From IMG/VR virus record IMGVR_UViG_3300025806_000107, positions 1-32,831 of that record: DNA of 32,831 nt; one strand, 5' to 3'. Positions 1 through 32,831 of the stretch are shown here, piece after piece. Made by a program: the position numbers and the translations under genes. The stretch comes from a virus. The notes below the pieces were generated by a model. That model did no database searches. It had not been told where the DNA came from and saw nothing but the letters and a program-made list of their open reading frames with translations. Within the stretch, counting starts at the first letter, position 1, and every line of letters begins with the position of its first letter.

Positions 1-138
1 ACCCAGTTTTTCTTGCAGCAAACGCAACAGCAAGCAGAAATTGCGGGCGCAGAATATGGTGCACTACACGCGCCCACTAAGAAACAAATTGAGGATGCGT
101 ACAAATCGGGCGGTGCAGTGAACATTCCCGGTGGTAAT
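1..138. repeat. Left copy of the terminal overlap that closes the genome
   Basis: Bases 13-138 are identical to 32706-32831 (126 bp). Bases 1-12 match 32694-32705 except at positions 3, 9 and 12. The overlap implies a circular or circularly permuted unit of 32,693 bp. The three mismatches are all third-codon-position, synonymous changes in the gene that crosses the junction. They therefore look like real strain variation rather than random error at the contig end. The overlap is probably an assembly overlap, not a biological terminal repeat, since it lies inside a coding gene. Confidence 0.93.
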
Positions 139-522
139 CTCAGCGTGTTTGACCGCGCCGCCAAGCAAGCCGCATACAATATGGCCAGCGACCAACTGGA
201 AATGCTGACCCGCGAAAAAATATCAGAGATTGTCTTGGGCGCTTACCAAAGCAAGATGCCGGCAGATAACTTGGCTGACAAAATTGACGAGGTCATTGCT
301 GGCTATGCGGGCACGTTTGACAAAGAAGCTCCAACGGTTGCGGTTCAGTTCCGCGCTAAAATGGGCATCTACGCCCATAACGAGTTCGAGGCATACAGCA
401 AGTGGAAGATTGGTCAGAACGAGTCTAATGCTTTGGCAACCTTCTTGGCACAAGACAAAGTAACGGACGCTAGCGACCTCAGAGTGAACCAAGCCCGTAC
501 TGTGACAGGGAGGAGCAACTAA
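1..522 (+). CDS. Internal virion (ejection) protein, 3' part; continues from 32571-32831
   Basis: This is the C-terminal part of a gene interrupted by the window edge. Joined to 32571-32831 it encodes 214 residues. The frame is open from base 1, and the TTG at 13 is an internal Leu codon, not a start. The protein is Gln/Ala-rich and predicted mostly helical, with no catalytic motif that I recognise. It lies after the gp14-like gene and before three larger genes, the place where T7-type phages encode internal core proteins that form the DNA ejection channel. It overlaps the next gene by one base (TAATG at 520-524). Role assigned from position and composition only. In related phages this product may be the N-terminal part of a larger protein together with the next gene. 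Confidence 0.7.
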   Translation, partial: TQFFLQQTQQQAEIAGAEYGALHAPTKKQIEDAYKSGGAVNIPGGNLSVFDRAAKQAAYNMASDQLEMLTREKISEIVLGAYQSKMPADNLADKIDEVIAGYAGTFDKEAPTVAVQFRAKMGIYAHNEFEAYSKWKIGQNESNALATFLAQDKVTDASDLRVNQARTVTGRSN

Positions 523-1754
523 TGGCTGAAAGTTTAGTTCAGCAAGGTTCCTCTATTATGATTGATGGAAAGGTCCGGCGTTCACTAAAACCAAAATTGC
601 GCTCTGCACCAGAGAATGAAGTTATAGATTTAACCGCTGAAGCAACATTTGTTGAACTTGTGCGAATGGAAAAGCTAGAGAGGTTGCAGCGATATGCCAG
701 CCTTGGCATGACATCCTCGCAAATGACGGCAGCGGCAAATAATTTTGATGCAGTTAATAAAGAAAAAATGCTTGCTTTGTTAATTGATGAAGTTTTTACC
801 GGGCCTAAAAAGTCTGAAGTAATTGACCTTATTCGCGCAGGAAAAGTAAAAAGGCTATCCGGCAATAACGCATTATACAATGCAGTTACCTATCTTCATT
901 CTGAGAATATACCGTACTATGACATAGCTAATGAACTGGCCAAACGCCGCACGGTAATGCTGCGAGAGCAAGAGGCGCTAGATGCCGCTGATGCAAGGCA
1001 AGCAATTAAAGATGAAGAGACCCATACAGCGGCGGCAACGAGGGCAATGGCAACAGGTGACCGCGCTGCGTTTGACATTGCGGTTAAAAAATTAAACTCG
1101 CTTGACCCAGAAGCCGCTGCAAAATTAGAAACTGAGTTCCTAACAATCGGTACGGTTCGCCAAACAAGCGACCCAAGTGTAGTTAACACGCTAGATACCA
1201 AGCGCCGAGAATTATCGTATGCCGATGTGGTTAATGCTAGAGGTGACTTGAGTGCAGCCGATTACACCAAGTATCTTGGACTAGTTGAAACTTACGAAAG
1301 CGCCGAGGTGGCTATTGCGGAGTCATGGCTTAAAGGTGAACTAAAGTTGACGGGTGACTTGCGTGAGATTGCCATTGGTAACCCAATGTTTGGAAAAAGC
1401 CAGTTATACGCAAGCCTAGTTGGCAAGCTGGCTTTGGCAAAATTAAACGCTGACAAGGCGGGTCAGAACTTTGATGCAATTGCAACGGCACAATCTCTAT
1501 TGGGCACACAAGCCGATGAAATTGACGAGGCGCAATTCTTAACATTGCAGAAAAATGCAAGCGGTCTAATCGGCATTTTGAACAGCCAAAAAGGTGCGGA
1601 ACTGGAAACAGACGATTATGTTGGCGCTATTGATTTCTTAAAGGACATCCAAGCGCGGCTTAAAAATGGCGACCGCATTAAAGGGTATAAAAACGAAACA
1701 CAGAGAAATGCTATAGCGGGCCAGATACAAAGACTAGAGAGGGCGATTAGATAA
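522..1754 (+). CDS. Putative internal virion protein, 410 aa, helical
   Basis: Unrecognised helical protein, Ala/Leu/Glu/Lys-rich, without a signal peptide, membrane segment or enzyme motif. Start ATG 522 overlaps the previous stop (TAATG) and its stop overlaps the next start (TAATG at 1752-1756), so it is translated in a coupled series with its neighbours. Position between the gp14-like gene and the large 715- and 1057-residue proteins suggests a component of the T7-type internal core or ejection complex, roughly at the gp15 position. The first 400 bases look more A+T-rich than the flanking genes, with more AAA, ATT and TTA codons, which could mean a different recent history. It could be the C-terminal half of a split ejection protein. 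Confidence 0.65.
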   Translation: MAESLVQQGSSIMIDGKVRRSLKPKLRSAPENEVIDLTAEATFVELVRMEKLERLQRYASLGMTSSQMTAAANNFDAVNKEKMLALLIDEVFTGPKKSEVIDLIRAGKVKRLSGNNALYNAVTYLHSENIPYYDIANELAKRRTVMLREQEALDAADARQAIKDEETHTAAATRAMATGDRAAFDIAVKKLNSLDPEAAAKLETEFLTIGTVRQTSDPSVVNTLDTKRRELSYADVVNARGDLSAADYTKYLGLVETYESAEVAIAESWLKGELKLTGDLREIAIGNPMFGKSQLYASLVGKLALAKLNADKAGQNFDAIATAQSLLGTQADEIDEAQFLTLQKNASGLIGILNSQKGAELETDDYVGAIDFLKDIQARLKNGDRIKGYKNETQRNAIAGQIQRLERAIR

Positions 1755-3901
1755 TGGACCTTCTCGACGCAATCGCAGAAAGCCGGGCAGTTCGTAGCCA
1801 AGAAAGCTATGATGTCTACATAACTAAGGATGGCGCATCTTACACACCGCCACCGCCACCGCCTGGTCTTCTTAGCAAAGCTGGTGACGTTGCAATGTCT
1901 GCCGGTGAGGCTGTGGTTGATGCAGCAATGGACCCAGTTGGAACTGCAAAAGCAACTGGCAGGGCTGTGGCTGGAGGTCTGCGCGATTTCTCCCAAGGCG
2001 TCATCGACCTGAGTTCTGAACTCGGTGGCATGATTGAAACAAACGTGGGCAGCTTGGGCTATCTCAACGTGGATGAGAACGGCGTAAATTGGAGCAAAGA
2101 ACCGCCCGCCGGTGCCCAGCCAGGACAGCTTGGCGATTTACCTGATGTGCCAAAAGGCGATAGCATGGCCGAGGGCTTTGCGCGGGGGCTAGTTCAGTTC
2201 GCGGCGGGCATGGCAGCGGCCCCGGTTCGCGGTGCGGGAATGGGCGCAAATATGCTGCGCTCTGGTTTTGCTGATGCTTTGCTCGACCCAGAAGAGGGTA
2301 ACCTGTCATCATTGCTCAAAGGCATGGGTTTAGATTACGCCGTCTTGGATTACTTAGACAGCAAAGTTGACAGCGATGCAGGGCCAGAGGACCGGCTAAA
2401 AGCGCGGATATTGCAAGCGGTTGAAGGCACAGCCATCGGCGTTCCAATTGATGTGGTCATGTATGGGTTTCGCCTCATACGGTCTAACAAGGAAGCGGTC
2501 GAGGCAGTAAAAGAAACACTGGCTCAAGCACCACCGCCAACTGATACGCAAGTTATGCCTAACCAATCGTTCTTTGATAAGGCGGGTGAAGCAACTGACA
2601 GGTTTGTCACTCAAGCCGCAACTACTACTGATGAAATGGCAACTAACGCCGCCCGCGCAACTGATGAATTTGTATCACCGACCGCGCAGCCACCAGCGGG
2701 TCAGGTTGCAACTGGTGACCTTAGCAAACAGATAGATGAGGCGAGAGCAGCTTACGAAGCGTCACCGAATGACCCCCAGTTACGCCTAGACTATTTTGAT
2801 TTACGCAAGCAACGCGATGCTGACCCGGTGGCGCAAGCGCAACCGCCCACTGACGCAGAGCCTGGCATCATTGCATTTCACGGTTCGGCGGCTGACTTTG
2901 ACCAGTTCCGGCTTGAAAAGATTGGCACAGGCGAAGGGGCGCAAGCGTATGGCTATGGGCTGTACTTTGCTGACCAAGAGGCCATTGCAGACTTTTACCG
3001 TGGCGCATTAACTGACGCACCATTTGACTACAAGATTGACGGGCAGTCTGTCAGTGAGATGTATCGCAATGCCGTCTATGCTGAGAATTACGAACTTGCG
3101 GACGTACTTGAACAAGTGCAATTGCATGACACGCCCAAGACATTAAAGGCGAAGTTCACAGTTGAGAACGGCTATACCCAAGAGACTGCCGACTTCGTTG
3201 CTGACCTTGATTATGACAAACTGACAGGCGTTGATGTTGATGGCAAAGAGATACCGCTTGGCCGCATATACAAAGTTGGTTTGACGCCCAAGCCAGATGA
3301 CTTGCTTGACTATGACAAGCCGCTAAGTTCTCAGTCTGAGAACGTGCAAGCTGCATTTAAAAAGGTATTTTACGATAATTTTATAAAAGGTGATGCTGAT
3401 TTAGAGGCGCTGTTTGCAAGCCCTAACGCATTATCAATGCAAGACATGGGCCTTTTCAACAAAAGCACAGGGGCACAGGCTTATAGGGAATTAGCTGACA
3501 GGCTTGGCAAAACAATAAGACCGGTGCCGCTTTCAGCGGATGGCACCATGATGCCAACTGAACAAATAGCTTCAAATGCTTTGTTTGAGGCTGGCATTCC
3601 CGGCATCAAATTCGCAGACAACGACAGCAGAAGCCAACAGTTTGTTTTAAAGCTAGATGTTCGTGGCAAGCCATACGAAACTGAACCAATTTATGCCCGC
3701 AACCTTGACGATGCTAAAAGAATAGAAGCTGATTATAAAGAAAAAGGTTTTGGCGTACAAATAGACGATAACAGAGCATTAAACTACGTCATATTTGATG
3801 ACAGCATGATTAAGATTTTAGAGAAATACGGCATCGTTGGGCCTGTCGCTATATCGGCAGCGGCGGCGTCAAAAGGTGGGCAAAAGGATGACGAGACATG
3901 A
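1754..3901 (+). CDS. Virion protein with ART-PolyVal type ADP-ribosyltransferase domain
   Basis: This is a 715-residue protein. Residues 1-260 hold a proline run (residues 33-38) and long Ala/Gly-rich stretches, then a low-complexity linker to about 350. From about 372 the sequence strongly resembles the ADP-ribosyltransferase domain of phage polyvalent proteins: FHGS with His376, then DFDQF, GTGEGAQAYGYGLYFA with Tyr404, a late GIPGIKF motif, and a closing YVIFDDSMIKIL. His and Tyr match the first two residues of the H-Y-E type NAD site; I could not place the third residue with confidence. Such enzymes move ADP-ribose from NAD to proteins or other targets. Its place among ejection-protein genes suggests delivery into the host with the DNA, as T4 Alt is. 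Stop overlaps the next start (ATGA at 3898). Family call fairly sure; virion location and target inferred. Confidence 0.8.
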   Translation: MDLLDAIAESRAVRSQESYDVYITKDGASYTPPPPPPGLLSKAGDVAMSAGEAVVDAAMDPVGTAKATGRAVAGGLRDFSQGVIDLSSELGGMIETNVGSLGYLNVDENGVNWSKEPPAGAQPGQLGDLPDVPKGDSMAEGFARGLVQFAAGMAAAPVRGAGMGANMLRSGFADALLDPEEGNLSSLLKGMGLDYAVLDYLDSKVDSDAGPEDRLKARILQAVEGTAIGVPIDVVMYGFRLIRSNKEAVEAVKETLAQAPPPTDTQVMPNQSFFDKAGEATDRFVTQAATTTDEMATNAARATDEFVSPTAQPPAGQVATGDLSKQIDEARAAYEASPNDPQLRLDYFDLRKQRDADPVAQAQPPTDAEPGIIAFHGSAADFDQFRLEKIGTGEGAQAYGYGLYFADQEAIADFYRGALTDAPFDYKIDGQSVSEMYRNAVYAENYELADVLEQVQLHDTPKTLKAKFTVENGYTQETADFVADLDYDKLTGVDVDGKEIPLGRIYKVGLTPKPDDLLDYDKPLSSQSENVQAAFKKVFYDNFIKGDADLEALFASPNALSMQDMGLFNKSTGAQAYRELADRLGKTIRPVPLSADGTMMPTEQIASNALFEAGIPGIKFADNDSRSQQFVLKLDVRGKPYETEPIYARNLDDAKRIEADYKEKGFGVQIDDNRALNYVIFDDSMIKILEKYGIVGPVAISAAAASKGGQKDDET

Positions 3902-6900
3902 GCGTAGCTGACAGCCCAATTCTTCCCCAGCCAGAAGCACAACCGCCAATGGTTGACGCCGGTGTAGCCGGTGACATGGCACCAGCAACTGAGGTCGAAC
4001 CGCAAGGCGTTGAGGTAGCGGGTCCACTCAAGGACGCGATTGGCGCGGCGGTCGGTGCAGTAGTTAAGCCGATTGATGATTTCGCCAGTAAAGCCGAGGC
4101 GCGTTCATTTGTTGATGTGCCAGAAGCTGACGTATTCCCTGGCCCCGGTGACAGCCTAGTAATTAAGGCTATGCCCAATGAAGACCTAGAACGGCTAAAT
4201 AAATCAATTGCGGGCAACTCTGGTGTTTTCAGCGCAGTCACTAACAAGCAAGCCGGTGCAGTCAACTTAGGCCGTATTGGTGAGATATTTAACGCCGCCG
4301 GTACTGATGACTTTAACCTTGAGACAGTTCTAACAAACATTAAAACAAACAATACTGAACTCTTTGCCCATCTGCGCCGTGACACTAAGTCAATGGATGA
4401 GTTGATGACATTGGCTGAAGCAACCGGCTTTGAGAAAATCGCTTACAAGTTCTTAGGTCGCAAGCCTGGCGAGGTGCTGCCCCCAGAGGAAGTGCTGGCC
4501 GGAATGGTTGGCGTTATTAAACTGGGCAAAGAAATAGAGGTCGCAGCCGAGGCCGTCATTAACTTCGCGGAAGGCTCACCCGAAAAACTTATGGCGTTTA
4601 AAAAAATGCGGATGTTAGGTGCGGTGACATCTAACCTAGCCGCTCAAGTCTCTGGCAATGTTTCAGAGTACGGGCGCGGTCTAGGCATTATATCATCAAT
4701 CTCTAAGCTAAACCTAAATGCTGGTGATTACGCAGAACAGCTAGACCGTTTTGTTGGTGAGATGGACGAGGGGATGATGGACTATCATGCCCATGTGCTT
4801 CTTTCTATGGAGAACCCCGCCGCCCGCGCCAAGTACGCCGAGAAAGGCATAATCTCCAAGACCTATGATTTTGCTATGGAGAACTATATCAATGCCATTC
4901 TTTCCGGCCCGGTTAGCCACACGGTAAACCTAGCGGGCAATATGTCATTCCAAATTATGACGCTGGCCGAGCGTGGCCTAGCTGGTCTCATTGGCAATAT
5001 TCGCACGGTTGGTGGCAGACGGGGCGAGATTGGTGACCAGGCATACATGGGCGAGGCATCGGCTGAAGCATTTGGCTTTATGATGGCACAGCGCGATGCG
5101 TTCACTTTAATGGGCAAAACATTTGTGACGGGTCAAAGTTCAGACCTTATGACAAAGATTGACCTCAAAGAACAACGCGCCGTGGGCCGCACTGACAACC
5201 TAGTTGATATTGCCAAGGGCGTATATGAAGGCGACTTTTACAAAACAGCAATTGATGCGTTTGGAATTGCTACCAGAATGTCAGGTCGATTGCTTGCGAC
5301 CGAGGATGAATATTTTAAGGTTATAACACGCCGCCGTGTGTTGTATCGTGAGGCCCACCGAGCCGCGCAAATAGCCTACCAAAGCGCAAGGAAAGCCGGG
5401 TTGTCTAGGTCAGACGCTCAGAAGCTATCTAAGAAAAAAGCCGCTGACATTATGGTCAGCCCGCCAGACGCCGTGCAAAAAATGATGGTCGATGACTCTC
5501 GGCAAATGACATTCCAAGGTCAGCCTAAAGGCTGGTTTGGGCGCATGGGACCGCTCATAAACGAGTTCCCTTTGATGAAAGTGATTGCGCCGTTTTACAA
5601 CACTCCTACTAATATAATTAATGAAGCCTTCGACCGCACACTAAACTGGTCACCAATATATCGAGCAATAAAACAGAACACAAAGGCAGGGGCTTTATTG
5701 CCCGCACTAGGTGACCGCTTTGGTGGCAACGCACCGATAGCAGGGAAAGAGATAGACCAGGCAATCTCTAAGCTGGCCATAGGTAATAGCATTGCACTTA
5801 CAATGTTTGGTATTGCCAGCAATGATGGCTATCAAGAACACCCTCCAATTATTTCCGGCTATCTAGGCGCGGTTCAAAATGTCTTTGGCCTCAAGGGCTA
5901 TGCTGGTGAGGACTACATGATTACCGGCAACATCAGTGATGACCTTTCAGCACAATACAATATCGCTGGCTCTGCCGGTGTGCCGCCTGGTTCGGTCGGC
6001 ATTTGGAACGATGAGAAAGGTGAATACGAGTTCACGACCTTTACACGCTTTGACCCAATATCTGCCCTATTGTTTATGGGGTCGGACATGGCTGAATATG
6101 TTAAGTATTCTGATGACGAGGTGGGCATTGCTGAACTGACCGCTGCCTATACTTTGGCGGTTGCAGAATACGCAACATCAATGCCTTTCCTGCAAGGTAT
6201 GTCCGATTTGGCCGAGGTGTTTTTTAACGGTCGAGGCAGTCAAGAGGATGGCATTGCCAGAGCCTTGCAGTTCCTTGGAACACAAGCGGGCACTGTTGGC
6301 ACCAATGTCTTGGGCAATGTTGACCAATCAACTCTAGGCTTGCTCAGTTATGCCAATGAGTTCTTGCGCGGTGATGAGTACCCGCTCATTAGCCAGACTA
6401 GTTTAATGGCCACGCTAGAGCGCCTTAACGACCCGGTGCAGCGTTCCACTAAATTGCCGCCAGGCACTGCCCCGTTCACCGATGACCTGTATACCGAGTT
6501 GCCGCCATTTATGACCGGGTTCTATACCGCTCTGCAAAAGGCAAAGGCCCGCAACCCTAATTTCTCAGAAGACTTGCCAAAAGGTTTGAATTTTTGGGGT
6601 GAGGAAAAGTACCAAGGGCGCGGCACTAGGCTTGAAACAATTAACCCGTTTAAAATTCAGGATGGTGCGTACTCTAGTTTAGACGAGGAACTAATTAGGT
6701 TGGCCGAGGTTGGGGCTGGTGTGTTCGGGTTCCACCGCGACCGCATAGGACAGACCAAGCTAAACAATGAACAATTTAGTATGTTCATCAGCACAATAAA
6801 TACCATTGATGACCGTGGCTATATGCCAGATGACATATACTACGATGAAAGCGAAAAACTTGTTATTGCTTTGGACAAGATGCTGACCAGCGAAGAGTAC

Positions 6901-7071
6901 GCCGATGCCATTACTGACGATGACAAGTTTGATTTGTTATCAGGAGTTTTGATTGAGCGCCGGACTTTGGCAAAGGAATACATGGCTGGGCGTCCTGGCA
7001 CTAAAAGCAAGCGAGGAATGACAGGGGTGGACATTATGCTGGAAAGCCGCCGTCAGCTTGGCGAGTTATGA
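3898..7071 (+). CDS. Large internal virion (ejection) protein, 1057 aa
   Basis: Longest gene of the genome, directly before the tail fibre gene, the position of T7 gp16, the large ejection protein that helps DNA cross the envelope. The N-terminal 80 residues are Pro/Ala/Val-rich and acidic. Around residues 333-347 is the segment LSGPVSHTVNLAGN, of the type found in the large polyvalent proteins of many phages. Several long amphipathic or hydrophobic stretches follow (for example about 620-640), without a clear classic membrane anchor. I see no lysozyme or transglycosylase motif. It ends about 50 bp before a separate promoter. The structural role is inferred from size, motif and position; no enzymatic function should be assumed. 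Confidence 0.72.
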   Translation: MSVADSPILPQPEAQPPMVDAGVAGDMAPATEVEPQGVEVAGPLKDAIGAAVGAVVKPIDDFASKAEARSFVDVPEADVFPGPGDSLVIKAMPNEDLERLNKSIAGNSGVFSAVTNKQAGAVNLGRIGEIFNAAGTDDFNLETVLTNIKTNNTELFAHLRRDTKSMDELMTLAEATGFEKIAYKFLGRKPGEVLPPEEVLAGMVGVIKLGKEIEVAAEAVINFAEGSPEKLMAFKKMRMLGAVTSNLAAQVSGNVSEYGRGLGIISSISKLNLNAGDYAEQLDRFVGEMDEGMMDYHAHVLLSMENPAARAKYAEKGIISKTYDFAMENYINAILSGPVSHTVNLAGNMSFQIMTLAERGLAGLIGNIRTVGGRRGEIGDQAYMGEASAEAFGFMMAQRDAFTLMGKTFVTGQSSDLMTKIDLKEQRAVGRTDNLVDIAKGVYEGDFYKTAIDAFGIATRMSGRLLATEDEYFKVITRRRVLYREAHRAAQIAYQSARKAGLSRSDAQKLSKKKAADIMVSPPDAVQKMMVDDSRQMTFQGQPKGWFGRMGPLINEFPLMKVIAPFYNTPTNIINEAFDRTLNWSPIYRAIKQNTKAGALLPALGDRFGGNAPIAGKEIDQAISKLAIGNSIALTMFGIASNDGYQEHPPIISGYLGAVQNVFGLKGYAGEDYMITGNISDDLSAQYNIAGSAGVPPGSVGIWNDEKGEYEFTTFTRFDPISALLFMGSDMAEYVKYSDDEVGIAELTAAYTLAVAEYATSMPFLQGMSDLAEVFFNGRGSQEDGIARALQFLGTQAGTVGTNVLGNVDQSTLGLLSYANEFLRGDEYPLISQTSLMATLERLNDPVQRSTKLPPGTAPFTDDLYTELPPFMTGFYTALQKAKARNPNFSEDLPKGLNFWGEEKYQGRGTRLETINPFKIQDGAYSSLDEELIRLAEVGAGVFGFHRDRIGQTKLNNEQFSMFISTINTIDDRGYMPDDIYYDESEKLVIALDKMLTSEEYADAITDDDKFDLLSGVLIERRTLAKEYMAGRPGTKSKRGMTGVDIMLESRRQLGEL

Positions 7072-7073
7072 CA

Positions 7074-7102
7074 ATGACAAATCACCCAAAACAGTGTACA
7101 AT
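7074..7102 (+). promoter_or_regulatory. Sigma70-like promoter for the tail fibre and lysis genes
   Basis: ATGACA (7074-7079), 17 bp, TACAAT (7097-7102): each hexamer matches the sigma70 consensus at 5 of 6 positions, with ideal spacing. It lies in the 52-bp gap before the fibre gene. The -10 box overlaps a TGTACA palindrome (7095-7100) that recurs in other control regions, so a repressor bound there would block this promoter. Predicted transcription start near 7109. Confidence 0.65.
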
Positions 7103-7123
7103 CATTAGAAGGAAGGAATGGTA

Positions 7124-8422
7124 ATGGCTACGTTTTCTATAAGTGCCGTGGCACGAAAGGCCCAGGCGACAGCGAACGGGTCAACCACCGAGTTTTCGTT
7201 TAGCTTCTCGGTCAATGTTGAAGCAGATGTAGCGGTGTTTGTCGGCACTACGCTCAAGACAATCAGCACACACTACACGGTCAGCATCACGTCCTCGACC
7301 GGCGCGGGGTCTATCACCTTCACTAGCGGGAACACGCCAACGAACGGCCAGATAGTCACCATCATGTCCAAGACGGCACTGGCCCGGTCAAGTGTTTACA
7401 CCAGCGGCGGCACTATAAATGCCACCTCATTAGAGACAGACTTTGACACCAACATGATGTTGTTCCAGCAACAAGACGAGCGCCTAGACCGCACGATTAT
7501 TGCCCCAGTGGATGACGCCACCAGCATTGATATGACCCTGCCTAACAAGGACGCCCGCAAGGGAACAGTGTTGGGGTTCAACGCAACCAGCGGCAACCCA
7601 GAAGCTGGGCCAAGCATCACGGCAGTTCAGTCTCTGGCCGATGTAACAACTGCTATTAATTTGCTTGGCACATCTGCAGTAGTTGAAGACCTAGGCATTC
7701 TTGGAACTGCCGCAATAGTTGAAGATATGGGGTTTCTTGGAACGTCTGCAAATGTTGCGGCAATGGCCCAGCTTGGCACCTCGGCAGTCGTTGCTGATAT
7801 GGCGTTATTAGGCACGTCAGCGGTTGTTGCTGATATGGCAATATTAGGTACATCAGACGTAGTGGCAGACATGGCTATTCTTGCTACAACCGATGTTGTT
7901 GCTGATTTAAATACATTGGCTACTAGCGCAATTGTTGAAGATATGAACCTTCTAGCAACGTCAGCGGTTATTGAAGATATGAGCCTTTTGGCAACTTCAG
8001 CAGTCATTGAGGACATGGGGCTACTGGCTACGAGCGCAGTCATTGAAGACATGGGGTTGCTAGGAACGTCAGCAGTTGTTGAAGACATGGGATTGCTGGC
8101 TAACTCAACAACAATTGGCAACATGAATTTGCTTGGCACATCTGACGCTGTCGCTGACATGAATACGCTAGGTACATCTAGCAATGTGACCAATCAAAAT
8201 ACACTCGCTGGCATTAGTAGTAACATTACGACAGTCGCTGGAATCAGCGCAAACGTAACAACTGTTGCGGGTGACGCAAGCGATATTAACACTCTTGTTG
8301 CAGCCTTATCAAACATAAATTTGGTCGCATCAAACATCAACTCTGGTGTCATTGACGGCATCTTAGACTACGGCGCTGTTAACGATTCAGTGTCTTCATC
8401 AACTGACTTCGGGAGCGTATAG
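7124..8422 (+). CDS. Tail fibre protein with T7 gp17-like N-terminus and 12-residue repeats
   Basis: This protein of 432 residues binds the host surface or anchors other fibre subunits to the tail. Residues 1-130 resemble the tail-attachment domain of T7 gp17 (ANGSTTEFSFSF, then ALARSSVYTSGG and a segment ending QQQDERLDR). Residues 180-359 are fifteen 12-residue units of the type LLGTSAVVEDMG, followed by degenerate units (TTVAG) and a short C-terminal tail. Such regular repeats in fibre proteins are expected to form a trimeric rod. ATG 7124 has GGAAGG seven bases upstream; an in-frame ATG at 7118 adds two residues but sits too close to the SD. The C-terminus lacks a receptor-binding or chaperone domain, so it probably works with the next gene product. 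Confidence 0.85.
   Translation: MATFSISAVARKAQATANGSTTEFSFSFSVNVEADVAVFVGTTLKTISTHYTVSITSSTGAGSITFTSGNTPTNGQIVTIMSKTALARSSVYTSGGTINATSLETDFDTNMMLFQQQDERLDRTIIAPVDDATSIDMTLPNKDARKGTVLGFNATSGNPEAGPSITAVQSLADVTTAINLLGTSAVVEDLGILGTAAIVEDMGFLGTSANVAAMAQLGTSAVVADMALLGTSAVVADMAILGTSDVVADMAILATTDVVADLNTLATSAIVEDMNLLATSAVIEDMSLLATSAVIEDMGLLATSAVIEDMGLLGTSAVVEDMGLLANSTTIGNMNLLGTSDAVADMNTLGTSSNVTNQNTLAGISSNITTVAGISANVTTVAGDASDINTLVAALSNINLVASNINSGVIDGILDYGAVNDSVSSSTDFGSV
7661..8200 (+). repeat. Fifteen tandem 36-bp units coding 12-residue fibre repeats
   Basis: Units begin every 36 bp from 7661. The amino-acid pattern is [LTIFQ]-L-[GA]-[TN]-[ST]-x-x-[VI]-x-[DAN]-[ML]-[GNAS]. Units 9-12 (about 7949-8092) are nearly identical in protein but differ at third codon positions, so they were not copied very recently. 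The unit count could vary between strains through slippage or recombination. Confidence 0.9.
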
Positions 8423-8423
8423 C

Positions 8424-9989
8424 ATGGCTACTCAAACACAACTTAGACGTGGCACTGCCGCGCAAAACAATTCGTTTACTGGCGCTGTCGGTGAACTTAG
8501 CTACGATACAGAAAATAAAAGCGTACGGGTTCACGATGGCTCAACCGCTGGCGGCATTGAGGTAATAACAGAAGCCCACACTGGTGGTGCTACTATTACA
8601 ACTGGCGATAATACGGCACAGCTCACTCTTATATCTACTGATGCAGATGCTGCTGTTGGCCCTACTGTACAACTTTTTAGAAACAGTAGTTCTCCTGCGG
8701 ATAACGACCTTGCAGGAAACTTACTATTTGTCGCAGAAAACGATGCTTCTGAAGCAACTGTCTATGCAAACCTTGGCGCACATTTACAAGATGTTACCAA
8801 CGGCACAGAAGATGGTAAGTTTTTTATAAACACAATGGTTGCTGGCGCAGAAAAAAATCGTCTGTTTATGATCTCTACTGAAACTGTATTTAATGAAGAA
8901 AGTGCAGACCTAGACTTCCGTGTTGAATCAAATGGCAATGCTAACATGTTGTTTGTGGATGGGGGTAATAATGCTGTTGGTATTGGCACGAGTTCGCCTA
9001 GTGCGCCCATTGAAGCTGTTGGCACTACAGACATCCTTCAATTAACAGGCGAAAGTGGAAATGCCTTTGCAAGATTTACGGATAGTGACGCTAGTTCTGA
9101 TTTCTCTATTGGTGCAGATGATAGTTCTGGGGCGGGTGCAGGGGCTTTTGTATTTTACGATAGAAATAACTCAGCATATCGTATGCGGATTGACTCTGAG
9201 GGTAGCGTACTGCTGGGCGTAACATCTCAAATTGCATCAAGCAATGCTGTTCTACACATAAGTGCAGATGCTGTAGCTACAAGCGCTGGCTCAATTATGT
9301 CTAGCTGTGCCGCAACAAGTACAGTCTACCATGTGCATTTCAGAAATGGAAACGGTGGAGTGGGCGGCATTAGCACAAATGGATCATCTACTGCATATGT
9401 TACATCCTCAGACTACCGCCTAAAGACTGACGCACAGCCAATGACAGGTGCAAGTGATCGTGTGCTTGCACTGAACCCAGTTAACTTTGAGTGGATTACA
9501 GACGGCACTAGGGTTGATGGTTTCCTTGCACATGAGGCTCAAGCTGTAGTCCCAGAGTCTGTCACAGGCACCAAAGACGGCATGATGGACGAGGAGTATC
9601 AGGTATCAGCAGCAACAGGTGACATCTATACTGCTGGGGTAGAGGCAGGTTTTAACGAAGTATCCGCAGCTATTGAAGCTAGTCCTGCTTACTACGATGT
9701 AGATGGAAATATTATTAAAGCAGAAGTTATTGCCCAAGCAGCAGTCCATGAAGCCTATGACGCAGTAGACGAGGTTATTCACAGTGCAGATGTAGAGCAA
9801 CCAGAGACACTAGAGGATGGTCAGCAATGGCGGGAAACAACTCCAGAAGTCATAGGTACTCGTTCAGTCCCAGACATGCAGGGCATAGACCAGAGCAAGA
9901 TGGTCCCATTGCTTGTGGCATCACTGCAAGAAGCATTAACAGAAATTACAGCTCTAAAAACTAGGGTAGCAGCACTTGAGGCAGGATAA
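8424..9989 (+). CDS. Tail fibre/tip protein with Mtd-like N-terminus and C-terminal Peptidase S74 chaperone
   Basis: Protein of 521 residues. Residues 1-45 (TQLRRGTAAQN...GELSYDT...VRVHDGS) resemble the N-terminal domain of major tropism determinant-type and other phage fibres. The middle is a beta-rich, Asp/Ser/Gly-rich shaft. Near residue 329 the motif SDYRLK starts an S74 intramolecular chaperone, with the Ser329/Lys334 pair expected for self-cleavage, then ALNPVNFEW and GFLAHEAQAVVPE. The chaperone assembles the trimer and is cut off. A coiled coil closes the protein (LQEALTEITALKTRVAALEAG). An acidic insertion of about 100 residues lies between the HEAQ motif and the final helix. SD GGGAG lies eight bases before the ATG. 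Probably the receptor-binding subunit. No reverse transcriptase or template repeat accompanies it. Confidence 0.87.
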   Translation: MATQTQLRRGTAAQNNSFTGAVGELSYDTENKSVRVHDGSTAGGIEVITEAHTGGATITTGDNTAQLTLISTDADAAVGPTVQLFRNSSSPADNDLAGNLLFVAENDASEATVYANLGAHLQDVTNGTEDGKFFINTMVAGAEKNRLFMISTETVFNEESADLDFRVESNGNANMLFVDGGNNAVGIGTSSPSAPIEAVGTTDILQLTGESGNAFARFTDSDASSDFSIGADDSSGAGAGAFVFYDRNNSAYRMRIDSEGSVLLGVTSQIASSNAVLHISADAVATSAGSIMSSCAATSTVYHVHFRNGNGGVGGISTNGSSTAYVTSSDYRLKTDAQPMTGASDRVLALNPVNFEWITDGTRVDGFLAHEAQAVVPESVTGTKDGMMDEEYQVSAATGDIYTAGVEAGFNEVSAAIEASPAYYDVDGNIIKAEVIAQAAVHEAYDAVDEVIHSADVEQPETLEDGQQWRETTPEVIGTRSVPDMQGIDQSKMVPLLVASLQEALTEITALKTRVAALEAG

Positions 9990-10177
9990 TGGATAAAAGA
10001 ACTGTAGTTTCAGCGCATGAGCGGATAGACGGGATAGACAACAGGCTGGTGGCCCTTGAGGTTCGCCTTGAAGAACGGTGGCTGGAGCAACTGCACAGAA
10101 TGCGTAGGCTAGAACATATTATTCTGGGGTCAGCCGCCGCAACTATCGCCCTGCTTATCAGCCTGATAATGGAGTAA
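9989..10177 (+). CDS. Small coiled-coil protein with C-terminal membrane anchor
   Basis: 62 residues: a charged helical region (about 5-43; heptad-like LEVRLEERWLEQLHRMRRLE), then a hydrophobic segment (about 45-61). This layout resembles XhlA-like or holin-accessory proteins. Start overlaps the stop of the fibre gene (TAATG), so it is coupled to it. Likely part of the lysis cassette; function inferred. Confidence 0.7.
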   Translation: MDKRTVVSAHERIDGIDNRLVALEVRLEERWLEQLHRMRRLEHIILGSAAATIALLISLIME

Positions 10178-10181
10178 CGAC

Positions 10182-10304
10182 ATGGCAACTATCGTGGACC
10201 TTAACCCTCATTTGCGTACAATTAACAAACGTACCGATGATGTTGAACAGCCAAAGCCTGAGAAGCGCAAGCGTGGTCGGCCCAAGAAAACTGACAAGAA
10301 GTAA
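10182..10304 (+). CDS. 40-aa basic protein with AT-hook-like motif
   Basis: Short gene with GGAG seven bases before ATG 10182. The C-terminal third is KRKRGRPKKTDKK; an R-G-R-P core flanked by Lys/Arg is the signature of AT-hooks, which bind the minor groove of A+T-rich DNA. It fits exactly between its neighbours, supporting that it is translated. Whether it truly binds DNA, and why it lies in the lysis region, is unknown. Confidence 0.65.
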   Translation: MATIVDLNPHLRTINKRTDDVEQPKPEKRKRGRPKKTDKK

Positions 10305-10309
10305 ATGAT

Positions 10310-10813
10310 ATGGTCGCTGAGATACTAGCCGGGATAGCACTTGTTAAAGCGAGTGCGGCGGCAATCAAAGAAGGCGTTTCAGCGGCCAAGTCAATGGGCG
10401 AACTGGCGGGCGACATCGATGCGCTGTTTGAAGGCAACAAGCAGTGTCAAAAGGCGCGGGCAAAAAAATCCGGCATGTCTCTCAAGGACCAGCTTGGTGC
10501 AGGGTCAGCGGCCCAGGAAGTGATTGATGCCCGGCTGGCCAAAGAAGCATTGTGGGATGCCCGCATGGCTATCAGCATGAGATTCGGGCCAAAAGCCTGG
10601 GACGATATTGTAGTTTTACAGGCCGAGAGAGACAAAGAAGCCAAGCGTTTGGCGGCGATTGAGAAACAGCAACGGCTAGAAAAGCGTGAGCGGATACAAG
10701 GTATCTTCATCCTCATTGCTTCATTGCTCATAGGTATCACCATCATTGGGATTGTTCTTGCGGTCATCTGGGCAAGCCAGCAAGTGCCACCGCCAGCGGA
10801 GGGGGTGCGATGA
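10310..10813 (+). CDS. Membrane-anchored helical protein, lysis region
   Basis: 167 residues. The N-terminal 50 residues are Ala-rich and weakly hydrophobic (IALVKASAAAIKEGVSAAK), the middle is a charged helix (about 95-128), and residues about 130-153 form a strong membrane segment (IFILIASLLIGITIIGIVLAVI), followed by a proline-rich end. The gene lies between a small anchored protein and further membrane proteins ahead of the endolysin, and overlaps the next gene by ATGA at 10810. Comparable proteins occur near lysis genes of marine phages. It may be a virion or lysis accessory protein; I cannot assign a precise role. ATG 10310 is preceded only by a weak purine-rich stretch. Confidence 0.7.
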   Translation: MVAEILAGIALVKASAAAIKEGVSAAKSMGELAGDIDALFEGNKQCQKARAKKSGMSLKDQLGAGSAAQEVIDARLAKEALWDARMAISMRFGPKAWDDIVVLQAERDKEAKRLAAIEKQQRLEKRERIQGIFILIASLLIGITIIGIVLAVIWASQQVPPPAEGVR

Positions 10814-11073
10814 TACCGGCATTGGTTCTCGCTGTGACCTTGGCCGGGGTGGCGAACCCTACACATGTGCCGTGCAGTTTATGGAAAAGATACACCGACC
10901 ATTCCGGCCAGCGCGTGTGCGTCTATCGCTTTACGGCGGGGTTCGGAGGTCTCGGTTACCACTTTCCAACCTTGTCCTTTAGCGAGTGCCCCAAGGTGTT
11001 CTCATGCGTCTACGAAAAGAAGGACAAGCGCCCCACCCTGTCCGAGATTTTAGATTCACTGAAGAGGAACTGA
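10810..11073 (+). CDS. Small exported Cys-containing protein, unknown function
   Basis: 87 residues. The first 16-20 (MIPALVLAVTLAGVA) look like a signal peptide or N-terminal anchor. Four cysteines (in PCS, VCV, ECP and SCV) suggest disulfides in the periplasm. Start overlaps the previous stop (ATGA), so translation is coupled. Encoded between membrane proteins of the lysis region; a spanin-like or envelope role is possible, but no motif supports it. Confidence 0.65.
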   Translation: MIPALVLAVTLAGVANPTHVPCSLWKRYTDHSGQRVCVYRFTAGFGGLGYHFPTLSFSECPKVFSCVYEKKDKRPTLSEILDSLKRN

Positions 11074-11077
11074 CCCG

Positions 11078-11284
11078 ATGACTATAGCAATGGAAAAAAT
11101 TCTGGCGTGGAAAATCATGCCACGACTAATGATGTTGGTAATGACCGTGATGTATATTCGCGTAATTGAATGGTTCATGTCGCTGCCTCAAGACGTTGTC
11201 AGCACCCAGGCCACTGCCCTAACCGCGACCGTCACCGGCGCACTCACGGGGGCCTTTGCCGTTTGGGTTGGGCACGAGAAATGA
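11078..11284 (+). CDS. Small two-helix membrane protein, holin-like
   Basis: 68 residues with two hydrophobic segments (about 13-33 and 44-63) and short charged ends, the size and layout of small holins. GAGGA lies nine bases before ATG 11078. It overlaps the next, also holin-like, gene by ATGA at 11281. It may be a holin or its antiholin partner; the pair lies just before the endolysin. Confidence 0.7.
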   Translation: MTIAMEKILAWKIMPRLMMLVMTVMYIRVIEWFMSLPQDVVSTQATALTATVTGALTGAFAVWVGHEK

Positions 11285-11667
11285 TTGCCGCATTGATAGG
11301 TCCGCTGGTCGAACTTGCCGGTGGCGCGTTAAAGAACCGTGCCGCGAAGGGACAAGCCGAGGCGCAGCTAAAGCTCACAGAAGCTGAAGCGAAGAGCCGC
11401 ATTATGCTCAGTGAAAAAACATCGGTTGCGGATTGGGAACGCATTATGGCCGAGGGAACGCAGTCCAGCATCAAGGATGAGGTGGTGACTTTTGCCGTAC
11501 TTACGCCTGTTTTGCTGTGCTTCATTCCAGGCATGGAGGACACCGTAAAGAATGGCTTTGACCGCTTGGCCGAGTTGCCAGAGTGGTACACTTGGTTGGT
11601 CTTCACGGTATGCAGCGCCGCCATAGGCATACGAGGAAGCAAGCACTTTTTCGGGGGCAAGAAATGA
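11281..11667 (+). CDS. Holin-like protein (3TM/GTA-holin type)
   Basis: 128 residues. An amphipathic N-terminus (IGPLVELAGGALKN) is followed by a long charged helix with a Glu/Ala/Lys pattern, the segment WERIMAEGTQSSIKDEV, and two hydrophobic segments (about 76-92 and 102-120). This layout, with the G-[ST]-Q-x-S-x-K-D-E motif before the first membrane helix, matches the 'holin of 3TMs' family of phages and gene transfer agents. It would form the inner-membrane holes that release the endolysin. ATG 11281 overlaps the previous stop. An upstream in-frame start at 11170 would lie inside the previous gene and is unlikely. Confidence 0.75.
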   Translation: MIAALIGPLVELAGGALKNRAAKGQAEAQLKLTEAEAKSRIMLSEKTSVADWERIMAEGTQSSIKDEVVTFAVLTPVLLCFIPGMEDTVKNGFDRLAELPEWYTWLVFTVCSAAIGIRGSKHFFGGKK

Positions 11668-11789
11668 CCACAGACAAGGTCATACCAATGCCCAAGCGGT
11701 CGGACCTAGATGAGCAGTTCATAATTTTGGAAGCCCAACGGCGTCAGGTTGAGCGCCAAAAAAAGCTAATTGAGGAGCTATACAAATGA
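11664..11789 (+). CDS. 41-aa coiled-coil protein before the endolysin
   Basis: Starts at an ATGA overlap with the holin-like gene and ends at an ATGA overlap with the endolysin gene (11786), so it is locked between two real genes. Mostly one charged helix (FIILEAQRRQVERQKKLIEELYK). No membrane segment. Function unknown; may serve translational coupling or lysis timing. Confidence 0.65.
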   Translation: MTTDKVIPMPKRSDLDEQFIILEAQRRQVERQKKLIEELYK

Positions 11790-12301
11790 AAGAAAGCTGG
11801 GAACAAATATTCGAAAGCGTCATCAAATCTGAGGGCGGGTTTGTAGACCATCCGAGTGACCCTGGCGGCATGACAAATTTAGGGGTGACTAGAGCCGTGT
11901 ATTCTCGTTGGTTGGGCCGCGAAGCAACTGAACAGGAAATGCGAGACCTGACAAAAGAAGACGTCAGCCCAATTTACAAGCAATGGTATTTTGACGCCAT
12001 CAACGGTGACGATTTACCTGCGGGTATAGATTACTCGGTTTGCGATATAGCGATTAACAGTGGGCCAAGCCGAGCGGCCAAGATGCTTCAAAAATGCGTT
12101 GGCGCAAAACCAGATGGTGCGATTGGGCCAGTGACCTTGCAAGCGGTTAGCAACAGCGACAGTTCTGAAGTGGTTAAGCGTTTGGCAGATGTGAGGCAAT
12201 CGTTTTACGAAAGCCTCAAGACGTTCAAGACGTTTGGTAAAGGTTGGACCCGCCGCAATAATGAGGTGCGCGAACACTCGCTGCAAATGATAAATGAGTA
12301 G
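11786..12301 (+). CDS. Endolysin, GH108-type muramidase
   Basis: 171 residues. Family GH108 (N-acetylmuramidase) is recognised by SEGGF near the N-terminus with the catalytic Glu16, followed by DPGGMTNLGVTR, an internal YDVCDIAINSG-like segment (here YSVCDIAINSG), and a C-terminal peptidoglycan-binding part (GAIGPVTLQAV, then FYESL...FGKGWTRRNNEVRE). It cuts the glycan backbone of peptidoglycan at lysis. No signal peptide, so release depends on the holin-like proteins encoded just upstream. ATG 11786 overlaps the previous stop by ATGA. Length is normal for the single-domain family. Confidence 0.92.
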   Translation: MKESWEQIFESVIKSEGGFVDHPSDPGGMTNLGVTRAVYSRWLGREATEQEMRDLTKEDVSPIYKQWYFDAINGDDLPAGIDYSVCDIAINSGPSRAAKMLQKCVGAKPDGAIGPVTLQAVSNSDSSEVVKRLADVRQSFYESLKTFKTFGKGWTRRNNEVREHSLQMINE

Positions 12302-12431
12302 GCCAGAACGTACCGGGGATGGTCCGCGAAGAGCCGCCGGATCCGGTGAGAAGATGCGGAAGCCTGGGGCCAAGGGTGCGCCAACGGCCAAGGCATTCAA
12401 GCAGTCAGCCAAGACAGCAAAGAAAAGATAA
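12294..12431 (+). CDS. 45-aa strongly basic protein after the endolysin
   Basis: Starts inside the endolysin 3' end (overlap 8 bp) and ends at a TAATG overlap with the next gene (12429-12433), which supports it being translated. It is rich in Lys, Arg, Ala and Gly, with a Lys/Ala-rich C-terminus (FKQSAKTAKKR). Probably disordered and nucleic-acid- or membrane-binding; function unknown. Confidence 0.6.
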   Translation: MSRPERTGDGPRRAAGSGEKMRKPGAKGAPTAKAFKQSAKTAKKR

Positions 12432-12616
12432 TGCACCTCTTCGTCCTGTTTGTATTTATTGGGCTGGGTAAGGACCGTGAGCTTGTGTCGAATACTCTCG
12501 CGTATCAGTCAATATATGCTTGTAATGAAATGGCCCGGCAAGTGGTGAAGCGTTACGGTTTTACCAACTCGCCGGACGATTTTGTTGTGGCATACTGTGT
12601 GCCGAAAAAATTTTAG
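12431..12616 (+). CDS. 61-aa protein with N-terminal hydrophobic segment, last gene of the late operon
   Basis: An N-terminal hydrophobic stretch (HLFVLFVFIGLG) suggests a signal peptide or anchor, followed by a small soluble part with two cysteines (YACNEM and AYCVP). TAATG overlap with the previous gene. The stop overlaps that of the leftward LexA-like gene by 4 bp (12613-12616), marking the convergence of the late rightward and the leftward operons. Function unknown; an exported lysis or envelope protein is plausible. Confidence 0.62.
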   Translation: MHLFVLFVFIGLGKDRELVSNTLAYQSIYACNEMARQVVKRYGFTNSPDDFVVAYCVPKKF

Positions 12617-12855
12617 AGGAACTTGATGGCCCGCGATTTACCGGGCAGTCGTTCTATCCAACCCCGCTCCTCAAGGCATCCGATTGTTCTGGCAATCTGA
12701 CCGGGGTGCCGCATGACAGTGGCCTTCTCACCGGCCACATAGCCCGCACCCATTTCGCGCCAAGTCGGTGCAACGCCATGCACTTTGACAAACAGTTTCA
12801 GGAAGTCGTAGAACTCCCGCTGTTCAACGGTCAAGGTTACTTTACCATCAGTCAT
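12613..12855 (-). CDS. LexA-like winged-helix DNA-binding protein
   Basis: 80 residues resembling the N-terminal DNA-binding domain of LexA: LTVEQREFYDFLKLFVKVHGVAPTWREMG, then an ARTIGCLEERGWIERLPGKSRAIKF ending that matches the recognition helix and wing. The self-cleaving peptidase half of LexA is absent, so regulation by RecA-driven cleavage is not expected. AGAGG lies six bases before the start, and the start overlaps the RecT-like stop by 8 bp. It may regulate phage or host SOS-type promoters; targets unknown. It is the last gene of the leftward operon. Confidence 0.75.
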   Translation of the reverse strand: MTDGKVTLTVEQREFYDFLKLFVKVHGVAPTWREMGAGYVAGEKATVMRHPGQIARTIGCLEERGWIERLPGKSRAIKFL

Positions 12856-13774
12856 CAGCGGCCTCTTTTTCTTCAGCGCCTAGACCGGCGTTGTATTGCA
12901 ACCGCTTGTCATGCAGTTCTTTGGCAAGGTCTTCATCAAGCATAGCGAACGTTCCAGCATTGGCCTCTTCCAAAGCCTTCATCTTGGTGCGCCTCTCAGC
13001 TTCCGGCAGTGACCGTGCCCGGCGAACCTTAAGCAACATGTCATTGTAAGCATCGGCAAAGTCCATTTGCACAGAGAACGATTGCGTAGGCTTGCCGGGG
13101 ATACAAAGGGCGAACCCCTCAACCGGCTCTGGTGGAGCTTGTGGAACTTCTACAGCCTCTTGCGGCGGCTCAATTGCAGCCATTGCCCTCTCGGCTATGG
13201 TCGGCCCTGACGGCGCTGGTTGGGGCTGTACGGGCACTGTCTTCATAGGCGGCATGTCTTGGGCTTCCTCAACAGTAATAAGGCCCTTTATAACGTCAGG
13301 AAAGCCGTCACGAATTGCCCATGACCTAGCCCGCATCTGTAGCATCCTTTGCGGGTACTGCTTCCACGGTCCCGAAGTGCCCCATTTCCCTGCCCGCTTG
13401 GCGTCATCAACGCTGAACGTCTGTTTTATTTCTTCTTTTTCACCAAGAGGATTAAGACGGGTAATTATACAAACGGCTGTCTCGCCGTCCAAATATTCCT
13501 TGACGCCTAAACAACGGCGGTCGCGGCGAACCATGCCTAGCAAAGCATCACCATACATTGCTGGCTTGCCATTTATAACCGCTATGTCTTGCAACGCTTG
13601 TAATGTTCCGACTCCTAATTCCATTCCCCATTGGATGGCGACCAAAACATTTGCGGGCTTGCCTTGGTACTCTCTAGGTACAAATGTGGACTTGCTAAAT
13701 TGTTGACTTAACTCCATAGCCTCGGCCAAGTTGGTCGGCACCAAGCTGTTGCGGGTGGTAACTGCGTTACTCAT
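12848..13774 (-). CDS. recT: RecT-family single-strand annealing protein
   Basis: 308 residues. The N-terminal 190 residues match phage RecT proteins: LVPTNLAEAMELSQQ, KPANVLVAIQWGMELG, LQALQDIAVINGKPAMYGDALLGMV, then AKRAGKWGTSGPWKQYPQRMLQMRARSWAIRDGFPDV. It anneals complementary single strands produced by an exonuclease. The C-terminal third (about 200-308) is Pro/Glu-rich, then a charged helical tail. The gene overlaps the YqaJ-type exonuclease by 8 bp, the standard two-gene phage recombination module. Symbol given for the family, not for orthology to the Rac prophage gene. Confidence 0.9.
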   Translation of the reverse strand: MSNAVTTRNSLVPTNLAEAMELSQQFSKSTFVPREYQGKPANVLVAIQWGMELGVGTLQALQDIAVINGKPAMYGDALLGMVRRDRRCLGVKEYLDGETAVCIITRLNPLGEKEEIKQTFSVDDAKRAGKWGTSGPWKQYPQRMLQMRARSWAIRDGFPDVIKGLITVEEAQDMPPMKTVPVQPQPAPSGPTIAERAMAAIEPPQEAVEVPQAPPEPVEGFALCIPGKPTQSFSVQMDFADAYNDMLLKVRRARSLPEAERRTKMKALEEANAGTFAMLDEDLAKELHDKRLQYNAGLGAEEKEAADD

Positions 13775-14708
13775 TATTCAATTCCTTCACAGAAAATTTT
13801 AGGGTCTCGGTGACCTCATCGGTCTCAACCATTTTGCGTTTGGGCTTGCTGATATACTCCGAGTGAATGCGGTAGCCGTCAGCATCAACGTGCGTGATGT
13901 TTGACAGGTACATGACATCGACCAGCGCGTTTTTGTACTCGTCGCGCTCTTTCTCCAACTCGCGCAGCTTGGCACGGGCAAGGGCCACCTCGGCGCTTGC
14001 CTCAACATAGCCTTGGGCGGCACCTGAGATGTCGGCGTTGGTTTCCCAGCCATCAGGGTACGATACAGCAACAATGTCAGCGTCAGGGTCAGGGTCCGGC
14101 GGGTAGTGACTATCAGTATCAACCAGGTTCCAGAACTCATCGTATGCCTCAAGCATGATGCCAATGAGATTGGCCGACCGCTCAATTGGGTACAGATGAA
14201 GATTAAAGGTTTGGTCAAAGCAACCAATCATTCCCCAGTTAATGTCGCTGCAATGCATTTGATGCAGGACTTGAAATATCCACTCAGGTTTTGGCTTGCC
14301 GTGATGGTAGCGGTCAGTCTTAATCTCGACTACGCCGGTGCCGCTCATAACAATATCTTTGCCCTCAAGATTTTTCAGCGTTAGTGGGTCAGCCAGCTTG
14401 ACAATTCGGTCAATAGAACTCGCCGCCCTAGCCTTCTGGTACGGCTCAGTCGGTTCCCACATTTGACACGGTTTGACGCACAGTTCGTTAATCCACCACT
14501 CAACCATGTTAGCGACCGCTGGCTCTAAGAAGATGCCACGAATAAGTGCCCAACTTTTTAAGTCAGGCTCAATAGTCTCGACCCCAGCCTTGGCCAGTTT
14601 GTGCTTTTCCAAGATGTCATGCCGGTTCTGGAATGCGGTCTTGCCTAGAACGATTGCCCCTGCCTCGGAGGAACCAATCTCAAACCCTGTTTTGGTCAGC
14701 TTTGGCAT
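13767..14708 (-). CDS. YqaJ/lambda-exonuclease-type recombination nuclease
   Basis: 313 residues. PD-(D/E)XK motifs in order: IGSSEAGAIVLG near the N-terminus, RGIFLEP (Glu of motif I), SSIDRIV (Asp), VVEIKTDRY (the E-x-K active site) and WIFQVLHQMH with the downstream Gln. These match YqaJ-type viral recombinases, which digest one strand from DNA ends. The C-terminal 100 residues contain a charged helix (ARAKLRELEKERDEYKNAL). Partner of the RecT-like protein encoded next, probably used for recombination-dependent replication, repair or circularisation. The ATG overlaps the upstream gene's stop by 1 bp. Confidence 0.88.
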   Translation of the reverse strand: MPKLTKTGFEIGSSEAGAIVLGKTAFQNRHDILEKHKLAKAGVETIEPDLKSWALIRGIFLEPAVANMVEWWINELCVKPCQMWEPTEPYQKARAASSIDRIVKLADPLTLKNLEGKDIVMSGTGVVEIKTDRYHHGKPKPEWIFQVLHQMHCSDINWGMIGCFDQTFNLHLYPIERSANLIGIMLEAYDEFWNLVDTDSHYPPDPDPDADIVAVSYPDGWETNADISGAAQGYVEASAEVALARAKLRELEKERDEYKNALVDVMYLSNITHVDADGYRIHSEYISKPKRKMVETDEVTETLKFSVKELNNE

Positions 14709-14953
14709 CAGAACGGCCCCCCGTTGGCGGCGGTGCAGACGTCAGACATGGCGCAGCCAATCCAAGACGAGGCCATCAGGCCCACGCAGAACAGCGTGAA
14801 GCTGACGCCGTCTAATATCAGGGATAAGTTGGAACTTGCTCGACTAACCTCTTGACCCCGCACGACAGGGTCAATTGGAACTTGTGAAGATAAACTACTG
14901 TTATCATTACACACCGGCAGTCTCGTACGGGCTGCCACTTTACTTTCACTCAT
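14708..14953 (-). CDS. 81-aa small membrane protein
   Basis: Start at 14953 chosen because AAAGGA lies seven bases upstream; longer in-frame extensions run into the integrase gene. A polar N-terminal half is followed by one hydrophobic segment (about 50-68, SLILDGVSFTLFCVGLMASSW) with several Cys. Stop overlaps the exonuclease start. Function unknown; immunity or superinfection-exclusion proteins are often of this type, but nothing specific supports that. Confidence 0.6.
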   Translation of the reverse strand: MSESKVAARTRLPVCNDNSSLSSQVPIDPVVRGQEVSRASSNLSLILDGVSFTLFCVGLMASSWIGCAMSDVCTAANGGPF

Positions 14954-15014
14954 TAGATAGTCCTTTGTTATAATTGTAGTTATTGGCGCAACATGCGCGT
15001 TACTTGGAAGTTTA
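14954..15014 (-). promoter_or_regulatory. Intergenic control region after the integrase gene
   Basis: 61 bp between integrase stop and the small membrane protein. It holds a perfect inverted repeat GCGCA-ACA-TGCGC (14986-14998), a TATAAC hexamer reading leftward near 14967-14972, and the SD AAAGGA. It could be a promoter/operator separating integrase from recombination genes. There is no T-tract after the repeat, so it is not a classical terminator. Confidence 0.4.
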
Positions 15015-16103
15015 TTAATTAGAGCTGGAAGTTCCAACCCCTGTATGCTCACTATTTGATATTGATAACGCCCTCCTTTTGTCAAACATTTTAATGTACC
15101 GACTCGCCTCAACCAGCGTTGAGTGGCCCAACCAAGACATAATGGCTGTGGCTGACCCGTTGTTGGCCGCAATCTCCATGTCTCTGCTTTTTCTAAGGCC
15201 GTGCGCTGTTTTGCCTTGGACACCCGCCAACGATGCCTGTCGGCTAAACCATGACGATGCAGCTTTGACCGACCGGCTTTTTATTTGCCCGCGATTGTTG
15301 ACCCCGCCGGTCACAATGTAGGTCATATGCTTGTCGGGTTGCGCCTCAATTGCTTTGTGCAATAGGTCTAGGTCGCGCTTAAACGATTGTGCAAAGTGTG
15401 GCAGTTCTCGGTCGAACGGTATCTCAACCAAGGTGCCTGTCTTTGACCGCCGGTATGACAGCCAGCCACCGGGGCGTATGCTGCCTGGTCCAAGTCGGAC
15501 AGCGTCCACCATGCTTGCGCCGGTCCAGTACAACAACTCAAACGCCATGCGCGGGTGTGTGTTCAGCGCGTGATGATTGCGGAACATCTCAATGTCATCG
15601 TGTGTCCATGGTATATGCCCATCAGACTTTACAACAGGCGCACGGACCATGTCCTTGCTGGGGTCTACCTTCAACGCATCGATGTGCATCAAATATTTGC
15701 AGAACCCGCGCCACATTTTTAACTGCGTGTGTTGCGCGTGGCCGTGATAGTTCTTGAGGTCAGCGCGGATAACGTCCGGCGTCAGTGCTTTCTCAGAACC
15801 AGCGGTCTCCCTGATACGTTCTAGTGCACGGCGTCTAACGCCTTGGGTAAGCGGGGCCATAGTGGTAAAGTGCGAACTGGCAATATACTTACTGACGGCA
15901 GCGGCCAAACTGCCCTTGATGATTGGCCGTACAGGTTCAACGCCCGCCGCCTCAGTATATGCTGCAAGAAACACAACAGACCCCATCGGTGCGTCAGGCA
16001 TCGGGATGCCCTTCTGCCCTACAGGCCGGTAATACCAACGCGGGTTACCTGACTTGTACTCGCCGGAGCGGTTCAGATGTTTAAGGTGTACTCGCTTTTG
16101 CAT
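15015..16103 (-). CDS. int: Tyrosine recombinase (phage integrase), first catalytic Arg not visible
   Basis: 362 residues. An SAM-like DNA-binding domain (about 60-155) is followed by the catalytic domain (about 165-345). Visible active-site residues: Lys in YRRSKTG, His-x-x-Arg in AHGLRKS, His in WLGHSTL and the nucleophile Tyr in ASRYIKM. At the first box, usually T-G-x-R, the sequence is WTGASMVDAVRLG: Ser197 (codon AGC, plus-strand 15513-15515) stands where the first catalytic Arg is expected. It could be a changed family variant or an impaired enzyme. It would insert the phage DNA at attB. It overlaps the excisionase-like gene by 31 bp. attP was not identified. Confidence 0.86.
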   Translation of the reverse strand: MQKRVHLKHLNRSGEYKSGNPRWYYRPVGQKGIPMPDAPMGSVVFLAAYTEAAGVEPVRPIIKGSLAAAVSKYIASSHFTTMAPLTQGVRRRALERIRETAGSEKALTPDVIRADLKNYHGHAQHTQLKMWRGFCKYLMHIDALKVDPSKDMVRAPVVKSDGHIPWTHDDIEMFRNHHALNTHPRMAFELLYWTGASMVDAVRLGPGSIRPGGWLSYRRSKTGTLVEIPFDRELPHFAQSFKRDLDLLHKAIEAQPDKHMTYIVTGGVNNRGQIKSRSVKAASSWFSRQASLAGVQGKTAHGLRKSRDMEIAANNGSATAIMSWLGHSTLVEASRYIKMFDKRRALSISNSEHTGVGTSSSN

Positions 16104-16315
16104 TGCACTGAACCCCGCTTGTCTTGCTCAAGTTCAAGCAAAGCATACTCAAGTTCGCTTCTCAGCCATATCTTAACGCCAGCCGCAATTCTTGGCGCGG
16201 GCATAAGGCCGTCATCAACTAGCTTGTCAAAGTGGGCGGCAGAGATGCCAACAAATAAGCTGGCTTGTCCTCTTCGCATACCCTCTGGAATTATAAATTG
16301 ATTATCTAAAGGCAT
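16073..16315 (-). CDS. Excisionase-like helix-turn-helix protein
   Basis: 80 residues. Contains a MerR/AlpA-type winged helix-turn-helix: LFVGISAAHFDKLVDDGLMPAPRIAAGVKIWLRSELEYALLEL, the layout of phage Xis/AlpA proteins that choose an operator and direct the integrase toward excision. Start 16315 chosen for the AAAGGAG ten bases upstream and the family-like N-terminus; an upstream ATG at 16432 gives an unlikely extension. It overlaps the integrase start by 31 bp, so the two are co-translated. Confidence 0.75.
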   Translation of the reverse strand: MPLDNQFIIPEGMRRGQASLFVGISAAHFDKLVDDGLMPAPRIAAGVKIWLRSELEYALLELEQDKRGSVQCKSEYTLNI

Positions 16316-16505
16316 TGTGTATTTGCTCCTTTGTCCTTGGCGGTGACACTGACTCAATCGCATTACTATTCTGTGAACGCCGACATTCACTCGGCGTAAT
16401 GTGCATTGCTTGTTGAATTGATGGCATGACAATGTTGGCGTTTGTCCACGGGTATTGCCCGCTTGGAATTGACAGCCAACGCTTTATGTTCCCCTGCAAT
16501 TTCAT
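16302..16505 (-). CDS. 67-aa protein of unknown function, first gene of the integrase operon
   Basis: Accepted because GGAGG lies nine bases before the ATG at 16505 and the frame fits exactly from the intergenic region to a 14-bp overlap with the excisionase-like gene. It contains a possible short helix-turn-helix stretch (SIQQAMHITPSECRRSQ), too weak to name. It may act as a leader peptide or small regulator. Confidence 0.5.
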   Translation of the reverse strand: MKLQGNIKRWLSIPSGQYPWTNANIVMPSIQQAMHITPSECRRSQNSNAIESVSPPRTKEQIHNAFR

Positions 16506-16613
16506 GTGTAATTTCCTCCAAATACTAACCCAACCGTCGTTAGGGTTCTCCGATTAATTTCAAATTGGTATGTGATAACGTACACAAAATTATCTTTCTT
16601 CATTAGTCAACAA
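16506..16613. promoter_or_regulatory. Intergenic region between integrase operon and serine recombinase
   Basis: 108 bp, A+T-rich, upstream of the leftward integrase operon. Two inverted repeats both have 11-base spacers: AACCC...GGGTT (16527-16547) and GATAA...TTATC (16574-16594). I found no convincing promoter on the leftward strand, although one is expected here. Candidate place for the integrase promoter, operators or attP; none can be fixed from the sequence alone. Confidence 0.45.
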
Positions 16614-17408
16614 TTACTTATTGGAACTTATGACCCCAGCTTTGATGAGACGTTTGACATAGTTGCGGGTGCTAGACGCATGCCATATTGGGTTCTCTAG
16701 CATGTCAGGGTCAGCCGCTTTACGTGGCGTCAAGATACCGATTTTGTTGAGTTCTGACGCCATCTCGCGGTAGGACATGTTTTGCTTTACGAATGCTTTG
16801 AACAGGTTTTCTAACTGCGTGGCATAGACCAAGGCTTTCTTGGCATTTGCGGCATTCCCCGCCAAGCTGGCTTGTGTTGTATCGGTTGCGCCTAGCTTAT
16901 TTATTGTGCGACCCGCCTTGGTAACATAGCTGCCCTTCTCTGCAATCTCAGCTTGGATGCGGGCCAGTGACATTTTGGTACGTGCTTTGATATCGGTACG
17001 TTCCATGTCAGCAACAGCGGCCAGCAAGCCGACCGTCTTGTGGTCTAGCAGCGGGTTATCAACAGCAACGAACTGTACCTTGCCGGTGCTGACTTGCTGG
17101 TCAAGGAAGCGTAAGCCTTCCCATGTTTTGCGTGACAAGCGGCTAACAGAGTACACCACCATAGTCGCACCGTGCTTGCGGGCGTAGTTGATGCAGTCCT
17201 GCAAACCTTTGCGATTATGCCACGGCGTACCGGCAGAGCATTCGTCTTCAAACCATTCAACCGTGAAGTCACCGCCATTGAGGTAAGCCTTGATTGCGGC
17301 CCGCTGGTTCTCATTGTCCTGCTTGTCAGTAGACACACGCACATAGGCCGCGAACTTGCCAGTGTGCATGGCACCGTGGTCGCTGCGTGTCTGGATAAGG
17401 CCGGTCAT
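16614..17408 (-). CDS. Serine recombinase (resolvase/invertase family)
   Basis: 264 residues. The resolvase catalytic domain is clear: AAYVRVSTDKQDNENQ with the nucleophile Ser26, then FEDECSAGTPWHNRKGLQ, VVYSVSRLSRKTWEGL, and ADMERTDIKARTKMSLARIQ leading into helix E. The C-terminal part (about 195-264) looks like a helix-turn-helix (FVKQNMSYREMASELNKIGI) and is shorter than the domains of large serine integrases. So it is a resolvase/invertase-size enzyme, perhaps site-specific inversion, resolution of multimers, or a remnant second integration module. Met14 is an alternative start. It overlaps the upstream gene by ATGA at 17405. Confidence 0.88.
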   Translation of the reverse strand: MTGLIQTRSDHGAMHTGKFAAYVRVSTDKQDNENQRAAIKAYLNGGDFTVEWFEDECSAGTPWHNRKGLQDCINYARKHGATMVVYSVSRLSRKTWEGLRFLDQQVSTGKVQFVAVDNPLLDHKTVGLLAAVADMERTDIKARTKMSLARIQAEIAEKGSYVTKAGRTINKLGATDTTQASLAGNAANAKKALVYATQLENLFKAFVKQNMSYREMASELNKIGILTPRKAADPDMLENPIWHASSTRNYVKRLIKAGVISSNK

Positions 17409-17740
17409 TGTGTCATTACCTTTTCAACGTGTGTAATTAGCGCGTCAATATCGTCATACTGCCATTCTTCTGTGTGTTCGCCGTCCTCATCAAGTTCACC
17501 AAACATAAATTGTTTAATAGCTTTGTCTTTGCGCCATTGCGGAAATTCAGACTTGGCGGGGTCTTTGTAATCAACCCGAATAACTAGCGAAAACCCATTG
17601 CCGCAATCCATTGACATAGATGGCATTGCATCATTGTGCCAAGATAAATCTTTAAAGCCGTGTGGGGCGACAGCGTTTAAGATTTTGTCAAATGCAGCGC
17701 CATTGTCGAAGTCTGCAAACTCAGTTTTATATTGTGCCAT
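17405..17740 (-). CDS. 111-aa acidic protein of unknown function, first gene of the leftward operon
   Basis: Start 17740 chosen for the GGGAG six to seven bases upstream and the MAQYKTEF N-terminus. Acidic and rich in Asp, Phe and Trp (FKDLSWHNDAMPSMSM, FGELDEDGEHTEEWQYDD). No motif that I recognise. It is the first gene expressed leftward from the divergent control region and is coupled to the serine recombinase (ATGA overlap). A small acidic protein in an early position could be a host-takeover or anti-defence (DNA-mimic type) protein, but this is speculation. Confidence 0.6.
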   Translation of the reverse strand: MAQYKTEFADFDNGAAFDKILNAVAPHGFKDLSWHNDAMPSMSMDCGNGFSLVIRVDYKDPAKSEFPQWRKDKAIKQFMFGELDEDGEHTEEWQYDDIDALITHVEKVMTQ

Positions 17741-17853
17741 CTGTCTCTCCCAAATTAATTTGAGCACTCACGTTTTGCTCACCTAGACAGACATATAGCA
17801 ACGCGCTACACATTGTACAAGTATTAATTGTTACGATAGTTAAGGATGTACAA
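17741..17853. promoter_or_regulatory. Divergent early control region with paired TGTACAA operators
   Basis: 113 bp separating the leftward and rightward early operons. It contains TTGTACAA (17813-17820, a perfect palindrome) and TGTACAA (17847-17853) directly before the ribbon-helix-helix start, 33 bp apart (about three helical turns). A second inverted repeat, TGAGCA-N9-TGCTCA (17761-17781), lies in the leftward leader. Leftward hexamers TTGTAC-17-TATATG are a weak promoter candidate; the rightward promoter is not clear. The layout suggests autoregulation by the adjacent DNA-binding protein. Confidence 0.6.
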
Positions 17854-18048
17854 ATGAGCGATAAAGCAGTCATACATTTAAGGGTCAGCAAGGAACTGCG
17901 AGATGAGTTGGAGATGACCGCCACCCTGCAAAGACGCAGCATGACCTTCGTGGCAAACGACCTGTTACGTGCTGGCCTAGACCGTCTTAACAAAGACGTT
18001 GATGCCGACATGCTGAACCTGGTCAAGATGGCTAGAAACATTGCCTAG
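17854..18048 (+). CDS. Ribbon-helix-helix (Arc/MetJ-type) regulator
   Basis: 64 residues. VIHLRVSKELRDELEMTATLQRRSMTFVANDLLRAGLD is the beta-strand plus two helices of a ribbon-helix-helix dimer, which inserts a paired strand into the major groove of short palindromes. It is followed by a short acidic helix. First gene of the rightward early operon, starting one base after a TGTACAA box; a second box lies 33 bp upstream, so it probably binds its own promoter. Because the same palindrome occurs near other operons, it may be a phage-wide repressor; inference. No toxin gene is adjacent, making an antitoxin role less likely. Weak SD (TAAGGA) 10 bases upstream. Confidence 0.85.
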   Translation: MSDKAVIHLRVSKELRDELEMTATLQRRSMTFVANDLLRAGLDRLNKDVDADMLNLVKMARNIA

Positions 18049-18424
18049 CAAGTTTGGCAACAAAAAGGTCGAGTTCGGCGGCTACAAGTTCGACAGCCTT
18101 GCTGAAGCTAAACACTATTGGCACACGCTTAAGCCTCGCCTTGATGCCGGTGAAATCACGCACCTAGAAATGCAAACCTCGTTTCAAATTGAAATCAAGG
18201 GCAAGAAGATATGCAAATACAAAGCCGATTTTCAGTATTTCGATTGCAAAGTAATTGGCCCAGACGGTCAGACCGGGGCGCTGGTGGTCGAGGATGTCAA
18301 AGGTGTACGCACTGCAATCTATCGCCTCAAGAAAAAGCTGGTCGAGGCACAGTTCACCGGCACCAAGATTATAGAGGTGCCAGCAAGCAAGTACCGCTCA
18401 GTCAAGTTCGCACTGCCTGAGTAA
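18041..18424 (+). CDS. DUF1064-type phage nuclease-like protein
   Basis: 127 residues starting at TTG 18041, overlapping the regulator's stop. The start is supported by the usual family N-terminus (KFGNKKVEFGGYKFDSLAEAKHYWHL-like). Conserved features: F-D-S-x-A-E-A, LDAGEITHLEMQTSF, the KYKADFQYFD segment, VVEDVKGV (an E-D-x-K pattern) and TIYRLKKKLVEAQ-like helix (here TAIYRLKKKLVEAQF). These match DUF1064, thought to be PD-(D/E)XK-type nucleases and possible Holliday-junction or Vsr-like enzymes. Likely role in processing replication or recombination intermediates. Confidence 0.82.
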   Translation: MPSKFGNKKVEFGGYKFDSLAEAKHYWHTLKPRLDAGEITHLEMQTSFQIEIKGKKICKYKADFQYFDCKVIGPDGQTGALVVEDVKGVRTAIYRLKKKLVEAQFTGTKIIEVPASKYRSVKFALPE

Positions 18425-18425
18425 T

Positions 18426-18686
18426 ATGGAGTATTGGTGCGAGATGACAGCGAGACACCGGCGTGAGCGTCTAGAACTCGTTCAATCACTGGCCCCAAGC
18501 TACTGCATCAAAGACGCCGCCAAGATACTCGACGTTCCAGAGCCAAACCTTAGACGATACGCCAACTACTACAACATCACGTTCCAAAAAAAGCAGTACG
18601 AAAGGGAGACACATGACCTTGAACCCGTTTGCAGGAGCGCCAAGACAAGGCGAGAACGAAGAACAATTTGGCCTGAGAATGCTTGA
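18426..18686 (+). CDS. Small HTH-like protein, early region
   Basis: 86 residues; Met at 18444 is an alternative start. The middle, SYCIKDAAKILDVPEPNLRRYANYYNI, looks like a helix-turn-helix of the type found in small phage regulators. The C-terminal end is Arg-rich. It overlaps the next gene by 74 bp, unusually long for this genome, so either the stop is correct and the overlap real, or the gene is a decayed version. Function unknown. Confidence 0.55.
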   Translation: MEYWCEMTARHRRERLELVQSLAPSYCIKDAAKILDVPEPNLRRYANYYNITFQKKQYERETHDLEPVCRSAKTRRERRTIWPENA

Positions 18687-19047
18687 GCATGAGCGCCGGG
18701 ACGCCAAGACAACAACGCCCCGTGGTACGTTCTATCCTGACATGATGACAAAGCGCATCACCTTGCGCGAACCCTTGCCCTGCGATGCCCGCACTTATTT
18801 GAAGAAGTTAAGCGGACAACAAAAAGAAATCATCAGCTTCCTCACGAACAAAGGACCGGCAACAGTCACCGCCGTAAGCCAGGGCACCGGCATGAACGCC
18901 AACTCAGTAGCAGCCAACATGTCAGCCCTCGCCAACGTCAACCTCATTGTAAAGCTGCACACCATCCGCAAGAACGGTAAGAACGTGGCCGCTGGCAGAC
19001 GTGATTGCTGGGTGTACGGCGCAGCATCAGCGCGAAAAGGGGTCTAG
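18613..19047 (+). CDS. Winged-helix DNA-binding protein
   Basis: 144 residues. The C-terminal half has a winged helix: LSGQQKEIISFLTNKGPATVTAVSQGTGMNANSVAANMSALANVNLI, then a basic wing (TIRKNGKNVAAGRRDCWVYG). The N-terminal 60 residues are polar and contain no motif that I recognise. AGGGAG lies four to five bases before the ATG. Part of the rightward early operon. Could act as a transcription regulator or in DNA replication. Confidence 0.7.
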   Translation: MTLNPFAGAPRQGENEEQFGLRMLEHERRDAKTTTPRGTFYPDMMTKRITLREPLPCDARTYLKKLSGQQKEIISFLTNKGPATVTAVSQGTGMNANSVAANMSALANVNLIVKLHTIRKNGKNVAAGRRDCWVYGAASARKGV

Positions 19048-19049
19048 TC

Positions 19050-19547
19050 ATGGCACCAACGTACAATTACGAAATGTCACCTATGGAACGGTTCAATCAT
19101 CAGCGCAAACTGGGCGAAGAGTTCGAACGCAAAGTCATCAAACTGCTAAAGAAAGCAGGACACGAAGCATGGAAGCGCAAAGACCATGACTATGACCTGA
19201 CGGTCGTTCTAGATGTCCCGCTCTATGGCGCTCACCGCATTAAGGCAGAATGTAAAATGGACTTCGCCGCCAGCGGATCCGGCAACCTGGCACTGGAAAC
19301 ACAAAGCCAAGGCAAGCCGTCAGGTATTCACCCTGCAGGGCCAAACCCTGAACTATGGATACACGGCGTGGGCGATGAAGTCTGGCTGATGAAGACCAGC
19401 GCCATCCAAGCACTTTGCGACACACACGCCACAAGCTGGGGAGGTCGGCACGTCCCGGTCGGTGACAAGAAAACAGGTGCCAAGGCAATCCTGATGCCCA
19501 TCACAGTGGCCAGAAAAGCTGTAGGCGGGGCATGGGTGAAGCTATGA
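19050..19547 (+). CDS. Probable PD-(D/E)XK endonuclease, 165 aa
   Basis: ATG 19050 follows the previous stop directly; an earlier in-frame ATG lies inside the previous gene. Motifs in order: LGEEFERKVIKLLKKAGHEA (Glu of motif I), KDHDYDLTVVL (Asp), KAECKMD (the E-x-K core). That order suits Holliday-junction resolvase-like and other small phage nucleases. The remainder (IHPAGPNPELWIHG, LMPITVARKAV) looks like a conserved fold of resolvases. It could resolve branched DNA before packaging. Family call from motifs only. Confidence 0.65.
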   Translation: MAPTYNYEMSPMERFNHQRKLGEEFERKVIKLLKKAGHEAWKRKDHDYDLTVVLDVPLYGAHRIKAECKMDFAASGSGNLALETQSQGKPSGIHPAGPNPELWIHGVGDEVWLMKTSAIQALCDTHATSWGGRHVPVGDKKTGAKAILMPITVARKAVGGAWVKL

Positions 19548-19738
19548 GCAGCGCCACAAACGAAGCCATGAAGATATGCCAGGAATGCGGGGGCACCGGG
19601 ACCATACTGATAGAACTGTATCACCGGCAGTCTTTTGATGTGGATAGCGGATACATAGAGGAGCGTGTCGAGACCTGTACAGATTGCCTGGGAAGTGGTG
19701 AGCGCCTGACAGATGAGGATGACGAGGACGATGCGTAA
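19544..19738 (+). CDS. Small DnaJ-type zinc-ribbon protein
   Basis: 64 residues; start 19544 gives the common ATGA overlap, though ATG 19532 is possible. Two C-x-x-C-x-G-x-G motifs (CQECGGTG and CTDCLGSG) separated by about 27 residues form a DnaJ central-type zinc site. Without a J domain it is not a chaperone. The C-terminus is strongly acidic (LTDEDDEDDA). Such proteins may bind nucleic acids or partner proteins; function unknown. Confidence 0.75.
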   Translation: MSSATNEAMKICQECGGTGTILIELYHRQSFDVDSGYIEERVETCTDCLGSGERLTDEDDEDDA

Positions 19739-20744
19739 GTCAGCACTCAGCCCAGACCCAATAAGGGATGCGCCAGACGGCCACGGTGAATACCAAGCAC
19801 CCGGTCCATTCTGTCTCATACCGCCCAGAGCAACAGTGGATACACGCTTGCACAAATACCCCAGCACGTTCAGCGTCCTCGCCTTCTGTTGCAGCTACGC
19901 CAAAGCACACACCGGCATCTTCTACATGAACCAACTGACCGTAGCACAAGCACTCAATATATCTCAGCCAGCTATCGCAAAGCACATGAAGAAACTGCTC
20001 GAATACGGATACATTCAAAAGATACGCAAAGAGGACAACCGCAAAGCATGGGGCAAAAGAGGTGCCGTATGGCGCGTTATCTATGACCCCAGAATGACAC
20101 TCAAAGATGTCATCAACAGCACACCAAAGACCGAAGAAGAACTCACAAAAGAGGCACAAGATACAATGGCAGTGGCCAACCGAGGAGCCAAAGGACAGCT
20201 CACAAAGCAGCGCTCTAAGCCTGTGGATAACTCTGATGAATTATTACCCCCAGGTTATAAATCCGTAAATGGTGATGACCCCAATTATAACCCCCAGGTT
20301 ATACGAAAATATAACCCGCAGGTTATGCTTAACTACAATATAGAACTAGAAGATAAGAATAGTACAAATGGTTTTGTTGAAGAAAAGAAAAAAAGCAAGT
20401 CTCACATGCCCACGCGCGCGCAAGGCAGTCATCAGCCTGAACGTGCATGTCGCGCCATCTGTGCAGCTTATGGTGTAGTGTTCCAAGAGGCCACTGGGAT
20501 ACGCTGGCAGTACGATGACCGGCAGGTATCGATAGCAGCCGCAGTGCTGAACATGGGATACACCGAGGACACGTTCATTGCAGACGCCACGGCAACAGCC
20601 GCATGGTTCATAGGTCAGGACAAGAAGCCACCTGTATCGCTTGCATGGTTCACTCGTAAGGCTGAGAACAAGGCAGGACACAAGACACCAGGGCCTGACA
20701 TCGGTGCCATCCTCGGCAAGGTCACGGGTGCTGCAAGATGGTAG
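19731..20744 (+). CDS. Replication initiator, lambda O-like, with origin inside the gene
   Basis: 337 residues from ATG 19731; ATGs at 19713 and 19719 are alternatives. The N-terminal half has a winged helix-turn-helix (TVAQALNISQPAIAKHMKKLLEYGYIQKI, then a basic wing) expected to bind iterons. The middle contains low-complexity and repeated NPQV peptides, because the DNA there encodes three iterons. The C-terminal 110 residues form a separate domain (RACRAICAAYGVVFQE...AWFTRKAEN), perhaps for binding the helicase loader or host helicase. Order and internal origin match lambda O and plasmid or phage initiators. No helicase loader, helicase or polymerase is encoded, so host replication proteins are used. 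Family inferred from layout and not from a close match. Confidence 0.75.
   Translation: MRKSALSPDPIRDAPDGHGEYQAPGPFCLIPPRATVDTRLHKYPSTFSVLAFCCSYAKAHTGIFYMNQLTVAQALNISQPAIAKHMKKLLEYGYIQKIRKEDNRKAWGKRGAVWRVIYDPRMTLKDVINSTPKTEEELTKEAQDTMAVANRGAKGQLTKQRSKPVDNSDELLPPGYKSVNGDDPNYNPQVIRKYNPQVMLNYNIELEDKNSTNGFVEEKKKSKSHMPTRAQGSHQPERACRAICAAYGVVFQEATGIRWQYDDRQVSIAAAVLNMGYTEDTFIADATATAAWFIGQDKKPPVSLAWFTRKAENKAGHKTPGPDIGAILGKVTGAARW
20243..20400 (+). other. Probable origin of replication: three iterons plus A+T-rich region
   Basis: Iterons of 16 bp with the pattern ATWACCCSCAGGTTAT lie at 20243-20258, 20287-20302 and 20311-20326. Each is an imperfect inverted repeat (ATAACC...GGTTAT). Start-to-start spacing is 44 and 24 bp. 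They are followed by an A+T-rich stretch (20327-20400) suited to strand opening. Iterons then A+T-rich DNA inside the initiator gene is the arrangement of the lambda origin. The repeats are seen; the origin role is inferred. Confidence 0.72.
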
Positions 20745-20971
20745 TGTACAAACATCAATCGTTCCATTGGTATCTGTACAGGTCCACATTCCTGTGGTTT
20801 CTGGGGGTTAATAACGCCACGTTTGCCGCTGGTCCAGACCCACCGTTTTATACGGCGCGTGTGCGAGTGCGGGCCGCGCCAAAAATCGGGCCTTGGGGGG
20901 GGTGCCCCCCCGTCACGTATAGGGGGGGTCCTCCCGAAATATTTTCCCATTTTCCACTGAAAGGAAATTCT
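20745..20971 (+). promoter_or_regulatory. 227-bp control region before the late (SSB-tailed/terminase) operon
   Basis: Non-coding. It begins with TGTACAA directly after the initiator stop (20745-20751), with a second TGTACA at 20775-20780, 30 bp away; a third lies at 20992, just inside the next gene. A hairpin CCACA-TTCC-TGTGG (20784-20797) can alternatively pair as ACAGG...CCTGT (20778-20795). Further down lie G8, C7 and G7 runs (separate entry), then A+T-rich DNA and an SD (AAGGA). I could not define a promoter with confidence. Confidence 0.6.
20895..20928 (+). promoter_or_regulatory. G8 / C7 / G7 tracts able to form alternative hairpins
   Basis: G8 at 20895-20902, C7 at 20905-20911, G7 at 20922-20928. 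C7 can pair with either G run, so two mutually exclusive 7-bp all-GC hairpins are possible in the RNA. No T-tract follows the first hairpin. Such homopolymers also cause length errors in reads, so exact run lengths are uncertain. Confidence 0.6.
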
Positions 20972-21268
20972 ATGAGTAAGCGATACCGAGTTGTACAGGC
21001 CAAGGACATTCCTGGTCGAGACAAGCCCATGTGGCTGAGAATAGGCACTGCGTTTGAGAAGGAGGGCAAGATGCGGATTAAGCTGGACGTATCCCCATTG
21101 CCGAATAAGGACAGCGAGGTTTGGCTGAGTTTATTTGAGGACGATGGCCAGGGCGCTGGTGCTGCTGTTGCTGCGGGTGGTGGAGCCACTGGTGCGTTTT
21201 CTGCGCCTATTGGTGAGGCGGCGGCTGCACCGAGGTCTGACCTAGACCAAGATGCCATCCCGTTCTGA
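20972..21268 (+). CDS. Single-stranded-DNA-binding-like protein with SSB-type C-terminal tip
   Basis: 98 residues. ATG 20972 has AAGGA six bases upstream. Residues 1-50 form a compact, Lys-rich region (KRYRVVQAKDIPGRDKPMWLRIG). Residues about 58-88 are a flexible Ala/Gly linker, and the end, DLDQDAIPF, closely resembles the acidic tip of bacterial SSB (DFDDDIPF) that recruits replication and repair proteins. The layout (small domain, flexible linker, acidic tip) is like SSB, but the N-terminal part is shorter than a standard OB fold and I cannot confirm one. It may be a phage SSB or a decoy for SSB partners. The stop overlaps the next start (TGATG). Confidence 0.6.
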   Translation: MSKRYRVVQAKDIPGRDKPMWLRIGTAFEKEGKMRIKLDVSPLPNKDSEVWLSLFEDDGQGAGAAVAAGGGATGAFSAPIGEAAAAPRSDLDQDAIPF

Positions 21269-21702
21269 TGGCTGAGAAACCAAAGAGGCGGGGGCGTACT
21301 GGTCCTCGCCCGCCACAGATGGCGATGGGTGCAATTACCAAGCGGTTGCGTGGCAGTTCCATCATTTACGACCACCGCGATGAATTGGCCTTGGAGTTAT
21401 TGGGTTTGGCCTCTGCGAAACTGACTGATGTTGTTTCGTGGGATGAGGACGGCAAGGCGCGGATCCGTGCGTTCAAGGATGTGCCGGAGCATGTGAAGGC
21501 GGCGATTAAGAAAGTGAAAATCACGCCGACTGCAAATGGTGACATCATGGAGTTTGAGATGGTCGATAAGGTCAGGGTCTTACAGATGTTGGCCAAGAGT
21601 GCTGGTCTGCTTGATAGCGAGAAGGTGGTGGATAAGCCGTCTGTAATTTCGATTGATATGATTATGCCGGAGGAGCCGGGGAAGGATAAGGAAGATGAGT
21701 GA
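21268..21702 (+). CDS. Putative terminase small subunit
   Basis: 144 residues. A basic N-terminus (EKPKRRGRTGPRPP) precedes a helical core; the C-terminal half has the pattern seen in terminase small subunits: KKVKITPTANGDIMEFEMVDKVRVLQMLAKSAGLL, then an acidic tail. It would recognise phage DNA for packaging and load the large subunit, whose gene lies two genes downstream. Overlap of 1 bp with the previous gene and 8 bp with the next. Call from pattern and position; the helix-turn-helix is not obvious. Confidence 0.65.
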   Translation: MAEKPKRRGRTGPRPPQMAMGAITKRLRGSSIIYDHRDELALELLGLASAKLTDVVSWDEDGKARIRAFKDVPEHVKAAIKKVKITPTANGDIMEFEMVDKVRVLQMLAKSAGLLDSEKVVDKPSVISIDMIMPEEPGKDKEDE

Positions 21703-22315
21703 CTTTAATTTAAAAGTGACGGTTCGCAACGCTCGTTTGTTAGATGCCATACGGGAGGTTTATGGGAGTGCTGCTGAACTAAGCCGCCAAATGGGTGAGT
21801 CGCAAAGCGCGGTTGGTAATTTAGTAACAATGAGAACTAAGCCTTACAACGCTAAAGGCTGGACGCGATTGGCTCAAGATGTTTCTGCAATGCTTTCAAA
21901 GCGTCCTGAAGACTTGTGGCCTGAGCATTTGCGTGAAGTTCAATTGCAGAAGTCATCTGCTGAAATGGTCCTTAATTTGGATGCGATGCGGAATCTTTCG
22001 GTTGAAACGTCTGATGAGGTTCGCCTTTCGCAAGTTAAAGTTTTAAGCCAATTTACAAGCGAGTTAACGCCCAAACAGCAATATATAATAACCTCAAGGT
22101 ATTTTGCTAATGCAACTCACCGCGAAATAGCAACGCATTTAGATATTTCCGCGCCACGAGTAATGCAGCTTGAAAGAATAGCTTTAAAGAAAATGCGGAA
22201 GGTGGCTGTTGATAGTGGCTATCTTCGCCGGTCTACAGCGCCTGAACATTGGCATAGTTTTTACCACGAAGGCTACGGTTTAAAAGAGCAAGCGTTTGAA
22301 ATTTTGAGCAAATGA
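21695..22315 (+). CDS. XRE-like domain joined to sigma-70 region-4-like domain
   Basis: 206 residues. Residues about 15-70 resemble an XRE/Cro helix-turn-helix (AAELSRQMGESQSAVGNLV, WTRLAQDVSAMLSKRPEDLWP). Residues about 124-172 resemble sigma region 4: LTPKQQYIITSRYF, then HREIATHLDISAPRVMQLERIALKKMRK, the helix-turn-helix that binds the -35 box. Regions 2 and 3 are missing, so it cannot work as a full sigma factor. It could steer host RNA polymerase to late promoters, or it may serve packaging, as it sits between the terminase genes. The DNA is visibly more A+T-rich than its neighbours, with many TTA, AAA and ATA codons, suggesting a separate origin. Confidence 0.6.
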   Translation: MSDFNLKVTVRNARLLDAIREVYGSAAELSRQMGESQSAVGNLVTMRTKPYNAKGWTRLAQDVSAMLSKRPEDLWPEHLREVQLQKSSAEMVLNLDAMRNLSVETSDEVRLSQVKVLSQFTSELTPKQQYIITSRYFANATHREIATHLDISAPRVMQLERIALKKMRKVAVDSGYLRRSTAPEHWHSFYHEGYGLKEQAFEILSK

Positions 22316-22322
22316 GGTTGCT

Positions 22323-22574
22323 ATGACCCAATACAAAAGCAGACGAGCGGCCCGCAAGGCTTGGGAAAAGGCTATTAAAAAAGAAACGGGAGGCAAGAAA
22401 GAACTTTTTCATGTTGAGATAAGCCACGACGAATATTGTGGAGTGTTCCAACAGGCAGAATGCAACTGCAACCCTTATAGGCGTTTGTTCAATGCAAGCG
22501 GCAAATTGATTATTGAGGTGAGAGGCGTTGGATTTTATGACCCCTTTGAAGTTACGGGGGTGAGCAATGGTTAA
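22323..22574 (+). CDS. 83-aa protein of unknown function before the large terminase
   Basis: GAGG lies five to six bases before ATG 22323. The basic N-terminus (KSRRAARKAWEKAIKKETGGKK) is followed by a beta-like part with three cysteines (EYCGVFQQAECNCNPYR). Overlaps the large terminase by 8 bp. The Cys cluster could bind metal, but too few ligands are visible to say. Shares the A+T-leaning codon use of the gene before it. Confidence 0.6.
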   Translation: MTQYKSRRAARKAWEKAIKKETGGKKELFHVEISHDEYCGVFQQAECNCNPYRRLFNASGKLIIEVRGVGFYDPFEVTGVSNG

Positions 22575-24093
22575 GCCAGTAGCCGGATTAAAGTTGAACT
22601 TCAGTTCCTCGCCCACTGTGGCGAGGTTCTTTAAGTCTGATGCGTTTGTGCGAGGAATTATGGGGCCGGTTGGCAGTGGCAAATCGTACGCTTGTTGCGC
22701 CGAGATATTCCGGCGGGCTGTTGCTCAGAAGGCTAGTCCCAGGGACGGCATCAAGTACAGCCGCTGGGCGATTGTCCGCAACACGCATCCGATGTTGAAG
22801 ACCACGACCTTGAAGACTTGGTTGGAGTTGTTGCCGGAGGATACTTTTGGGCCGGTTAAGCATAGCCCGCCTATCACGCATCACATCAAGTTGCCGTCTA
22901 GGGAGGGTGCCGCTGGCATTGATATGGAAGTTATCTTCTTGGCGTTGGATGACCCGAAAGATGTTCGTAAACTTCTCAGCTTGGAGCTTACTGGGGCGTG
23001 GGTGAATGAGTGCCGTGAATTACCGAAATCGATTGTGGATGGCCTGACGCATAGGGTTGGGCGCTTTCCGACAAAGGCTGACGGCGGTGCGACCTGGCGG
23101 GGCGTAATACTAGATACGAACCCGATGGACAGCGACCATTGGTATTATCATCTGGGCGAGAAAGAAAAGCCTGGGGGCAAGTTTCGCTGGGACTTTTTCA
23201 AGCAGCCGGGTGGCGTGATTGAGGTGCCGCTAGAGGAACTGCCGGAAAGTATGCCAGAGGCGCAGGGTTTTATGTTCCAAGCGGGCAAGTGGTGGCGGAC
23301 TAATTCCAAGGCTGAGAACTTGGGCAACTTGCCTGACGGGTACTATGAACAGCTTTTAGGCGGAAAAAGATTGGATTGGATTCAGTGCTATGCTGAGGGC
23401 AAGTACACGTTTGTGCAGGAAGGGCGGGCCGTTTGGCCTGAGTTCAATGATAACTTGATGACCGCTGACTTGGAGCCTGACCCGTCCCTGCCGATACATG
23501 TGGGCTTGGACTTTGGTTTAACTCCGGCGGCGGTGTTTGCTCAGAGATTGAAGAATGGCCGGTGGCATGTGTTGCACGAATTGGTCACGTTTGAGATGGG
23601 CCTAGAACGGTTTTGTTCTAGCCTCAAGGCTGACCTGTCTTCTCGGTTTCCTGGCTACAGCACCTTGGTGTGGGGTGACCCGGCGGGAATGCAGCGCGAC
23701 CAGATATTTGAGACCACCAGCTTTGACCATCTCAAGACGCACGGCATCTTGGCCCAGCCTACAGCGACCAATGATTTCAAGACGAGGCGCGAGGCCTTGG
23801 CCATGCCGATGGGTAGGCTGATTGATGGCAAGCCGGGGTTCTTGGTTGATAGAAAGTGCATACGGGTTCGCAAGTCTCTGGGCGGCGGGTATCACTTCCG
23901 GCGGGTCAGCATTGGCGCGGGGCAAGAGCGGTTTCGGGACGCTCCAAACAAAAATGAGCATTCACACGTTGGCGATGCGGCGGGGTATTGTCTCTTGGGT
24001 TCTGAGCATAAAATCATGACGAAACGCCCAATGCCGACCGGCGGGTCGTTCAAACAAGCAAAGGTGTTGGACTTTGACGTTTTCAATAGCTGA
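22567..24093 (+). CDS. terL: Terminase large subunit
   Basis: 508 residues. The N-terminal ATPase has Walker A GPVGSGKS (33-40) and a Walker B-like segment ending in TGAWVNECRE. The C-terminal RNase H-like nuclease shows VGLDFGLTPAA (first Asp), LVWGDPAGM (second Asp) and HSHVGDAAGY (last acidic cluster). It cuts concatemeric DNA and pumps it into the prohead through the portal. GGGGGTGA precedes ATG 22567. A tail of about 30 residues after the nuclease contains the motif KRPMPTGG. The small subunit, portal and scaffold genes nearby agree. Packaging type (headful or cos) cannot be read here. Confidence 0.93.
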   Translation: MVKPVAGLKLNFSSSPTVARFFKSDAFVRGIMGPVGSGKSYACCAEIFRRAVAQKASPRDGIKYSRWAIVRNTHPMLKTTTLKTWLELLPEDTFGPVKHSPPITHHIKLPSREGAAGIDMEVIFLALDDPKDVRKLLSLELTGAWVNECRELPKSIVDGLTHRVGRFPTKADGGATWRGVILDTNPMDSDHWYYHLGEKEKPGGKFRWDFFKQPGGVIEVPLEELPESMPEAQGFMFQAGKWWRTNSKAENLGNLPDGYYEQLLGGKRLDWIQCYAEGKYTFVQEGRAVWPEFNDNLMTADLEPDPSLPIHVGLDFGLTPAAVFAQRLKNGRWHVLHELVTFEMGLERFCSSLKADLSSRFPGYSTLVWGDPAGMQRDQIFETTSFDHLKTHGILAQPTATNDFKTRREALAMPMGRLIDGKPGFLVDRKCIRVRKSLGGGYHFRRVSIGAGQERFRDAPNKNEHSHVGDAAGYCLLGSEHKIMTKRPMPTGGSFKQAKVLDFDVFNS

Positions 24094-24583
24094 ACTGAAT
24101 GAAGTAATGCGGATGCAACGGGATAACCGTGTGGTCCGCTGGTATCCGCACCACTTGGACATGTGCGAACTGAACGAGTTTGACGCCGCCAATATTGAAC
24201 TGTTTGCGGACTACAAGCAGTACTTGGAGACCTACGCGAACGCTGGCTTGGCGTTCTCTGTCTTGGACCGTGATGGTATCTCTGCCATGTTTGGCGTTTG
24301 GCAACTTTGGCCGGGTGTTTGCGAGGCTTGGCTAATCCCTAGCGCGGACATTGGGCGCAAGGTTGTGGCCCTTCACAGGGGTTCATTGGCCTTTTTTAAC
24401 CACGTTTCCAAGCGAATGAAGATAAAAAGGCTGCAATTCAGTGTACACTCAGCAAATGCTACCGCTTGTATATGGGCAGAACGCTGTTATTTTCAGCGCG
24501 AAGGCGTGATGCGGTCCTATGGGCCGGACGGTGCCGACTACTACATGTACGGGAGATTGTTTCATGGGCGGTTTATTCAGTAG
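24074..24583 (+). CDS. GNAT-like / T7 gp13-type internal protein
   Basis: 169 residues from TTG 24074 (AAGGTG seven bases upstream), overlapping the terminase by 20 bp; ATG 24107 is an alternative start. Contains the pattern of acetyltransferase-fold phage proteins (AMFGVWQLWPGVCEAWLIPS, then LHRGSLAFFNHV..MKIKRLQFSVHSANATACIWAERCYFQREGVMRSYG). T7 gp13 (DUF2833) belongs to this type and is needed for a proper internal core. An acetyltransferase activity is not established. In this phage it sits ahead of the portal and not after the tail genes. Confidence 0.7.
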   Translation: MTFSIAELNEVMRMQRDNRVVRWYPHHLDMCELNEFDAANIELFADYKQYLETYANAGLAFSVLDRDGISAMFGVWQLWPGVCEAWLIPSADIGRKVVALHRGSLAFFNHVSKRMKIKRLQFSVHSANATACIWAERCYFQREGVMRSYGPDGADYYMYGRLFHGRFIQ

Positions 24584-24833
24584 CAGAACGCCAGCACCAC
24601 CACCGCCACCGTCTCCGGTTGAGACCGAAACTGAGCAACGAGTAAAGCGACAAGAAGAAACAGCCGACCGTCAGGAAAAAACTGAACAGAAGAAAATACA
24701 GGCTCGTCGACGGTCCAAGAGTAGCGGCGGTCGGCGTATGCTGATGGCCCAAGGCGTGGCACCCGGTGATGCCGGACCCGGTCGGCAAGTTCTCTCCCGC
24801 ATTCTTGGCGCTGGCCGGAACCCGCGAGGGTGA
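24564..24833 (+). CDS. 89-aa proline-rich, charged protein, head region
   Basis: ATG 24564 has GGGAG eight bases upstream; the 5' end overlaps the previous gene by 20 bp. The start (MGGLFSSRTPAPPPPPSP) is a Gly/Pro-rich segment, followed by a charged coiled coil (EQRVKRQEETADRQEKTEQKK) and a basic end (RRRSKSSGGRRML). Similar short proteins lie before the portal in other marine phages. It may be a minor head or head-assembly protein. Confidence 0.65.
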   Translation: MGGLFSSRTPAPPPPPSPVETETEQRVKRQEETADRQEKTEQKKIQARRRSKSSGGRRMLMAQGVAPGDAGPGRQVLSRILGAGRNPRG

Positions 24834-24835
24834 CG

Positions 24836-24937
24836 ATGAAAACCTACCGAAGAAACCCCAAGCACACAAAGGTGAAAGACGATGTACGGTCAAAAAAAGC
24901 CGCCCAAAAAGCCGACAAAGAAGGTAAAAAAGGGTAA
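24836..24937 (+). CDS. 33-aa Lys-rich peptide, possible
   Basis: ATG 24836 directly follows the previous stop. The product is strongly basic (many Lys and Arg). It overlaps another candidate (24882-24941) in a different frame, so at most one of the two may be real. Low support. Confidence 0.3.
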   Translation: MKTYRRNPKHTKVKDDVRSKKAAQKADKEGKKG

Positions 24938-24941
24938 GTAA
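24882..24941 (+). CDS. 19-aa Lys/Pro-rich peptide upstream of the portal
   Basis: MYGQKKPPKKPTKKVKKGK, with AAAGGTG seven bases before ATG 24882 and a TAATG overlap with the portal start (24939-24943). Both features argue for translation. Tiny Lys-rich peptides starting MYG occur before the portal gene in some marine phages (from memory, not verified). It could couple portal translation or bind DNA. Confidence 0.5.
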   Translation: MYGQKKPPKKPTKKVKKGK

Positions 24942-26488
24942 TGGTACTCTCGGTTGAGGACATCAAGAAGCGGTACGCTCGTTGCAATAGCCACAAGGAA
25001 GAGTGGCGCAGCATCTACGAAGAGGCTTACGAGTTCGCTTTGCCGATGCGTAATCTGTACGATGGCTATGCTGAAAGCGGCACACCTGGGCAAAACAAAA
25101 TGCGCCGTGTCTTTGACTCAACCGCCATTCACTCAACCGCCCGCTTTGCGAACCGTATTCAGTCTTCGCTGTTTCCCCCGCAACGTCCTTGGTGCCGTTT
25201 GCAGCCGGGCAATGACATTCCCGAAGAGCAAAAGATTGAGGCCCAGCAAGTCTTGGATTTTTACACCGAAAAAATGTTTGCCGTGATGATGCAATCAGGC
25301 TTTGACCTGGCTATGGGCGAGTTCTTGCTGGACCTCGCAATCGGCACCTCGGTGATGCTGATACAGCCCGGTGATACTCTGACGCCGATACGCTACACGG
25401 CTATTCCGGCGTACCATATTTGCTTTGACGAAGGCCCCAATGGGGTGCCTGACACGGTCTATCGCAAGCTAAACCGCCCTTTCAATGTGATACAACGCGA
25501 GTGGCCTGACGCTAACATTCCGCAACGAATGATTGACGATGCCAAAGAAGACCCGACAAAGAAGGTTGGCTTGATTGAGGCCACGTACACCATCGATGGC
25601 CAGATGTACTATTGCCTCGTCACTGCCGAGGGCGATGACAAGCTGGTGCATCGTGACCTCAAATCATGGCCGTGGGTGATTTCCAGATACATGAAGGCGT
25701 CAAATGAGCGGTATGGAAGAGGACCCGTACTCTATGCCTTGGCAGATATTCGCACACTTAATAAGGTAGTAGAACTCACCTTAAAGAATGCGTCCATCTC
25801 TATCGGCGGCGTGTTTACTGCCGTGGATGACGGGGTGCTTAATCCGCAAACAATCTCCATTGTGCCGGGTGCGGTCATTGGCGTGTCTAGCAACGGTGGG
25901 CCACGCGGTCCCAGCCTGACGCCCCTACCCCGTTCCGGTGACGCGAACTTGTCCCAGATTGTGGCCAATGACCTACGCACCAACATCAAGAAAGCGTTGT
26001 TGGACGAGAGCCTGACGCCTGAGAATATGAGCGCCAGGTCGGCCACAGAAATCAACGCAAAACTGTCTGAGTTATCTCAAAATCTCGGTTCAGCTTTTGG
26101 GAGATTAATCAGTGAGACAATGTTTCCCATTGTACGCCGGTCGCTAGAACTAATGGATGAGATGGGCATGATTGAACTGCCTCTCAAGGTGAACGGCCTA
26201 GAGGTGACGGTCGTTCCACAATCGCCCCTGGCTATGGCCAACAATGCCGAAAGGTTGGGTGAGATTATGCAGTTCATGCAGATTTCGCAAGCACTAGGGC
26301 CGGTCGGCCAGACGCTCATCAAAATGGATGCGGTTGGCGATTACATTGCGGACCAGCTTGGCATCCCCGCTGACCTACGCACCACGTTAGAAGAACGCGC
26401 CGAAATGCAAGCGCAGATGGCAGAAGCAGCCGCCATGATGGCAGAGCAAGAGATGGGCGGGGCACCGCCAACTGAGGCACCTGTATGA
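24941..26488 (+). CDS. Portal (head-tail connector) protein, T7 type
   Basis: 515 residues, close to T7 gp8. The N-terminus KKRYARCNSHKEEWRSIYEEAYEFALPMRNLYDG and the following DSTAIHSTARFANRIQSSLFPPQRPW match the podoviral connector family (head-to-tail joining). Twelve copies form the ring through which DNA enters and leaves. The C-terminal end is Gln/Met/Ala-rich helix (EMQAQMAEAAAMMAEQEM). TAATG overlap with the preceding short frame, ATGA overlap with the next gene. Confidence 0.93.
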   Translation: MVLSVEDIKKRYARCNSHKEEWRSIYEEAYEFALPMRNLYDGYAESGTPGQNKMRRVFDSTAIHSTARFANRIQSSLFPPQRPWCRLQPGNDIPEEQKIEAQQVLDFYTEKMFAVMMQSGFDLAMGEFLLDLAIGTSVMLIQPGDTLTPIRYTAIPAYHICFDEGPNGVPDTVYRKLNRPFNVIQREWPDANIPQRMIDDAKEDPTKKVGLIEATYTIDGQMYYCLVTAEGDDKLVHRDLKSWPWVISRYMKASNERYGRGPVLYALADIRTLNKVVELTLKNASISIGGVFTAVDDGVLNPQTISIVPGAVIGVSSNGGPRGPSLTPLPRSGDANLSQIVANDLRTNIKKALLDESLTPENMSARSATEINAKLSELSQNLGSAFGRLISETMFPIVRRSLELMDEMGMIELPLKVNGLEVTVVPQSPLAMANNAERLGEIMQFMQISQALGPVGQTLIKMDAVGDYIADQLGIPADLRTTLEERAEMQAQMAEAAAMMAEQEMGGAPPTEAPV

Positions 26489-26787
26489 ACAACGCCAGAA
26501 AAATACTACACTCTATCAATTCACCAGGCTGGGATGGCCTTGACGCTGAACCAGCACCAATAAAATTAGAAAACCTTGATGTAATGCGTGACTTGGACCT
26601 GGCCTTCAAGCGCACGTTTTCCAGCCCGACCGGCAAAAAGGTCTTGGAAAATCTACATACGGTTTACTGCGACCCACCTTGTTGGGTGCCGGGACTGGCT
26701 GAACCATACGCCTATGCCCGCGAAGGCCAGAAGTCAGTCATTGAAGATATTTTAAAGCGAGTGAAAAGAGCCGATGACGTTAAATGA
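26485..26787 (+). CDS. Bbp19-like small head protein
   Basis: 100 residues. The pattern LAFKRTFSSPTGKKVLENL, a Pro/Cys segment (CDPPCWVPG), and YAREGQKSVIEDIL match the family named after Bordetella phage BPP-1 Bbp19, always found between portal and scaffold genes. Role unknown. ATGA overlap with the portal stop; overlaps the scaffold gene by 14 bp. Agrees with a BPP-1-like head module. Confidence 0.75.
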   Translation: MNNARKILHSINSPGWDGLDAEPAPIKLENLDVMRDLDLAFKRTFSSPTGKKVLENLHTVYCDPPCWVPGLAEPYAYAREGQKSVIEDILKRVKRADDVK

Positions 26788-27550
26788 TGAAGGTCAAACA
26801 GTGGCCGCGCCTGAAGCGCCGGAACCCGGCAGTCTTATGGAAGGCGTACAATCTTCTGAGCCAGAAAGTGAGGTCGCAGATGAGGCAATGCCGCACCGCG
26901 TCGAGGATGAGAAACCGGCAAAGGAGGAACGACCAGCGTGGCTCGACGATAAGTTCGCCAAGCCGGAAGATTTAGCCAAAAGCTATGACGAACTGCAAAA
27001 GAAGTTTAGCCAGGGAAAGCACAAAGCGCCCGACGAATACTCAACCGAGGTACTGACCGAGGCGGGCTATGAGTTGGATGACCCGGTGGTCGATATCTAT
27101 TTAGGCTGGGCAAAAGAGAACGGCTTAAACCAAGATGCTTTTGAGACATTGCCTAAGTTGATTGCCGATTTGTCCGGCGAGAATGTTGCGGCGGCTGAAG
27201 CTGACTACAAAGCAGAACATGAGGCACTTGGACCCAATGCCAATGAGATAATCAAAAGCAATGTGACTTGGGCTGACGGCCTAGTTCGCAAGGGCATTGT
27301 CTCAGAAGATGAACGCGCTGAGTTAAACAACTGGGGCGGCACGGCCATAGGTCAGCGGCTGATGCAGAAAGTTCGCACCATGACCGGCGATATGTCCAAG
27401 ATACCGCTTGCCCCGGTCGCGGAAGACCAACTGTCTGAGGCGGATTGGCAAGCACATATGGACGCACAAATGGCCGACAGAGACAGATACAATGCCGACC
27501 CAGCGTATCGGTTGAAAATAGAAAATGAGTTTAAACGCCGATACGGTTAG
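26774..27550 (+). CDS. Scaffolding protein
   Basis: 258 residues. The first 65 are acidic, Pro/Glu-rich and probably disordered (AAPEAPEPG, EPESEVADE); the rest is helical with an acidic middle and a basic C-terminal end (LKIENEFKRRYG), the usual layout of scaffold proteins that bind the capsid through the C-terminus. PAWLDDKFAKPEDLAKSYDELQKKF resembles the N-terminal part of T7-type scaffolds. Gene order portal, scaffold, capsid agrees. Followed by a terminator. Confidence 0.82.
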   Translation: MTLNDEGQTVAAPEAPEPGSLMEGVQSSEPESEVADEAMPHRVEDEKPAKEERPAWLDDKFAKPEDLAKSYDELQKKFSQGKHKAPDEYSTEVLTEAGYELDDPVVDIYLGWAKENGLNQDAFETLPKLIADLSGENVAAAEADYKAEHEALGPNANEIIKSNVTWADGLVRKGIVSEDERAELNNWGGTAIGQRLMQKVRTMTGDMSKIPLAPVAEDQLSEADWQAHMDAQMADRDRYNADPAYRLKIENEFKRRYG

Positions 27551-27583
27551 TTCGCCTCGCCAGGTCTCCTCCCAGCTTGGCGC

Positions 27584-27604
27584 ACCTTGGGGGGCAAGGT
27601 TTTC
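27584..27604 (+). terminator. Rho-independent-like terminator after the scaffold gene
   Basis: ACCTTG (27584-27589), loop GGGGG, CAAGGT (27595-27600), then TTTCTCG. The last T of the stem plus the next three give TTTT. The stem is 6 bp, moderate. It could lower expression between scaffold and capsid so that capsid relies on its own signals. Confidence 0.55.
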
Positions 27605-27789
27605 TCGTCCTTGTCTTGCTCCCCATTTTTTGTACATGCATCAAAAGTAGCACCTAGTATTTACACTTTGCATGAAATCGTGTAAGGCGATTATGACTGA
27701 CAACCCTTTTTGGGCCGGTCCTCACGCTAGAGGCCGGGATGTTTCCCGATAACCAGACGCGAATTTTTGGTTTAATCAGGAGACAAGCT
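27605..27789 (+). promoter_or_regulatory. Leader of the major capsid gene
   Basis: This non-coding stretch holds TGTACA (27631-27636), the inverted repeat TTACAC-N13-GTGTAA (27661-27685) with an inner TTT/AAA pairing, and a hairpin CCGG(T)CCTC-ACGCTA-GAGGCCGG (27715-27737) just before the SD AGGAG (27778-27782). A weak promoter candidate is TTGCAT (27668-27673), 18 bp, TATGAC (27692-27697). Together they suggest separate transcription or translation control of capsid. Confidence 0.5.
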
Positions 27790-28641
27790 ATGTCCACAGG
27801 ACTATCACCAGCGTTTGTCCAGCTATTCGACGCCGAGGTCAAACAGGCCTATCAGGGCACCTCGATGTTGGCTGGAACAGTACGCACGCGAACAGGAGTT
27901 GAAGGTTCGACCGTCAACTTCCCCACAGTCGGAAAGGGTGCCGCATCACTGCGCTCGCCACAAACTGACGTAGTGCCGCTTAACACCGATTTTGCGACCG
28001 TAAGCTGTACCTTGCAGGACTATATCGCTGCAGAGTACAGTGACATCTTCAATCAACAGAAGGTGAACTTTGACGAGCGTTCCGAGTTAGCGCAAGTCGT
28101 TGGCTCTGCAATCGGACGCCGCCAAGACCAGTTAATTCTGGACGCAATCGCGGCAGCAAGTGCGGGCACCACGGTCGCTAATACGGTTGTAACATCAGGC
28201 TCTGCCGCTGCGTCAAACCTCAATGTAGGCAAGCTCATAGCAGCCGCGAAAGCATTGAATGCCGCAAATGTTCCAGCAACTGACAGACACCTCGTAATTC
28301 ACGCAAACGGTCTAGCCGGATTGCTGGGTGACGAGCGGGCTGTAAGTTCGGACTACACCTCACTGCAAGCATTGCAAAGGGGCGACATCAATACATTTAT
28401 GGGCTTCACTGTCCACGTATTGGGCGACCGCGATGAGGGTGGCCTGGCAGTTGATGGCTCAAGTGACCGCACAAACTTTGCGTTCCACAAGAGCGCCATC
28501 GGCTGTGCAGTCGGAATGGCACCAACCACTAAGATTGACTACATCGCTGAGAAAACTTCGTTCTTGGTTGCTGCGTGTTTGTCAATGGGTGCTGTCGCAA
28601 TTGATGCCGCTGGCATCGTAGACATCACAACTAGGGAGTAA
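27790..28641 (+). CDS. Major capsid protein
   Basis: 283 residues. ATG 27790 has AGGAG seven bases upstream; the in-frame ATG 27739 lies within a leader hairpin region without an SD. Recognisable parts: FDAEVKQAYQGTSMLAGTVRTRTGVEGSTVNFPTVGKGAA, then a segment with PQTDVVPLNTDF, EYSDIFNQQKVNFDERSELAQVVGSAIGRRQDQLILDAI, and HKSAIGCAVGM near the C-terminus. This is the pattern of marine podoviral capsid proteins of presumed HK97 fold; it is shorter than T7 gp10. It follows scaffold directly, in the T7 order. Expected to be the most abundant product, in keeping with its own leader. Confidence 0.88.
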   Translation: MSTGLSPAFVQLFDAEVKQAYQGTSMLAGTVRTRTGVEGSTVNFPTVGKGAASLRSPQTDVVPLNTDFATVSCTLQDYIAAEYSDIFNQQKVNFDERSELAQVVGSAIGRRQDQLILDAIAAASAGTTVANTVVTSGSAAASNLNVGKLIAAAKALNAANVPATDRHLVIHANGLAGLLGDERAVSSDYTSLQALQRGDINTFMGFTVHVLGDRDEGGLAVDGSSDRTNFAFHKSAIGCAVGMAPTTKIDYIAEKTSFLVAACLSMGAVAIDAAGIVDITTRE

Positions 28642-28646
28642 TCTAG

Positions 28647-28928
28647 ATGGCTTTCGATAGAGCGAACTGGTCACCGATTGGTGGCCAATCCAAACGGGGC
28701 AAAGCGCCTCAAATGTGGTCCTACAAAACAACCGATGCCAAAACGGTTGTTGATGGTGCGGGCTACTTCAATGACGTGTCTGACGATGTCGTAGTGGGTG
28801 ACCTCATTTACTCCTACGCCTCAACCGGCGGCACCGCTACAGCAAGCCACCATGTTGTCCTCAGCAACGCATCTGGCGTGGTTGACGTAGGTGACGGCGT
28901 GACAATCGCGGTTACTGATAGCGACTAA
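28647..28928 (+). CDS. Small head protein, possible capsid decoration
   Basis: 93 residues with AGGGAG eight bases before the ATG. Beta-rich (WSYKTTDAKTVVDGAGYF, DLIYSYASTGG, VVLSNASGVVDV). Placed right after the major capsid gene and before a strong hairpin, where decoration or stabilising proteins are usual. No close family motif that I can name. Confidence 0.65.
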   Translation: MAFDRANWSPIGGQSKRGKAPQMWSYKTTDAKTVVDGAGYFNDVSDDVVVGDLIYSYASTGGTATASHHVVLSNASGVVDVGDGVTIAVTDSD

Positions 28929-28936
28929 TATTGACT

Positions 28937-28961
28937 ACGGGGGCGGGCAATCCGCCCTCGT
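28937..28961 (+). terminator. Strong hairpin after the capsid genes
   Basis: ACGGGGGCGG (28937-28946), loop GCAAT, CCGCCCTCGT (28952-28961): ten pairs with one G-T. No T-run follows, so it is either a partial terminator or a barrier protecting the 3' end of capsid mRNA from decay. The TTG SD region of the next gene follows directly. Confidence 0.6.
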
Positions 28962-28979
28962 ACCTATTGGAGTTGATAC

Positions 28980-29609
28980 ATGGCCCAGGGCGATACAAGC
29001 ATATCTATTTGCAATCAGGCGCTACTGTTGTTGGGCGATGAAAGTATCTCATCTTTTGACGATGGCACCGCTGGCTCTCAGGCTTGCTCTATCGTGTATG
29101 ACATGGTCAAGAACTCTACTCTCGGCATCTTCTCTTGGTCGTTCACTGTTGCCAAAGTCGAACTGGCCAGAAGCACCAACACCCCGGCTAGTGAGTGGAC
29201 CTACGAATATATTCTACCATCTGACATGCTCACCGGAGTACCAAGGGCAGTGCGTACTAGTTCGGCGGCAAATGCCCCACTGGTTCGCAGCTTTGAGATA
29301 AACCAATCAACCGGCGGTTTGTCTGTATTGATGACTAACGAGACCAGCATTTTCATAGATTACCAAAAGGCTGTTCCAGAGGCGCAAATGCCCCCCTACT
29401 TTGTGACCCTGATGGTGTACCAGCTTGCCTGGCACTTGGCCGAGGTTATCACTGACCAGACCACCAAGTCACAATACTGGCGGGGCATTGCCCTTGGCTC
29501 ACCGGCTGAGAACTTCCGAGGCGGCTGGCTACGTCAGGCCATGTCTATGGATAGCAGCGGCACACCGCCTAGCGTTATCTCTGATTACTTGCTGACTGAC
29601 ATCAGATGA
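28980..29609 (+). CDS. Tail tubular protein A (adaptor), T7 gp11-like
   Basis: 209 residues, close to T7 gp11. SICNQALLLLGDESISSFDDGTAGSQACSIVYDMVKNSTLGIFSW is the typical N-terminus; the SFTVAKVELAR and WTYEYILPSDML segments follow. It forms the ring between portal and nozzle. GGAG lies seven bases upstream of the ATG; the stop overlaps the next gene by ATGA. Confidence 0.88.
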   Translation: MAQGDTSISICNQALLLLGDESISSFDDGTAGSQACSIVYDMVKNSTLGIFSWSFTVAKVELARSTNTPASEWTYEYILPSDMLTGVPRAVRTSSAANAPLVRSFEINQSTGGLSVLMTNETSIFIDYQKAVPEAQMPPYFVTLMVYQLAWHLAEVITDQTTKSQYWRGIALGSPAENFRGGWLRQAMSMDSSGTPPSVISDYLLTDIR

Positions 29610-32026
29610 GCCGCACCCAACAATATCAAGCGTCCTTCACAGTCGGTGAACTGGACCCGTTGTTGCGCGGTCGCATTGACTTGCAGCAATACTATTCAAG
29701 CGTGGACCTTGCCGACAATGTTGTGTTCGAACCCCAGGGCGGGTTTAGCCGCCGCCCAGGCACCCGGTTTGTGCATGACCTTACGGCAGACAATCCCAAC
29801 AACTCGGTGGTCCTCATACCGTTTGAGTTCTCAACCACCCAGAAATTTATGATTGTGGCGTCTGCCTACAACACCAGTTCAACAATCCGCTTCCGGTTCT
29901 TCGCAGACCAGACGCAAATAGAGAACCTCAACAGCACGACCAACGAGTATATAGATTACTCGGTCGGCACATTGTACAGCGTCAGCGCCTTTGATTTACA
30001 AAAGATGTATTTTACGCAGTCAGCCGACACGCTGATTTGTACGCATGAGAACTTCGCCCCGTTTAAAATTACGCGTGGGGCGAACAACCAGACTTGGACT
30101 ATTGCAGCCCTGACCCTGACAGTTCCCAAGACGGTATTCACTGCGAACAACACCAACCCAGCGGCATCAATCACGCCGGACGGCACAACCGGCAATGTCA
30201 CAGTAAGCGCCGATGCTGACATATTCTCAGCCGCCAGCGTTGACCAGTACATCAATGTTCTCAGCGATTTTGGCCGTGCCCGCATTACCGAATATGTGAG
30301 CGCCCGCCAAGTTAGAGTAATTACCGAGGTGCCATTTGCGCGTTCTGAAACGCCCATAAACAGAACAAACACGTTCACAATAAAGGTCTTTGACCACGCC
30401 AATATTGCGACCGGCTCGACCATTGTGTTTAAGAAAAATGACGGCACAACAACTACGCTCACCAGCCTAGCTGTTGATGCTACCGACAGCGACAATGTTG
30501 ATGACACTACGCCAGACTTTGCCCCTGCGGTTGGTAACAACACGACCGCTGACCGGATTGCCACTGCTATAAATAACTGCACTGGGTTTACGGCGGCGCA
30601 ACCCGCCGGTGACACTGTTACTGTCACCAGAACGACCACTGGGGCAAATAACTTGGTAGTCACCACCAGCGACAGCACACGCTTGGCAGTCACCGATTTT
30701 GTTTCAACGCCCCAATGGGAACTTGAAGCGGGCTATGAAGACAGTTTTTCCAACAGCCGGGGATGGCCTAGAACGTGTACGTTCCATGAAGGTCGCTTGT
30801 ATCTCGGCGGCAGTGCTTCAGAACCAGCCACGCTGTTTGGTTCCAAAGTAGGTAATTTCTTTTCGTTCAAGGCATCAGAAGGGCTGGACGATGACGCCAT
30901 CAAGGTGACATTGAGCACCGACAGCGTGAACGCAATCACTGCTATGCGTAGTGGCCGTGACCTCCAGATATTCACTACCGGGGCTGAGTTCTTTGTGCCT
31001 CAAGCCGACCTCACGCCAATTACGCCGAGCAACGTAACGGTTAAGTCTGCGACACGGCGCGGGTCCAAGCTGGGACTGAGACCGCAAGCTGCCGAAGGCG
31101 GTACGCTGTTTATGTCGAAAGAAGGCAAGGCATTACGTGAAATGCTATTCTCTGATGTTGAACTTAGCTATGTGGCCAACAACATCAGCTTGCTCTGTTC
31201 GCACATGATACTGGACCCGCAACGCATGGCGCTTAGACCGGCTACAGACACCACTGAGGGCGATTTGTTGCTGGTTGTTAACGGCACATCTACAACAGGC
31301 TACAGGGCCGCTTCCACAGGCTTTGCGGGTAATATCGCGGCGTTCATGCTGAACCGCCCACAACAGATTGTGGCGGCTAGTACGTTCTCAACCGATGGTG
31401 ATTTCATCGATGTCGCGGTGGATGGCGATACCATTTATTGTATTGTCAAACGCACCATAGGCGGTACCGCCAAGTACTACATTGAAACCTTTGACGATGA
31501 CCGCACGACCGATTGCAGCTTGCAATACTACGCCAACCCGGTCGCGCCTGACCAAGCACTGCCCAGCAATACAACGGCGGGGTCTCTCAGCCACATTGAG
31601 GGCGAGGTGGTCAACGTAGTGCGCGACGACATTGTTGACGCAAATGACACGGTGGCCAGCGGCAATGTCACACTGGGCGGGGTGCCTAGTGTCTATGCCG
31701 AGGTGGGCCTTCCCTTCACACCTACGGTAACAACTCAACCATTTGAGCCAAGGGCCGCGTCTGGCTCTAGTCAATCGGCACGGCGACGGGTGGTCGAGGT
31801 GACGCCGATTTTAGACAATACGCAGAACCTGACGGTTCAAGGCAAAGAGGTTCAGTTACAAACCCTGCCCCTATCCGGCACTGGGTCAGTACCAACCTTC
31901 ACCGGCGTTAAAAAACAAATGGGGTTTCTTGGCTATAGCCGTGATGCCCAGATAACAATCAGCCAATCACAGCCGGTGTTCTTCACGGTCTTGGCCCTTG
32001 ATTATAAAGTGAGTGTAGGCGCATGA
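29606..32026 (+). CDS. Tail tubular protein B (nozzle), T7 gp12-like
   Basis: 806 residues, near the 794 of T7 gp12. N-terminus QASFTVGELDPLLRGRIDLQQYYSSVDLADNVVFEPQGGFSRRPGTRFVHDL is characteristic. Residues about 195-360 form a Thr/Asn-rich insertion (TIKVFDHANIATG..TTTGANNLVVTTSDS) that looks like an added beta domain; the later part (WPRTCTFHEGRLYLGGS, MSKEGKALREMLFSD) is again conserved. Forms the tail nozzle through which the ejection proteins and DNA leave. ATGA overlaps on both sides. Confidence 0.9.
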   Translation: MSRTQQYQASFTVGELDPLLRGRIDLQQYYSSVDLADNVVFEPQGGFSRRPGTRFVHDLTADNPNNSVVLIPFEFSTTQKFMIVASAYNTSSTIRFRFFADQTQIENLNSTTNEYIDYSVGTLYSVSAFDLQKMYFTQSADTLICTHENFAPFKITRGANNQTWTIAALTLTVPKTVFTANNTNPAASITPDGTTGNVTVSADADIFSAASVDQYINVLSDFGRARITEYVSARQVRVITEVPFARSETPINRTNTFTIKVFDHANIATGSTIVFKKNDGTTTTLTSLAVDATDSDNVDDTTPDFAPAVGNNTTADRIATAINNCTGFTAAQPAGDTVTVTRTTTGANNLVVTTSDSTRLAVTDFVSTPQWELEAGYEDSFSNSRGWPRTCTFHEGRLYLGGSASEPATLFGSKVGNFFSFKASEGLDDDAIKVTLSTDSVNAITAMRSGRDLQIFTTGAEFFVPQADLTPITPSNVTVKSATRRGSKLGLRPQAAEGGTLFMSKEGKALREMLFSDVELSYVANNISLLCSHMILDPQRMALRPATDTTEGDLLLVVNGTSTTGYRAASTGFAGNIAAFMLNRPQQIVAASTFSTDGDFIDVAVDGDTIYCIVKRTIGGTAKYYIETFDDDRTTDCSLQYYANPVAPDQALPSNTTAGSLSHIEGEVVNVVRDDIVDANDTVASGNVTLGGVPSVYAEVGLPFTPTVTTQPFEPRAASGSSQSARRRVVEVTPILDNTQNLTVQGKEVQLQTLPLSGTGSVPTFTGVKKQMGFLGYSRDAQITISQSQPVFFTVLALDYKVSVGA

Positions 32027-32571
32027 GCGGAATGGAAATGGTCATTATTGGTGCGCTTGTTTCAGGTGCATCAGCGGCTGCGGAGGGCCGGGCCAAAGTC
32101 GAGGCGGCAGAGTACCAACGAAATTCCTATTACAGCAATGCCAGACAGGCCGAATTAAAAGGCCGAGTTGATGCCCTGGCTTATAAACGTGAAGGCATCG
32201 ACATCTTGAGAAACGTGCAAAAGACACTGGCCACGGCTACGGCCCGCGCTGCCAGTGGTGGCCTCGCGCCGTATATCTCTGGCGAAAGCACGGCAATGAT
32301 TAACATAGCGAGTATGCGAGGCGCGGCTGACGAGTTCAGCATACAGTCAGACAACGCCTCGCTGGCTCAAAGCATGTCGCAAATGCAAGCCGACAATCTA
32401 AGACTAGCTGGTGATACTGGTCTTCGAATGGCGCAGAAAGCTGCCAAGCGCGGGGTGATTAGCGCCGTGGTTAAGGGCGGGCTTATGGGTGCGAATAGTG
32501 GTGGATTTACCGGCAATAGTACGCAAAGTTTAGTTTCTGCGCCCGGCTATGGGCCGGTGGTGCCGACCTAA
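32023..32571 (+). CDS. Internal virion protein, T7 gp14-like
   Basis: 182 residues (T7 gp14 has 196). Small Gly/Ser/Ala-rich hydrophobic start (MEMVIIGALVSGASAAAEG), helical core with AEYQRNSYYSNARQAELKGRVDALAYKREG, and SGGLAPYISGESTAMINIASMRGAADEFS, a pattern found in many podoviral gp14-like proteins. It would form an outer-membrane pore at ejection. Overlaps: ATGA with nozzle stop, TAATG with the next gene. Confidence 0.82.
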   Translation: MSGMEMVIIGALVSGASAAAEGRAKVEAAEYQRNSYYSNARQAELKGRVDALAYKREGIDILRNVQKTLATATARAASGGLAPYISGESTAMINIASMRGAADEFSIQSDNASLAQSMSQMQADNLRLAGDTGLRMAQKAAKRGVISAVVKGGLMGANSGGFTGNSTQSLVSAPGYGPVVPT

Positions 32572-32831
32572 TGGCTGAACGTCCCACATATCAGCGCCGA
32601 GGCGCACAGCTTAGACTGCCGACATTCCAAGATGCGGTCGGTCAGGTCGGGGCGCGTGGCGCGGCACAGAAGGCTCAAGACTTGGGCCGGATGACACAGT
32701 TCTTTTTGCAGCAAACGCAACAGCAAGCAGAAATTGCGGGCGCAGAATATGGTGCACTACACGCGCCCACTAAGAAACAAATTGAGGATGCGTACAAATC
32801 GGGCGGTGCAGTGAACATTCCCGGTGGTAAT
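32571..32831 (+). CDS. Internal virion (ejection) protein, 5' part; continues at 139-522
   Basis: Starts with ATG at a TAATG overlap with the gp14-like gene and is open to the window end. Residues 1-87 are here; joined to 139-522 the product has 214 residues. Basic N-terminus (MAERPTYQRRGAQLRLP) followed by a Gln/Ala-rich helix. Same gene as 1-522. Confidence 0.75.
   Translation, partial: MAERPTYQRRGAQLRLPTFQDAVGQVGARGAAQKAQDLGRMTQFFLQQTQQQAEIAGAEYGALHAPTKKQIEDAYKSGGAVNIPGGN
32694..32831. repeat. Right copy of the terminal overlap
   Basis: Counterpart of bases 1-138 (offset 32,693). The reading frame of the gene starting at 32571 continues without interruption from this copy into base 139 onward of the left end. 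Confidence 0.93.

What the first reader, a model, noticed from the sequence alone, without database searches (positions are those of the whole stretch)
1754..3901. Virion protein carrying an ADP-ribosyltransferase domain
The ART-PolyVal pattern is clear in a gene between ejection-protein genes. If packaged, the enzyme would enter the host with the DNA and could modify host polymerase, ribosomes or defence proteins before any phage gene is expressed, as T4 Alt does, but here in a T7-type ejection series.
Basis: partly seen in the sequence, partly recalled or inferred. Interest (0 to 1): 0.62.

Follow-up and report, generated by a model that had tools for sequence, protein, structure and literature searches.

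The report
Phage-ejected ADP-ribosyltransferase with gp2-like loop domain
A small marine phage carries, among the proteins it probably injects into bacteria, an NAD-using modifying enzyme whose target-facing loop has been replaced by a small domain related to phage T7's inhibitor of bacterial RNA polymerase, suggesting that phages retarget injected enzymes by swapping this loop.

Summary
ORF 1754-3901 (715 aa) carries a polyvalent-type ADP-ribosyltransferase (ART) domain (aa 370-700) and lies between gp15-like and gp16-like ejection genes, an order kept in many related contigs. The Pfam hit is below its curated cut-off, but 53 relatives, the invariant H-Y-N residues and a structure search against viral proteins (E to 2.6e-18, several named ART-PolyVal) settle the fold. 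Injected polyvalent ARTs were already predicted (Iyer 2017), so that part is ordinary.

It matches the T7 Gp2 host-RNA-polymerase-inhibitor family (Pfam E 4e-5; hhalign 89%, best shuffle 2%; T7 Gp2 is the top PDB fold match, not significant alone). A near-identical ART (L002) has a 7-aa loop there; a distant one (L015) has the same domain (dN/dS 0.08). Other relatives carry unrelated domains in that loop. Gp2's two polymerase-binding arginines are absent and this phage has no polymerase of its own, so classical inhibition is unlikely. Best reading: an ejected ART with an exchangeable target-docking domain, here gp2-derived. RNA polymerase as target, and packaging itself, are inferred.

The parts
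1754..3901 (+). 715-aa ejection-slot protein carrying the ART domain
1754..2683 (+). N-terminal region (aa 1-310) shared with L002 and L003; includes a polyproline stretch; probably the virion-association part (inference)
2861..3853 (+). ART domain, about aa 370-700, polyvalent H-Y type
2879..2881 (+). H376, first catalytic position, invariant in 53 aligned rows
2963..2965 (+). Y404, second catalytic position, invariant in 53 aligned rows
3632..3781 (+). Inserted gp2-like beta-beta-alpha-beta domain, aa 627-676, in the loop between the last two motif strands; GC 38% against 51% for the gene
3782..3802 (+). Core strand NYVIFDD; N677 invariant, D682 in 48 of 53: candidates for the third catalytic residue
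   Evidence: PMC5512222 places D in strand 5
522..1754 (+). Upstream ejection gene, matching the C-terminal part of a gp15-like protein that is a single ORF in relatives
3898..7071 (+). gp16-like internal virion protein, immediately downstream
   Evidence: phrog_6651 E 5.9e-11; synteny
32023..32571 (+). gp14-like internal virion protein
   Evidence: phrog_418 E 8.1e-6, PF24072 E 0.0015

Best explanation
The protein is an effector carried in the T7-type ejection series and delivered into the host with the DNA. Its C-terminal enzyme is a polyvalent-type ADP-ribosyltransferase that moves ADP-ribose from NAD to a host macromolecule. The loop just before the core strand with the third catalytic residue, which in other ARTs contacts the target, holds an exchangeable small domain of the T7 Gp2 family. 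That domain most likely docks the enzyme on its target, and the leading candidate target is host RNA polymerase, which this polymerase-less, probably temperate phage would reprogramme rather than shut off. Shown: ART domain, gene order, discrete loop domain, gp2 similarity, allelic exchange, purifying selection. Inferred: packaging, catalysis, docking, RNA polymerase as target.
For: ART fold. Ejection slot: gp16-like gene directly downstream in 26 of 71 ART loci, tail or ejection relatives upstream in 19. Discrete domain: loop is 7-11 aa in 36 of 53 rows and 47-89 aa in 17, nothing between. gp2 similarity: PF16857 E 4.4e-5 (window) and 1.1e-4 (L015), no other insert type tested alone matches it; phrog_1307 E 6.7e-4; own gp2 profile ranks the window protein and L015 first and second of 16,812 ORFs, real insert 23.2 bits against 13.4 for the best of 20,000 shuffles; hhalign 89.3% against 2.1% for the best of 200 column shuffles; insert model: T7 Gp2 chains are 4 of the top 6 PDB matches; the whole model also retrieves a Dickeya phage RNA polymerase inhibitor, prob 0.96. 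Exchange: DNA nearly identical to L002 on both sides, replaced only between GIK and NYV; insert dN/dS 0.08 against L015; GC 38% against 51%.
Against: Gp2 residues R56 and R58, needed for RNA polymerase binding and nearly invariant in the family (PMC3541766, PMC3778932), align with I and D here. The PF16857 score is below its curated cut-off (23.8 against 27). Foldseek E-values for the insert are not significant alone (best 0.46). Only two carriers of this domain were found. No virion proteomics or biochemistry. Most relatives have short loops, so the inserted domain is not needed for ART function in general.
Confidence: 0.45

Rival explanations
1. The insert is a gp2-fold domain that docks the injected ART on a host target other than RNA polymerase; the fold was reused and its polymerase-binding face lost.
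For: R56/R58 equivalents are I and D (PMC3541766); the same loop holds unrelated small domains in other relatives, so the loop may serve many targets.
Against: Similarity is specific to gp2 and spans strand 2, the helix and the start of strand 3.
Confidence: 0.3
2. The ART works on its ordinary target and the loop varies to escape host recognition or inhibition, or is neutral.
For: Near-identical L002 lives with a 7-aa loop.
Against: The insert is under strong purifying selection (dN/dS 0.08) and conserved between distant phages, the opposite of a hypervariable escape loop.
Confidence: 0.12
3. The protein is not ejected but made late in infection, acting at lysis or against superinfecting phages.
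For: No virion data; the gene lies among late genes.
Against: Overlapping position between gp15-like and gp16-like genes kept over many contigs; polyvalent ARTs are repeatedly linked to virion genes (PMC5512222, PMC9503650).
Confidence: 0.1
4. The insert is a working Gp2-type inhibitor that shuts off host RNA polymerase.
For: Family similarity.
Against: R56/R58 missing; the genome encodes no single-subunit RNA polymerase and has an integrase, so it needs host polymerase.
Confidence: 0.03

Closest known systems
ART-PolyVal (PF18760), polyvalent-protein ADP-ribosyltransferases, Tox-ART-HYD2 clade (Iyer et al. 2017, PMC5512222)
   Same: H and Y catalytic positions, D in the last motif strand, virion-gene context, predicted delivery with the DNA
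   Different: A gp2-like domain is nested in the loop before that strand; a separate slot protein in a T7-type ejection series rather than a giant multidomain protein
T7 Gp2 / RNA_pol_inhib (PF16857, phrog_1307)
   Same: beta-beta-alpha-beta order, P-[IV]-[YF]-A..L-[DE]-[DE]-A and Y...GF.V motifs
   Different: Nested in an enzyme and probably virion-delivered instead of a free early protein; R56 and R58 not conserved
T4 Alt
   Same: Same proposed use: packaged ART entering with the DNA (PMC9503650)
   Different: Alt is an R-S-E ART of a myovirus; not a close family relative
Polymorphic toxin systems (PMC3482391)
   Same: Constant N-terminus with exchangeable C-terminal modules (window and L002 against L003)
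   Different: Phage ejection context; exchange also occurs at a single loop inside the catalytic domain

Membership tests
ART-PolyVal / polyvalent ART | H in strand 1 and Y in strand 2 (FHGS...GLYF) | tested here: met
   H376 and Y404 invariant in 53 rows
ART-PolyVal / polyvalent ART | D in strand 5 | tested here: inconclusive
   D682 present, but N or S in 5 of 53 rows while N677 is invariant; which residue is catalytic was not resolved
ART-PolyVal / polyvalent ART | Pfam PF18760 score above the curated cut-off | tested here: not met
   23.1 bits against 31.2, E 1.4e-4; relatives score 22.8-30.0 bits
ART-PolyVal / polyvalent ART | Fold | tested here: met
   BFVD matches named ART-PolyVal with high significance, best overall E 2.6e-18; no significant PDB match
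ART-PolyVal / polyvalent ART | Packaged and injected | not testable with these tools
   Gene order only
T7 Gp2 (PF16857) | Sequence profile | tested here: inconclusive
   E 4.4e-5 but 23.8 bits against curated 27; hhalign 89.3%
T7 Gp2 (PF16857) | beta-beta-alpha-beta fold | tested here: inconclusive
   Predicted elements agree; T7 Gp2 is the top PDB match but E 0.46
T7 Gp2 (PF16857) | R56 and R58, binding the beta-prime jaw | tested here: not met
   Aligned residues are I and D; requirement from PMC3541766 and PMC3778932
T7 Gp2 (PF16857) | Inhibits bacterial RNA polymerase | not testable with these tools
   No biochemistry
T4 Alt family | R-S-E active site | tested here: not met
   H-Y pattern instead

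The most novel reading that the evidence does not exclude
Phages change the target of injected ADP-ribosyltransferases by exchanging small domains in the loop before the strand with the third catalytic residue; in this phage the domain is a captured Gp2 relative that brings the enzyme to host RNA polymerase, combining T4 Alt's chemistry with T7's polymerase-binding fold in one ejected protein.
Probability: 0.28. Interest if true: 0.85.

Novelty: new variant of a known kind. Interest (0 to 1): 0.6.

Why it matters
Most predicted phage-delivered ARTs have no known target. A discrete, natural, exchangeable domain at the presumed target-facing loop gives a direct handle: two near-identical natural alleles differ there. 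The gp2 similarity also names a first target to test, and suggests a general way in which injected phage enzymes could change targets.

Tried and rejected
PDB fold search with the whole ART model gave nothing significant; large insertions and the lack of a close solved member are a likely reason, and the viral library did work. phmmer against PDB sequences gave nothing significant for the protein and nothing for the insert. tblastn of the insert against 50,697 phage records gave no significant hit; the best was a host RNA polymerase inhibitor at E 0.3. Profile and DNA-pattern scans for further carriers of the gp2-like insert in viral contigs found only L015's contig again. The idea that all loop inserts share one gp2-like ancestor was rejected: types B and C do not match gp2. 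Full gp2-type shut-off was rejected for missing R56/R58 and the lack of a phage RNA polymerase. The C-terminal module of L003 matched nothing in Pfam, PHROGs or NCBIfam and no other viral contig. The supplementary mass spectrometry table of PMC10386132 could not be opened.

Full report
What is there. The window is a virus record of 32,831 bases whose first and last 138 bases match at 135 positions, so it is probably a circularly closed genome. The late genes follow the T7 plan: portal, capsid region, tail tubes, gp14-like, gp15-like, slot gene, gp16-like, tail fibre. The rest includes RecT and YqaJ recombination genes, an integrase, a resolvase and a protein with repressor and sigma region 4 matches. 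No ORF large enough to be a single-subunit RNA polymerase is left unassigned, so the phage very probably uses host polymerase. The closest portal in annotated phages is that of Methylophilales phage MEP301 at 55% identity; the host of the window is not known.

The finding. ORF 1754-3901 encodes 715 aa. ART-PolyVal matches at E 1.4e-4 but below the Pfam cut-off. A profile scan found 206 relatives in viral contigs. In 53 aligned rows H376, Y404 and N677 never vary, and D682 is D in 48. The AF2 model matches viral proteins strongly, several of them named ART-PolyVal. So the ART domain is real. Iyer et al. 2017 (PMC5512222) describe this ART clade with H, Y and D in strands 1, 2 and 5 and predict that such proteins are injected; which of N677 and D682 is the third catalytic residue was not settled here.

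Ejection slot. Of 71 ART loci examined, 26 have a gp16-like gene directly after the ART gene and 19 have tail or ejection relatives upstream; many of the rest are short or cut contigs or have other neighbours. The slot is variable: L003 keeps the N-terminal 310 residues but has a different C-terminal module, and L094, L098, L099 and L100 hold other proteins there. This is good evidence for an effector slot in the ejection series, but not proof of packaging.

The loop domain. Between R626 and N677, just before the core strand NYVIFDD, the window has 50 residues. In 36 of 53 rows this loop has 7-11 residues and in 17 it has 47-89, with nothing between. It is therefore a discrete insertion. The window's insert matches the T7 Gp2 family: Pfam PF16857 E 4.4e-5, phrog_1307 E 6.7e-4. 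A gp2 profile built here ranks the window protein and L015 first and second of 16,812 ORFs, with the next at E 2.1, and scores the insert at 23.2 bits against 13.4 for the best of 20,000 shuffles. hhalign gives 89.3% against 2.1% for the best of 200 column shuffles, and 1.4% and 0.1% for the other two insert types. The insert modelled alone has T7 Gp2 chains at ranks 1, 3, 4 and 6 among PDB matches, though with E 0.46 at best. Each test is modest and they are not fully independent; together they make relation to Gp2 probable.

Exchange. The window and L002 ARTs differ little (synonymous divergence 0.077). At the DNA level they match on both sides and differ only from after the GIK codons to the NYV codons. 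L015, whose ART body is only 46% identical to the window's (99 of 214 aligned residues), carries the same insert, at 78.7% DNA identity over the surrounding stretch and dN/dS 0.08 within the insert. The insert has 38% GC against 51% for the gene. So the loop domain is a functional, exchangeable module, most simply acquired by recombination at the two conserved motifs that flank it; loss in L002 is not excluded.

How it probably works. In ARTs of other families the loop before the strand with the third catalytic residue helps recognise the target (general knowledge of the ARTT loop). A folded domain there would sit next to the active site and could hold the target. With a Gp2 relative, host RNA polymerase is the first candidate. 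Against it, the two arginines that Gp2 needs to bind the beta-prime jaw (PMC3541766, PMC3778932) are I and D here. A changed interface in a different host is possible but untested. A complete shut-off of host polymerase would harm this phage, so modification or redirection fits better.

Verdict. The ordinary part is an ART in an injected-protein context. The new part is the exchangeable gp2-like domain inside the ART.

Noticed in passing
L003:6976-7374: A different C-terminal module of about 130 aa on the same N-terminus, without any family match and found in no other viral contig.
   Followed up: partly
L011, L016, L021, L023, L038, L048, L071, L084, L085, L092: Two further types of small domain in the same ART loop; at best weak DUF2188 or DUF1508 matches among the inserts.
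   Followed up: partly
window 32571-32831 plus 1-522, and 522-1754: The gp15-like protein is split into two overlapping ORFs (also in L002) but is one ORF of about 600 aa in relatives.
   Followed up: partly
window 1-138 and 32694-32831: Record ends repeat each other at 135 of 138 positions, so the genome is probably circular or circularly permuted.
   Followed up: yes
L015:2729-4000: Upstream of its ART, L015 seems to carry a second ART-like stretch (IYRGVP...GDWVTLSPEYA); a fragment of the same appears in L059.
   Followed up: no
window 7118-8422: Tail fibre with a T7-type N-terminus and a run of short LED repeats whose number differs in L003.
   Followed up: no
window 8424-9989: Second tail protein with an Mtd N-terminal domain and an S74 chaperone domain.
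   Followed up: no
window 21695-22315: Short protein with a repressor-like N-terminus and sigma region 4, possibly a phage transcription regulator.
   Followed up: partly
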